From: Candidatus Heimdallarchaeota archaeon
GTDB lineage: Archaea > Asgardarchaeota > Heimdallarchaeia > Heimdallarchaeales > Heimdallarchaeaceae
Direction: 5' to 3'
Length of the DNA stretch: 50,911 nt
NCBI GenBank assembly: GCA_023270155.1
Contig: JAGLTB010000076.1
Span: 1-50,911 of the forward strand
The position numbers were made by a program, and so were the translations under genes. Shown here in pieces: positions 1 to 50,911 of this stretch. Position 1 is the first letter of the stretch. Each line of letters opens with the position of its first letter. Under the pieces are notes generated by a model. It did not search any database. It had not been told where the DNA came from and saw only the letters and a list, made by a program, of their open reading frames with translations.

Positions 1-525
1 TGGTTCTTCAACTGCTGGTTCTTCAGCTTCTAGTTCTTCAAATTCATCAAATAGATCTTCTTCCTCTGGGAGATCATAATCTTCAAGTGTTTCTTCTAAC
101 TCTTCCTCTTCATCATATATCCCCTCAGTCAACTCTTCTTCAGTAAGCTCTTTCTTTGTACGTCTCTGAATTATTTCTCTACGTTTTTTGTCTCTTAAAT
201 GTAAAGAAGTAATTACAACATTACTTGGATGAACAGGAAAACTAACGATGGTACCATCAGCTTTCTCTTTACTATGCCCTTCAATGTGAATTGAATATTG
301 TTGAGGTAAAACTCTAATTACCTTTCCCTTGATTTCTTCATCGCCTGATTTGTTTTTGAAAACTGTAACTTTATCATCCTTATGAATTGGAAGACGACGA
401 ATACCATATTTCTCTTTAAGTGCGTCTGAGAGTAGTGCTGTCATCATTCTGTTTCGAATGTGATAAGGAGCTTTGAAGTATCTTTTACGTTGTTTTCGTG
501 GTTGTTTTGTTTTTATTGTTGTCAT
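1..525 (-). CDS. rpl24: 50S ribosomal protein uL24 (L24), C-terminus cut by window edge
   Basis: Large-subunit r-protein uL24, an assembly-initiating 23S rRNA binder. I read 175 codons from an ATG at 525 to the window edge. Residues 1-120 match archaeal L24: a basic N-terminus (KQPRKQRKRYFKAP), then a KOW-type core (IHKDDKVTVFKNKSGDEEIKGKV). From about residue 125 the chain becomes an acidic tail of nearly pure Glu/Asp with Leu/Tyr. Archaeal L24 usually ends near residue 120, so this is an extension, still open at the edge. The start is supported by GGAG 8 nt upstream, overlapping the rpl14 stop (TAG at 537-539). An ATG at 531 is also in frame but too close to that SD. Last visible gene of the rpl22-to-rpl24 operon. 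Confidence 0.93.
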   Translation of the reverse strand, partial: MTTIKTKQPRKQRKRYFKAPYHIRNRMMTALLSDALKEKYGIRRLPIHKDDKVTVFKNKSGDEEIKGKVIRVLPQQYSIHIEGHSKEKADGTIVSFPVHPSNVVITSLHLRDKKRREIIQRRTKKELTEEELTEGIYDEEEELEETLEDYDLPEEEDLFDEFEELEAEEPAVEEP

Positions 526-536
526 TTTCATCACTC

Positions 537-953
537 CTAAACTATAATAGATGCTTGATGAGCAATCCTTGGCCACTTTTCAGCTGCTTCTTTGGCAATG
601 GGTCCTCTAATTTCACTTCCAAGAGGATCACCTACTTCGTTTGTTAACACAACGGCATTCTCTTCAAATTGAATCCAATCTCCAGAACGACGACGGAATC
701 CTAGTTTTTGTCTTACAACAACCGCTGAGAAAATTTGCTTTCTTCTTTGTGGAGTTCCTTGTTTTACAGATACAATAACCATATCTGATACAGAGGCACG
801 GGGGATACGATTGAGTCTTCCTCTATAGCCTTTTACTGCAATTATTTGCACTATTCTTGCTCCTGAGTTATCTGCACATTGAATTCTGGAGCCCACCATT
901 AGTCCTTTTGTTATATGAACTTGAGTTCGTCCAACTGTTTTTCTTTTCGCCAT
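537..953 (-). CDS. rpl14: 50S ribosomal protein uL14
   Basis: uL14, a small beta-barrel protein of the 50S subunit at the subunit interface. The 138-residue product matches archaeal L14 over its whole length: an N-terminal AKRK, then the family segment CADNSGARIVQIIAVKGYRG, then basic RQKLGFRRRSG and C-terminal GSEIRGPIAKE. Length is close to the archaeal norm of about 132. It follows rps17 by 9 nt and its stop codon overlaps the SD of rpl24, so the three are co-transcribed and probably translationally linked. Confidence 0.97.
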   Translation of the reverse strand: MAKRKTVGRTQVHITKGLMVGSRIQCADNSGARIVQIIAVKGYRGRLNRIPRASVSDMVIVSVKQGTPQRRKQIFSAVVVRQKLGFRRRSGDWIQFEENAVVLTNEVGDPLGSEIRGPIAKEAAEKWPRIAHQASIIV

Positions 954-962
954 AATACCACC

Positions 963-1295
963 TTAATTCAACTTTTGAACAACTACGAAACTAACTGTTT
1001 TTGCTAATGGACGACATTCTGCTGCTAAAACCATATCTCCTTCTTTTACGTTGAGACATGGTGGGTTATGAGCAGAAATTTTCCCGTGAGCTCTTTCATA
1101 TCGTCTATATTTCTTTATGTATTTCAAGAAATCTCGTCGAATAACCACAGTTCTCCTCATTTTATCTGAAATCACTTTACCTTGGAAAACTCTTCCCCTA
1201 ACAGAAAGTTTACCATGAAAAGGACAACGAAGATCTTCGCATTCAGTTGCAGGTGGTTCTACACCTGGAAGTCCTATATTCTTTACTTTAGACAT
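963..1295 (-). CDS. rps17: 30S ribosomal protein uS17
   Basis: uS17, a primary 16S rRNA binder with an OB fold. The 110-residue product has the archaeal features: CEDLRCPFHGKLSVRGRVFQG, then VIRRDFLKYIKKYRRYERAH and KVEGD-like NVKEGDMVLAAECRPLAKTVSF. I place the start at ATG 1295 (MSKVKNIGLPG), with the SD GAGGTGG (1304-1310) 8 nt upstream. A longer frame opens at 1331, but it would add 12 atypical residues and swallow that SD. An unusual 240-base leader with two hairpins separates it from rnp1. Confidence 0.95.
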   Translation of the reverse strand: MSKVKNIGLPGVEPPATECEDLRCPFHGKLSVRGRVFQGKVISDKMRRTVVIRRDFLKYIKKYRRYERAHGKISAHNPPCLNVKEGDMVLAAECRPLAKTVSFVVVQKLN

Positions 1296-1335
1296 TCTTT
1301 TTTCCACCTCGGTACAGCGTCTTATACCCATGTTC

Positions 1336-1391
1336 GCTCTTTATTATTCAAAAGTAAAGAGCTAACAATTTCGGCTCCAATTTTCTTGGAG
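1336..1391 (-). promoter_or_regulatory. Two tandem hairpins in the leader upstream of rps17
   Basis: Seen in sequence, read on the minus strand. First comes CTCCAA-GAAAA-TTGGAG (1375-1391), a perfect 6-bp stem with a 5-nt loop. After 12 nt comes GCTCTTTA-N11-TAAAGAGC (1336-1362), a perfect 8-bp stem. They lie 41 to 96 nt upstream of the rps17 start in the only sizeable gap of this operon. No U-tract follows, so a plain terminator is unlikely. They could be an r-protein autoregulatory leader, an RNA-processing signal, or part of an internal promoter; this is inference. Confidence 0.5.
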
Positions 1392-1534
1392 TAAGACGTC
1401 AATTACCTCAAATCCCATTTTTATTCTAATAGGATTTACTTTTGACAATCATTTCCCCTCTCCTATCTTTTTAATCCTTTTCATTGTTAAGAAAAATCTC
1501 TTTCGCAAAATAAAATTCGTGAAATTACTCCCTA

Positions 1535-1843
1535 TCACCAATTTGGGATTTTTCTTTTAATTCTTGCTTCTGGTTTTCCTAACAAAATTTTACCATCTAC
1601 TAAATATTTTAAGCCATTTTTCAGTTCTATTTCAAAAAACTGATTTTTCTTTGGAATCCAGATTGTTTTTTTCTCTGTTTCTAATTTTATCATTTGAGCT
1701 GTTTCTTCTAAAATCAACCCCCCAATTCCCTCTAATTCTTTAGATGAGCTTTCTTTTATGGTTAGCTTCACGCCACATAATGTGGTAGCTAGTTGAGACC
1801 AAACTTCTGATATCCTATCTTTTTTTCTAGTCCTAAGATTCAT
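1535..1843 (-). CDS. rnp1: Ribonuclease P protein component 1 (Rpp29/Pop4)
   Basis: Protein subunit of archaeal RNase P, which with the catalytic RNA trims tRNA 5' leaders. The 102-residue product has the Rpp29 Sm-like barrel, with the signature GIGGLILEETAQMIKLET at about residues 39-56 and the basic C-terminal GKPEARIKRK. Length is normal. The ATG directly follows the TAG of rpl29, and the position after rpl29 is the classic archaeal one. It ends in TGA immediately followed by in-frame TAG. No yciH/SUI1 gene is present beside it, although many archaea have one here. Confidence 0.93.
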   Translation of the reverse strand: MNLRTRKKDRISEVWSQLATTLCGVKLTIKESSSKELEGIGGLILEETAQMIKLETEKKTIWIPKKNQFFEIELKNGLKYLVDGKILLGKPEARIKRKIPNW

Positions 1844-2047
1844 CTATTTTTCATCTAATTCAGTCATAATGGTTAAAATACGTGCTATTGCTTTTTTATA
1901 ATCGCTAATTTGTCCTGGATTTTCAATTGATCCTCCAGAAGACAATTCTGAACGAATTGTGAATAATTTCTTTTTGAATTCATCTAATTTTCTTACTCTT
2001 TGCTCTTTAGTTAGTTTCCTGATTTCGCTTGTTCGAATAAGTGCCAC
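1844..2047 (-). CDS. rpl29: 50S ribosomal protein uL29
   Basis: uL29, a small helical-hairpin protein near the peptide exit tunnel that contributes to the SRP and nascent-chain docking site. The 67-residue product begins MALIRTSEIRKLT and carries the typical LDEFKKKLFTIRSELSSGGSIENPGQI stretch and IARILTIMTE helix. Length is typical. It lies 11 nt downstream of rps3 and abuts rnp1 with no spacer. Confidence 0.95.
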   Translation of the reverse strand: MALIRTSEIRKLTKEQRVRKLDEFKKKLFTIRSELSSGGSIENPGQISDYKKAIARILTIMTELDEK

Positions 2048-2058
2048 TCATATCACCT

Positions 2059-3105
2059 TTATTCTTTTTTTTCTTTCTTCTTAGTTGCTTTCTTTGGCTT
2101 AGCTTCTTCTTTCTTCTTAGTTGCTTTCTTTGGCTTAGCTTCTTCTTTCTTCTTAGTTGCTTTCTTTGGCTTAGCTTCTTCTTCTTTCTTGGTAACCTTC
2201 TTTGGCTTAGCTTCTTCTTCTTTCTTGGTAACCTTCTTTGGCTTAGCTTCTTCTTCTTTCTTAGTTGCTTTCTTTGGCTTAGCTTCTTCTTTCTTGGTAA
2301 CCTTCTTTGGCTTAGATACTTTATCTACTTCGTCGAGTTCTGCAAATTCATCTTTTGGTTTCTTCTCTTTTTTGGTCGCTTTGATTTCTTCTTCGATCTC
2401 TGGGTACTCTTCAAGTTCTTCAAAAACATCTTCAATAGCTTCTTCACTAATTTCTTCAATTATTTCTGGCTCTTCCCCTTCAGTAACTACAATCATTGAT
2501 GTTGAAGTAGGTTCGGCAGTTATTTCTATATCGTCAGGAAGCAATGCTTCTCCTTGCATTATGTGAACTTGAACTCCAATTAATCCTCTTCTAATTAGTG
2601 CCTGGGCTTTTCCAACATCAACAAATCGCTCAGCGGGATCACCAGCCTTAGCAACAAATCCAGCTCTGAATGTTTCTACTCTTGCCCTTTGGCTTGTTAT
2701 TTTACCACTAATTTTAATTTCTACTCCTTTAGCTCCAGATGAAAGAATTCTTCTTATTATACCATGTGCACTTCTTCTGAAATGCCTTCCTCTTTCCAAT
2801 GAGGAAGCTAAACGGAATGCCATAATTCTGGGGTCTATCTCTGGATTATCAACTTCAGTAACTTCAATTTGTGGATTATCAAGATCAAAATCTTCTCTAA
2901 GTCTTTCGGTAATTCTATGTATATTTCTTCCTCTTCCCCCAATTGCTAATCCCACTCTCCCTACTTTTAAAATAACTCTATCCCCAAGAGGAGTTCTTCT
3001 TAACTCAACTCCCCCATATTCTGCGTTTTTTAATTCATTTGCTAGATATTCATCGATAGCATTTCTTTGATATTTTTTTAATAGATAATCTTTAGTTGTT
3101 GGCAT
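2059..3105 (-). CDS. rps3: 30S ribosomal protein uS3 with long acidic plus lysine-rich repeat tail
   Basis: uS3 of the small-subunit head at the mRNA entry. Residues 1-198 are a normal archaeal S3: a type II KH domain with LAIGGRGRNIHRITERL (about 53-69), then the S3 C-terminal domain with SGKITSQRARVETFRAGFVAKAGDPAERFV. Residues 209-262 form an acidic linker rich in Glu and Ile. Residues 264-348 are seven copies of an about 12-residue unit, AKPKK(A/V)TKKEEE or close variants. Archaeal S3 is usually 200-260 residues, so the tail is long. The tail resembles eukaryotic lysine-rich r-protein tails or histone H1 tails in composition only. Its role is unknown; extra rRNA or mRNA contacts are a guess. 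Confidence 0.96.
   Translation of the reverse strand: MPTTKDYLLKKYQRNAIDEYLANELKNAEYGGVELRRTPLGDRVILKVGRVGLAIGGRGRNIHRITERLREDFDLDNPQIEVTEVDNPEIDPRIMAFRLASSLERGRHFRRSAHGIIRRILSSGAKGVEIKISGKITSQRARVETFRAGFVAKAGDPAERFVDVGKAQALIRRGLIGVQVHIMQGEALLPDDIEITAEPTSTSMIVVTEGEEPEIIEEISEEAIEDVFEELEEYPEIEEEIKATKKEKKPKDEFAELDEVDKVSKPKKVTKKEEAKPKKATKKEEEAKPKKVTKKEEEAKPKKVTKKEEEAKPKKATKKKEEAKPKKATKKKEEAKPKKATKKKEKKE
2062..2316 (-). repeat. Tandem 36-bp coding repeat in the rps3 tail
   Basis: About seven imperfect direct copies of a 33-39 bp unit encode the AKPKK(A/V)TKK(E/K)EE motif. Copies alternate between two versions, Ala-codon (GTTGC on the plus strand) and Val-codon (GGTAAC), and some differ by one GAA codon. 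This is the pattern expected from slippage or unequal recombination, so copy number may vary between strains. Its low complexity also produces a long meaningless open frame on the opposite strand. Confidence 0.9.
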
Positions 3106-3115
3106 TCATTACACC

Positions 3116-3634
3116 TTAGCTTTCTGCTACTTCAGCTATTAATTCAATATGTACAAATTCTCTAACTTTAGGAGAAGATCTTCCTTGTGCTCTATAAAAA
3201 ATTGCTTTCTGTTTAGTACCTTGAAGAGTTGATGCATGAATAATTCTACACCTATCAAGTTGCAATTGATTATTTTCCGCATTGTTCTCAAGATTCCTAA
3301 TAACCTTCAAAATTTCTTTAGCTGCTTTCTCTGGATATCGTCCTCCAGTCCACCCAACTACATTACTTTTGTGACCCACATTTCTTTTGAAGCGTCTGTA
3401 TGGTACAGCAACCTTTTTTTCAATTACTGCTTCAAGGAACTCTATGGATTGATGGATAGTCATACCTTTTATCGCTCTACATATTTCTCTTGAAGCTTTT
3501 CTACTAATTCCTATATCTCTAGCAGAAGCTTTCGCTGATCTATCTGGATCGGTTTGGATTGAATATCTATAGGTTGGCAATCTTAATTCTCCTATATCTT
3601 TTGTTTTATTAACTACATTAGCGGGTAAGAGCAC
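3116..3634 (-). CDS. rpl22: 50S ribosomal protein uL22
   Basis: uL22 lines the peptide exit tunnel. The product matches archaeal L22: TYRYSIQTDPDRSAKASARD, ISRKASREICRAIKGM, a loop with VGHKSNVVGWTGGRYPEKAA, and C-terminal RAQGRSSPKVREFVHIELI. The 172-residue form starts at GTG 3634. A TTG at 3580 (residue 19), with GGAG 8 nt upstream and next to the family's usual N-terminus, is an equally good start and would give 154 residues. It is the first gene of this transcription unit. The usual upstream partners rps19, rpl2 and rpl23 are absent; valS lies upstream instead. Confidence 0.93.
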   Translation of the reverse strand: MLLPANVVNKTKDIGELRLPTYRYSIQTDPDRSAKASARDIGISRKASREICRAIKGMTIHQSIEFLEAVIEKKVAVPYRRFKRNVGHKSNVVGWTGGRYPEKAAKEILKVIRNLENNAENNQLQLDRCRIIHASTLQGTKQKAIFYRAQGRSSPKVREFVHIELIAEVAES

Positions 3635-3797
3635 AATTTTTAAGGTTTATTAACGCTTACAATTTGTTATCTTAATACGCCCAATTAACTCTTCGTCAAA
3701 TTCTTCATTTAAAATGGTTTTCTTTATTGAGCTAATGTGTGAAAAAGAAGAAAAGAAAATCATGATTAAAAAAATAGAAAAATCAATTGAATAAGTG

Positions 3798-6275
3798 CTA
3801 CAAGTCAATGATAAGCTCCATACCATCAGCTAAAGCTATACTTTCAATAGTCACCATCTTGTCCTTCTTATCCACGATTTGTCCTATTTTATGCATAGAG
3901 ATTAAATCATTTGAAAGAGGAGTCAGACTTTCTGGGATTATAACTCGCTTTATTGATGCGGAAAGAGCTAATTTCTTGCTCTTCTTAAATTTCCAAATTG
4001 CGGAATTAATTTCCAGGATTTGTGATGTTAACTCCCGGTACTTTTCTTGATCGATTATTTCCTTAGGTTTTGGAAAAGATTCCGAATGAACAGTTCGTCC
4101 ATATAAATCTCTATAAATTAAATCTGTAACAAATGGGATAATTGGAGCAAGAGCTTTTGTCAATTCTCTTGTTATTTTATGAAGAGAAAACCAAGCAGCT
4201 TTTTGTTGTTTGTCTGTAAAAGTGTTATCTCTATTATATGCTCTTCCCTTAACCAGCTCAACATAGTGAGATGCGAAGGTCTCCCAAGCGAAGTTTCGTA
4301 AAATCTTACTAGGTATCTGGAAATCGAATATATCATAACCTTTTATCGATTCTTGAATCACATATGCAAGTTCTGATAGAACCCATTCATCAGCAGGTTG
4401 TAAATCTATCTCTGATTCATCATTGATTATTGGAAATCTACTAACAAACTTCGCAATGTTGAATATCTTATTTATAAACTTTGAAACACCTTGTAATCTC
4501 TGTTCATTAAAGCGGATATCGGATCCATGACTTGCTTCTGAAGCACCATAAAACCTTACTGCATCTCCACCGTACTTATCAATCATTGCTTCAGGCATAA
4601 CAGCTGTTCCTTTGCTTTTAGAGAATTTTTCCCCTTTACTATCTACAACATGACCTGAAATCCATGCATGATTGAACGCTGGTTTGTCGTAAAGCTGAAA
4701 TCCTCTCAGCATAGTATAGTGTAACCAAGTTCGTACTATATCTTTGCCTTGTGGCCTCATATCACAAATGTATGATCGGTTATTCAAATGTTTAAATAAA
4801 TCATCATCTCTCTTATTATGGGGATGGGATGTGATATAAATCTCACTTATGGATGAATCCATCCAAGTATCAAAGGTTCTAGTATCTCCTTCGAATCCTT
4901 CTGAAGCACCACACTTCTCACAACTTTCAAAAGGAGGATCATCCTTCCAAGGTTGATAATATGGTCCAGACTCGGGTAAACATGGATGATTACATTTTTT
5001 ACAATACCAAATTGGAACTTCGGTACCATAATAACGACGTCTGCTAATTGGCCAATCAATGGTTATTGAATTTAACCAGTCTACCCATACTTGCTTCATG
5101 TAAGTTGGGAAAAAAGTCATAATGTCTGAATATTCTTTTAATTTTGGAACAAATTCCACCTGTTTTAAGTAATATTCTGGCATTGCAAGAAATTCTACAT
5201 CAAAAGAACAACGAGAACAAATAGGAAAGTTGTGAGGGACGTCTTTTTTTTCTTTGATAAAACCTTGACCTTCTAAATCCTTTGCAATTTGCTTTTTAGC
5301 TTCCTTTACTTTCAATCCCGCATATTGTGGAACAGCATCAGTTATTTTCCCATCCATATCGATTATTGTTTTGGGATTCAATTGTAATTCTCTTAGTATC
5401 TGAACATCACCTGAATCACCATACGCACAAACCATCATTATTCCGGTTCCATATTCCATTTTTGCATAGTGGTGAGTCATTATTGGGACTTCGTCTTGAA
5501 ACATTGGGGATATAGCTGTTTTACCATCTAAGTGAGGGTACCTTTCATCCTTAGGGTTAAAAATTACAACCCCAATGGCAGGAATCAACTCAGGACGAGA
5601 GGTAGAAATGATTAATTCTTCACCTGTCTCCTTAACCTTGAATTTTATATCATAAAGAAGATGAGAGCCTGATTTATGATCAATTTCATTGTCTGCTATT
5701 GTCGTTTTACACCTAGTACAATAGTTATTAGGTCTATTATCTTCATAAATAAGGTCATCTTTGTAAAGCTGAATGAACGTTGATTGAGTTAATGCCCTAT
5801 ATTGTTCGTGATCTGTTTTGTACACTTCTTCCCATTCAAATGAATTATTACTGAAACCAAGTATTCTACAAACGTGTAAAATTTGATCCCCCACACGGTC
5901 TAGAATATCTTTGCACATTTTAAGAAATTTTTCTCTAGGTACATCGTGCATTGATACTTTGAATTCTTTTTCTGCTTGAACTTCAATAGGCAGTCCATTT
6001 CTATCTAAACACATGGGAAATAAAACTTCATGTCCTCTCATTCTCATATATCTAGCAATCATATCAATACCGCTATAATGGACTGCTCCACCCATATGCC
6101 AAGGAGCATTCGCATAAGGTGGAGGAGTGTCTATAGAATAGATTGTTTTACCAGAATTTTTATCGAAAGCAAACAACTTCTCTTTTTGCCATTTCTTAAA
6201 TAATTCAATATCCTGAATTTTTGGATCGTAAGTTCTTTCTTTCAATTGGGGAATGAATTCATTCAATGCCGTCAC
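3798..6275 (-). CDS. valS: Valyl-tRNA synthetase, crenarchaeal PWHxG type
   Basis: Class Ia synthetase charging tRNA-Val. The 825-residue product has an N-terminal catalytic fold with PPPYANAPWHMGGAVHYS (residues 51-68), the subgroup signature DRNGLPIEVQAEKEF, a CP1 editing domain with ISTSRPELIPA, zinc-type pairs CTRC and CSRC plus CKKC and CEKC, ISRRRYYGTEVPIWYC, TFDTWMDSSIS, and KFSKS at 550-554. From memory, crenarchaeal ValRS has PWHIGAAAHYS and DRNGLPVE at these places, so HMGG in place of HIGH belongs to that type. Start: GTG 6275, about 26-30 nt from a TATA-like TTTTTAAAG, so leaderless. TTG 6266 with GGTGA 5 nt upstream is an alternative. Isoleucyl specificity is unlikely because GWDTHGLP is absent. 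Confidence 0.88.
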   Translation of the reverse strand: MTALNEFIPQLKERTYDPKIQDIELFKKWQKEKLFAFDKNSGKTIYSIDTPPPYANAPWHMGGAVHYSGIDMIARYMRMRGHEVLFPMCLDRNGLPIEVQAEKEFKVSMHDVPREKFLKMCKDILDRVGDQILHVCRILGFSNNSFEWEEVYKTDHEQYRALTQSTFIQLYKDDLIYEDNRPNNYCTRCKTTIADNEIDHKSGSHLLYDIKFKVKETGEELIISTSRPELIPAIGVVIFNPKDERYPHLDGKTAISPMFQDEVPIMTHHYAKMEYGTGIMMVCAYGDSGDVQILRELQLNPKTIIDMDGKITDAVPQYAGLKVKEAKKQIAKDLEGQGFIKEKKDVPHNFPICSRCSFDVEFLAMPEYYLKQVEFVPKLKEYSDIMTFFPTYMKQVWVDWLNSITIDWPISRRRYYGTEVPIWYCKKCNHPCLPESGPYYQPWKDDPPFESCEKCGASEGFEGDTRTFDTWMDSSISEIYITSHPHNKRDDDLFKHLNNRSYICDMRPQGKDIVRTWLHYTMLRGFQLYDKPAFNHAWISGHVVDSKGEKFSKSKGTAVMPEAMIDKYGGDAVRFYGASEASHGSDIRFNEQRLQGVSKFINKIFNIAKFVSRFPIINDESEIDLQPADEWVLSELAYVIQESIKGYDIFDFQIPSKILRNFAWETFASHYVELVKGRAYNRDNTFTDKQQKAAWFSLHKITRELTKALAPIIPFVTDLIYRDLYGRTVHSESFPKPKEIIDQEKYRELTSQILEINSAIWKFKKSKKLALSASIKRVIIPESLTPLSNDLISMHKIGQIVDKKDKMVTIESIALADGMELIIDL

Positions 6276-6300
6276 CTACACTACCTTTCTTTTGTCTTTG

Positions 6301-6309
6301 CTTTAAAAA
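6301..6309 (-). promoter_or_regulatory. TATA box of valS
   Basis: Read on the minus strand the box is TTTTTAAAG, centred about 30 nt upstream of the valS GTG. This spacing suggests a transcript starting at or just before the start codon. An inverted repeat begins at its upstream edge. Confidence 0.5.
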
Positions 6310-6330
6310 TTGAGTGATAACACACTCAAT
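6309..6330. promoter_or_regulatory. Perfect 8-bp inverted repeat at the valS promoter
   Basis: ATTGAGTG-ATAACA-CACTCAAT is a perfect palindrome with a 6-nt centre. It sits immediately upstream of the TATA-like box of valS, where the TFB recognition element would be. An operator for a dimeric regulator that blocks or helps TFB is the natural reading. It lies upstream of the expected transcription start, so an RNA leader hairpin is less likely. Confidence 0.5.
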
Positions 6331-6478
6331 AAAGCTCTTTTTTGTTATATAACCAACTAATGAAATAGCTTTATTAAAAAATCGACAACTTTTCTTAACT
6401 TGAAGGAAGTATGTGAATATTATGACACAGTAAAAACTAATCCAAATAAAGTAGAAGAGACCTAAAATGCTGATGAAA

Positions 6479-7996
6479 TTAAATTGTTTTTAACTCAGGT
6501 TCTAGTGTTGGTTGAACATCGGATCTATCTTCTTTTCCTCTAAAGTAGGAAATTACTGCTGTTATGGTGAGTATTATTGCAAACACACCAAACATCCATT
6601 GCATTGCGGGTACATAATTAATTGGATCTTCAGCTGGTAGACTATTAGTTTTTGATAGTAAGTTACCTGATAATGTAAATACTAGAGTAGAAAGAGCTAT
6701 TCCTAGATTTATACCGATGCTTGTGGTTAATCCATGTAGACTGCTAGCAACCCCTAACTTTTCTTTAGGAGCAGCTGACATTATTGAATTGGCATTCGGT
6801 GACATGAATAAACCAATACTCAAACCAATTGTAAATGCAGTAACAACGTAAAACCAGATTGGAGTTTGAATATCTAAGAATATAGCTAATAACAATAGTA
6901 GCACAGCAACACCTCCTGCTGCCACCGTACATAAGATACGAGCATCGATAGTATTCGATAATTTTCCAGCGAATGCTGCCATTATAGCCATACCAACAGG
7001 TAATCCTGCAATTATAAGTCCAACCTGTAAGATGTCTTCTACAATCCCCATTTCTTGTAAATAAAGATTAATGTGATAGATAATAACAATATATCCCTGA
7101 TGCTTCATTACTGCCGTAAACAAACCTATTGATATCTTCTTATTTTTCAACATACTTAAGTCAACAATCGGATTCTGAGCTTTCTTTTCCCAAAAGACAA
7201 ATAATGGAAATATGATTATGCTACATAATAAACTGATTCCTGCCCACAATTTTGCACTCTCAATTTCTATGTCTACGAATATAGTGAAACTGAGTATAAG
7301 TGTTGTAAGGAATAAAGAGAGAAGAATAGAACCAACATAATCAGTTTTTTGTTCTCCAGCACATGGAGGTGTTGCAGGAAGAGCAAATTGGACCCATATA
7401 AATCCTATAATTCCAAGAGGTACATTAATTATAAAAATACCTCCCCAATTCAAAAAAGAATCACTAATTACAGCACCCAAAACTGGACCTATAACAACAG
7501 AAATAGAGATTAGTAAATTGTTTATACCAACTGCAGTCCCTCGATTCTTTTTTGTTGTAAAACACGTAATAAGAGCCATTCCATTTGCAATCATTCCAGT
7601 TGCTCCAAATGCTTGAATTGCACGACCAAGAACTAACCACCAAAAAGAATTACTTAGAAATAAACCAGGTCTACTTGCTAAAAAACAGAATAGAGATCCT
7701 AATGCGAATACAGCCATGCCTATTTGAAAAACAAGTTTATTGCTGAATTTATCTCCTAAATCTCCAGCAATTACAGTGAAAGCCATCATTACAAGAAGAT
7801 ATCCTAATATTACCCACTGAACTCTATTTGAAGTAACTTCGTAAAAGCTTTTTATTTTCTCTAAAATAATTACAACAATCGTAGCATCAAGCGTAGACAT
7901 GAAAATTCCAATTCCGATAGCACTAACTAGAATACCTACCTTAACTGTAGGAAGTGACGAATCACCTTCATTTGATAGTGCGTCGGAAGAACTCAA
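6479..7996 (-). CDS. MFS transporter, DHA2 (EmrB/QacA-like, 14-TM) family
   Basis: Proton-coupled multidrug-type exporter of the major facilitator superfamily, in the cytoplasmic membrane. The 505-residue product is hydrophobic throughout. It carries the DHA2 motif D1 (LDATIVVIILEKI, residues 36-48), WVILGYLLVMMAF in TM2, GDLGDKFSNK (motif A), GRAIQAFGATG (motif B) and NWGGIFIINVPLGIIGF (motif C region). Length fits the 14-TM class. The start is TTG 7996; no ATG lies before TM1. It stands alone, divergent from hef with a 154-nt shared control region. Substrate cannot be told. Such transporters are often acquired horizontally, but nothing in composition stands out by eye. Confidence 0.85.
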   Translation of the reverse strand: MSSSDALSNEGDSSLPTVKVGILVSAIGIGIFMSTLDATIVVIILEKIKSFYEVTSNRVQWVILGYLLVMMAFTVIAGDLGDKFSNKLVFQIGMAVFALGSLFCFLASRPGLFLSNSFWWLVLGRAIQAFGATGMIANGMALITCFTTKKNRGTAVGINNLLISISVVIGPVLGAVISDSFLNWGGIFIINVPLGIIGFIWVQFALPATPPCAGEQKTDYVGSILLSLFLTTLILSFTIFVDIEIESAKLWAGISLLCSIIIFPLFVFWEKKAQNPIVDLSMLKNKKISIGLFTAVMKHQGYIVIIYHINLYLQEMGIVEDILQVGLIIAGLPVGMAIMAAFAGKLSNTIDARILCTVAAGGVAVLLLLLAIFLDIQTPIWFYVVTAFTIGLSIGLFMSPNANSIMSAAPKEKLGVASSLHGLTTSIGINLGIALSTLVFTLSGNLLSKTNSLPAEDPINYVPAMQWMFGVFAIILTITAVISYFRGKEDRSDVQPTLEPELKTI

Positions 7997-8099
7997 TTTA
8001 ATAAATCACAATTGTTTCTGATGAAAGTGACATATAAGATTTCCGCATTCAATATACCTAGGAACTCATTGTTTAGCATGATATCTATATCAACAGTTC

Positions 8100-8108
8100 T
8101 TATATAGT
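8100..8108 (+). promoter_or_regulatory. TATA box of hef
   Basis: TTATATAGT, followed about 25 nt later by the expected start region near 8127. This leaves a leader of roughly 20 nt before the ATG at 8151. Confidence 0.5.
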
Positions 8109-8150
8109 AAAAAATCAAACATTGTATGCAATTTGCAATTGTGGTATCAT

Positions 8151-10610
8151 ATGGTGCAAACTGAATATATCAATCACCCACTAATCAAGCCTGACAAGGT
8201 AGAAGCAAGACTATATCAGCAAACACTATTTGCTTCATGCATTAAGAAGAATTCTTTAGTAATTCTTCCAACGGGATTAGGTAAGACAATACTTTTTCTA
8301 ATGATTGCAGCTCATCGTTTGGAGAAATTTCCTGAAGGAAAGATAGTTTTTTGTGCTCCAACAAAACCACTACTTGACCAGCACGAGTATACTACAAGAG
8401 AATCATTAAACATTGATACAGATAAAATAATACAAATATCGGGGCAAATTGATCCAAAGAAGAGAAGGGAAATTTGGGAAACAGGTCAAGTTTTTATTTG
8501 TACCCCACAAACAATTCAAAATGATATCATTCAAAGGAGAGTAAAACTTGAAGATGTTGTTTTTCTTTGCTTTGATGAAGCACATAAAGCCGTAGGTGAC
8601 CATAGCTACGTTTTCATCGCAGAGCAGTACTACAAAAAAGCCAAAAATCCTCTATTGTTAGGAATCACTGCTAGCCCAGGTGCAAACCCAGAGAGGATTG
8701 ACGAAGTACAGCAAAATCTGAATATCTCAAATGTTGAGATGAGAGATGAAAGCTCTGATGATGTTAAATTGTATGTACATTATATAGAAGAGAATTGGGA
8801 GATAATACCTTTACCCAAAGAATTCCAGACAATTATAGATACACTAAATGAATTATTTAAGATAATGCTAGAAGGATTGAAAGAGCTAAAAATAATTCAA
8901 TCTGCTCTTCCTAGAAATAATCCGAGGAGAGTATTGTTAACACTAAGAGCTAAAGTTAATGAGAAATTTTCAGATAAACATGAAGAAGATCGATCAGATT
9001 TTTTCAGAGCTATGTCCTATGTAGGGAACTCGATACGCTTATCTCACGCTATTGAACTGATAGAAACTCAAGGGATACCTTCTTTGAGTAAGTATCTAGA
9101 AGGGCAAATAAATGATATAAAATTTGGAAAGGGAAGTAGAGCATTAAAGGAACTGATGTTTTCAGATGAAATGAAAACAGTAATAGAAGCTGTTGAAACC
9201 TTGCAAGATAAAAAGGAAATACATCCTAAACTTGAACGTTTGAAGGAAATAATAGAGAAAGAAGTTAAAAGAAATCCTGAAAATAGAATCTTAGTCTTTT
9301 CTCATTTTAGAGTAACAGCTAAGATGATAAGTGACGAACTTAATGCAATAGAAAATGTTAACGCTCATTGGTTTGTAGGACAATCATCAGGAAGAGGAGA
9401 TAAAGGACTTTCACAAAAGGAACAAATAGAGATTATGCAAGCTTTTCGTGATGGTTCTTATAATGCTCTCGTATCTACAAGCGTTGCAGAAGAAGGTCTG
9501 GATATAGGTGAATGTGAGTTAGTAGTTTTTTATGACGCTGTCCCAAATGCTATAAGATTAATACAAAGAAAAGGACGAACTGGCAGAAGGAAGGAGGGTA
9601 AAGTGATTATGTTAATAGCTGAAGGAACCAGAGATGAAGCTTATATGTGGGCATCTAAGAAGCAGGCTCAAAAAATGAAAAGAATCATAAAAGAGATGAA
9701 TGAAAAAGATAAGCAAAAAAGCCCAACTAAAAAAGAAAAACAAAAAGGTATTCTGGAATATCTAGAAGAAGCAAAAAGTGAAACGAAAATAGATGAAGAA
9801 TCTGAAGATATTGAAGATGATTTGGCAGTTGAAACAGAAGAAAGTAAAGAGATCGAAGAAGGAAAAAATGGAATTAAAATTATATGCGATAGCAGAGAAA
9901 GAAATACACTTGTTATCAAAGAGCTGATTAACAAAGAAGTTGAGTTAGGTTTTGAGAGACTAGAGATGGGAGATTATATTTGTTCAGATCAAGTTGTTGT
10001 TGAAAGAAAAACAGCAGAGGATTTCGTCAAATCTATTTTAGATAAAAGACTATTTACTCAAACAAAAATACTTGTTGAAAACTGTGCTAAGCCTATAATT
10101 CTTTTAGAAGGTGAATTCAGCCTATATAGTTCTTCTCTTCATCCACGCGCATTAGCTGGAGCCATAACCTCATTAGCAACTGATTTTAGGATTCCAATAA
10201 TATACACGAGAAATCAAAAAGAAACTGCGGAAATATTATTTGCCTTAGCAAAGAGAGAACAAGAAGAGAGAAAAAGAAGAGTTTCAATAGGTAAGAGAAA
10301 AGGTTTAGGATTGAGGATTCAATTAGAAGAAACTATGGCATCTCTGCCTCATGTTGATCAGAAAATTGCTAATCGCTTGTTAAAGCATTTTGGTTCTGTT
10401 AGAGAAGTAATGACAGCAAAATTAGAAGATTTTTTTGAAATCAAAGGCATTGGAGAGAAAATTGCTTCAGATATAATTGATTATGTTTATACTAATTACA
10501 ATGAAATTGAGACGGGAGAGGAAATAAGCGGGATGAAAGAAGAATTAGCTTTTCTGAAGGGAGAACAGAAAGAAAGAAAATCTAAGAAGCAAGAGAACGA
10601 AGAGAGTTAA
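8151..10610 (+). CDS. hef: Hef helicase-nuclease (FANCM/XPF family)
   Basis: Fork-structure-specific helicase and endonuclease for stalled replication forks; homologous to eukaryotic FANCM and XPF. Domains (residues from ATG 8151): SF2 helicase with LPTGLGKT (39-46), DEAH (142-145), ITASPG (172-177), motif VI LIQRKGRTGRR (470-480); a charged linker (about 505-570); XPF/ERCC4 nuclease with CDSRER and the catalytic ERKTAED (618-624); tandem helix-hairpin-helix near 740-800 (LPHVDQKIANRLLKHFG and IKGIGEKIASDI). All key residues are present, so both activities should be intact. A TTG at 8133 is in frame, but ATG 8151 fits better. Full-length Hef is mostly known from euryarchaea. Its 3' end overlaps the convergent UPF0148 gene by 29 nt. 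Confidence 0.94.
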   Translation: MVQTEYINHPLIKPDKVEARLYQQTLFASCIKKNSLVILPTGLGKTILFLMIAAHRLEKFPEGKIVFCAPTKPLLDQHEYTTRESLNIDTDKIIQISGQIDPKKRREIWETGQVFICTPQTIQNDIIQRRVKLEDVVFLCFDEAHKAVGDHSYVFIAEQYYKKAKNPLLLGITASPGANPERIDEVQQNLNISNVEMRDESSDDVKLYVHYIEENWEIIPLPKEFQTIIDTLNELFKIMLEGLKELKIIQSALPRNNPRRVLLTLRAKVNEKFSDKHEEDRSDFFRAMSYVGNSIRLSHAIELIETQGIPSLSKYLEGQINDIKFGKGSRALKELMFSDEMKTVIEAVETLQDKKEIHPKLERLKEIIEKEVKRNPENRILVFSHFRVTAKMISDELNAIENVNAHWFVGQSSGRGDKGLSQKEQIEIMQAFRDGSYNALVSTSVAEEGLDIGECELVVFYDAVPNAIRLIQRKGRTGRRKEGKVIMLIAEGTRDEAYMWASKKQAQKMKRIIKEMNEKDKQKSPTKKEKQKGILEYLEEAKSETKIDEESEDIEDDLAVETEESKEIEEGKNGIKIICDSRERNTLVIKELINKEVELGFERLEMGDYICSDQVVVERKTAEDFVKSILDKRLFTQTKILVENCAKPIILLEGEFSLYSSSLHPRALAGAITSLATDFRIPIIYTRNQKETAEILFALAKREQEERKRRVSIGKRKGLGLRIQLEETMASLPHVDQKIANRLLKHFGSVREVMTAKLEDFFEIKGIGEKIASDIIDYVYTNYNEIETGEEISGMKEELAFLKGEQKERKSKKQENEES

Positions 10611-10992
10611 CTAAGGAATTAATTGCACTTGAAAGCTCTGATATCTCTTTGGGATCTGTTGCATCATTAAGTATAGCATTTAATTTACTTATTTTTTCAA
10701 GCATTATGTTTGCTGTATCAACCAAGGTTGGAGGAAGATTGGTAAAATCAAATGCATCTGCTAATTCTGATGGTTGAGCAGCAGGTGAAGTATGATTCTT
10801 CAGATTGGAAGGTATTTCTGAAGCTGAATCAACTAGAACATAATCCTTCTTACAGTTTACACAAACAACTTTTCCTTGGTTTTCATATAGTGGTTGAAAG
10901 CACGTTGGACATGCTTTGTTGAGCATTTTCCAACCCTTAAGAAGCAAATCTGCTCCAGCTTTAATTGAATCGTCTGTTTCAGGAGGTGACAT
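10582..10992 (-). CDS. UPF0148 / Sjogren autoantigen 1 (p27, ZNRD2-like) zinc-ribbon protein
   Basis: Family of unknown role; the eukaryotic relative is the SSSCA1/ZNRD2 autoantigen. The 136-residue product opens with the family signature GADLLLKGWKMLNKACPTC (residues 13-31) and a zinc ribbon built from CPTC and CVNC. The rest is a polar linker and a C-terminal helix (LEKISKLNAILND). The start is ATG 10992. It converges on hef with a 29-nt coding overlap, so the two messages are complementary at their 3' ends. Confidence 0.85.
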   Translation of the reverse strand: MSPPETDDSIKAGADLLLKGWKMLNKACPTCFQPLYENQGKVVCVNCKKDYVLVDSASEIPSNLKNHTSPAAQPSELADAFDFTNLPPTLVDTANIMLEKISKLNAILNDATDPKEISELSSAINSLVNSLRSLAS

Positions 10993-11120
10993 GTGTATGA
11001 AGGTGTAAATGTTGTATAAAATATTAGTTGTCTATCACATTTCTTGAGCAAAACTACCTACGTAATACAATCTATAAAAAGGAAGTTGTCATTTAAATTA
11101 TTAAGAAAAAAGTGAGTAAT

Positions 11121-11330
11121 ATGTCCAAAGACATAGATAAACTGATAGAAACAATTCCACAATTAACTGGGATAAAGGGTGAAAAGCAGGTTATTTTAAG
11201 ATTAGAAGATTTAATAACTGAAAAACCGAGAGCAAGTGTAAAAGAGATTGAAGCAGCTTATAGATTACTTAAAATGTTGGATAATCAGAAAAAATACCGT
11301 ACATATTCAAAGAAGAAAACAGGAAAATAA
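11121..11330 (+). CDS. Small hypothetical protein
   Basis: I do not recognise this 69-residue protein. It is highly charged and predicted helical, with a basic C-terminus (KKYRTYSKKKTGK) and a helix-like middle (KEIEAAYRLLKMLDN). The start is ATG 11121 with GTGAG just upstream; a GTG at 11112 is in frame. A TATA-like CTATAAAAAG lies at about 11071-11080. It is divergent from the UPF0148 gene. Size and charge fit a small nucleic-acid or ribosome-binding protein, but this is only a guess. Confidence 0.55.
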   Translation: MSKDIDKLIETIPQLTGIKGEKQVILRLEDLITEKPRASVKEIEAAYRLLKMLDNQKKYRTYSKKKTGK

Positions 11331-11372
11331 GCATAGCTTTCTTATCCTTTGAACTTTGTTTTAGTAAATAAA

Positions 11373-11747
11373 CTAATAGAACACGAAAATTTTACTATAA
11401 ATTAACCATTCATTTTCCTTTTTGAGCATATGGAGAAATTGAGTTTCTCCGAATTTCCTTTCTCCAACTGTATATTTTACATCAACTCTGACAGAAGCAC
11501 AATTTCTAAATACATCTATGGAAATGATTTCAAATTCTATGTCCCATTTGCTCATGTCATTGTTTATTTGTTTTCTATAATATTCTTCCATCTCAATCCA
11601 AGCATTAGGTCCTTGAATCTTTTCTGTAGATATAATTTTAAGATCTTTATCCCAAACTGACAGTATTTTTTTGGAATCTAGTTTTTTATTTCCTTCAAAA
11701 TAAACCTGTAATGTTTTCTTAACTTCAGAATTATCATCCGTACTCAT
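11373..11747 (-). CDS. NTF2-like (SnoaL/DUF4440-type) protein
   Basis: The 124-residue product has the layout of the NTF2-like fold: N-terminal helices (VKKTLQVYFEGNKKLDSKKILSVWDKDLKII), then strands including FEIISIDVFRNCASVRVDVKYTV, and a C-terminal LHMLKKENEWLIYSKIFVF, which is typical of the family's closing strand. Such proteins are small enzymes, binding domains or stress proteins; no catalytic residue can be assigned. The start is ATG 11747 with AGGTG upstream; an upstream frame to 11786 lacks support. Stand-alone gene. Confidence 0.6.
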   Translation of the reverse strand: MSTDDNSEVKKTLQVYFEGNKKLDSKKILSVWDKDLKIISTEKIQGPNAWIEMEEYYRKQINNDMSKWDIEFEIISIDVFRNCASVRVDVKYTVGERKFGETQFLHMLKKENEWLIYSKIFVFY

Positions 11748-11822
11748 GCAAACACCTTCGTATATTATGAAGGGCTCTAAAATCATTTATTTCCCTTTTG
11801 ATTAGAAATATAATAAAAAGAA

Positions 11823-11920
11823 TGGTGGGAAATGGCGGATTCGAACCGCCGACCTCACGGTTTCTGCACGTCTGATAAGTTTATCAGCCGTGCGCTCTAA
11901 CCAAGCTGAGCTAATTTCCC
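11823..11920 (-). tRNA. tRNA-Ile (GAT) with intron
   Basis: Read on the minus strand: acceptor GGGAAAT pairs with ATTTCCC, followed by A and an encoded CCA (11823-11825). D-arm GCTC...GAGC, anticodon stem CACGG/CCGTG with loop CTGATAA (anticodon GAT), T-arm GGCGG-TTCGAAT-CCGCC. A 20-nt intron at about 11862-11881 interrupts the loop at the canonical 37/38 site; the exact cut can shift by one or two A residues with no change in the product. The splice motif is weak: only 3 bp plus an A-G mismatch support the central helix. The intron instead pairs strongly with the 5' half of the anticodon arm. Confidence 0.95.
11862..11881 (-). other. Intron of tRNA-Ile (20 nt)
   Basis: Removal restores a normal 7-nt anticodon loop. 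The intron holds TATCAG, complementary to CTGATA of the exon, and CGTGC, complementary to GCACG. Together they make an 11-bp hairpin with one mismatch and a 4-nt loop (11866-11893). That hairpin competes with the anticodon stem. Confidence 0.8.
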
Positions 11921-12034
11921 ATACTTGCATTTTTCCTTCCTTATTACTTTTAAAAGTTTTTTCTTACACTTCTCTTTTCAGTTAGATAATAGAACAATTA
12001 TAAATGTTCAAACCTTAAGCTCTTTTGAAACAGT

Positions 12035-12517
12035 ATGTTGTCTATACAACACCTCTACAGTATAGTTGAAGAAGACAGAAAGAAACTCTTTGGTTTTTTT
12101 AAAAAAATAGACAAAAAACATTTTTATGATTCAATTATTGAAAACGTTTGGAGTCCTGAGTTAATCTTCCGACATCTTCTTATGAATATTTACTGGATGC
12201 TTGTGAAGCTTCCGGATGGTTCTGCAGAACCTTCTAAAGTTGCAATCGATCTTGAAGATGAGATTAATGACCAAGCTAGTCTAGATGAAATTATAGCTGA
12301 GTTTGATGTTATCTCCCCGATTCTTAGTGAAAGATTATCTTCACTTACACTTGAGCAAGAGGAGGAGGATATTGATATGTGGAAAGGCAAAATGCAAAGA
12401 AGAATCTATCTAGTGAGATTAATCAATCATGAACACAGACACATAGGACAAATACATTGGCTACTTAAACGATCCACTGGTTGGACTGATGATGAGATAT
12501 ATGGTGTAGCAGAATAA
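12035..12517 (+). CDS. DinB-like protein, copy 1
   Basis: Member of the DinB/YfiT four-helix-bundle superfamily, typically metal-binding proteins; some are thiol-dependent transferases. The 160-residue product has His47 (IFRHLLMN) and a HEHRHIGQIHWL cluster (His132, 134 and 136), matching the usual three-histidine metal site. The middle is acidic. It is a paralogue of the next gene: both share SWSPE/VWSPE, (L/I)FRHL, HIGQI(H/N)W and KRST(G/D)WTD. Separated from it by 61 nt with a new TATA box, so probably a separate transcript. The substrate is unknown. Confidence 0.75.
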   Translation: MLSIQHLYSIVEEDRKKLFGFFKKIDKKHFYDSIIENVWSPELIFRHLLMNIYWMLVKLPDGSAEPSKVAIDLEDEINDQASLDEIIAEFDVISPILSERLSSLTLEQEEEDIDMWKGKMQRRIYLVRLINHEHRHIGQIHWLLKRSTGWTDDEIYGVAE

Positions 12518-12548
12518 TCTTATTGAAATATAAAGTAAATCTGATTCT

Positions 12549-12558
12549 TTTTATATCA
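12549..12558 (+). promoter_or_regulatory. TATA box of the second DinB-like gene
   Basis: TTTTATATCA, centred about 26 nt before the ATG at 12579. This predicts a leaderless message separate from that of the first copy. Confidence 0.5.
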
Positions 12559-12578
12559 AAATAGTCTTGCTAGTGATT

Positions 12579-13073
12579 ATGCTTACTACAGCTCAAGTTT
12601 ACAAATTATATCTTGAAGAAACAGAAAAAATTTTCAAACGATTCAAGGAAGTTGATCTTGAACATTTTTATTATACAGAAAAAGAGGATTCTTGGAGTCC
12701 TGAAATGCTTTTCCGTCATTTGATTATGAGTAGTTTTTGGATTCTCAGTTACTTACCTGGTGAGGAATTGCAACCTTCTAGTTTAGCTCTTCGCGAAGGT
12801 ACCTTCCCAAGAAGTAAAGCAAGTATTGAAGAAGTTGAACAAGAATTAAACAATATAGCAAAAATAATCTTTGAAAGAATGGAAAAATTAACACCGGATG
12901 TAGAAGAAGAGGAAATAAATGCTTGGCAGAGAAATATTCCAAGACAAATTGTCATAGTAAGAGTAATTCAACATGATTATACTCACATAGGTCAAATTAA
13001 CTGGTTATTCAAACGTTCCACTGATTGGACAGATCGAGATGTTTACAAAGAGTTTTATAAAAAAGAGAATTGA
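12579..13073 (+). CDS. DinB-like protein, copy 2
   Basis: 164-residue paralogue of the preceding gene with the same layout: SWSPEMLFRHLIMSSFWIL near the N-terminus and HDYTHIGQINWLFKRSTDWTD near the C-terminus. The first histidine of the HEHRH cluster is kept (H of HDYTH) and the middle one is replaced by Tyr, so the metal set may be H, H, H as in many DinB proteins. The start is ATG 12579, which aligns with copy 1 (MLTTAQVYKLYLEE against MLSIQHLYSIVEED); a TTG at 12567 is in frame. Tandem duplication is the simplest origin, now well diverged. Confidence 0.75.
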   Translation: MLTTAQVYKLYLEETEKIFKRFKEVDLEHFYYTEKEDSWSPEMLFRHLIMSSFWILSYLPGEELQPSSLALREGTFPRSKASIEEVEQELNNIAKIIFERMEKLTPDVEEEEINAWQRNIPRQIVIVRVIQHDYTHIGQINWLFKRSTDWTDRDVYKEFYKKEN

Positions 13074-13081
13074 TTTACATC

Positions 13082-13843
13082 CTATATAGCAAATTCTGCT
13101 GGGTTTGGTTTTACCAAACCATAGAATCGCTTTGGATTATACATGTAAGAAGCATAAATAGGAATTCCTCTTTTCAGTAATTTCCACTGATTTTGTGGTT
13201 CTTCTAATCTCAATGAAGGTATCTCTTCATAATTTTCGTTAAATTCCCATTTTCCCTCTTTCAGCTTATAATAACACTCTCCCTTTGTTCTTTCATAATG
13301 ATCCATTATTTCTTCTACATCCACCGCTCTCAATCTAGATACAATGTTTTTCTTTTCACTTGGATTAATAATTGTAACATTATATGAAGGAGGAATCGCA
13401 ATTAGATCGAATTTTTGTGCTCTAATCATTATTGCGTCTTTGATTTTTTCATGTTTATCTCTAGATTGTTGTAAGAAAAATTCAGCATAACCTTCAGCCA
13501 TCTGATAAATTTCTGGGAATCTATAACCATTTTCAGCTGTTGACCTTTGGTAACCTATTGTCTTATTATATTCCTCTCCCAAAAATCCTGGCCACATCAT
13601 AATTATATCAAATTGAATGTCTATCCAAAATTCTTTATCTTCTACTTTTTTGACTTCCTGGTAGAGTCTATAAACCTCTTGTTTTTCTTCATTTGTCTCC
13701 CAAGTCTGGTTTTTCACAAAATTTTGTAAATCCTCCTTCTTGTAGGAGATGATATTTTTTACATTGATTTCGTTTGAATTGTAGCTGATTTTCTCTTCAT
13801 CGCTTTCAATTGGAAGACCAATACTATCTCGTATATCCATCAT
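13082..13843 (-). CDS. Cupin protein related to archaeal phosphoglucose isomerase, metal histidines lost
   Basis: 253 residues. The middle region (about 88-200) follows the archaeal cupin-type phosphoglucose isomerase family: GEEYNKTIGYQRS, then EIYQMAEGYAEFFLQ, then IAIPPSYNVTIINPSEKKNIVSRLRA. I compared it from memory with the Pyrococcus enzyme (TKGHFHAKLDRAEVY and PPYWAHRTVN). The two histidines of GHFH are Tyr98 and Arg100 here, and the third is Val156. Only the glutamate (Glu111) remains. The fold is probably kept but the metal site is not, so isomerase activity is doubtful. A 50-residue C-terminal part (ASYMYNPKRFYGLVKPN) is unrecognised. It follows a small winged-helix gene by 24 nt, probably one unit. 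Confidence 0.6.
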   Translation of the reverse strand: MMDIRDSIGLPIESDEEKISYNSNEINVKNIISYKKEDLQNFVKNQTWETNEEKQEVYRLYQEVKKVEDKEFWIDIQFDIIMMWPGFLGEEYNKTIGYQRSTAENGYRFPEIYQMAEGYAEFFLQQSRDKHEKIKDAIMIRAQKFDLIAIPPSYNVTIINPSEKKNIVSRLRAVDVEEIMDHYERTKGECYYKLKEGKWEFNENYEEIPSLRLEEPQNQWKLLKRGIPIYASYMYNPKRFYGLVKPNPAEFAI

Positions 13844-13867
13844 GATCTTCTCATGTAAAATTTTATG

Positions 13868-14122
13868 TTACATTGAATAAAAATAGTCTTCTCCTTCCTC
13901 AGTAATCTTCCAAGTATCAACTGTACCTACTTTGAATTTATTCAGATGCCCTTGCATCGTTAAATCATTCATTATATCGGTCAATAATGATTTTTCCATC
14001 AATGCACCCCGAGATTGATAGATGTCATTTAGCTGAAACATAATATCTGAAAACGCAAGACCTCTCTTTGCAGACACAAAAATATCTAACACATCAATTA
14101 TAACTTTCTCCTTTTCCAACAT
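13868..14122 (-). CDS. Small winged-helix protein
   Basis: 84-residue product, predicted as a single winged helix: IIDVLDIFVSAKRGLAFSDIMFQL, a recognition-type helix around SLLTDIMNDLTMQGHL, then a wing with VDTWKITEEGEDYF, whose W-K-I-T-xx-G form is common in archaeal wHTH proteins. The start is ATG 14122; TTG at 14131 is in frame. Immediately upstream of the cupin gene, so it may regulate that unit. Target unknown. Confidence 0.6.
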   Translation of the reverse strand: MLEKEKVIIDVLDIFVSAKRGLAFSDIMFQLNDIYQSRGALMEKSLLTDIMNDLTMQGHLNKFKVGTVDTWKITEEGEDYFYSM

Positions 14123-14288
14123 GTTACTCAAGTAGATTATTACTTCCTCTTTCTAAAATTTTATGCAAATTGGTATGTAACCAAAACTAATATTAGAGAA
14201 TTATATTTGTTTATCTAAAGCGTTGAATTTAGGAAATAGCGATATTCTTCCTTTTTCCGCTCCATAAAAGTTCCAAAGAGGGGATAAA

Positions 14289-15563
14289 ATGTCTCACAAA
14301 CAGGAAAACGAAGAAAAAAGATCTTCAATAGAACGTTATTTGCTCAAACATGATATTGAGAAACTAGAAGCAAAACGTAGTTTTAACATGTCAACAAGTT
14401 TGGTTACGTTATACATTCCCCCAGGAACCAGATTGTCAGACACAAATTCACAATTAAGAGATGAATATGGAACAGCTACAAATATCAAAGACAAAAACAC
14501 TGGAAAAGCTGTACAAGCAGCTATTTCCTCAATTATGTCAAGAATGAAATCCATAGCAGATTCTGGAGAAAATGGAATAGCTATTTTTTGTGGAATTACT
14601 CAAGGCAATAAAGTAGAATTCTTTTTGATTAACCCACCTGAAAAAATAGGAATTAAGCTCTATTTATGTGATAATGTTTTCCATGTGGATCATTTGAAAG
14701 AAATGATGGAAAGCAAATTAAAGTATGGTCTAGCTTTAATTGAACGAGGTGGTGCCACTCTAGCAGTAGTGCAAGGTTCTCGTTTAGATGTTATAAGAGA
14801 GGAAGAGTCTTATGTGCCAGGTAAACACAAAATGGGAGGACAATCCCAAGCACGTTTTCAACGTTTGACAGAAGAAGCAGCACAGAGATGGTACAGTAAA
14901 GTAGCAGAGATAATGAATAAAACCTATTTAGAAAGCCATCCAATTGATGCAATCATCGTAGGTGGTCCCGCTTTATCAAAAGCTGAATTCTTAGAAAACA
15001 AAGAAATAGATTATAGGATACGTGAAAAAGTAATAGGAATCTATGATATTGGATACCGGGGAGTAGTTGGAATTAGGGAATTACTTGATAAAGCTCAAGA
15101 TAAATTATCAGATTTTGAGCTAATAAAAGAAAGAAATTTAACAAAGAAATTCATGGAAAACCTTGGAAAAGACACTGGTCTCGCTACTTACGGAGAAAAA
15201 CAGGTTATGGACGCTCTTGTAAAAGGTGCTGTGGAAACAGTATTGGTGAGTGAAGAAGTTGATCGCATAAATATTGAGTTAAAATGCGATGGGTGTGAAT
15301 ACACAAAGATTGAATCAGTTAAAACTAAAAACTATAATGACTTTACGAAAGAACTATCAGAAAGAAAGTGCCCAAAATGCAATGAATCTAAGCTATATAT
15401 AGCGTCAGAAAAAGATCTCATAACTGAATTGAATGAACTTGCAAAAGATACTAGTTCAGTTGTAGAGGTTATATCGGTTGCACATGAAGATGGTGCAATG
15501 TTATACAATGTGTTTGGTGGAATAGCAGCAATACTGAGATACAAGTTCTACGAAAATTACTAA
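14289..15563 (+). CDS. prf1: Peptide chain release factor aRF1, with NIKD in place of NIKS
   Basis: aRF1 recognises all three stop codons and triggers peptidyl-tRNA hydrolysis. The 424-residue product has domain 1 with TATNIKD (residues 62-68; the family norm is TASNIKS), the partner loop region IAIFCGI (97-103), domain 2 with the catalytic GGQ (183-185, KMGGQSQARFQR), and domain 3 with a zinc-type CDGC and CPKC set. The Ser-to-Asp change lies in the stop-codon decoding loop. Genes here end in TAA, TAG and TGA, so all three must still be read. Start ATG with GGGG upstream. It ends in a hairpin shared with the convergent pyrH. Confidence 0.95.
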   Translation: MSHKQENEEKRSSIERYLLKHDIEKLEAKRSFNMSTSLVTLYIPPGTRLSDTNSQLRDEYGTATNIKDKNTGKAVQAAISSIMSRMKSIADSGENGIAIFCGITQGNKVEFFLINPPEKIGIKLYLCDNVFHVDHLKEMMESKLKYGLALIERGGATLAVVQGSRLDVIREEESYVPGKHKMGGQSQARFQRLTEEAAQRWYSKVAEIMNKTYLESHPIDAIIVGGPALSKAEFLENKEIDYRIREKVIGIYDIGYRGVVGIRELLDKAQDKLSDFELIKERNLTKKFMENLGKDTGLATYGEKQVMDALVKGAVETVLVSEEVDRINIELKCDGCEYTKIESVKTKNYNDFTKELSERKCPKCNESKLYIASEKDLITELNELAKDTSSVVEVISVAHEDGAMLYNVFGGIAAILRYKFYENY

Positions 15564-15576
15564 TTTTCAATTTAAA

Positions 15577-15596
15577 AAAGAGAATTGATTCTCTTT
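15577..15596. terminator. Bidirectional hairpin between prf1 and pyrH
   Basis: AAAGAGAAT-TG-ATTCTCTTT is a perfect 9-bp inverted repeat in the 52-nt gap between two convergent genes. Folded as RNA it gives about a 7-bp stem with a 6-nt loop on either strand, with terminal U runs. Placement fits a shared terminator or a 3'-end stability element. Confidence 0.5.
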
Positions 15597-15615
15597 ATGA
15601 TGACTGGTTTCCAAA

Positions 15616-16305
15616 TTAGCCTTCTACTATTGTTCCAACAGGTTCTCCTTTAACTGCTTTTAAGATATTTTCAGGGGAAGCACCCGATGTAAATACTAAT
15701 TTTATCTTCGATCGGTTAATTATTTCACAACCTACCATGTCAAAGAGATCGTATTTTCCTGGTTCTTCTACCTGCTTACTGATTATTCTAGTTAGTTCTT
15801 CAGAGGTCATTTTGTCTATTGGTTTTGCATCTTCAAACTTGTTCGGATCTTTATCGTAAACTTTGTCAACGTTTGTGAGATTAATTAGCATATCTGCTCC
15901 CCAATATTCTGCGAGTAACGCAGATACTGCACTTGTAGACTGTCCAGGTTGTAATCCTCCTGAAACAACAATCTTTCCTGAAGATAGTGCTTTTCCTATT
16001 TCTTCAAAAGACCTAGGGACAAGTAAATATGCTTTATCTTTTAAGGATGCAATAATCAATAAAGCATGAATTCTTGTAGATTCTACAGCTAAAATGTCTT
16101 TGAATGTTGTAACGTGCCCAAGAACATCACTCGCTTTAATTATAACTCGAGCTAGTTTTCCTCCTCCCACAACTATAGCAACTTTGTGTCCTTCTTCATA
16201 TAGTTCATTAATTACATTTACTATACGTTGAATTAAATCTATATTCATAATCATGTTTTCTTTATAAAGAACAGACCCACCGAATTTTATTACAATCTTC
16301 TTCAT
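15616..16305 (-). CDS. pyrH: Uridylate (UMP) kinase, archaeal type
   Basis: Phosphorylates UMP to UDP for pyrimidine nucleotide synthesis; cytoplasmic, amino-acid-kinase fold. The 229-residue product shows KFGGSVL (residues 7-13), VVGGGKLAR, GGLQPGQSTSAVSALLAEYWGADMLINLTNVDKVYDKDPN and a C-terminal GTIVEG. It is close in length to archaeal PyrH (about 225). Start ATG 16305 (MKKIVIKFGG). Divergent from aspS with a 160-nt shared upstream region. Confidence 0.93.
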   Translation of the reverse strand: MKKIVIKFGGSVLYKENMIMNIDLIQRIVNVINELYEEGHKVAIVVGGGKLARVIIKASDVLGHVTTFKDILAVESTRIHALLIIASLKDKAYLLVPRSFEEIGKALSSGKIVVSGGLQPGQSTSAVSALLAEYWGADMLINLTNVDKVYDKDPNKFEDAKPIDKMTSEELTRIISKQVEEPGKYDLFDMVGCEIINRSKIKLVFTSGASPENILKAVKGEPVGTIVEG

Positions 16306-16465
16306 AAGTAATCGCTAGAACCCATTATATTTAATAAGTAAATAATATTTTCTCTTTGAATGTAAAAATAATACGCTTTTAGTACAGTCAATCACAGTTC
16401 AACTAGAAGAGAATCTTTTTTAATTAAGTTTCAAAGGTGCAGACAGAGATATTGGAGATTCAATA

Positions 16466-17779
16466 ATGAATCTAAAGCAGAGAAAAACTATCAGTAAGGT
16501 ATTTACCAGTGATTTGAAGGAAGTAACAGTAGCAGGCTGGATTCAACAAGTAAGAGATCTTGGAGGATTGAGATTTGTTAAGTTACAAGATCGAACAGGA
16601 ATTGTCCAGATTGTTTTACCTAAAAAGAAGGTGTCTCCCGAGATCTTCTCGCTTGACTTACAAGAAGGTGACATAATATCAGTAAGTGGCGAGATAGTGG
16701 ATAATAATAGCGCTCCAAAGGGAAAAGAAATTCTTCCTGCTAAGTTAGAGATAATAAACAAAAGAGTTCAGGAATATCCTATCGATATCACAGATAAGAT
16801 AGAAACGAATCCAGATAAAAGATATGATTATAGATTTCTAGATTTACGAAATCGTAAAGTTGCACAAATATTTGAAATAGAAAGTTGTGTAGCTTATGCA
16901 ATTGAGGAATACTTTAGATTAAATGATTTTCTTCAATTTTTCTCAGCAAAGATTGTAGGTTCTGCTACAGAAAGTGGAGCTAATGTCTTTGAGATAAGAT
17001 ATTTTGATAAAAAAGCATATCTTGCACAATCCCCACAATTTTATAAACAAATGATGCTCATGGCAGGTTTTGAGCGTGTATTCGAGATAGGACCAGTTTT
17101 TCGTGCTGAAAAACATCATACAATTAGACATTTGTGTGAGTATACTTCAATTGATTTTGAGATTTCTTTCATAGATAATCAAAAAGATGTTATGAAAGTT
17201 TTACAAGATGCAATAACTTTTGCTTTGGAAAGAGTACAGAAAGAAAAAGCAGAATCTTTAGAAGAGCTTGATTCCAAAATCGATTCTCAACCTAAAGAAT
17301 GGCCTATCATAACAATACCCGAAAGCAATGAAATTTTAGAAAATGAAGGTAAAGAACTAGATCTTTATGACGATCTAGATGCTGAAGCTGAAAGAATTAT
17401 TGGAAAATATGTCAAAGATAAGTGGAATTCCGATTTTGTTTTTGTTGACCTGTATCCTTGGGATGTTAGACCCTTTTACACTATGAAGGATGATGATGAC
17501 CCAAGGTTAACTAAATCATTTGATCTACTCTATAAAGGTCAAGAACTTACTACCGGAGGTCAAAGAGAACACAGAGTAGACATATTGACAGAACAAGCAA
17601 AAGAAAAAGGATTTGAAATGGCGCATGTTGATAGCTATTTACAATTCTTCAGAAATGGAGCACCTCCTCATGGAGGAAGTGGAACAGGTATTGAGAGATT
17701 TGTGCAACAAATACTAAGTTTACCAAATATAAGGGAAGCAAGATTATTGCCAAGAGATCCTACTAGATTAAGGCCATAA
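16466..17779 (+). CDS. aspS: Aspartyl-tRNA(Asp/Asn) synthetase, archaeal type
   Basis: Class IIb synthetase. The 437-residue product has an N-terminal OB anticodon-binding domain (VTVAGWIQQVRDLGGLRFVKLQDRTG), motif 2 GPVFRAEKHHTIRHLCEYTSIDFE and motif 3 GSGTGIERFVQQIL, with HGGSGTG next to the ATP site. No GAD insertion is present, so it is the archaeal-eukaryotic form. No asnS is seen here; many archaeal AspRS also charge tRNA-Asn for later amidation, which the window cannot settle. Confidence 0.94.
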   Translation: MNLKQRKTISKVFTSDLKEVTVAGWIQQVRDLGGLRFVKLQDRTGIVQIVLPKKKVSPEIFSLDLQEGDIISVSGEIVDNNSAPKGKEILPAKLEIINKRVQEYPIDITDKIETNPDKRYDYRFLDLRNRKVAQIFEIESCVAYAIEEYFRLNDFLQFFSAKIVGSATESGANVFEIRYFDKKAYLAQSPQFYKQMMLMAGFERVFEIGPVFRAEKHHTIRHLCEYTSIDFEISFIDNQKDVMKVLQDAITFALERVQKEKAESLEELDSKIDSQPKEWPIITIPESNEILENEGKELDLYDDLDAEAERIIGKYVKDKWNSDFVFVDLYPWDVRPFYTMKDDDDPRLTKSFDLLYKGQELTTGGQREHRVDILTEQAKEKGFEMAHVDSYLQFFRNGAPPHGGSGTGIERFVQQILSLPNIREARLLPRDPTRLRP

Positions 17780-17865
17780 TTAAGATTCGTAAATTAAAAT
17801 CAAAATGAAAAGTTTTAAAAAATAAACAAAAATCTCTATAGTAATTACAAACAATAAACTACCTT

Positions 17866-17988
17866 GCGGGGATAGCCAAGCGGTCAACGGCGGCGGACTT
17901 AAGATCTACGCTGAAAAGCTAAAAAAAGGGCCAGATAAGAGATCCGTTCTTTAGTAGTTCGGGAGTTCGAATCTCCCTCCCCGCACCA
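17866..17988 (+). tRNA. tRNA-Leu (TAA) with intron
   Basis: Acceptor GCGGGGA/TCCCCGC, then A and encoded CCA. Long D-arm GCCAAGCGGTCAACGGC, anticodon stem GCGGA/TCCGT with loop CTTAAGA (anticodon TAA), long class II variable arm, T-arm GGGAG-TTCGAAT-CTCCC. The 38-nt intron gives a textbook bulge-helix-bulge: exon CUUA pairs with intron UAAG in the 4-bp central helix, and both bulges are AG|A. Its body is almost identical to tRNA-Leu(CAA) at 48235. Confidence 0.97.
17904..17941 (+). other. Intron of tRNA-Leu (TAA), 38 nt
   Basis: Lies between positions 37 and 38 of the tRNA. The helix next to the 5' bulge is UCU/AGA, and the 4-bp central helix is CUUA/UAAG, as the splicing endonuclease requires. 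Confidence 0.9.
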
Positions 17989-18156
17989 AACCTTTTCTTC
18001 TTCTATTTTGCTAAATTCGTTTGCACTGCTTAAGCTCATTGGTTTAATGTTTTTACTTACTACTTACAAGCATCTAACTCAACGATTAAGAGATTATCCT
18101 AATTATTTAAAAAAATGGTTAAATAAAGGAGTGAGAAAAGTATCTTGATGATTTAA

Positions 18157-19047
18157 ATGTCGGAACATGAATACAAGATGTATGAAGAATTGCTTGATCT
18201 TCTTGAGAAAAGATACAAAGCAGATGAGATTGACAAAGAAAATTATGATGAACTAAAAGAAAGATACACTAAGAAGCTTGAGGTTGCAAAAGAATTCGCA
18301 GAAAAACAAAAAGAAGTTCCTAGGATGAAAGTTGCTGGTGCTCAAACTATTTCTGATACTCTTGCTTCATTTGCAGGTTCAGTAACCATTAACGGTGGAG
18401 ATGTAGCAAGAGATATCCGAGTTGCAGGTGCAGCTAAATTCAATGATGACATTATTTGTAAGAATTTGAAAGTTGCAGGTTCTGTAAAAAGTGCAGGAAA
18501 TATAACCGCTCATGGTGATGTTAAAACCTCTGGTTCATTCAAATGTGGAGGTTTTCTTCACGCAGATAGAGATGTAAAGGTTGCAGGAAGTTGCAAAATA
18601 GACAGTGAAGTAATAATTGGTGGAAAATTAGGAACTTCTGGAAGCTTCTCCTGTGGTGGGGATCTGCAAGCAGAAAATGGTATTAGGGCAGCAGGTTCTT
18701 CTAGAGTTGAAGGAAATATGCTTTCTCAAAGTACAGTTTCACTTGCTGGAAGAGCACAGATTGCAGGTAATCTAGTTGGTGAAGATGTCGGAATTAATAA
18801 AGATGTAATTTCTCATAGATTAAAGAGAAGCAGACCTTCTATTGTTGAGGGAAGTGTATTTGGAACCAAAGAGGTTATACTAAGAAATACAATTGTAGAA
18901 CAGGATGTCAAAGGATTGTTTGTAGAAATAGGACCTTTCTCTGAAGTTAAAGGCACTGTATTTTACGTTGAAAACATAAAAGTTGATAAAAAAGCAAAAC
19001 TAAACACTGAACCAGTTCAGATAAGTATTGATCAGTTAAAACTTTAG
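18157..19047 (+). CDS. Bactofilin-like beta-helix protein with N-terminal helical (SHOCT-like) segment
   Basis: 296 residues. Residues 1-55 are charged and helical (YEELLDLLEKRYKADEIDKENYDELKERY), resembling a SHOCT or short coiled-coil oligomerisation element. Residues 58-290 are a right-handed beta-helix-like array with at least eight turns marked by VAGA, VAGS, TSGS, AAGS or LAGR at roughly 17-20 residue steps. This is the pattern of bactofilins (polymer-forming scaffolds). A bactofilin-like scaffold role is inference. The start is ATG 18157, fixed by an in-frame TAA just before it. Two nearly identical Cys motifs (KCGG, SCGG) recur within the array. Monocistronic, between tRNA-Leu and srp54. 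Confidence 0.7.
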   Translation: MSEHEYKMYEELLDLLEKRYKADEIDKENYDELKERYTKKLEVAKEFAEKQKEVPRMKVAGAQTISDTLASFAGSVTINGGDVARDIRVAGAAKFNDDIICKNLKVAGSVKSAGNITAHGDVKTSGSFKCGGFLHADRDVKVAGSCKIDSEVIIGGKLGTSGSFSCGGDLQAENGIRAAGSSRVEGNMLSQSTVSLAGRAQIAGNLVGEDVGINKDVISHRLKRSRPSIVEGSVFGTKEVILRNTIVEQDVKGLFVEIGPFSEVKGTVFYVENIKVDKKAKLNTEPVQISIDQLKL

Positions 19048-19112
19048 ACTATGCCTTTACCCTCTAAACAAAATCTTCTTTAATCTCTTTTTCTTCCTTT
19101 TTTTGATAATTG

Positions 19113-20453
19113 ATGTTGAACAAACTTGGTACAGCTCTTAACAAAGCAATTACAAAAATAATCAGGGGAGGACCTCCTGATAAGAAAACGGTTCAAGAAT
19201 TAAAAAATGAAATGTTAAGAGCATTGCTTGAAGCTGATGTCCAATTTGATTTGGCTGCTAGTGTTGTTAACGAAGTAGAAAGAAAATCTTTTGAGAAAGA
19301 ATTACCTGAAGGGCTTTCTCGTAAGAAAAGTGTTCTCTCAATCATTCATGAGGAGTTAACTAAATTTCTGGGAGAAAAAGCTTATCCCTTAAAACTTCAT
19401 CCTGACCGACCTACATTAATTGAACTTGTAGGTATTCAAGGTTCAGGAAAAACAACAACCACAGCAAAACTCGCGAAATATATAAAGAAAAGAGGGAAGA
19501 AAGTTGCTGTTGTTACAACAGATAATTTTAGACCTGGAGCTTTTGAGCAACTTCAACAATTATGTGAAAAAATAGAAGTTCCAGTCTATGGTGATCCTAA
19601 GAACAACAACGCTGTTAAAATTGCTGTAGATGGAATTAAGAAATTCTTAGATGAGAAATTCAATGTAATAATCATCGATACTGCTGGTCGTCACAAGGAG
19701 GAAAAGTCACTTCTAAAAGAGATGAAAGATATCAGTGACAAAATTAAACCAGATGAAATTATTCTTGTAGTAGATGGCAATCAGGGTCAAGCTGCACATG
19801 ATCAAGCTTTAGCATTTTCTCAAGCAACAAAAATCGGTTCAATTATTGTTACTAAGATGGATGGTTCTGCTAAAGGAGGAGGAAGTCTTTCTGCTGCAGC
19901 AGCAGCAAAAGTACCTATTAAATTCTTAGCTGATGGAGAGGATATAGACGCTCTGGAGGAGTTTAATCCAACATCTTTTGTTGGAAGACTCATAGGAGTT
20001 GGAGACTTAGAAGGATTACTAAAAGAAGTACGAGAGATGGACACCCTTCCTTCAAAAGAAGATGCAATGAGCATGCTAAGTGGAAAGATTTCTTACAGGC
20101 AAATGATGGAGCTTCTGGATAGTTTCAGTTCTATGGGATCTATGAAGCGGATGTTATCCATGGTTCCTGGACTTGGAATGTCGCTCGATGAAGATATGAT
20201 GGATCTCTCGAAAGAGAATATGAAAAGATTCAAAGTTATTATGTCTTCAATGACAGATGGAGAGCTAGATGGAAAGGTAAAACTGAGTAGCTCAAGAATT
20301 CAAAGAATTGCTCAAGGCAGTGGTCGATCAATAACAGAAGTTAGAGAACTTGTAAACCAACATAAAACTGTTACATCACTTGTAAAGCGTATGAGAAAGG
20401 GTAGACGAGGGGGTATGCAAATTCCAGGGCTTCCTCCAGGACTTTTTGGGTAA
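19113..20453 (+). CDS. srp54: Signal recognition particle protein SRP54
   Basis: GTPase of the signal recognition particle, binding 7S RNA and signal peptides and docking with FtsY. The 446-residue product has the N-domain (LGTALNKAITKIIRGG), G-domain with GIQGSGKTTTTAKLA, DTAGRHKEE and TKMDGSAKGGG, and the methionine-rich M-domain with the RNA-binding SSSRIQRIAQGSGRSITEVRELVNQ. The start is ATG 19113; TTG 19110 is directly before it. First gene of a long translation-linked run. Confidence 0.96.
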   Translation: MLNKLGTALNKAITKIIRGGPPDKKTVQELKNEMLRALLEADVQFDLAASVVNEVERKSFEKELPEGLSRKKSVLSIIHEELTKFLGEKAYPLKLHPDRPTLIELVGIQGSGKTTTTAKLAKYIKKRGKKVAVVTTDNFRPGAFEQLQQLCEKIEVPVYGDPKNNNAVKIAVDGIKKFLDEKFNVIIIDTAGRHKEEKSLLKEMKDISDKIKPDEIILVVDGNQGQAAHDQALAFSQATKIGSIIVTKMDGSAKGGGSLSAAAAAKVPIKFLADGEDIDALEEFNPTSFVGRLIGVGDLEGLLKEVREMDTLPSKEDAMSMLSGKISYRQMMELLDSFSSMGSMKRMLSMVPGLGMSLDEDMMDLSKENMKRFKVIMSSMTDGELDGKVKLSSSRIQRIAQGSGRSITEVRELVNQHKTVTSLVKRMRKGRRGGMQIPGLPPGLFG

Positions 20454-20480
20454 TTAAAGCCTTTAATGTGTGAAGTCTTC

Positions 20481-21050
20481 ATGTCTCGATATTACTTTGC
20501 TTTGAATTCTCCAGCAATTTCTTTCACTAAATCAGATCTTTATTCAAAAAATGAGAAAATGATTCAAATTGGCCCATACATAAAGGCAATATCTGATGCA
20601 TTTTTCTTATCTAATCAATTTCGTAAGAATTTATTTCTCTATTATTACACTAGTTTCGACAACAAATCCTTAGTAATAACATTTGATGGCTCATCTTTAC
20701 GCTATTTAGGACCTAGTTTCTTTTCCGCAGGTCAACTTCTAATCAGAGTAATGAATCATATAACTAATCCGAGTTCAAAGCAAGGAAAACTAACACCAGG
20801 TCTTGAAGTTCATAAAGAAGAATCAAGTTGGATTTTTGAAAAACACTCCAAAGATAAATGGATACAAATAAGTTATTCAAACATACAGGACAAACTATTT
20901 TCTAAATTTTCAATGTCTTTTCCAATTTTGTTCTTATTTGGTTTTGATAAAATAAATACCAAGAACATAGAGTATAATATATCGTGGGGACCATTAGAAA
21001 TTGATGAACAAGTTATTCTTACCAATCACCATATTGAGAGTATGATATAA
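20481..21050 (+). CDS. trmY: tRNA pseudouridine-54 N1-methyltransferase TrmY
   Basis: SPOUT-class enzyme making m1-pseudouridine at tRNA position 54. The 189-residue product follows the family: YYFALNSPAISFTKSDLY near the start, then SDAFFLSNQFRKNLFLYYY, VITFDGSSLRYLGPS, TPGLEVHKE, and C-terminal GPLEID near the SAM-binding knot. It is more diverged than usual in the N-terminal GSGGR-type segment (NEKMIQIGPY). I chose ATG 20481 because it aligns with the family N-terminus; ATG 20466 is in frame. Its stop touches the ATG of pus10, whose product makes the pseudouridine that TrmY methylates. Confidence 0.8.
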   Translation: MSRYYFALNSPAISFTKSDLYSKNEKMIQIGPYIKAISDAFFLSNQFRKNLFLYYYTSFDNKSLVITFDGSSLRYLGPSFFSAGQLLIRVMNHITNPSSKQGKLTPGLEVHKEESSWIFEKHSKDKWIQISYSNIQDKLFSKFSMSFPILFLFGFDKINTKNIEYNISWGPLEIDEQVILTNHHIESMI

Positions 21051-22373
21051 ATGGATTTACAGGAAAAAACCATTCATTTGCTTAACAACAACTCATTATG
21101 TAATTACTGTCTTGGAAGGCAATTTTCAAATCTTGCTACTGGTACAACTAATTTCATTCGTGGGGAATCAATTAAAATCTTCTTAGCAATGAATTTTTCC
21201 AAAACGATTTCTGATGATAGTATAGATTTTCTTCAAGCACTATGTAAGTCGGGTTCAGAACATGCTAAGATGGTTCTGCTAAAAAATAAAATAATCCCAA
21301 AAGAGAAAGAGAAATGCTTCATATGTGAAGATTCTCTACAAAAAATAGATGAGCTTGCTGAAAATCTTTCTTTAAAACTTAATTCAATTGAATTTAGTAC
21401 ATTCCTAATAGGTACCGTAATTCCCAAAGAGTTGTTTGAAAGAGAACACAATTTGAAAGCAAAGTATGAAGTACAGCAATCAGAATACTTGAAACAGGAA
21501 TTTAATAGAGAAATTGGAAAAAAACTTTCAAGAAAAATGTCTGTGGAAACAAATTTCAACGAGCCTGAAATCATTGCTGAGATACACCCCTTTTCTGATT
21601 CTCTGGAAGTTAAAATCCGATCTTTGTATGTATATGGACGTTATTTAAAACATCTGAGAACAATTCCTCAAACACGCTGGCCATGCAGAAAATGTAAGGG
21701 AAAAGGGTGTAAAGAGTGTGGGAATACAGGAAGACAATACTCAGAATCGGTAGAGGAACTTGTTGAAGTTGAAGCAATAAAGATAGCACAAGGTGATAAA
21801 GGAGTCTTGCATGGATCAGGTCGAGAAGATGTTGATGCCAGGATGCTTGGAACAGGAAGACCTTTCGTTCTAGAAATCGTTTCCCCTAAAATTAGGACTA
21901 TAGACCTACTCAAATTAGAAAAAGCAACAAATGAGCATGGAATTGAAAAAATAGAAGTGAGAGACTATCGTTGGTCATCAAAAAAAGAGCTTGTTTATCT
22001 TAAAGGAAATGCTGAGGAATCTGTTAAAAAATACCGAGCTTCTACAACTCTAAGTTCTCCAATCTCAGAAGAAGCTTTGAAGAAAATTGATTCATATTTC
22101 AAAGATATAGTAATTAAACAAAGAACCCCAACTCGAGTTTCTCATAGAAGAGTAGATAAAATTAGAGAGAAAGAGGTTCATTCAATTCAAAGTAAGAAAA
22201 TAGATGATCATGAAATTGAACTAATAATTGAATGCGAGGGGGGATGTTATGTAAAGGAATTAATTTCAGGTGATAATAACCGAACAATTCCAAGCGTAAG
22301 TGAGGTTATCGGGATTCAGGCAATTTGTAAAGAACTAGATGTTTTAGAGATTAGAGATAAACCATTTGTTTGA
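21051..22373 (+). CDS. pus10: tRNA pseudouridine synthase Pus10 (positions 54/55)
   Basis: Makes pseudouridine 54 and 55 in the T-loop of archaeal tRNAs. The 440-residue product has an N-terminal zinc-type region (CNYCLGRQF; CFIC), a THUMP-like middle, a second cysteine cluster (CRKCKGKGCKECGNTGR, 212-228) and the catalytic region HGSGREDVDARMLGTGRPF with the Asp nucleophile (D260 or D262). The C-terminal KQRTPTRVSHRR and GGCYVKELISGD are also family features. It begins directly after the trmY stop with no spacer. Confidence 0.93.
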   Translation: MDLQEKTIHLLNNNSLCNYCLGRQFSNLATGTTNFIRGESIKIFLAMNFSKTISDDSIDFLQALCKSGSEHAKMVLLKNKIIPKEKEKCFICEDSLQKIDELAENLSLKLNSIEFSTFLIGTVIPKELFEREHNLKAKYEVQQSEYLKQEFNREIGKKLSRKMSVETNFNEPEIIAEIHPFSDSLEVKIRSLYVYGRYLKHLRTIPQTRWPCRKCKGKGCKECGNTGRQYSESVEELVEVEAIKIAQGDKGVLHGSGREDVDARMLGTGRPFVLEIVSPKIRTIDLLKLEKATNEHGIEKIEVRDYRWSSKKELVYLKGNAEESVKKYRASTTLSSPISEEALKKIDSYFKDIVIKQRTPTRVSHRRVDKIREKEVHSIQSKKIDDHEIELIIECEGGCYVKELISGDNNRTIPSVSEVIGIQAICKELDVLEIRDKPFV

Positions 22374-22478
22374 AAAGTATATATAATATTTTTCTAAAAC
22401 GAATAACGAAAAGATTAAAAGTTACAGTGAGGGATTTTGCACACTTGCAAGATACTATATAATAAAGGTGAATAAGCA

Positions 22479-22790
22479 ATGCGAAAATCCAGAGGTTATC
22501 GTCACGGTACTAGACGTCTCTTCAAGAAACATACAAGAAAGAAAGGTCTTCGTCCTCCAGACTATTTGCTAAGAGACTTTGATGAAGGAGATATTGTAGA
22601 TATTATTGTTGATTCTGGAGAACATAAGGGGATGCCTCACAGAAGATATCACGGAAAAACTGGAGAGATTACTAAAAAACAGGGTAAATCTTACATAGTA
22701 TTAATAAAACAAGGCAATGCAATAAAGAAAATTATTGCTAATAGAGAACACTTACGTTTAAGTCGTTCAGTAATTCAACAGACTAATTAG
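22479..22790 (+). CDS. rpl21e: 50S ribosomal protein eL21
   Basis: eL21, an archaeal-eukaryotic r-protein with an SH3-like barrel. The 103-residue product begins MRKSRGYRHGTRRLFKKHTRKKG and continues with GDIVDIIVDSGEHKGMPHRRYHGKTGEI, the family signature. SD GGTGA lies a few nt before the ATG. A 105-nt gap from pus10 suggests its own promoter. It heads the usual archaeal set rpl21e-rpoF-DUF655-ksgA. Confidence 0.97.
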   Translation: MRKSRGYRHGTRRLFKKHTRKKGLRPPDYLLRDFDEGDIVDIIVDSGEHKGMPHRRYHGKTGEITKKQGKSYIVLIKQGNAIKKIIANREHLRLSRSVIQQTN

Positions 22791-22803
22791 GATTGTGATT
22801 TTA

Positions 22804-23157
22804 ATGCCTAGAGAAGTTCTTGATAAAAAACCAACAACAATATCAGAAGCGATGCGTATTTTACAGCAGAGAAGTGAAGAATCAGAACTTTCTTACTGGC
22901 AACGTGTTGCATTTGAGCATGCAATGCAAAATGCTCGTATAGAGCCTGAAGAGTCACTAGAAATTCTAACAAAATTACAGAAGCAATTTGATCTAACTAA
23001 ATTATCAGCATTTACGATAGCAAATATTCTCCCCCCCTCTCCTGAGGAATTAAAAGATTTACTACAAAAAGAACAAACTATGCTAACTGAAACAGATATA
23101 AAAAAGATGTTTGAAATTATCAGACCTTTTATCGAGAAATATAAAAAGGAGAAATAG
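22804..23157 (+). CDS. rpoF: RNA polymerase subunit Rpo4 (F, Rpb4 homologue)
   Basis: Forms the polymerase stalk with Rpo7. The 117-residue product begins MPREVLDKKPTTISEAMRIL and ends with the conserved HRDC-like part LTETDIKKMFEIIRPFIEKY. I take ATG 22804; GTG 22795 is in frame. It lies 13 nt after rpl21e. Rpo7 is not in the window. Confidence 0.93.
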   Translation: MPREVLDKKPTTISEAMRILQQRSEESELSYWQRVAFEHAMQNARIEPEESLEILTKLQKQFDLTKLSAFTIANILPPSPEELKDLLQKEQTMLTETDIKKMFEIIRPFIEKYKKEK

Positions 23158-23233
23158 AATTAAGATTTCTATCTTAAATTAAAGGAGAACACAAACTTTT
23201 TTTGGGTCTTTGCTTATTTATGGTGAGAGTAAG

Positions 23234-23899
23234 ATGGTAGACAACCGACATCCTGAGAAAAATAAGATTCTGGACAAGAGAAACGAAAGCAATGATTTCA
23301 TCATTGGTCCAGTTACTCACATAAAGCAATCTAAGAAAGTAGAATCTCGAGTATTAGTATTAGATTATTTACCAGAAGGGAAGGGATTTGGTCAAGATAA
23401 ACAAAGAGAACCCATTATTCAAGGAATTGGAACTACATGGTTTACACTGCTTGAATTGATAACAAATAGAAGAGGTTCTTTTAACCAATTTGAAGAAATA
23501 GTCCTACCAAAAGTTAGTGAAAAATCTCCAATTAAACATGTGAAACGAAGACTCACAGTTAATGATATTACTAATACTGGTTATCAATCCTTGGAAGAAG
23601 CAGTATTGAAAATAATCAACAAGAATGAGAAGAGATTTGTTTCATTCTTTAACAAAGCACAACCTATAACCAATCGGATTCATTCCCTACAATTAATCCC
23701 AGGCATTGGAAAAAAGCTAATGTGGGAAATATTACAAACCAGAAAAGGCATGCCTTTTGTTTCTTTCAGTGATATCGAAGAAAGGGTAAAAATATCGGAT
23801 ATCTGCAAAATGATTCAAAATAGAGTAGTGCAGGAATTAGAAGAAGACGAAAAACACAGATTATTCACAGCAAGTCCAGATACTGGTCCAAGAAAATAA
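23234..23899 (+). CDS. DUF655 protein (putative RNA-binding, helix-hairpin-helix)
   Basis: Archaeal family of unknown role, always placed between rpoF and ksgA. The 221-residue product has an OB-like N-terminal part (ESRVLVLDYLPEGKG), conserved IQGIGTTWFTLLELI, and a C-terminal helix-hairpin-helix (LQLIPGIGKKLMWEILQTRK). I place the start at ATG 23234 with GGTGAG 6 nt upstream. The context points to rRNA binding or ribosome assembly. Confidence 0.85.
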   Translation: MVDNRHPEKNKILDKRNESNDFIIGPVTHIKQSKKVESRVLVLDYLPEGKGFGQDKQREPIIQGIGTTWFTLLELITNRRGSFNQFEEIVLPKVSEKSPIKHVKRRLTVNDITNTGYQSLEEAVLKIINKNEKRFVSFFNKAQPITNRIHSLQLIPGIGKKLMWEILQTRKGMPFVSFSDIEERVKISDICKMIQNRVVQELEEDEKHRLFTASPDTGPRK

Positions 23900-23910
23900 T
23901 ATTAGGTTGT

Positions 23911-24801
23911 ATGGTAAGAGTAATGGAATGCTGGAAAACCTCATCTGAATTGAGGAAGTATGTTTTTGATAGTTTAGATGAGATGGAATCTAAACCTTAT
24001 TACCGCAAAGGTCAGAATTTTCTCATAAATGCTAGCATCATAAAATTCCAGGTGGATCAAGCAAATATCACACCTTTAGACACTGTTCTTGAGATAGGAG
24101 GTGGTGTTGGAAACCTCACGAAATGTTTAGTTAATAAAGCGAAATTCGTTTATGTGATAGAATCCGACAGTAAATTTGCTGGTTTTTTATCAGATAAATT
24201 CAGTAGTTCATCAAATGTAGAAGTTATTCGAGGAGATGCAGTAAAAGTTGAATTTCCCACTTTTACAAAGTGTGTTTCTAATTTGCCATATCAAATATCA
24301 TCTCCTATAACGTTCAAGTTGTTAGGAAAAAAATTTGACTTTGCTGTTTTAATGTTTCAAAAGGAATTCGCTCAAAGGTTTTTTGCAAAGGTTGGGTCAA
24401 AAGATTATTCCAGACTTACTGTGATGATGAATCTAAAATCGGAATGTCAATATCTAAAAACCGTAAAACCGTCCTCCTTCTATCCATCTCCGAAAATCGA
24501 ATCAGCTATCGTATCGATGAAAAGAAAAGAGAAGACTATAACTGATTTGAAGTCTGATTTTGATGATTTTATAACACTTATTTTTTCTCATAAAAAGAAA
24601 ATTTTGCGAAGCACTATTGCTAATTTATTGAAAAGAAAGGGACATATTGAACTTAGAAATAAAGTAGTAAATAGCTTACCATACTTAGAACGAAGGATTT
24701 TTACACTCACTTTAGAAGAGCTTGTTGATTTATACAAATTCATTAGAGCTAAAATAGGCGAAGATTTGTGGTCAGATATATTTTCCCTAAATACGAGATA
24801 G
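23911..24801 (+). CDS. ksgA: 16S rRNA dimethyladenosine transferase KsgA/Dim1
   Basis: Dimethylates two adjacent adenosines in helix 45 of 16S rRNA late in 30S assembly. The 296-residue product has KGQNFLINASIIKFQV, the SAM motif VLEIGGGVGNLTKCLV, the catalytic SNLPYQISSPITFKL (NLPY) and the downstream FYPSPKIESAIVSM with a helical C-terminal domain. A 12-residue N-terminal stretch may be removed if ATG 23923 is used. The 3' end overlaps the next gene by 34 nt. Confidence 0.95.
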   Translation: MVRVMECWKTSSELRKYVFDSLDEMESKPYYRKGQNFLINASIIKFQVDQANITPLDTVLEIGGGVGNLTKCLVNKAKFVYVIESDSKFAGFLSDKFSSSSNVEVIRGDAVKVEFPTFTKCVSNLPYQISSPITFKLLGKKFDFAVLMFQKEFAQRFFAKVGSKDYSRLTVMMNLKSECQYLKTVKPSSFYPSPKIESAIVSMKRKEKTITDLKSDFDDFITLIFSHKKKILRSTIANLLKRKGHIELRNKVVNSLPYLERRIFTLTLEELVDLYKFIRAKIGEDLWSDIFSLNTR

Positions 24802-25397
24802 AATTGGATATTCCTGAAGAGGTTTATTTTCCAGAAGAGGATACCTTTTTCATTCTGAATTCAATCGAGATTTTAGAAGACTATAGATTTTTACTCGAAA
24901 TTGGTGGTGGAAGTGGTATCATTTCCATTGTTTTAGCTAATAGAAATCCAAAACTCAGATGCCTAATAACGGATATATCTTTGAGTTCTGCAAAAGCAAT
25001 TAGCAAGAATTCCAGACTTAACCATTTAGAAAATCAGATAGATGTTGTCTGCATGGATAAAATGCAAGCGTTAAAACAGTTGTGTCCAGATATTATAGTT
25101 TGGAACCCACCTTATCTTCCATCAGATGAGGAAACAGAGTTATTTTCAATGGAAGATAAGAAAATGCTGATAGGAGGAAAGAAAGGTTATGAAGAAGTTT
25201 ATGAATTATTCAAATATCTTAAGCAGAATAGCATTAAGACGAGTTTCTACACTTTGTTCTCATCTCTTGCTTGGAGTAAAGATGAATTACACGAAATGAA
25301 AGATAAAGGATTTTCTGTACAAATTATAGATGAGATTAACATGTTCTTCGAAAAATTATATTTAGTTAAATCAGAACTTAGTGATACAGATGCTTGA
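24768..25397 (+). CDS. Mtq2/HemK-like protein methyltransferase
   Basis: Class I SAM methyltransferase with the NPPY motif (VWNPPYLPS). The 209-residue product opens with the family's VYFPEEDTFFIL and has the SAM loop LEIGGGSGIISIVL. This is the archaeal Mtq2 type, expected to methylate the GGQ glutamine of aRF1; it needs a Trm112-like partner, not seen here. Start GTG 24768, 34 nt inside ksgA; no later start leaves the conserved N-terminus intact. The last bases overlap trmJ. Confidence 0.82.
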   Translation: MVRYIFPKYEIELDIPEEVYFPEEDTFFILNSIEILEDYRFLLEIGGGSGIISIVLANRNPKLRCLITDISLSSAKAISKNSRLNHLENQIDVVCMDKMQALKQLCPDIIVWNPPYLPSDEETELFSMEDKKMLIGGKKGYEEVYELFKYLKQNSIKTSFYTLFSSLAWSKDELHEMKDKGFSVQIIDEINMFFEKLYLVKSELSDTDA

Positions 25398-26127
25398 AAA
25401 GAAGATAAATATCAATTATGATGTTATTATATTAGAGCCTAAAATTGCGGGTAATATAGGAGCTATTGCAAGAATATGTAATAATTTCGACGTTAATAAT
25501 CTAATAATAATAGCACCTCAAGTAGATCACCTTTCAGATGAAGCAAAAGCTAGAGCAATGCATTCGGTAAATTATCTAACTAGTGCAATAGTCCTGTCTT
25601 CAATTGATGAAATTAGAGAAAAGTATGATTTCTTGATTGGTACATCAGCTAAAGCAGGAAGCTCATATAATGTCCTGAGACAACCTATTTTCCCTTGGCA
25701 CCTAAGTAAAAATATTATTTTGAATGAAGGTAATTTCGGGATAGTTTTTGGGAGAGAAGATAAGGGATTATCCAATGAAGAGTTGCGGATGTGTGATTTT
25801 CTGGTATCAATCCCTGTTCCAGGAAAACACAAGGTGCTTAATATTTCTCATGCTGTAAGCATTATTATCTATGAAATTTGGAAAGCATCTTTGGAATTGG
25901 AATTACAGATTGCTGAAAAACAAACTTCTACCTTCAAAGAAAGAGAAGTTCTTTTCGAGAAATTCACTCAAATAACTGATATAGTGCCTTATGAAGAATA
26001 TAGAAAACCAGTAGTACAGCACACATTCAGAAATATTGTCAACAGAAGTTTTACAAATAAGGAAGAGATTCATGCTTTGATTGGAATTTTTAGAACAATT
26101 TCCAATCAATTATCTACCCAAGAATAG
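25390..26127 (+). CDS. trmJ: tRNA ribose 2'-O-methyltransferase, TrmJ family (SPOUT)
   Basis: SpoU/TrmH-class methyltransferase; the archaeal TrmJ makes 2'-O-methylcytidine at tRNA position 32. The 245-residue product has VIILEPKIAGNIGAIARICNNF, FGREDKGLSNEEL and the knot motif VLNISHAVSIIIYEIW. The TrmJ-type C-terminal extension (about 160-245) is present. I take ATG 25390, overlapping the previous TGA by 8 nt; GTG 25381 is in frame. Substrate position is inferred from family length and motifs. Confidence 0.83.
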   Translation: MLEKKININYDVIILEPKIAGNIGAIARICNNFDVNNLIIIAPQVDHLSDEAKARAMHSVNYLTSAIVLSSIDEIREKYDFLIGTSAKAGSSYNVLRQPIFPWHLSKNIILNEGNFGIVFGREDKGLSNEELRMCDFLVSIPVPGKHKVLNISHAVSIIIYEIWKASLELELQIAEKQTSTFKEREVLFEKFTQITDIVPYEEYRKPVVQHTFRNIVNRSFTNKEEIHALIGIFRTISNQLSTQE

Positions 26128-26136
26128 TGTATCAGT

Positions 26137-26736
26137 ATGAAACAGAAAGAATTGGAGATTACGCTCTCAAAACTTCACAATTTTGAAAATCCTAAAGTTC
26201 AATTGGAACAATACCAAACCCCTCCACGTTTAGTAGCAATGATTGTTTGGAGAGCTTTTCAATTAGGAGATATTAAAAATAAATCAGTTGCAGATTTCTG
26301 TTGTGGCACCGGATTGTTTGCAATATCAGCTGCACTTCTGGGTGGATCTAAAGTTATTGGAATCGAGATAGACAATGAAGCTTTGGAAATTGCTAAAAGA
26401 AATGCACAAATTTCTGGAGTGGATATAACCTTTCTTTGTAAAGATGTGGGAGAAACTAAAGTAAAAGTTGATACAGTTTTAATGAATAGCCCATTTGGTA
26501 TACAAGGGGCTCATAAAGATCAGATATTTTTACTATCAGCTCTTAAAAATTCGAAAACTTGTTATTCGATCCATTTATATCAACAAAAAAATATAGAATT
26601 CTTGACCAATTTTATTCAAAAACATAACAAAGAGGTTAAAGAGGTAATAACTGCAGAATTCGAAATACCAAGAACGTATTCCTTCCATAAAAAGAAACAT
26701 CATATAATCAAAATAGCAATTTTACGTAGTGTATAA
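26137..26736 (+). CDS. METTL5-like rRNA N6-adenine methyltransferase, NSPF variant
   Basis: Related to eukaryotic METTL5, which makes m6A in small-subunit rRNA. The 199-residue product has LEQYQTPPRLVAMIVWRA, the SAM loop VADFCCGTGLFAIS, IGIEIDNEALEIAKRN, the catalytic segment LMNSPFGIQ (NSPF at 117-120, where the family has NPPF) and YSFHKKKHH, which matches METTL5 YKFHKKK. The Pro-to-Ser change is in the active site next to the target amino group and may alter rate or substrate. Last gene of the run, converging on nop10 with 18 nt between them. Confidence 0.85.
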   Translation: MKQKELEITLSKLHNFENPKVQLEQYQTPPRLVAMIVWRAFQLGDIKNKSVADFCCGTGLFAISAALLGGSKVIGIEIDNEALEIAKRNAQISGVDITFLCKDVGETKVKVDTVLMNSPFGIQGAHKDQIFLLSALKNSKTCYSIHLYQQKNIEFLTNFIQKHNKEVKEVITAEFEIPRTYSFHKKKHHIIKIAILRSV

Positions 26737-26754
26737 GGTTTATGAACAGTAAAT

Positions 26755-26928
26755 TCATTTTTGTTGATCCTTAAACAACTTCCTTCTATATTTGGAATAT
26801 TTTTTCTCTTTCTCCAAAGAAAATCTAGCTGGTTGAGGAGAGACTGCACTTCCTCCACAAGCGGAACATTTCGTGCTTTCCAAAGTATATTTTTTGCATT
26901 CAATGCATTTTAAAATTGATTTTGTCAT
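26755..26928 (-). CDS. nop10: H/ACA ribonucleoprotein Nop10
   Basis: Small zinc protein of the H/ACA pseudouridylation complex, binding Cbf5. The product is 57 residues: N-terminal zinc ribbon with CIEC (residues 8-11) and CSAC (21-24), followed by SPQPARFSLEKEKKYSKYRRK, the family's linear signature. ATG 26928, TGA 26755-26757. It lies 20 nt after the aIF2 alpha gene, the usual archaeal order. The gene is short enough to be missed by length-limited gene finders. Confidence 0.93.
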   Translation of the reverse strand: MTKSILKCIECKKYTLESTKCSACGGSAVSPQPARFSLEKEKKYSKYRRKLFKDQQK

Positions 26929-26948
26929 TTTTCTTTCACGTAATGTTG

Positions 26949-27737
26949 TTATACCATCTTAACAGATGCATTATGATTAACAAGGGATTTTTCTATATTC
27001 TCAAAAGCTAGTGCCATCAATTGTTCAGCTAGTTGATAATCTCTAGCAGAGATCATAAACCTATAAACAGGAGCTCCTCTTGCATATAACTTAAGATTTA
27101 GCTCTTTCTCCCCCACTTCTATCTCTTCTCTTGCTTTAAGAGCATCTTTTAACGCTTTCTTTATAGTGTTGATGCCATCACCTTCCCAACAAATGATTTC
27201 CACATCTCTAATAATTTCAACTTTAGGAATAGTAAGATTCTTTCGAGCAATATCTGTAAGAACTTTCGCCCATTCTTCAGATATTCCAGCATCTGTAAAA
27301 ACGATTTCCCCTTTGAAAAGTGATTCTTCAAACGCATGAAACAAACTGCCATAGTATTCATCACTCTTATCTTCCACTTCTGTACGCGCTGTTTCTAAGT
27401 CTATTTTTCTTTGTTTTGCTGCCATCTCTAGGAATGTAATTGCAGTTTTGTAATGTTTCCACTCTTCAACTTTGGTTCTTTTAAGTTCATCAGAAACTCG
27501 CTTAATACTAATATCAATTTGATTTTCTTTTACTCTCATTACACGTCCTACAACCTTCTTCCCCAACCTCATAACATTTCTAATGTTTCTTACCCAAGTG
27601 GAACTGACTTCTGAAACATGACAGTAAGCTTGGAGATCATCATACTCATCTAAATCAACATAGACACCATGATCGAAGATACTTTTTACAGTACCCATTA
27701 CCAAAGCTCCTTTTTCTGGAAGGTTTCTTCTACTCAT
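26949..27737 (-). CDS. eif2a: Translation initiation factor aIF2 subunit alpha
   Basis: Alpha subunit of the initiator-tRNA-binding factor. The 262-residue product has an N-terminal S1 domain (LPEKGALVMGTVKSIFDHGVYVDLDEY, CHVSEVSSTWVRNIRNVMRLGKKVVGRVMRV), a helical domain, and the C-terminal alpha-beta domain with APVYRFMISARDYQLAEQLM. Length is typical. The usual neighbours rpl44e and rps27e are not upstream; eS27 is at 48421. Confidence 0.95.
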   Translation of the reverse strand: MSRRNLPEKGALVMGTVKSIFDHGVYVDLDEYDDLQAYCHVSEVSSTWVRNIRNVMRLGKKVVGRVMRVKENQIDISIKRVSDELKRTKVEEWKHYKTAITFLEMAAKQRKIDLETARTEVEDKSDEYYGSLFHAFEESLFKGEIVFTDAGISEEWAKVLTDIARKNLTIPKVEIIRDVEIICWEGDGINTIKKALKDALKAREEIEVGEKELNLKLYARGAPVYRFMISARDYQLAEQLMALAFENIEKSLVNHNASVKMV

Positions 27738-27762
27738 TCAAATCATTACTTTTGTATTCCCC

Positions 27763-27773
27763 ATATTTAAAAA
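27763..27773 (+). promoter_or_regulatory. TATA box of the DUF99 gene
   Basis: ATATTTAAAAA, centred about 28 nt before the GTG at 27796. This predicts a leaderless message divergent from aIF2 alpha. Confidence 0.5.
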
Positions 27774-27795
27774 CTTAATTAACCTTAACTTATTT

Positions 27796-28377
27796 GTGAA
27801 AAAAAATATACGTATAATTGGTATTGATGACGCAGCTTTTCAAAGAGAAAGCTCTACGAACACTTTTGTTTTTGGAGTGATAATGAGAGGATATAATCTG
27901 GTAGAGGGGATACTTCGCACAACTGTTAAAGTCGATGGATTAGATGCAACAGAGAAGATAAGCAAAATGATAATCGAAAGCAAGTTCATAGATCAACTAA
28001 AAGCTATAGTTCTTGGGAGCTCAACCATTGCTGCCTTTAATATAATTGATTTGAGGAAATTATATGAAAACACTTCTATCCCAGTGATGACTGTATTATC
28101 CCAGCTTCCAAATGAAAAAGAGGTTAAAGGTGCTTTATCTCATTTAGTAGATTGGGAAGAACGTTATGAAGTTTTAAAACTCAATCCCCCTTTGCAAAAA
28201 ATGGAATTCAAGAATCAAATGAATAGAATCTGCAATACGTATGTTCAACATATCGGGCTTAAAGATGAGAAAGAAGTTAAAGAACTACTTCAATTCACTA
28301 CTTATTCCAGTTCAATTCCTGAAGGATTAAGATTAGCAGACATGATTGGACAGAGTTTTAAGAACTATGTTATATAA
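27796..28377 (+). CDS. DUF99 (UPF0215, endonuclease V-like fold) protein
   Basis: Archaeal family of unknown function, related in fold to endonuclease V. The 193-residue product has the signature GIDDAAFQRE, FVFGVIMRGYNLVEGILRTTVKVDGLDATEKI and PVMTVLSQLPN, and the C-terminal YSSSIPEGLRLADMIG. The acidic IDD is retained. Start GTG with a leaderless promoter. It is a single plus-strand gene between two minus-strand RNA-related clusters, hinting at nucleic-acid work. Confidence 0.85.
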   Translation: MKKNIRIIGIDDAAFQRESSTNTFVFGVIMRGYNLVEGILRTTVKVDGLDATEKISKMIIESKFIDQLKAIVLGSSTIAAFNIIDLRKLYENTSIPVMTVLSQLPNEKEVKGALSHLVDWEERYEVLKLNPPLQKMEFKNQMNRICNTYVQHIGLKDEKEVKELLQFTTYSSSIPEGLRLADMIGQSFKNYVI

Positions 28378-28393
28378 AAATCGAAATATGCAT

Positions 28394-28876
28394 TTACAAA
28401 ATTTTATCTACTATTCCTAGTTTATCACATAAATGATTAACTAGATGAATGAAAGTAGCAGAACATAACTCTTGTTCGTTTTTTTCGTCGTTATTGCTTC
28501 TATGTTTTAAGTAATGGGTTAAAATGTCAATCATTTGGTTTATTGAAAATTTGTGCGCTAAATAGACATAGCCAATGAAAGCTTCGACAGCATCCCCTAG
28601 CTCACCTTTATTCTTCCTGCTTCCAATATAACTCCTTAAAGGAGATTTCTTGCATGCCTCGGCAAGGCAAGAATCCCAGACTTTCACTCCTTGCAATCTT
28701 GATTTTGCTTCAAATATAGCAGCATTGTAGATAAAATTAACAACTGAATCACCAAATTTAGCAAAATCATTTGTTGAAAATATTTCCTCGAATTTTAAGG
28801 TATTAATGAAAGATGTGTCCAAAAGACTCCATCCTCTCTTATTCGATTTTTTCTTTACAGGCTTTAATAAAATCAT
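28394..28876 (-). CDS. Archaeal RNase III-like protein
   Basis: Archaeal ribonuclease III family protein. The 160-residue product has FAKFGDSVVNFIYN (about residues 38-51) and ELGDAVEAFIGYVYL (about 92-106), the two acidic motifs of the RNase III fold, with SYIGSRKNKGELGD between. No double-stranded-RNA-binding domain follows. The ATG at 28876 lies 38 nt inside rpoL. A TTG at 28819 with GGAG nearby, beyond the rpoL stop, could be the true start. It sits beside rpoL and csl4. Confidence 0.75.
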   Translation of the reverse strand: MILLKPVKKKSNKRGWSLLDTSFINTLKFEEIFSTNDFAKFGDSVVNFIYNAAIFEAKSRLQGVKVWDSCLAEACKKSPLRSYIGSRKNKGELGDAVEAFIGYVYLAHKFSINQMIDILTHYLKHRSNNDEKNEQELCSATFIHLVNHLCDKLGIVDKIL

Positions 28877-29123
28877 TTGTTTCTTTTTTTAGCCTGTCTA
28901 AAGCACTATGAATCGCTGGAATAGGATCTGCAGTTTTTTTCTTCATTTTAACTTGAAAAACAATTGATTCGTAAAAAGATTCATCTCTCCAATATCCCGC
29001 AAAATCGACTGCATCATCTTTCAATAACTCTTCTCTTAAAAGATTGAATAATGTATGAGGGTCAGTTTGTTTTATATTCAGTTTCACATATCCTTTATCC
29101 TTTTTCAGAACTTTTATCTGCAT
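28839..29123 (-). CDS. rpoL: RNA polymerase subunit Rpo11 (L, Rpb11 homologue)
   Basis: Assembly-platform subunit pairing with Rpo3. The 94-residue product has the Rpb11 signature DPHTLFNLLREELLKDDAVDFAGYW and ends with an amphipathic helix. Length is normal. Its last 38 nt overlap the start assigned to the RNase III-like gene. Same-strand cluster with csl4 upstream. Confidence 0.95.
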   Translation of the reverse strand: MQIKVLKKDKGYVKLNIKQTDPHTLFNLLREELLKDDAVDFAGYWRDESFYESIVFQVKMKKKTADPIPAIHSALDRLKKETNDFIKACKEKIE

Positions 29124-29189
29124 CTTCTTGCCTCGCGTGACTTTTTTCTATCGAATTTATATATTTTTTTAGTTATGAGATTTATTGTA

Positions 29190-29888
29190 TTAATCTCGAA
29201 TATGTATTCTACTTGATGAATTTTGCTCTTTAATATATTGATTGAGTTCTTTCTTTGTTTTATCCTCAGATAATTTCTTAATTAGTTTGTCTATACATTT
29301 ATCTGGTGCTTCTTTTACAATTACAGATTCATTTTGACGTTTGAAGTAACCAAGCGATAATCCTTTATCAATAACGAATTCAGCAGGATAATCAGTAACA
29401 TAACTTATGGTCAAAAGCACTTTTTTCATTGTTTGAGTTCGAATTGACCTTGGAAACTCTTGAATTAAATCATATAACTCTGATAGTATGTATTGAACTT
29501 CTTGCATACTGGCTGTTGTAAATAACTCTTGCCCCCTAACAAAAGATTCATTTCCAGAGTGATTTAGAGCAGAACTAATACTATCAATAGAAATAATCGT
29601 AGTACTAATCTGTTGTATTAAGCGAAGATGGTGAGTATAAAAACCGTCTTCGTTAGGAGTCATGGATTCAACAAACATTCTACCGGCAGATTTTGCTATA
29701 TTTACAGATTCGATTACCGCGTCTCTCTCTCCTTGAATTCGAATTCTAAGGACACCTTGCTTATATGTTAGTGTAAACTCCACATATTTTAGAGCTGTTG
29801 ATAACACTTCTATAAAGTGTTGAAGATGTTTTTTATGAGGAAAATTAATGTGAATCTCTTTAATTGTTGCTTTTGCCAAAAAACTCAC
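29190..29888 (-). CDS. DUF2067-like protein in the csl4-rpoL cluster
   Basis: The 232-residue product is not firmly recognised. The position between csl4 and rpoL is where many archaea carry a DUF2067 gene, and the profile fits: IHINFPHKKHLQHFIEVLSTALKYVEFTL at the N-terminus, LRIRIQGERDAVIESVNIAKS resembling a ferredoxin-like RNA-binding unit, then helical segments and an about 60-residue C-terminal winged-helix-like part. A role in RNA processing with the exosome is guessed from context. Confidence 0.5.
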   Translation of the reverse strand: MSFLAKATIKEIHINFPHKKHLQHFIEVLSTALKYVEFTLTYKQGVLRIRIQGERDAVIESVNIAKSAGRMFVESMTPNEDGFYTHHLRLIQQISTTIISIDSISSALNHSGNESFVRGQELFTTASMQEVQYILSELYDLIQEFPRSIRTQTMKKVLLTISYVTDYPAEFVIDKGLSLGYFKRQNESVIVKEAPDKCIDKLIKKLSEDKTKKELNQYIKEQNSSSRIHIRD

Positions 29889-29909
29889 CTTTCATCTTTA
29901 TTATTGATT

Positions 29910-30512
29910 TTATAATTTGAAAGCTAAATCTCCGCTTCCATAATCAATAGTAGTTTTCCTTTTCTCAATGTTTGAACATTCGGGACACTTTAATTTGTCT
30001 CGACCTATCTTATTTAATCTTGTACCGCATAAAGAACAAAACGCAAATATAACCCCTAATTGCGATCCAATTAAAGATCCTTGTAAAGGTATAGTCTTTG
30101 CATCCAGAATCTTCCCTCGAACAGCATCTCCGTATCTTAATACCTCATCAGCTGTTTCTATATATTCCCGAGAAACTTGAGATACATGTAAAATTAAAGT
30201 ATATGTTGGATAAATTTCAACATTATTAATAACACCAACAGATATTGTTGCCATCTGACGTGATAAATTGACAACACCACCTATGAAAGTGTCTCCTACT
30301 TTAGGGACTGGTGTCATTTTAGCTTTAGGCATCACTGAAATTTCATGGTGATCCAAATTTATGACTACATGTCCTGTAACTGAAGCGAAGATATAATTTT
30401 CTGTTGAATAAGTACCAGGACCCCCCAAGAACTCTTCAGTAACAGCTAGGCGAGTTCCTGGAAAAACCATTTCTTTAGAATCTTTTGTTCTATCAAAAAT
30501 TTCGCTTTTCAT
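29910..30512 (-). CDS. csl4: Exosome RNA-binding subunit Csl4
   Basis: Cap subunit of the archaeal RNA exosome. The 200-residue product has an N-terminal barrel (VFPGTRLAVTEEFLGGPGTY), a central S1 domain (PKVGDTFIGGVVNLSRQMATISV...LHVSQVSREYI), and a C-terminal zinc ribbon with CSLC and CPEC. Length is typical. It heads the csl4, DUF2067-like, rpoL, RNase III-like unit and is divergent from atpD. Confidence 0.94.
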   Translation of the reverse strand: MKSEIFDRTKDSKEMVFPGTRLAVTEEFLGGPGTYSTENYIFASVTGHVVINLDHHEISVMPKAKMTPVPKVGDTFIGGVVNLSRQMATISVGVINNVEIYPTYTLILHVSQVSREYIETADEVLRYGDAVRGKILDAKTIPLQGSLIGSQLGVIFAFCSLCGTRLNKIGRDKLKCPECSNIEKRKTTIDYGSGDLAFKL

Positions 30513-30606
30513 TCATCGTCACATTTGTCTTATTTTTGATGGTGGTATGATATTTCTATAAAATACCTTTCCATTCATCACAACGTTGTCTTCTACTTAT
30601 CAAAAA

Positions 30607-30615
30607 CTATATATT
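30607..30615 (+). promoter_or_regulatory. TATA box of atpD
   Basis: CTATATATT, centred about 27 nt before the ATG at 30638. This predicts a leaderless message for the isolated ATPase subunit D gene. Confidence 0.55.
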
Positions 30616-30637
30616 ATGACTTTCAAACTCCACGATA

Positions 30638-31285
30638 ATGGCGACACCTGAATTCGGCACAATAAGTGCAACAAGAATGGAACTACTCAATACTAGAGCT
30701 AGAATACGATTAGCTCAGAAAGGCCATGATCTTCTAAAAGAGAAAATGGACGCGTTAGTAATTGAGTTGTACGCAATTAAAGATGAGGTTCGTCAAGCCA
30801 GAAAACAAGTCGAAGAAGAACTATTAATCGCCTATCAATCCTTAGCTAAAGCGGAGATGATTCTAGGTCCAGACAGAATAAGAGATTTAGCATTATATGC
30901 TCCCGCGATTTTAGAAATCAAAACACAAACTGTAAGTATAATGGGTGTAAGATCCCCACGTTTTGTTATAGATGAAATTCAAACAGATGACGAGGAGGTA
31001 TTTTATGGTTTATCCAGCTCAAGTGCTCAACTTGATAGATCTATAGTTTTCTTCCGAAAATCTTTGAAGACTTTAATGATTGTAGCAGAAAAAATGACAC
31101 TGCTTGAGAAACTTGCTTTGGAAATTAATAAGACAAAGAGAAGGGTTAATGCTCTGAATTATATTCTTATTCCAAAACTAAAAGCAACAGCAAAATTTAT
31201 TGCTAGCACTCTAGAAGAACAGGAAAGAGAGACGTTTTCAAGGTTGAAAAGAGTAAAGGCGATATTAGAAGCGAAAAAAGCATAA
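30638..31285 (+). CDS. atpD: A/V-type ATP synthase subunit D
   Basis: Central rotor-shaft subunit. The 215-residue product has the family N-terminus ISATRMELLNTRARIRLAQKGHDLLKEKMDAL and the C-terminal NKTKRRVNALNYILIPKL, forming the antiparallel coiled coil. Length is standard. Normally it follows atpB; here it stands alone about 9 kb away from atpA and atpB, under its own promoter. Confidence 0.94.
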   Translation: MATPEFGTISATRMELLNTRARIRLAQKGHDLLKEKMDALVIELYAIKDEVRQARKQVEEELLIAYQSLAKAEMILGPDRIRDLALYAPAILEIKTQTVSIMGVRSPRFVIDEIQTDDEEVFYGLSSSSAQLDRSIVFFRKSLKTLMIVAEKMTLLEKLALEINKTKRRVNALNYILIPKLKATAKFIASTLEEQERETFSRLKRVKAILEAKKA

Positions 31286-31441
31286 ATGAAAAACGACTTG
31301 TTATTTTCCTATCAGAAAAAATTTGAAGAAGATACCTATTTTTCACATGGCACATTAATAGACTTTATATTATAATATGAACAATAATAGACTGAGAAAG
31401 AAACAAAAGTTTCTAAATAAATAAAATTCAGAGGCAAGTAT

Positions 31442-32287
31442 ATGGCGATTACAGATTGGTTTATTAATTTACCTCCAAAAGGTTTAACTGATTCCGGCTT
31501 AAAAATGCTAATTTATCTTGTTGTTATATTTACCATCTTAAGTGCTTTAATAGTTTTTATTACAACTAAAGTTTATAAGAAAGGGAAAGGACCTTCATTG
31601 CTTGATCTAGATTTAGAAACGGATATGCCTACCCCTAGTGATATCCCACCTGCTGAAAGAATTGCTATATTAAAAATTGAAAAAGCTAAATTCGAAGCGG
31701 GGCAACGAGCTTTGTCTGATGCTAATAGAAAGAAGGAGATAAGCGAGACAATCTTTGGAAGATTATCAGTTAGATACGCATCTGATGTTAAGAAAATTGA
31801 AGATGAAATTGAGAAAACTGCAAGAGAAGTAGAAGTATCTCAATTAGAAGAAGAACTGAAGAAAATGCAAGGAGATTATCTAAGCAAAATAAAAGGTGAT
31901 GAAAAGATTAAGACACCAGCGTCTACAACTAGCGTAGCACCACCAGCTCCAAAATCTAGAAAAGCTGGGAAAACTGCAGCCCCCCCAAGCCCTCCAACAC
32001 CATCAACAGGAGCAACTCCTCCACCACCACCTACAGTTGGAAAAACTCCTCCAGCAACATCAGTACCATCTCCTCCAATGCCAACTCCAGCACCAAAACC
32101 ACCAGGAGCAGCAGCAGGACCAAGCATTCCAGCACCTTCAATTCCAGCTCCTAAACCACCAGGAGCAGCGGCAGCACCATCCGGAGAAGGAGATCTGTTT
32201 GCCAAAAGTACATCAATTGCGGCATTGAGAAAAGAGATGCTTAAGGAACTTGATAGACTCAAGAAGTTTATGAGCGAACAACAATAA
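31442..32287 (+). CDS. Single-pass membrane protein with coiled coil and proline-rich tail
   Basis: 281 residues, no family recognised. Layout: short N-terminus (1-20), one membrane helix (about 21-42, LIYLVVIFTILSALIVFI) followed by KVYKKGKG, a charged helical or coiled-coil part (70-155), a proline-rich region (167-247) with PPPPP, repeated APKPPGAAA and PSIPAP, and a C-terminal amphipathic helix ALRKEMLKELDRLKKFM (261-277). Lys/Arg after the helix suggest the long tail is cytoplasmic. Poly-Pro runs of this kind bind profilin, SH3 or WW domains in eukaryotes; applying this here is speculation. GAGG lies 8 nt before the ATG. Monocistronic. Confidence 0.75.
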   Translation: MAITDWFINLPPKGLTDSGLKMLIYLVVIFTILSALIVFITTKVYKKGKGPSLLDLDLETDMPTPSDIPPAERIAILKIEKAKFEAGQRALSDANRKKEISETIFGRLSVRYASDVKKIEDEIEKTAREVEVSQLEEELKKMQGDYLSKIKGDEKIKTPASTTSVAPPAPKSRKAGKTAAPPSPPTPSTGATPPPPPTVGKTPPATSVPSPPMPTPAPKPPGAAAGPSIPAPSIPAPKPPGAAAAPSGEGDLFAKSTSIAALRKEMLKELDRLKKFMSEQQ

Positions 32288-32443
32288 ACCAACAGGTCAA
32301 GTTTATACACTATATAGAAAAGAAAATAGAAATTTGTTATTTTCTTTTTATTTTATTTTATATTAAACATTTGATGGTGAGATTTAATAGTATCAAATAA
32401 CAATATTACATTAAATAATAAAAAAATTAATCCGAGAGATTGT

Positions 32444-33181
32444 ATGGCTAATATTCACAATAGCTTACCACAGAAAGAGAAAGCTAAAGCCCTTGCAGCA
32501 AAAAAAGCTTTAGAGGACTTTGTTTTCGATGATTTCGTCGTTGGAATAGGAACAGGAAGCACTATCAAGTATTTTATTAAAGCTCTATCAGAACTTGTAG
32601 CGCAGGACGAACTTGAAATAATCACTGTTCCATCTTCTTTTGAAACACATTTAGAATTAGCTAGATCAGGACTATCTGTTTCCACTCTGGTTGAATTTCC
32701 AGAATTAGACACTTATGTGGATTCAGCAGATATAGTGACTGAGGATTATGTTCTTATAAAAGGAGGGGGGGGAGCTCTGACAATGGAAAAGATAATGGCT
32801 AAAGCAGCTAAAGAGTTCATTATAATTATTGATGATTCAAAATACCCTCAAGATCTTCTTAGTCACCATGTTCCTATTGAAATCCTTCCTCTTGCAGTTA
32901 ATACAGTTGTTGAGCCTATATACAACCTAGGTGGTGAGTTTAAACTTCGCTATGTAAAAGGAAAGATAGGACCGGTTACTTCTGATAATGGAAATGTTTT
33001 GGGAGATATCAATTTTAATCAGTACTATAATCCAAAAGAGATTGAGATGGCTCTCAACAACATCCCTGGCGTTATAGAAAATGGTATTTTTACTCTGGAT
33101 ATTCATCGTTTGATTATAGGCAAACCAGATTCAGTAGAAGTTATAGATCGACCCTCTTCACAATCTATAAAAGAGCAGTAA
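32444..33181 (+). CDS. rpiA: Ribose-5-phosphate isomerase A
   Basis: Interconverts ribose 5-phosphate and ribulose 5-phosphate. The 245-residue product has VGIGTGSTIKYFI (phosphate loop), VPSSFETHLELA, VDSADIVTED (the family DGADE, with both Asp kept and Gly changed to Ser) and LIKGGGGALTMEKI, containing the catalytic Lys and Glu. Its 3' end overlaps the convergent PIN-ATPase gene by 17 nt. Confidence 0.93.
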   Translation: MANIHNSLPQKEKAKALAAKKALEDFVFDDFVVGIGTGSTIKYFIKALSELVAQDELEIITVPSSFETHLELARSGLSVSTLVEFPELDTYVDSADIVTEDYVLIKGGGGALTMEKIMAKAAKEFIIIIDDSKYPQDLLSHHVPIEILPLAVNTVVEPIYNLGGEFKLRYVKGKIGPVTSDNGNVLGDINFNQYYNPKEIEMALNNIPGVIENGIFTLDIHRLIIGKPDSVEVIDRPSSQSIKEQ

Positions 33182-34973
33182 TGGTAGCTCCTTTTGAATA
33201 AGCCTCCATTAATTCTCTACCAATTTGACTGTTTTTAGCTATACTGACTTCCCCAGATTTTCCTATAGTTAATTGAACTATAACCTTCCCATTAATCGCA
33301 ACGGATGCATCTTTACCTATGAAAACATTTGGAAACGAAAGGCTTACTTTATTCTTAACAGGATACGCATCTATAACAAATTCTGCAGTTTCTTTTTCAT
33401 CATAGGTTTTTACATCAATTGATAATCCAAGTTTTTGTTCTATTTCATCAATTCGTTTTCCTTCTTTCCCAATTACCCTAGGCTTATCTTTTTTTGTTAC
33501 ATAGAGTATTAGTGAATTGGGAGGATCAAATTCATAATCATAATCATAAATCGAGTATTTCTGTAATACCTTTTGAATTGTTGTTGGGGAAATTTCTGTT
33601 CTGACTCTTCCAACCTTAGCCTTGTCTGCTTTTGATAATGGAGCAACAACTATTTGTTCTCCAAAAGTGTATATCTCATATTCCAATGAATTTGTATGGA
33701 AATCCTTCACTAATACTACGGGACGAGTTAAGTCTCGTTCTTTCATACCTGAAGGCAATTTAATTGTTAATTCAAGTGTATAAACTTCTGCTATGTCACC
33801 CTTATTTATGAAGATTATTGTGTCAACTATTGAAGGTATGACCCCCAAATCAACCCTTCGCAGAAAACGTTGCATACCGTCGATTGCTTGGGTCGCATGA
33901 ACCACACCTATTAGACCTATCCCTGCTAATCTTAAATCTGAATAGGTCTCAAAATCTTTTGTTTTTCTTAGCTCATCATAGATAACATAATCGGGTCTCA
34001 TCAATAATACTAAATCAGCTGAAGCTGAAATATCACCTTCAAAACCTGACATTTGAGTAATCCTGTTATCTACTTGCAGATCTCTTGGATTTTCAAATGT
34101 TTTAACAATCCTACCTTTATCCGCGTAAAATTCAGCAATTGCTGTAGCAAAAGTACTCTTTCCTGCTCCAGGTGGTCCAGCTATTATGATCCCATCAGCT
34201 TGTTTTTCTATTTTTTCAAGTAACTTGGAATCAAGACTATAATCCTTTAAAGAGAGTTTAAGAATTGGTTTTACTGCAGTTATATCCATAGCATCACTGA
34301 AGGGAGGTCTGAGGATAACTATTCTAGAATTTTTCAGCTGGACAACAGTTGTTCCATGTTTATCTGATTCAATGAAACTATCCTTTTCTCTACTAGCTCT
34401 CTCTACAATATCTTTTGCAAGATCTTCAAGAAACTCCCGGGAAAGAACACCTTCGTCCGATAACGCTACTAATTCAAAGTTTCCAGGAACTCCTTTTTTT
34501 GCTAAAGGAGGATTGTCTTCTCTTAGATGGATTGACATAGTGTTTTCGTCAAAGTAGTCCTCAATTTTCTTTCCTATGCTCTTCGGAGATTCCTTAATAT
34601 AAACTACTGCTAGTCCTTCAGCTTTTCCTATTTCTGCCATTACTCTATCAGAAGTAATAAGAATTGCTTGGTATTCTTCAGCAAGTTCTCTTATTTTAGC
34701 ATCCAACTCTCCAGCGGGTGCACCTCTAATCTGGTAAGTATTAGGTCTATACCCATCAATTATGATACCAATGCCTTTTTGCGCACAAAAATCTCTCATC
34801 CTTTGGAGTTCCTCAAGAGCAACCATTCCAGTCACTTTGGCTTGGTTTGCCATGTTTTCAATTTCTGCTAAAACTACACGTGAAAGAATAATCTCATCTG
34901 TATCTTTCTGTTCTTTAATGTATTTTAAAAACTGACCATTTATTATAGTAGAGGTGTCAGGAACATATTTCAT
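33165..34973 (-). CDS. PIN domain - PilT-like ATPase - KH protein (PINA type)
   Basis: 602 residues: PIN nuclease domain (1-130; acidic D6, E37, D91, D109), linker, PilT/VirB11-like ATPase with Walker A GPPGAGKST (266-274) and VIYDELRKT, and a C-terminal KH domain (about 470-540; VIGKEGKRIDEIEQKLG). The Sulfolobus homologue, PINA, is reported to act on Holliday junctions and to interact with Hjc. The ATG overlaps the endA stop (ATGA), so the pair is translated together. Confidence 0.88.
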   Translation of the reverse strand: MKYVPDTSTIINGQFLKYIKEQKDTDEIILSRVVLAEIENMANQAKVTGMVALEELQRMRDFCAQKGIGIIIDGYRPNTYQIRGAPAGELDAKIRELAEEYQAILITSDRVMAEIGKAEGLAVVYIKESPKSIGKKIEDYFDENTMSIHLREDNPPLAKKGVPGNFELVALSDEGVLSREFLEDLAKDIVERASREKDSFIESDKHGTTVVQLKNSRIVILRPPFSDAMDITAVKPILKLSLKDYSLDSKLLEKIEKQADGIIIAGPPGAGKSTFATAIAEFYADKGRIVKTFENPRDLQVDNRITQMSGFEGDISASADLVLLMRPDYVIYDELRKTKDFETYSDLRLAGIGLIGVVHATQAIDGMQRFLRRVDLGVIPSIVDTIIFINKGDIAEVYTLELTIKLPSGMKERDLTRPVVLVKDFHTNSLEYEIYTFGEQIVVAPLSKADKAKVGRVRTEISPTTIQKVLQKYSIYDYDYEFDPPNSLILYVTKKDKPRVIGKEGKRIDEIEQKLGLSIDVKTYDEKETAEFVIDAYPVKNKVSLSFPNVFIGKDASVAINGKVIVQLTIGKSGEVSIAKNSQIGRELMEAYSKGATITALL

Positions 34974-35527
34974 TTGATTTCTTCACCTATGTTTTTATTT
35001 ACTTCCTCAAATTCTAGCTCACTAACACTATAATAAGACACATCACCCAAACTATCAATCACTGCAAAGATTAATTGCTTGTTTATTTTCCTTGCTTCTG
35101 AAACTATTTGATCAATGTCGTCTATATTAAAGAGTATTCCCTCAATCATTGGTACTACAAGAGCTAAATGTTTTGCTTTATTTGGTGTAGCACCTCTCTC
35201 ATAAAGTTCGAAATATTTGCCATTAATAGAATGTTTTTTCACTACATATCCTCTACCTCTAAGATCTTTGTAAAGAAGGTAATGGATAAGAAAATTCTGG
35301 ATATTTTCTGAAAAAAATGCAACTACTTTTGAAACCGGAAGTTCTTTATTATCAGTTTCAACAACTTCAATTTTCTTTCGTTCTAATAATAAGACAGTCT
35401 CAAATGGATCAAGTTTCAAATAATTCGATTTTGTGAACTTCCCAAACCAGCCTTGACTGTAGATAGAATTGCCACTTTTATCGGTTATTAGGGAATAATC
35501 TTTGTGTAGTTGTGCAATAGGTATCAT
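34970..35527 (-). CDS. endA: tRNA splicing endonuclease EndA
   Basis: Cuts bulge-helix-bulge motifs to remove tRNA introns. The 185-residue single-domain size fits the homotetramer or heterotetramer catalytic type. The C-terminal catalytic part has YLLYKDLRGRGYVVKKH, YFELYERGATPNKAKHLALVV and ARKINKQLIFAVID, with Tyr109, His120 and Lys147 or Lys150 as the likely triad, so it is predicted active. Three intron-bearing tRNAs in the window are its natural substrates. Overlaps the PIN-ATPase by 4 nt. Confidence 0.92.
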   Translation of the reverse strand: MIPIAQLHKDYSLITDKSGNSIYSQGWFGKFTKSNYLKLDPFETVLLLERKKIEVVETDNKELPVSKVVAFFSENIQNFLIHYLLYKDLRGRGYVVKKHSINGKYFELYERGATPNKAKHLALVVPMIEGILFNIDDIDQIVSEARKINKQLIFAVIDSLGDVSYYSVSELEFEEVNKNIGEEIK

Positions 35528-35594
35528 TTCTATTCTAATTTATTGAAAAGGTGGATAATATTAAAAATTGGTGTTAAAAGATTCTTTAGATTAA

Positions 35595-36428
35595 ATGAAA
35601 TTCAAAGAAAAATTGCAAAAATCACTAAAGGATAAAATTAATCCTCAATTATTGGATAAATTACCTTCAAGTTACGCTGTTATAGGTGACATTGCAATTT
35701 TTCATCGAATTGATGAACAATTATTGGAACACAAGAGGATAATTGGAGAAATTTTAATTGAAATTGATCCTAGAGTTAAAACAGTAATTGAGCAAATAGA
35801 AACGAGAACTGAATTCAGAAGACCACAAATACGCCACATAGCAGGAGAGAAAAAAACAACGACTGTTCACAAAGAGTTCAACACAATGTTCAAAATCGAC
35901 TTAGATGCAATTACTTTTTCACCAGGAAACAAAGGAGAAAGAGGACATCTTATTAAGATAACTGAAGAAAATGAGATAATTTGTGATATGTTTACCTGTG
36001 TTGGAAATCTGTCTCTCCCCATAATTGTTAACAATCCTTCTGTAACAATTTATGGTATTGAAATAAACAAAGAAGCATATGATTTTTTAACGGAGAATAT
36101 TGCCTTAAACAAAGTTGAGAAAAGATATCATTCAATTTTAGGAGATAACAGAGTAGTAACACCGAAGAATGTAGCTACAAGAGTAATAATGGGTTTCTTT
36201 GATATTGACAAAAAACAATTTGAAAATGCGGTAGAAGCTATCAAACAAGAAGGTTGGATTCATTATCATTACACTGCTTCCAGAGGATCTAGATTCCAAA
36301 TAGAAGAAAGTGTTTTAGAGACAAGCAAACTAATGAATTGCAAAATAGAAGAAATTAACACAAGGAGAATCAAAAAATTTTCTCCAAGACTGGAACATAT
36401 GTGTGCAGATATTAAAATCAGAAAGTAA
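35595..36428 (+). CDS. Taw2-like (TYW2/Trm5 family) tRNA modification enzyme
   Basis: Class I SAM-dependent enzyme of wyosine biosynthesis at G37 of tRNA-Phe. The 277-residue product has an N-terminal domain (YAVIGDIAIFHRID), RIRHIAGEKKTTTVHKEF-like segments, FSPGNKGERGHLI, the SAM loop CDMFTCVGNLSLPI and MGFFDIDKK...GWIHYHYTAS. FSxGNxxER and the HYHYTA end favour Taw2 (aminocarboxypropyl transfer) over Trm5 (methyl transfer), which usually has FSPRL and NLP. Divergent from endA. Confidence 0.68.
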   Translation: MKFKEKLQKSLKDKINPQLLDKLPSSYAVIGDIAIFHRIDEQLLEHKRIIGEILIEIDPRVKTVIEQIETRTEFRRPQIRHIAGEKKTTTVHKEFNTMFKIDLDAITFSPGNKGERGHLIKITEENEIICDMFTCVGNLSLPIIVNNPSVTIYGIEINKEAYDFLTENIALNKVEKRYHSILGDNRVVTPKNVATRVIMGFFDIDKKQFENAVEAIKQEGWIHYHYTASRGSRFQIEESVLETSKLMNCKIEEINTRRIKKFSPRLEHMCADIKIRK

Positions 36429-36469
36429 AATGTAGAAAAGATTAAAGCAACAAAAAATAAGTAAAATCA

Positions 36470-36949
36470 ATGCGTAAGGTTTCACCTAATCTTTCTGAAA
36501 AACTTAAACTAAAGACAATAGCTGATTTTCAATTTGGTAAAGGTGCAGGAAATGTGCTCTTTTCAGAAGAAATTACTATCGAAAGATCAAAAGGAACTAA
36601 CAGAATACGTTTTGTTTATCTAGCTGACGAAAGAGTTTGCTCATTCAGAGTAAAGGATGGTTATTTAGTGCCATCCTTGATGGGGGCTAGATTGCTATAT
36701 GAAAATACCTTGGGATTAAAAGTTAAAGTAAATCAAGATGCAGAGCCATTCGTTAGAGAAGGCAAGTCTGTTTATTGCAAACACGTTATTGAGGCGGATG
36801 CTAACATTTCGGTAAGAGAAGAAGTTATTATTGTTAACCAGAAAGAGGAATTTATAGGGATAGGTACTGCTAAAATCGCAGGTTTATTGATGAAAGAAAT
36901 GAAAAGCGGCGTTGCAGTCGACACAAGAAAAGGAGTAGGAATGGGATAA
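36470..36949 (+). CDS. PUA-domain RNA-binding protein (archaeosine TGT-associated type)
   Basis: 159 residues. The N-terminal part (IADFQFGKGAGNVLFSEEITIERSKGTNRIRFVYL) is the linker seen before the PUA domain in archaeosine tRNA-guanine transglycosylase relatives. The rest is a PUA domain (GARLLYENTL...EPFVREGKSVYCKHVIEADANI, then EEFIGIGTAKI). No catalytic domain is present, so it may be a free tRNA- or rRNA-binding subunit. It ends 7 nt from the convergent NAC gene. Confidence 0.75.
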   Translation: MRKVSPNLSEKLKLKTIADFQFGKGAGNVLFSEEITIERSKGTNRIRFVYLADERVCSFRVKDGYLVPSLMGARLLYENTLGLKVKVNQDAEPFVREGKSVYCKHVIEADANISVREEVIIVNQKEEFIGIGTAKIAGLLMKEMKSGVAVDTRKGVGMG

Positions 36950-36956
36950 AATCCTA

Positions 36957-37331
36957 TTATTTAGATTTTAACCTAACGATGGCTCCTGCTAAGTCACCAT
37001 TTTCTTCTTCTATGGCTTTTATTGCTTCTTCTTTCGAAACCCCTGTCTGATTCATAATTAATTCTACATCTGTATCAGAATAAGTCGCTTTTTTGCTTAC
37101 AGAAGCTTCACTTCCCCTTGGACGGTCTATTCCTTCACCTACTATTTGGAAAGTATCGGATTCCATCATCCCAGGGATAAAAGCTTTTACAACTGTGGGA
37201 TTGTAGATGACAGTCTCTTTGTCTGCAAATCGAATCACCACTTCTTCCACACCATCTAACTCTACTTGTCTCATTCTTGCTTGCATTCTTTTTGCTTCAC
37301 GTGGAGATAAAGGTCTTTTTCCACCCATCAT
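36957..37331 (-). CDS. nac: Nascent polypeptide-associated complex alpha (archaeal NAC)
   Basis: Ribosome-bound chaperone for nascent chains, a homodimer in archaea. The product is 124 residues: basic N-terminus (GGKRPLSPREAKRMQARMRQ) for ribosome binding, NAC barrel (VEEVVIRFADKETVIYNPTVVKAFIPG...TFQIVGEG), and a C-terminal UBA domain (DVELIMNQTGVSKEEAIKAIEEENGDLAGAIVRL). I start at ATG 37331; GTG 37340 and ATG 37328 are in frame. A small membrane-protein gene precedes it by 23 nt. Confidence 0.94.
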   Translation of the reverse strand: MMGGKRPLSPREAKRMQARMRQVELDGVEEVVIRFADKETVIYNPTVVKAFIPGMMESDTFQIVGEGIDRPRGSEASVSKKATYSDTDVELIMNQTGVSKEEAIKAIEEENGDLAGAIVRLKSK

Positions 37332-37363
37332 GTTTTTCACATACTTTATTTTTAATCTGTAAA

Positions 37364-37615
37364 CTATTCTTCAATTTCTTCTTGTAGCATTCCTTCCTTT
37401 GGTGCTCTTGTTTTTAAAAATGTCCATCCGATCCATGCAGTAAGGAGCATAAGAATGAAAATTGATACGAATATAACAATCGCAATAGCTAAATAGGCTT
37501 TTAGTAAAAATTCCTCTCCTTTTAATAAAGGAAAAAGAATTGTCCAAACAAACATAAAAGCAATAACACCAAATGAACCAAAGATCATTACAAATCCTAT
37601 AAGTTTATCATTCAT
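37364..37615 (-). CDS. Small two-helix membrane protein
   Basis: 83 residues with two hydrophobic helices (about 5-31 and 38-65, AYLAIAIVIFVSIFILMLL) and a short acidic C-terminus (EGMLQEEIEE). Not recognised. It lies between atpF and nac on the same strand, in a run atpH-atpF-this-nac with short gaps. It may be a membrane factor for ATPase or membrane-protein biogenesis; this rests on context alone. Confidence 0.65.
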   Translation of the reverse strand: MNDKLIGFVMIFGSFGVIAFMFVWTILFPLLKGEEFLLKAYLAIAIVIFVSIFILMLLTAWIGWTFLKTRAPKEGMLQEEIEE

Positions 37616-37668
37616 TCCAGTGTCCTCTTGTAGAAATAGGTTGTTTTCTTTATTTAGATTTTTGTCTT

Positions 37669-38001
37669 TTATTCAGCTTCCATATCTATTCCTAAGGCCA
37701 TTTTAATGAGAGCTCGAACTCTATCTTCAGCGCTTTCATACTTCGCTTTCTTTCCTGGGACTTCTACTATTACTGGATAAGGATTTACTTGAATTCTGGT
37801 TATGAGAGCTCTATTTGCTTTTGCAACTTCTTCTGTAATAATCACAATTGCAATTTCAGGATCCTCAGAAAGAGAACGTAATATAGGAGCAGCTTTTTTT
37901 GGTTCTTCTGTAAAAACCTGGGAAATACCTGACAACTTAAACCCAAGCGAGGTTTCTTCATCTCCTATACTGACAATCTTATTGCGTTGTACTGAGCTCA
38001 T
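37669..38001 (-). CDS. atpF: A/V-type ATP synthase subunit F
   Basis: Small central-stalk subunit. The 110-residue product has IGDEETSLGFKLSGI, DPEIAIVIITEEVA and NPYPVIVEVPGK, all family features. I start at ATG 38001; GTG 38010 is in frame. It follows the H/G subunit by 18 nt. The usual I, K, E and C subunit genes are not nearby. Confidence 0.9.
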   Translation of the reverse strand: MSSVQRNKIVSIGDEETSLGFKLSGISQVFTEEPKKAAPILRSLSEDPEIAIVIITEEVAKANRALITRIQVNPYPVIVEVPGKKAKYESAEDRVRALIKMALGIDMEAE

Positions 38002-38019
38002 TAGAATCACACATTGAAA

Positions 38020-38328
38020 TTACATAATTGTTGAAACTATAAAATCGGTTGCTTTTTTCTCTATTTGTTTTGCTTTCTCTTTCAATTCGTTTTGTTCTTT
38101 TTCGAACTTATTGAGCATAATAGCATATTCTTTGTCAATTCTTTCCTTAACCCCTGACAAGATTTTATTGGCTTCTTCTTTAACTTTTATTTCTTTGTCT
38201 CGTAGTTTTAAAACAGCTTTTTTCTCAGCTTCCATGATTGCTTCGTTTTTATCAATTTCAGCTTTCTTAATCTTTTCTTCACACTCACGTTCTGTATCTC
38301 TTATTGTTTTAAGGAAATCTACGCTCAT
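38020..38328 (-). CDS. ahaH: A/V-type ATP synthase subunit H (G-like peripheral stalk)
   Basis: 102-residue, almost fully helical and charged protein (DTERECEEKIKKAEIDKNEA... EKKATDFIVSTIM), matching the peripheral-stalk H/G subunit that pairs with subunit E. Position before atpF supports it. Coiled-coil composition alone would be weak evidence. It heads the atpH-atpF unit and is divergent from the phosphohexomutase gene. Confidence 0.8.
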   Translation of the reverse strand: MSVDFLKTIRDTERECEEKIKKAEIDKNEAIMEAEKKAVLKLRDKEIKVKEEANKILSGVKERIDKEYAIMLNKFEKEQNELKEKAKQIEKKATDFIVSTIM

Positions 38329-38489
38329 ATTAATTCTAACTCATATTCCTTTTCTAAATAAACCCATGAAGATGTTTTTAAAAGATTTTGTTACGGCTCC
38401 AATTACTAAATATTCAGAGAGTTAATGTTAATCCATTAGTTCTATTTTATGTAGAAAAAGATTTAATGTTACAATAATTTCTGAATCTA

Positions 38490-39857
38490 ATGATAAGAAA
38501 ATACTTCGGAACCAATGGGATACGGGGAGAAGTAAATGTACTTTTTACACCAACTTTTGTTTCAAAAATAAGCGCAGCTATAGCAGCTTCATTTCAAAAT
38601 AAGGGTACTATGATAATTGGTTCTGATGGTAGAACAAGTAGTCCATTCATAAAACACGGAGTAATTGCTAGCTTTTTAGCAAGCGGATTTGAAGTAATTG
38701 ACGTTGGGATTGTCCCAACTCCTTTAGTACAATTCGCTGTTAATAATCTTAAAGCAAATTTAGGTGTTGTAGTTACAGCAAGCCACAATCCTCCAGAGTT
38801 TAACGGCATCAAAGTTATTGATTCTGATGGTATTGAAATTGATCTGGAGAAACAAAAGCAAGTTGAAAATATTTATGAGAATGAGGAATTTAATTTAGTT
38901 TCTTGGGAAAATAACCAGAAGGTAACAAAAATAGATCTAAAAACCGAATATATTGAGCAAATTTGTAGTTTTGTGGATAGAGATAGTATAGAAAAGAAAA
39001 AACTTTGTGCAGTGATTGATGCAGGAAATGCTGTAGGTGGAGTAGTTACACCATTATTATTAAGAAAATTAGGAATAAAAACAATAACAATCAATGGGCA
39101 ATTGGATGGTAGATTTCCAGGTAGAGGGGTTGAACCTTCACCAGAAAATCTGAAAACCATGTCAAATTCAACTGTAATATCTAAAGCTAATTTCTCTGTT
39201 GCTCATGATGGCGATGCAGATAGAGCTATTTTCGGTGATGAAACAGGTAAAATTTTCTACGGTGACATATCAATAGCTTTGTTTCAAAAATTTCTTTTGA
39301 AGAACGACAAAAACAAGAAATTTGTAACTCCAATCAGCTCTTCTCTTATTGTTTCAGATATTGCTGAAGAAATTGGTGGAGAAGTAATATGGACACCAAT
39401 AGGCTGCATATTTGTTAGTAGAAAAATGATACAGGAAAAGAGTTTACTCGGGGGAGAAGAAAATGGAGGTCTTTTTTATGCACCTCATCAAAGTGTAAGA
39501 GATGGACCAATGGCTGCTGCTCTTATGGCGGAAATAATCGCACATTCAGACACCAGTCTTAGCAAATTAGCAAATGGATTACCTAAATACTACCAGAAAA
39601 AAGATAAAATCAATTGTCCAAATTCAATTAAGAAAAAAGTAATGGAGTGTATTATTGATAATATACAAGAAAAAGTTGAAATTTTGACTATTGATGGTAT
39701 AAAATTAATCTATCCTGATAGTTGGATATTAATTCGTCCTTCAGGTACTGAACCTATTTTTAGAATCTTCGTGGAAGCGAAATCTGTTGAAAGAACAAAT
39801 ACAATGATGGAAGAAGGATTAAAGATAGTTAACGTAGCAATTAAATGTGTACAGTGA
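38490..39857 (+). CDS. Phosphohexomutase (GlmM/phosphomannomutase family)
   Basis: Alpha-D-phosphohexomutase moving phosphate between C1 and C6 of a sugar. The 455-residue product has FGTNGIRGEVN, the phosphoserine loop TASHNPPEFNG, metal loop DGDADRA, sugar loop GEENGG and phosphate loop RPSGTEPIFRIF; all four active-site segments are intact. In archaea such enzymes act on glucosamine-, glucose- or mannose-phosphate. The substrate cannot be fixed; GEENGG occurs in the GlmM/PGM-type subgroup. Confidence 0.9.
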   Translation: MIRKYFGTNGIRGEVNVLFTPTFVSKISAAIAASFQNKGTMIIGSDGRTSSPFIKHGVIASFLASGFEVIDVGIVPTPLVQFAVNNLKANLGVVVTASHNPPEFNGIKVIDSDGIEIDLEKQKQVENIYENEEFNLVSWENNQKVTKIDLKTEYIEQICSFVDRDSIEKKKLCAVIDAGNAVGGVVTPLLLRKLGIKTITINGQLDGRFPGRGVEPSPENLKTMSNSTVISKANFSVAHDGDADRAIFGDETGKIFYGDISIALFQKFLLKNDKNKKFVTPISSSLIVSDIAEEIGGEVIWTPIGCIFVSRKMIQEKSLLGGEENGGLFYAPHQSVRDGPMAAALMAEIIAHSDTSLSKLANGLPKYYQKKDKINCPNSIKKKVMECIIDNIQEKVEILTIDGIKLIYPDSWILIRPSGTEPIFRIFVEAKSVERTNTMMEEGLKIVNVAIKCVQ

Positions 39858-39992
39858 TGCAAGTTTAGTTGTTCTATCACTATACGAATTTTGGTCTGAT
39901 TATTTGTAAGCATGCCTAACAATCAAGAGTTGATTTAACAAAACTTAAAAAAAGAAAACTAAAAGTTGTGTAGCAGATTGAGTGTATTTAAG

Positions 39993-41780
39993 ATGATAGC
40001 AGCTGATTCAGAGCAAGTAGGTGTAATTGAAAGAATTGCAGGGCCAGTCGTACAAGCATCAAACATGTTAGGTTCAAAGCTTTATGACGTAGCAAGAGTT
40101 GGGAAAGAAAAACTTGTAGGAGAAATAATCAGATTGATTGGTGATGTTGCAACTATTCAAGTATATGAGAACACCGAGGGATTAATGCCGGGAGAGCCTG
40201 TATTTCTAACTCATGCACCCTTGTCAGTAGAACTAGGACCTGGTTTAATGCGCCAGATTTTTGATGGTATTCAAAGACCTCTACCTGTAATTATGCAGGA
40301 GTCTGGAGATTTCATTACTAGAGGAATTGAAATTCCTGGGTTAGATCATAAAAAATTATGGGATTTTAAACCATCAGTAAAGGAAGGAGATATGGTGGTT
40401 GGTGGTGATATATTAGGTGAGATCCCTGAAACACCTACAGTTGATTTTAAACTGATGGTTCCACCAAATGTAAAAGGTAAAATTGAGTTTATAGCAAAAC
40501 GTGGTGATTACACAATAGATGAGACAGCAGCGACCTTAATTACCCCAGTAGGATCAAAGGTTGATTTGAAATTCTACCATGAATGGCCTGTACGCCAACC
40601 TAGACCGATTCAAAGTAGATTACCATCTACTGTTCCTTTAATAACTGGTCAAAGAATTTTTGATACTATCGCTCCAATAGCAAAAGGAGGAACAGGTGCA
40701 ATTCCAGGAGGATTTGGTACTGGAAAAACAGTATCTCAACATCAACTTGCAAAATGGTCAGACGCAAAAATTGTAGTTTATGTCGGTTGCGGTGAAAGAG
40801 GGAACGAGATGACTGATGTGCTCCGTGAATTTCCAAAACTTGTTGATCCCTACACAGGAGGACCTCTTATGGATCGTACAGTATTAATTGCTAATACTTC
40901 AAATATGCCTGTAGCTGCACGTGAAGCTAGTGTTTATACAGGGATTACCTTAGCTGAATTCTTTAGAGATATGGGGTATGATGTCGCCATGATGGCTGAC
41001 AGTACATCAAGATGGGCAGAAGCAATGCGTGAAATCTCAGGTCGTCTTGAGGAAATGCCTGGTGAAGAATCATTCCCAGCTTACTTATCCTCAAGAGTAG
41101 CTCAATATTATGAAAGAGCAGGAAGAGTACTTACCATTGGATCGCAACCAAGAGAAGCAAGTATTAGTGTTGTAGGAGCTGTTAGCCCACCTGGTGGAGA
41201 TTTTAGTGAACCAGTAACACAGAATACATTAAGAATTGTCAAAGTTTTTTGGGCATTATCTAAAGAATTAGCAAGTAGAAGACATTTTCCTGCGATAGAT
41301 TACCTCTTGAGTTATACATTATACTGGTCAGCGCTCGAGAAATATTATGCTGAAAATGTTAGCCCAGAATTTCCACAATTAAGAGCTGAAGCCTTAGCAC
41401 TTTTGCAGAAGGACAAAGAATTACAAGATATAGTTGCGCTTGTTGGACCAGACGCTTTACCTCCAAGTGAGAAAATAGTTTTAGAAACAGCAAGGATGAT
41501 AAAAGAAGATTTCCTACAACAAAATGCATTTCATGAAACAGATAGTTTCTGTAGTTTGGAAAAACAGTATTTGATGCTTAAAACAATACTTCGTTTCAAT
41601 GAAAAAGCAAATGAACTCTATAGAAGGGGAGAAAGTGTTGTGGATATCTTCGAACATGATATTGTCACTAGAGTTGCAAGAATGAAGTATATAGAACGAA
41701 GTGACGTAGAAAAAAGTTTGAATGAGCTCATGAAGGAGATTGATGGAATGACAATTGTAAGAATGGAGGATGCTCAATAG
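39993..41780 (+). CDS. atpA: A/V-type ATP synthase catalytic subunit A
   Basis: Catalytic subunit of the A1 head. The 595-residue product has the N-terminal barrel ([16 protein letters not shown]), the subunit-A-specific non-homologous region (about 115-190), Walker [14 protein letters not shown], the CGERGNEMT motif, [26 protein letters not shown] and the C-terminal helical domain. All catalytic residues are present. I start at ATG 39993; a TTG at 39966 is in frame. Directly followed by atpB. Confidence 0.97.
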
Positions 41781-41791
41781 GGGTGTTTATG

Positions 41792-43234
41792 ATGACTACG
41801 AAAGAACAATTTGATGCAAGAGAATTTCAGACTGTTATTGAAGTTTCAGGACCACTAATGTTTGTAGATTTAAAAGGAATGGGTGGAGTAAGTTACGGAG
41901 AAATCGCTGAAATCACTACAACTAGTGGGGAAAAACGAAGAGGGCAAGTTCTAGATATTTCAAAAAACTTAGCCGTTATTCAGTGTTTTGAAGGAACTTC
42001 CGGATTGGAAACTAAAGATACAATATGTCGTTTTCTTGGAGAGACAATGAAAATAGGTGTGAGTCGTGAAATGCTTGGACGAGTTTTCAATGGAAGAGGT
42101 GAACCAATTGATGGTGGAGGAGGAATCGTACCAGAGAAAATCCTTGATGTTACAGGAGCACCAATTAATCCCTCAGCTCGCAGATATCCTAAAGAATTCA
42201 TTCAAACTGGAATAAGCACCATTGATACTCTACTTACTCTTGTGCGAGGTCAAAAACTTCCATTATTTAGTGGCAGTGGATTGCCGCACAATATGCTTGC
42301 AGCACAAATTGCTCGCCAAGCAAAGGTTTTAGGGACAGAAGAAGAATTTGCTGTTATCTTTTGCGCTATGGGAATCACAGCAGATGAAGCTCGATTCTTT
42401 AGAGATGACTTCGAAGAAACTGGAGCACTTGATAGAGTAGCTCTTTTCTTGAATTTAGCAGATGATCCCGCAATTGAACGGCTACTGACACCTCGATTAG
42501 CATTAACTGTTGCAGAACATCTTGCATTTGAGCATGATTACCATGTTTTAGTAATATTAACTGATATTACAGCGTATGCAGAGTCTCTTCGTGAAGTAGC
42601 AGCAGCTAGAAGTGAAGTTCCTAGTAGGCGTGGTTATCCAGGATACATGTATTCTGATTTTTCCACAATCTATGAAAGAGCAGGGAGAATTCGCGATAAG
42701 TTAGGTTCTATCACTCAGATACCTATTTTAACTCTACCAAATTATGATATTACTCATCCTGTCCCAGATTTAACTGGGTATATCACAGAAGGACAGGTGT
42801 ATGTAGATATTGCTCTAAATCGTAAAGGGCTCTTTCCACCAATCAATCCGTTACCCTCGCTTTCAAGGTTGATGAAAGATACGATAGGCAAAGGATCCAC
42901 TCGAGACGATCACAAATATGTAGCAGATCAGCTTTATGCACTCTATGCAACTGGCAGGGATCTTAGAGATCTCGTTGCAGTAGTTGGAGATGAATCACTC
43001 ACAGAAACTGATAAAAAAGTGCTGGAATTCGCCGAGCTTTTTGAAGAAAAATTCATCAATCAAGGCTATCATGAAGACAGATCTATCTTTCAATCTCTCG
43101 ATATTGGTTGGGATTTACTATCAATTTTTGATGACCCTCATAGAATTCTCAAACGAATTCCTTCAGAATACATAGATAAGTTTCACCCAGAAAAACGAGA
43201 TGAAAAAATAGATTTCAATTCCGTTGATATCTAA
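41792..43234 (+). CDS. atpB: A/V-type ATP synthase subunit B
   Basis: Non-catalytic nucleotide-binding subunit of the A1 head. The product has [46 protein letters not shown] in place of a Walker A (as expected for B), [46 protein letters not shown] and [35 protein letters not shown] lies 3 nt before ATG 41789 and 6 nt before ATG 41792; I use the latter. Linked to atpA by a few nt. Confidence 0.97.
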
Positions 43235-43256
43235 AACATCTCCAATATCCTTTCTT

Positions 43257-44018
43257 TTATTCTAAAGCAACACATTTTATTTCACTATAATTCAACCATT
43301 CTTTCACTTTCAGAAAATTATCAATTTTATTAATGGAAAGAGCAAAATCCACATCATCTTTAAATCCAAGTTTCCCTAATTTTTTAGCATTTGGTGATTT
43401 TTTTAACAGATGTACTGTGTTTGGTTCTTTTTCATGTAATTGTTTTGTTTTTAAGAAAAATTCATTTTTGCTTCCAATGAAATCATTTGTTCTCTCAATC
43501 ACTTTATAGGCAATTGATAAACTAGTAATCCAATCTTCAACTGTATATGCATTTTCATCCTTATAATATCCTGCAGGAATGATGTATAAATCAGATTTTT
43601 CCTCATTCATTATTGTTACTGCTTCCTCCGATACTCTATCCAAATTAACTAATGAACCTAAAAAGACATGTTTGTGTGGCTTCAACAGCAAAATTGTTTT
43701 TGCCCCACTAGTAGATGTAAAAATAACATTCTTCTTTCCAAAATCTTGATCATAGAAAAGTGAAGGTGTATTTCCATAATCAAATCCATGAATTTTCAAT
43801 CCACCTTCTTCACCTATTAAGAGGTAATTAGGAAAGTTTTCCTTCCTTAGTTTTTTTGCAGAAGAACCTTCTTGAACAACGATAATTCTTCCCACGCCAG
43901 AATTTTTCAAAGTAACCATAGAACTAGTAGCTCTGAATGTATCTACTACAATGTATACTGCACCATCAGGTTTCATTAATTTCGTGAATGCAAAAGGGCT
44001 TTCGATGTAGATTGGCAT
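43257..44018 (-). CDS. 2-phosphosulfolactate phosphatase-like protein (ComB family)
   Basis: ComB removes phosphate from 2-phosphosulfolactate in coenzyme M synthesis. The 253-residue product has YIVVDTFRATSSMVTL, LLIGEEGGLKIHGFDYGNTPSLF, VIFTSTSGAKTIL, VFLGSLVNLDRVSE and YTVEDWITSL, matching the family in order. No other CoM gene is visible, so the physiological substrate is uncertain. Related ComB proteins also occur in organisms without CoM. Confidence 0.82.
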   Translation of the reverse strand: MPIYIESPFAFTKLMKPDGAVYIVVDTFRATSSMVTLKNSGVGRIIVVQEGSSAKKLRKENFPNYLLIGEEGGLKIHGFDYGNTPSLFYDQDFGKKNVIFTSTSGAKTILLLKPHKHVFLGSLVNLDRVSEEAVTIMNEEKSDLYIIPAGYYKDENAYTVEDWITSLSIAYKVIERTNDFIGSKNEFFLKTKQLHEKEPNTVHLLKKSPNAKKLGKLGFKDDVDFALSINKIDNFLKVKEWLNYSEIKCVALE

Positions 44019-44149
44019 AATTACAATTGTATAAACACTGTTTATTATATTTTTTTAGTTAAAGAAACAGAATACATGGTTATTGTCATAATTTTTTTAA
44101 TTTGAAAAAAAAAGTAAATGTGAATATCAATTAAATAAAGATAAAACAA

Positions 44150-44226
44150 GGTAGGATGGTCTAGCTTGGTAAGATTTTTGCTTCGGGAGCAAAGGAACCA
44201 GGGTTCAAATCCCTGTCCTACCACCA
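44150..44226 (+). tRNA. tRNA-Pro (CGG), intronless
   Basis: Acceptor GGTAGGA/TCCTACC, A, then encoded CCA. D-arm GTCT...AGAT, anticodon stem TTTGC/GCAAA with loop TTCGGGA (anticodon CGG), T-arm CAGGG-TTCAAAT-CCCTG. It is the only one of the four tRNAs here with no intron. Confidence 0.96.
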
Positions 44227-44241
44227 TATCATACCAATTTA

Positions 44242-44751
44242 TCAGATTTTTTCACTCTTGCAATAAACTCCTCTTGTATAAGTGAGCATATTAGGATACT
44301 TTTCTTGTTTCCATTCTTCATTCAAGTGCAAAGCTACAACTTCACCCAAGAACAAATCATGAGTACCTAATTCCACGATTTGTTTAAGTTTACATTCCAT
44401 GCTGACTGGGCATTCTTGTATGAATGGTGTTTTTACAACAGTGCTTTTTTTCTTGGTGAATTTACATTCCTTCCACTTATCAATATCTAGTCCTGATTTT
44501 GTTCCACATAACTCTACTTCTTCTAACATCTCAGTTGTTGGTATGTTAACAACAAATTCTTTTGAATTAGCAATTAAATCATATGAAAATCTGTTTTTTC
44601 TAATAGCAATTCCGACAGTAGGTGGTGACGAACTGCATGTACCACCCCAAGCCAACGTTATAATAGATTCTTTTCTTTTATGTGAAGAAGAAACAAGCAT
44701 TACAGGATTAGGATAAAGAGCAGAAGAGGGATTTTCTTGTAATTTTTTCAT
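44242..44751 (-). CDS. Flavin reductase-like (FMN-binding split barrel) protein
   Basis: 169 residues of the flavin reductase-like family: YPNPVMLVSSSHKRKESIITLAWGGTCSSSPPTVGIAIRKNRFSYDLI, FVVNIPTTEMLEEVELCGTKSG, and HDLFLGEVVALHL near the C-terminus. These bind FMN and reduce it or act as flavin oxidoreductases. Partner and substrate unknown. Single gene next to tRNA-Pro. Confidence 0.82.
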   Translation of the reverse strand: MKKLQENPSSALYPNPVMLVSSSHKRKESIITLAWGGTCSSSPPTVGIAIRKNRFSYDLIANSKEFVVNIPTTEMLEEVELCGTKSGLDIDKWKECKFTKKKSTVVKTPFIQECPVSMECKLKQIVELGTHDLFLGEVVALHLNEEWKQEKYPNMLTYTRGVYCKSEKI

Positions 44752-44798
44752 GTTTATCGTTTCTATGTTCTGGTTTTACAAGATAAATTTTTCCTATC

Positions 44799-45347
44799 TT
44801 ACGCTTCACCCAGTTTTTCTGTTGATTTCATTAGAGAGCCTATGTTTGAAGGGGTAAAGAATCCATCAAAATCTCCAAATCTTTGAATGTATTCTATTAT
44901 ATGATTTGCAGCTTCTGTTGGTAAGGTAAAAATCTGTTTTATACCTTCCTCTTCACTCCCTATTGTATAATCTGTAGTAAACTTTACACCTCTTCTTCTT
45001 TGAATCTCTACAACCTTATCTATATCATTGACTAGATAAGCTAGGTGATGTATTCGTCCTCCATATTTCTTCACGTATTTTTCTACTACAGAATCTTCTG
45101 TTAATCCCTCACTCACAACAATTACAGGTAGGGTATCATGTAATTTGATACTACTTGTAATTGCATTCATTGAAATTACTTTGAATGTTTTGAATTCTTG
45201 ATAAGGTACCAAATTTGCGAGTTCAGCCATAGCCTTTTCTCTCTTTCCCTTTTTTACACGATAAGCCACATGATCTAATTTTATTATTAAATCACTCAAT
45301 CCTGTTTCCTTAATTTCTTTTTGAGCTTGCGCAAAATCTAAAATCAT
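44799..45347 (-). CDS. VOC (glyoxalase/HPPD-like) metalloprotein
   Basis: 182 residues with one visible vicinal-oxygen-chelate unit: LIIKLDHVAYRVKKGKREKAM, GRIHHLAYLVNDIDKVVEIQRRRGVKF, AANHIIEYIQRFG and GFFTPSNIGSLMKSTEK. The ending resembles the C-terminal part of 4-hydroxyphenylpyruvate dioxygenase (GFGxGNFxxLF), but only half the HPPD length is present. Metal ligands H (LDHVA), H (IHHLA) and E (IIEY) are in place. Function unknown. Confidence 0.72.
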   Translation of the reverse strand: MILDFAQAQKEIKETGLSDLIIKLDHVAYRVKKGKREKAMAELANLVPYQEFKTFKVISMNAITSSIKLHDTLPVIVVSEGLTEDSVVEKYVKKYGGRIHHLAYLVNDIDKVVEIQRRRGVKFTTDYTIGSEEEGIKQIFTLPTEAANHIIEYIQRFGDFDGFFTPSNIGSLMKSTEKLGEA

Positions 45348-45469
45348 AATTTGAACACCACTTATGAAAGATAATGAAAGTAACGAATATAGTTAATAAA
45401 ACTTTATTGATTTACAAATAACCAGTAACAAGTTTATATCTGAAAAAGTTATTATTTCTTGGGATAAGT

Positions 45470-46153
45470 ATGAATCTTGAAGAAATACTAAAGGAGCTAA
45501 AATCCTTTTATGATCCAAGCAGTGTTGAAGGAATGAAGAGAGGGGGAATAAATCCGGATAAAGTGTTTGGTGTAAAAATCCCCATTCTTAGAAAAATGGC
45601 AAAAAAAATCAAGACTAATCACGATTTAGCTCAGGAATTATGGGATTTAGGCTATAGAGAGACAATGATTCTAGCAGCAATGATAGATGATCCCGCTCAA
45701 GTGACTGAAGAACAAATGGAGAAATGGGTGATTTCAAGATTTTTCTCTTATTGGGAGGTTGTAGATCAAACATGTATGAACTTGTTTTTTTTGACGAAAT
45801 TCGCATACGAAAAAGCAATAGAATGGAGTTCCAGAAAAGAAGAGTTTGTAAAGCGAGCAGCGTTCGCATTGATGGCAGTCCTGGCATGGAAAGACAAGAA
45901 AGCTGAGAATAGCAAATTTGAAACATTCTTCACATATATCAAGAAAGAATCTGTAGATGATAGGAATAATGTCAAGAAGGCTATTAATTGGGCTTTAAGA
46001 CAAATAGGAAAACGAAACTTACCTCTCAACATAAAAGCATGTGAAGTTGCAAAGGAAATACTTGAAATGGAATTTAAGAGCTCAAAATGGATTGCGAGGG
46101 ATGCAATAAAAGAGCTTGAAAGTGTTGCCATACAAGAAAGACTTAGAGAATAA
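45470..46153 (+). CDS. AlkD-like DNA alkylation repair protein
   Basis: HEAT-like helical-repeat DNA glycosylase family that removes alkylated purines. The 227-residue product has the family segments GVKIPILRKMAKKIK, LWDLGYRETMILAAMIDDP, WVISRFFSYWEVVDQTCMNLF, EFVKRAAFALMAVLAWKDKK and NVKKAINWALRQIGKRN. Activity is inferred from family only. Confidence 0.85.
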   Translation: MNLEEILKELKSFYDPSSVEGMKRGGINPDKVFGVKIPILRKMAKKIKTNHDLAQELWDLGYRETMILAAMIDDPAQVTEEQMEKWVISRFFSYWEVVDQTCMNLFFLTKFAYEKAIEWSSRKEEFVKRAAFALMAVLAWKDKKAENSKFETFFTYIKKESVDDRNNVKKAINWALRQIGKRNLPLNIKACEVAKEILEMEFKSSKWIARDAIKELESVAIQERLRE

Positions 46154-46166
46154 TAAGGAAAATTGT

Positions 46167-46787
46167 CTATTTTTCACCTTTCATTATTTTCTGTGTTTTA
46201 TTCTTGATTTCCTCTAGTTCTACGATTTTTTCTTTTAGCACAGTAATAAGCTGTTCATTGTCAAAAGCTTCTAAACGACCTCCACAACGACCGCATTCAA
46301 AATTTTGATCCATTGCTTCTTGAAAAATGACACGAGGACATTCAGGATTATTACATGTGAAAAACATATTAGATTCTTCATAATCTAATCTTGACTGTAA
46401 TTTTTCTAATACTTCTTGTTGCTTTTTTTCTACGAACATATCGATTCTTTCAGGATGAAGAGTCCAAAAATAAACAAACCACCCAGTAGATTTATCTCTT
46501 ATTCTTCTAAAAGTAGCTAATTGTAAATCATAAAGCTTGTAAAGAGATTTTCGTACCTGGTTTAATCTCATATCTAGTTTTTCTGATATTTCCTCATCGG
46601 TTGTTTCTTCATCTGCGTTCAGTAAAACTAAGGTAACTTGTTTTACTTCTTCACCAGCAATATCGTCCACAACCTCAATCAGGGTTTGTCTTTGCCTTTC
46701 AGAAATATTGATTTTAGATGCCATTTTACTTGAACTGACATCTTCGTTATCCCCTGATTTACTGACATCTTCTTTAGACATTGGCAT
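46167..46787 (-). CDS. tfe: Transcription factor E, alpha subunit (TFE)
   Basis: Archaeal TFIIE alpha, stabilising the open promoter complex with RNA polymerase. The 206-residue product has the extended winged helix (LLNADEETTDEEISEKLDMRLNQVRKSLYKLYDLQLATFRRIRDKSTGWFVYFW) and the C-terminal zinc ribbon (CNNPECP and CGRCGGRL). About 30 extra polar residues at the N-terminus are unusual. I start at ATG 46787; ATG 46781 is also possible. Confidence 0.93.
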   Translation of the reverse strand: MPMSKEDVSKSGDNEDVSSSKMASKINISERQRQTLIEVVDDIAGEEVKQVTLVLLNADEETTDEEISEKLDMRLNQVRKSLYKLYDLQLATFRRIRDKSTGWFVYFWTLHPERIDMFVEKKQQEVLEKLQSRLDYEESNMFFTCNNPECPRVIFQEAMDQNFECGRCGGRLEAFDNEQLITVLKEKIVELEEIKNKTQKIMKGEK

Positions 46788-46967
46788 TCTCACGCGCGAA
46801 AGCTATTGACCATCAACTAACAAAATATCATGTATTTAAACATTCTTTAACTTTCTCTTATGAAACGTTTTTTATGTTTTTCTGAGTATATCGTGTCTGT
46901 TTTTTGATAAAATAGATGATGATTAAAGAGGAAAATACAAAAAGAAGTAGTTGCAAATCCATTTGAA

Positions 46968-48149
46968 ATGAGTATTGTAAAGCAAAAGACCGATCAAGTT
47001 GTAGAGATTTTAAACGAATTAGATATAGATTTATGGCTAACCTATGTCAGAAAAACTTCAGAAATTCATGATCCATGTTTATACTTCCTTACAGAAGATT
47101 CTTGGCTAACCTGGCAAACAATGTTCTTAATTAGTAGAGATGGAAGAAAAACTGTAATCTGTGGTCGTTTTGATGTTCCAAACATAGAGATGATAGGAAT
47201 ATATGATGAAATAATAAGTTTTGACGAGAGTCTTCAACCGGATTTAGTAAGAGTATTAGATGAAATAGACCCGAGTTCTATTGCAATAAACTATTCTGAG
47301 GATAATGTAGCAGCTGATGGTTTAACACATGGATTATGGTTGAGATTAAATAAATTTCTAGAAAACACCACTTACAAGGAGAGATTGATATCATCAGATA
47401 ATTTGCTTGCAGCTTTGAGAGGAAGAAAGACTTCTCTAGAATTAGACAAAATAAGAAAAGCTGTTGATATTAGTGAGAATGGACACAAACTTCTAGCTGA
47501 ATCAGTTAAATTAGGTATGACTGAACAGGATCTTGAGGGTATTTTGTTGAAATTTACTGAAGACAATAATGTCACAGTCTCATATCAACCCTTGATTAAT
47601 GTGGGATCGGAAACAACTATTGGTCATGGAAAAGCTACCGCAGATGTAGTCGTTAAACAAGGTGACTTAATTAACATCGATTACGGAGTTTTTTACGATG
47701 GTTATGCTTCTGATATCCAACGAGTTCATTATGTATTAAAAGAAAATGAAGATTCCCCTCCAGAAGAAGTTGAGAGAGCTTTTGATGTGGTAATAAAAGC
47801 AATAACCGCAGGAGCTGAAAAACTGAAACCAGGACTGAAAGGATGGGAAGTAGATTTTGTATCACGAAAAATAATAACTGACGCAGGATATGAAGAATTT
47901 AAACACGCTTTAGGACACCAGATTGGCAGGAATGTTCACGATGGAGGATGCCTTTTGGGACCGCGTTGGGAGAAATATGGAAAATCACCTTATCATGTAA
48001 TAGAAGAAGGGCAAGCATTTACTTTGGAACTTCATGTATTCGTTGAAAATCATGGTTTTTGCAGTGTGGAAGAGAATGTTCTTGTCACAAAAGATGGTTG
48101 TGAATTTCTTTCTAAAAGACAAGAAGAAATGATCTTACTCAAACTATGA
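46968..48149 (+). CDS. M24 family metallopeptidase (Xaa-Pro aminopeptidase-like)
   Basis: 393 residues: an N-terminal creatinase-like domain (1-155) and a pita-bread catalytic domain. The five metal ligands are present: Asp in INIDYGVFYDGY, Asp in ASDIQRVHY, His in HALGHQIGRNVHDGG, Glu in FTLELHVFV and Glu in SVEENVLVT. Predicted active; cleaves N-terminal residues before proline or a related bond. Single gene. Confidence 0.9.
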   Translation: MSIVKQKTDQVVEILNELDIDLWLTYVRKTSEIHDPCLYFLTEDSWLTWQTMFLISRDGRKTVICGRFDVPNIEMIGIYDEIISFDESLQPDLVRVLDEIDPSSIAINYSEDNVAADGLTHGLWLRLNKFLENTTYKERLISSDNLLAALRGRKTSLELDKIRKAVDISENGHKLLAESVKLGMTEQDLEGILLKFTEDNNVTVSYQPLINVGSETTIGHGKATADVVVKQGDLINIDYGVFYDGYASDIQRVHYVLKENEDSPPEEVERAFDVVIKAITAGAEKLKPGLKGWEVDFVSRKIITDAGYEEFKHALGHQIGRNVHDGGCLLGPRWEKYGKSPYHVIEEGQAFTLELHVFVENHGFCSVEENVLVTKDGCEFLSKRQEEMILLKL

Positions 48150-48234
48150 TTTGAAGCAAATCAATAAACAAAAGAAAATATTAAAAAGAAGACCGGGATA
48201 GCACAAATACAATTAACATGATTAGTTAATTTAA

Positions 48235-48351
48235 GCGGGGATAGCCAAGCGGTCAACGGCGTCCGGCTCAAGATTTATCATCTGAAACAAGGGCTAGATG
48301 AGTAACCGGATCCTTAGTGGTTCGGGAGTTCGAATCTCCCTCCCCGCACCA
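48235..48351 (+). tRNA. tRNA-Leu (CAA) with intron
   Basis: Acceptor GCGGGGA/TCCCCGC, A and encoded CCA. D-arm identical to tRNA-Leu(TAA), anticodon stem TCCGG/CCGGA with loop CTCAAGA (anticodon CAA), class II variable arm, T-arm GGGAG-TTCGAAT-CTCCC. The 32-nt intron has a proper splice motif: central helix CUCA/UGAG with bulges AG|A and UA|A. Confidence 0.97.
48273..48304 (+). other. Intron of tRNA-Leu (CAA), 32 nt
   Basis: Between positions 37 and 38. It shares no obvious sequence with the intron of tRNA-Leu(TAA), apart from the short complement to its own anticodon loop, although the exons are nearly identical. Confidence 0.9.
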
Positions 48352-48390
48352 TTACCTTCCTAGGTAATGTTTTTCCCTTTTATCAAAAGA

Positions 48391-48400
48391 CATTTAAATT
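48391..48400 (+). promoter_or_regulatory. TATA box of rps27e
   Basis: CATTTAAATT, centred 25 nt before the ATG at 48421, so the message is predicted to be leaderless. This supports the shorter start. Confidence 0.55.
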
Positions 48401-48420
48401 CCGTCTATTTTGCTACAATC

Positions 48421-48606
48421 ATGTCAAAAATACCTTATCCAACTACAAGCTTTCTTAAGGTAAAATGCCCAGGTTGTAATAATGAGCAAATAGTGTTTGA
48501 TTCAGCAAAAATAGTTGTAAAATGTAATGTTTGTGAAGCTGAATTGGCACAACCTCGCGGTGGTAAAGCTAAAATTCTAGGTGAAATTTTAGAGAATCTT
48601 TCTTAG
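48421..48606 (+). CDS. rps27e: 30S ribosomal protein eS27
   Basis: Small zinc r-protein. The 61-residue product begins MSKIPYPTTSFLKVKCPGCNNEQIVF with a second CNVC pair and the family ending PRGGKAKILGEILE. A longer frame from 48367 would add 18 unusual residues and run over the TATA box, so I reject it. It stands apart from aIF2 alpha, its usual archaeal neighbour. Confidence 0.95.
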   Translation: MSKIPYPTTSFLKVKCPGCNNEQIVFDSAKIVVKCNVCEAELAQPRGGKAKILGEILENLS

Positions 48607-48625
48607 AAACTTTATTCAGTACTTT

Positions 48626-49198
48626 TTATTTGATATCAATATCCTCAGCAATTTCTCTACGTACAAAGCCTATAGCGTTTTCTTTTGGTAAGAGACAAAC
48701 ATCTTCTTTTGCAAAAGGACCATATGTTCTTCCATCTAGACCTTGTATCTTATCTTTTGTGCTTTTTAGAAATCTAACTGCTACATATTCTATTTTTTCA
48801 TCCTTCTCTATATCTTCAGCGTCTAGTATTTCTTCTATGTCAGTAAAAGCTACATCCTTTGGAGAAAAAATTTCTTTTCGATATATATCATAAATTTTCT
48901 TCATTCTAGTGTAAAAATCAGATTCTTCACGTGTTGTGCTGACAGCGATTTCTTCTTTATTAGTTACAATTCTAATTATTTTTGTGGTTCTGATTTTTAT
49001 TAGATCGTTAATTACATACCTAAGTCTATCCAATCTTGCTTCAAGCATTTTTTTCATAAAAGGATTAATTTCTTCTTTAGCTTTAATCGAACGTTGCTTT
49101 AGAAAATCCCTCATTGCACCATAAAACGCCTCTGTCATTGGTGTAAGATCGTTCCTCTCACGTTCTTCTTTCCACTTTGATTGAATTTTATCGAACAC
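48626..49198 (-). CDS. GINS complex subunit (Gins51/Sld5-Psf1-like)
   Basis: Part of the archaeal CMG replicative helicase. The 190-residue product has the helical A domain first (about 1-115) and the small B domain last (VAVRFLKSTKDKIQGLDGRTYGPFAKEDVCLLPKENA), the A-B order of Gins51/Sld5/Psf1. Start GTG 49198 (MFDKIQSKWK). It lies 50 nt after pcn on the same strand. Confidence 0.88.
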   Translation of the reverse strand: MFDKIQSKWKEERERNDLTPMTEAFYGAMRDFLKQRSIKAKEEINPFMKKMLEARLDRLRYVINDLIKIRTTKIIRIVTNKEEIAVSTTREESDFYTRMKKIYDIYRKEIFSPKDVAFTDIEEILDAEDIEKDEKIEYVAVRFLKSTKDKIQGLDGRTYGPFAKEDVCLLPKENAIGFVRREIAEDIDIK

Positions 49199-49248
49199 TG
49201 GGCATCCTCATCTGTATTTAATTGAAGTTACTCCATCAGCAGTTGATT

Positions 49249-50046
49249 TCAGTTATCTCCGTATTCTTCGATTTCCTCGCTTTCTTCAATTCTTGGGGCT
49301 ACAAAATAAATTAAATGACCTTTATCTTCAATTCCATATACTATTCTAATAGGTTGTTCTTGATTGAAGGATATTTTTACATAATCAGAAGACCTAATTC
49401 CTTTCAGAAAGTTTGATAGAAAATCCAAGGAATATACTGCTTCAGATTCACCAGCCACTTGAAATGCTTCAGTTTCCATTTCATCACTTTGTGGTTCAAT
49501 GAAGGTGTCCATTTCTTTTGTATCGCTTTCAGCGCCAAAATATATTCCATCTTCTTTAGCCTTGATTCTCAGATAATCGCTTACCATTTCAGCATCTTTT
49601 ATTACTTGCTGAATAAATGATGCTTTTACTTCAAAATTAGTATCAAAGTCAATATGTATAGAATCAGGAATGTTGCCTTCTTCTGGTATATCAATTAAGG
49701 AAAGGGCAAACTTTCTTTTTTGGTTTTTTCCAATGAATTCAATGATGAATCTTTTAGTGGCATCATCCAATGACATTTTTAGGCTTTCACTTGCACTCGC
49801 AGTTTTCAAGATAGTATTGAGGGTTTCCAAACTCAGTCCAATTACTTCTGAATCTTTTACATCATAATTTTTGAATGATTCTTTTTTCATATAAAAGTCG
49901 ATCATAGATATTCGAGTAGCATCAAATGCTTTGATCTTTATTCCATCTTCTGTCACATTTATACTGCTTTCCGCTACTATTGAGCTTATAATAGAACATA
50001 TATTTGACATTAATTTTGCGTCTTCTAAGACCATTTCAAAAGTCAT
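49249..50046 (-). CDS. pcn: DNA polymerase sliding clamp PCNA
   Basis: Ring clamp for DNA polymerase and repair enzymes. The 265-residue product has the clamp repeats, GIKIKAFDATRISMIDFYM, LSLETLNTILKTASASESLKM, LIDIPEEGNIPDS, and the C-terminal LIYFVAPRIEE. A short acidic tail (SEEIEEYGDN) is added. GAGGT 7 nt before the ATG. Linked to the GINS gene downstream. Confidence 0.96.
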   Translation of the reverse strand: MTFEMVLEDAKLMSNICSIISSIVAESSINVTEDGIKIKAFDATRISMIDFYMKKESFKNYDVKDSEVIGLSLETLNTILKTASASESLKMSLDDATKRFIIEFIGKNQKRKFALSLIDIPEEGNIPDSIHIDFDTNFEVKASFIQQVIKDAEMVSDYLRIKAKEDGIYFGAESDTKEMDTFIEPQSDEMETEAFQVAGESEAVYSLDFLSNFLKGIRSSDYVKISFNQEQPIRIVYGIEDKGHLIYFVAPRIEESEEIEEYGDN

Positions 50047-50161
50047 CTTATTTACCTCATTTTTTCTTGTTTTGATAATTTAAATATATAATGTTTTCAG
50101 CTAATTATCCTTTTTCATTTCAATAACTTTTCAATATATAAGGAAATCGCCTAATAAGTTT

Positions 50162-50533
50162 CTATGGGGGATTTTTTCTTAAAGATTGTTCAAGCTCTCT
50201 AACTTGTCTATATAACTCAATGTTAACTTCGCTGAAATCTTGAATGATAAAAGCTTTCAATCTTTTTTCAGGTTCAAACTCAGCAAACCCAAGGATTTGG
50301 AGCTGAACCCCTTCTTTAAAATCCTGATCTATTAATTCCGTTACATCAACAGTGATTTCTTCTGTTTCATCGGAGACAACAAGTGTGTTTCCTTCAAAAC
50401 TTATAACAGATCCTATAATTCTATATTTTCCTGGTTTTGAAATTTCTGCAATATTAACTTCAACAAAAGGATTAGCTCTAGAGTATTTTCTTATTTCGCT
50501 TTCATATTCTTCTGATGCTTCTTTTTTACTCAT
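50162..50533 (-). CDS. OB-fold nucleic-acid-binding protein (RPA/Stn1-like)
   Basis: 123 residues with one OB fold at about 30-100: KYRIIGSVISFEGNTLVVSDETEEITVDVTEL and VQLQILGFAEFEPEKRLKAFIIQDF, then a C-terminal helix (IELYRQVRELEQSLRKN). This is the layout of RPA32/Stn1-type single OB folds. It lies between TFS and PCNA, 13 nt after tfs, so a replication or transcription role is likely. I cannot assign it to a named family. Confidence 0.65.
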   Translation of the reverse strand: MSKKEASEEYESEIRKYSRANPFVEVNIAEISKPGKYRIIGSVISFEGNTLVVSDETEEITVDVTELIDQDFKEGVQLQILGFAEFEPEKRLKAFIIQDFSEVNIELYRQVRELEQSLRKNPP

Positions 50534-50546
50534 ATTTCAACTTCCA

Positions 50547-50897
50547 TCAATCATATTCACGCCATGTTTCACCACAGACTGTGCACCTAAAGAATCTTGT
50601 AGGTGATTCATCAGCACTCCTTGTTTGAATCATCCAGAAACTAACCTTCTGATTTTGATCACATTTTGGACAATAAATCTCTTTAATTGGTTTGGTTGTG
50701 TCAATATCGGTTTCATCAAAGACAACTGTCATCTCTTTGACCATATCATGTTTTATTTCTTCTGTCAGAGTTACGTTTTCATCCTCTTCTAGTTGTCTTT
50801 TATATCCACATTTGTAACAAATAACAACAGAGTTGCCTTTCTTATTTTTCTCAGTTTGAAGTAACTTTCCACATTTTGGACAAAAATCCATAGACAT
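50547..50897 (-). CDS. tfs: Transcription factor S (TFS, TFIIS-like cleavage factor)
   Basis: Stimulates transcript cleavage by backtracked RNA polymerase. The 116-residue product has an N-terminal zinc ribbon (CPKCGKLL and CYKCGYKR) and the C-terminal TFIIS-type ribbon with CPKC, TRSADESPTRFFRCTVCGETWREY. The acidic D-E pair that reaches the active site is intact. GGTGA lies 7 nt before ATG 50897. Confidence 0.95.
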   Translation of the reverse strand: MSMDFCPKCGKLLQTEKNKKGNSVVICYKCGYKRQLEEDENVTLTEEIKHDMVKEMTVVFDETDIDTTKPIKEIYCPKCDQNQKVSFWMIQTRSADESPTRFFRCTVCGETWREYD

Positions 50898-50911
50898 TAT
50901 CTCGTCACCGT

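Follow-up and report, generated by a model that had tools for sequence, protein, structure and literature searches.

Asgard archaea are the closest archaeal relatives of eukaryotes. They possess actin, profilin and gelsolin, and the portions of the literature covered by our search leave the membrane attachment of actin unexplained. A gene in a 50,911-nucleotide stretch of DNA (the window) from a Heimdallarchaeaceae archaeon, whose same-genus relatives include Heimdallarchaeota AB_125 and whose family also holds Ca. Heimdallarchaeum endolithica, encodes a protein with a membrane helix, a proline-rich arm and a short terminal helix. Could such a protein hold actin at the membrane, and which of its parts would do the work?

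Layout and constraint of a 281-residue membrane protein

The open reading frame, its coordinates and the order of anchor, proline-rich region and terminal helix described in an earlier note are all borne out by ORF, hydropathy and AlphaFold2 analysis. The locus has the following features, in which pN/pS figures, with synonymous sites near saturation, are relative measures:

30638..31285, + strand: upstream neighbour, V/A-type ATP synthase subunit D (PF01813)
31442..32287, + strand: whole gene, 281 amino acids and stop (ORF)
31493..31579, + strand: N-terminal membrane helix, residues 18-46 (hydropathy, AlphaFold2)
31649..31897, + strand: predicted cytoplasmic helical hairpin, residues 70-96 and 102-152, pN/pS 0.15 in the family
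31913..32182, + strand: disordered Pro-rich arm, residues 158-247, 32 Pro in 90 residues, pN/pS 0.57
32018..32032, + strand: PPPPP run, present in 12 of 23 family members
32189..32284, + strand: near-invariant C-terminal tail GDLFAKSTSIAALRKEMLKELDRLKKFMSEQQ, with helix at residues 255-280, pN/pS 0.038
32444..33181, + strand: downstream neighbour, rpiA (ribose-5-phosphate isomerase A; PF06026, synteny)

Hydropathy is maximal across the 19 residues 22-40, with a Kyte-Doolittle value of 2.99, and the positive flank KVYKKGKG follows directly. Because a positively charged flank of a membrane helix marks the cytoplasmic side under the positive-inside rule, the C-terminal part of the protein should be cytoplasmic. 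AlphaFold2, given an alignment of 27 sequences, placed helices at residues 18-46, 70-96, 102-152 and 255-280, the segments between them being of low confidence, and modelled the last of these with a pLDDT of ~80. The segment previously called a coiled coil is helical in this model, but a helical hairpin describes it better. A helical-hairpin-like signature resembling that of the 281-residue protein, 'YDELKERYTKKL', also occurs near the N-terminus of a 296-aa ORF elsewhere in the window (18157-19044, + strand).

The arm stands out by composition. Proline makes up 32 of its 90 residues, versus 3.6% elsewhere in the window, and the richest 80-residue stretch holds 31 prolines here against 10 in the window's runner-up (binomial tail 1e-23). 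An antisense, Gly-rich ORF of 144 aa (31876-32310, - strand) was rejected as a gene, being a shadow of the CCA/CCT proline codons. Searches of the protein against Pfam and NCBIfam returned sub-threshold matches only, with no family covering it, and an 'OAR motif' match was dismissed as a chance SIAALR resemblance. Sequence searches of the PDB with the whole protein and with the helix profile likewise gave no meaningful match.

Every one of the 20 further genomes searched within the genus keeps the gene. Across 23 Heimdallarchaeaceae members the arm is free to vary in both its sequence and its length, from 88 to 157 residues, at a stable composition of 28-36% Pro, nearly without aromatic residues. 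Close relatives thus preserve part of the layout pointed out earlier, namely the C-terminal helix and the Pro-rich composition, but PPPPP survives in just 12 of 23; PPPP occurs in a further two, and L021 has not even PPP. Pairwise pN/pS, read as a relative measure, was 0.57 in the arm, 0.15 in the hairpin and 0.038 in the last 32 residues, which makes the terminal helix the most constrained part of the protein. The key element is this helix and not the proline runs.

The terminal helix and its genomic context across Asgard archaea

An initial tail profile gave a single strong copy in the host and, at E<=0.01, matched 177 of 228 Asgard genomes. With a wider profile of 17 tail sequences, matches rose to 194 genomes at that threshold and 209 at E<=1, and 41 of 45 high-quality genomes matched at E<=1. 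The tail consensus is SIxxLRxEMLxELxRLKKxM, the pan-Asgard motif is (S)I-x-x-L-R-x-E-M-L-x-E-L-x-R-L-K, and in the loci inspected the match forms the C-terminal end of the protein. No relatives were found on viral contigs.

What precedes the helix differs between lineages. An N-terminus of one membrane helix and a hairpin occurs in Heimdallarchaeaceae and in families f28, f8, f10, f23, f26 and f29; we read f28 as Thor-like, f19 as Lokiarchaeaceae and f5 as Hodarchaeales-like. In the Thor-like members the complete layout of the window protein recurs, the arm being Gly/Pro-rich; f10 members have few prolines in the linker and keep the helix. The f5 type (L163, L227, L030) is ~560 aa long with many membrane helices and ends in the same Pro-rich arm and terminal helix. 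Another form present in f5 genomes has a soluble N-terminus (L221-L224). Soluble helical N-termini are found in Lokiarchaeaceae and other lineages, where AlphaFold2 predicts a long helix and a short one, then a disordered arm and the terminal helix. Because the same C-terminal end sits on differing N-termini, the arm and terminal helix appear from sequence to be a portable module. Separately, genome G025 holds an 88-aa ORF ending in a related truncated helix, STSIAGLRNQILKELRG (L225, 2455-2523, - strand), which may represent a competing or free-standing copy.

rpiA comes next after the single-membrane-helix form in every one of the 23 Heimdallarchaeaceae, as it does in representatives of f3, f8, f10, f23, f26, f28 and f29, the f8 (L103) and f23 (L100) examples being taken with bin assignments as given and the f23 bin, G166, being 12% contaminated. 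This shared neighbour suggests one ancestral Asgard gene. The relative orientation of rpiA varies, and its adjacency is probably positional and not functional. Functional coupling to the V-ATPase or to rpiA was rejected as the leading explanation, since the V-ATPase is an upstream neighbour in Heimdallarchaeaceae only and rpiA is constant in place but not in orientation.

In Lokiarchaeaceae (f19), the most conserved neighbour of the tail gene is an actin-related gene, which in 44 of 46 stretches (8 of 9 genera) lies downstream in the same orientation. In the remaining two genomes (G103 and G127) it lies just outside the stretch in the same position and orientation, which brings the count to 46 of 46 loci in 9 genera. 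The f19 genomes tested have 3 to 8 actin matches each, and the neighbour belongs to the ~290-bit actin-related class, not to the ~440-bit main actin. Because all 46 loci share one family, we count this linkage as a single event with long retention. Actin-gene adjacency is absent from the window and from the other families. Strict co-occurrence of the helix with actin fails: the f21-f24 clade (G163-G172) consists of small genomes with actin at 366-386 bits where the match is full and no clear helix gene, the sole exception being the contaminated G166.

The host actin system and candidate partners of the helix

It had been supposed earlier that the host might be an Asgard archaeon with actin and profilin, and both are present. 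The host has two actin homologues (best actin 451 bits) and two gelsolin-like ORFs. The Pfam profilin model, PF00235, gave no match in the host and nothing convincing in its family, and the apparent absence of profilin proved to be a false negative once a profile of ten Asgard profilins was used. That profile identified a 122-aa frame in the host (E 1.8e-20) and a clear profilin in 21 of 23 Heimdallarchaeaceae genomes, the host included, leaving G002 at E 0.08 and G008 with none. Surveys with PF00235 will therefore under-report Asgard profilins; it missed almost all of the Heimdallarchaeaceae ones.

The host profilin retains the Trp that is invariant in the profilin alignment, which by sequence would correspond to LC3 W53 and human W32. 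PMC8410842 describes that residue as a polyproline contact and reports that the Heimdallarchaeota LC3 profilin binds VASP polyproline with a KD of 0.3 mM without its N-terminal extension and ~3.3 mM with it. The host also encodes a 117-aa tandem-SH3 protein (G000:C209:4194-4304; L248, 1474-1824, - strand) that matches PF00018 at E 1.5e-5, above a cut-off exceeded in none of 14 control genomes; it is a possible reader of Pro-rich arms.

We favour the reading, at a probability of roughly 40%, of a membrane tether that docks a cytosolic partner, probably from the actin family, through its terminal helix, while the arm serves as a spacer and possibly as a weak profilin or SH3 site. The N-terminal helix would fix the protein in the cell membrane, with the hairpin on its cytoplasmic side, where it might form a stem for oligomerisation. 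A disordered Pro/Ala-rich arm of ~90-100 residues would keep the amphipathic C-terminal helix off the membrane. This helix would be the working end, fitting into a groove on a single conserved partner in the cytosol, most likely actin or an actin-related protein, much as the C-terminal helix of arcadin-2 does on crenactin or as short helices of eukaryotic actin regulators do. The protein would thereby keep actin, as monomers or filaments, at the membrane, and in lineages with PPPPP or GPP the arm may also bind profilin-actin or an SH3 protein weakly. The anatomy, its conservation and distribution, the Lokiarchaeaceae gene linkage and the host's actin, profilin and gelsolin are directly observed; we infer the topology, the docking, the identity of the partner (and with it actin binding) and any profilin or SH3 binding. 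Since the proline runs are lost in places, the last would be a lineage-variable extra.

Three things put actin-family proteins first among the candidates: the linkage in f19, the almost universal occurrence of actin in the phylum and the precedent of arcadin-2, a Pyrobaculum crenactin depolymeriser (PDB 5LY3) whose C-terminal 17 residues are helical and bind a hydrophobic groove of crenactin (PMC5173319). Compared by description, the two share the plan of a small archaeal protein with a conserved C-terminal helix as its (here presumed) working end, and a gene beside an actin-family gene, here in the Lokiarchaeaceae homologues. They differ in that arcadin-2 was handled as a soluble protein and its peptide uses a tryptophan (PMC5173319), whereas none of 17 aligned Asgard tails contains one.

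Several observations weaken the case for actin. The linkage is confined to one family, possibly as a single ancient event kept by synteny, and involves an actin-related protein, not the main actin; rpiA, not actin, adjoins the window gene and its membrane-anchored homologues; the f21-f24 clade has actin but no clear helix gene; and the tails match no known actin-binding motif and lack arcadin-2's Trp. PPPPP is also not conserved, and the f10 linker is poor in proline.

It is quite conceivable that the membrane tether docks a non-actin pan-Asgard partner through its helix, such as a small GTPase, an ESCRT part or an envelope or secretion component, with the arm as a spacer only. The conservation and portability of the helix demand some partner, not actin specifically, and a clade that has actin yet shows no clear helix gene points the same way. 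In L087 and L099, Rab-like GTPase genes, recognised by eye from sequence, stand upstream in divergent orientation. Against these stands the actin-related gene as the sole recurrent cytoskeletal or signalling linkage seen, and the ESCRT MIM1 helix pattern, [DE]xxLxxRLxxL[KR], occurs in 0 of 16 tails.

We regard it as improbable that the helix is instead a homo-oligomerisation coil, resembling VASP tetramerisation, that clusters the protein while the arm recruits profilin-actin. The helix is amphipathic with a hydrophobic spacing of 3-4-4-3-4, many members have PPPPP or GPP runs, and the host has profilin. Ena/VASP proteins likewise combine a Pro-rich centre, which in the Asgard protein could bind profilin, with a C-terminal helix. 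However, neither VASP_tetra nor EVH1 gave a Pfam match, the N-terminus being a membrane helix instead, and the Asgard helix, at ~20 residues, is much shorter than that of Ena/VASP and short for a self-assembly coil. Its charged R, E, R and K positions are conserved like the hydrophobic ones, a pattern more typical of hetero-binding. A trimeric coiled-coil pattern was also tried on the tail and rejected.

A direct WASP- or formin-type recruiter of profilin or SH3 proteins, with the proline runs as its main functional element, is similarly hard to credit: the host profilin, its tandem-SH3 protein and the polyproline binding reported for LC3 profilin in PMC8410842 speak for it, but the proline region evolves nearly freely (pN/pS 0.57, a relative measure), L021 has no PPP and the proline-poor f10 members keep the helix.

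Similarity to WH2, VASP-tetramerisation or formin domains did not appear in Pfam searches or patterns. WASP/WAVE proteins with WH2 motifs resemble the Asgard protein in placing a short amphipathic helix and an LKK[FIL] end after a Pro-rich region, and an actin function is plausible in this respect. In the Asgard tail, however, the LKK lies ~5 residues further from the helix core; the protein has a membrane helix and lacks a CA region; Pfam at E<=10 gave no WH2 match for the tails or for the full-length proteins; and WH2 and thymosin patterns were absent from 16 tails. Formins have PPPPP runs in common with it, but a Pfam search found no FH2 domain. Overall, the original interpretation stands as to the host, its actin, gelsolin and profilin, and the layout, and gains the Lokiarchaeaceae linkage; it gives way on WH2, VASP and formin similarity and on the loss of PPPPP.

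A candidate link between actin and the Asgard membrane

The protein belongs to a previously unnamed Asgard family of membrane-anchored Pro-rich scaffolds with a putative terminal docking helix, for which we found no description in the portions of the literature searched. Among possible profilin ligands, PMC8410842 names Asgard proteins that carry PPAPRPLP or PPPAPP motifs. The Heimdallarchaeal profilin of that work is from the same phylum as the 281-aa protein, whose family and terminal helix are not described in the sections covered here.

The conserved putative tether, its near-invariant predicted docking helix and the Lokiarchaeaceae linkage together make a concrete candidate for actin-membrane attachment. 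More speculatively, and with considerable doubt, the family could be a pan-Asgard and probably ancestral set of tethers whose terminal helix captures actin or an actin-related protein, with profilin-actin loaded through the arm in some lineages, and so a pre-eukaryotic functional forerunner of WASP/VASP-type membrane regulators. If the partner is other than actin, the helix would expose an undescribed and nearly universal Asgard interaction. If actin binding is true, part of WASP/VASP-like membrane actin control would be older than eukaryotes, and the family would be a new one of prokaryotic actin regulators.
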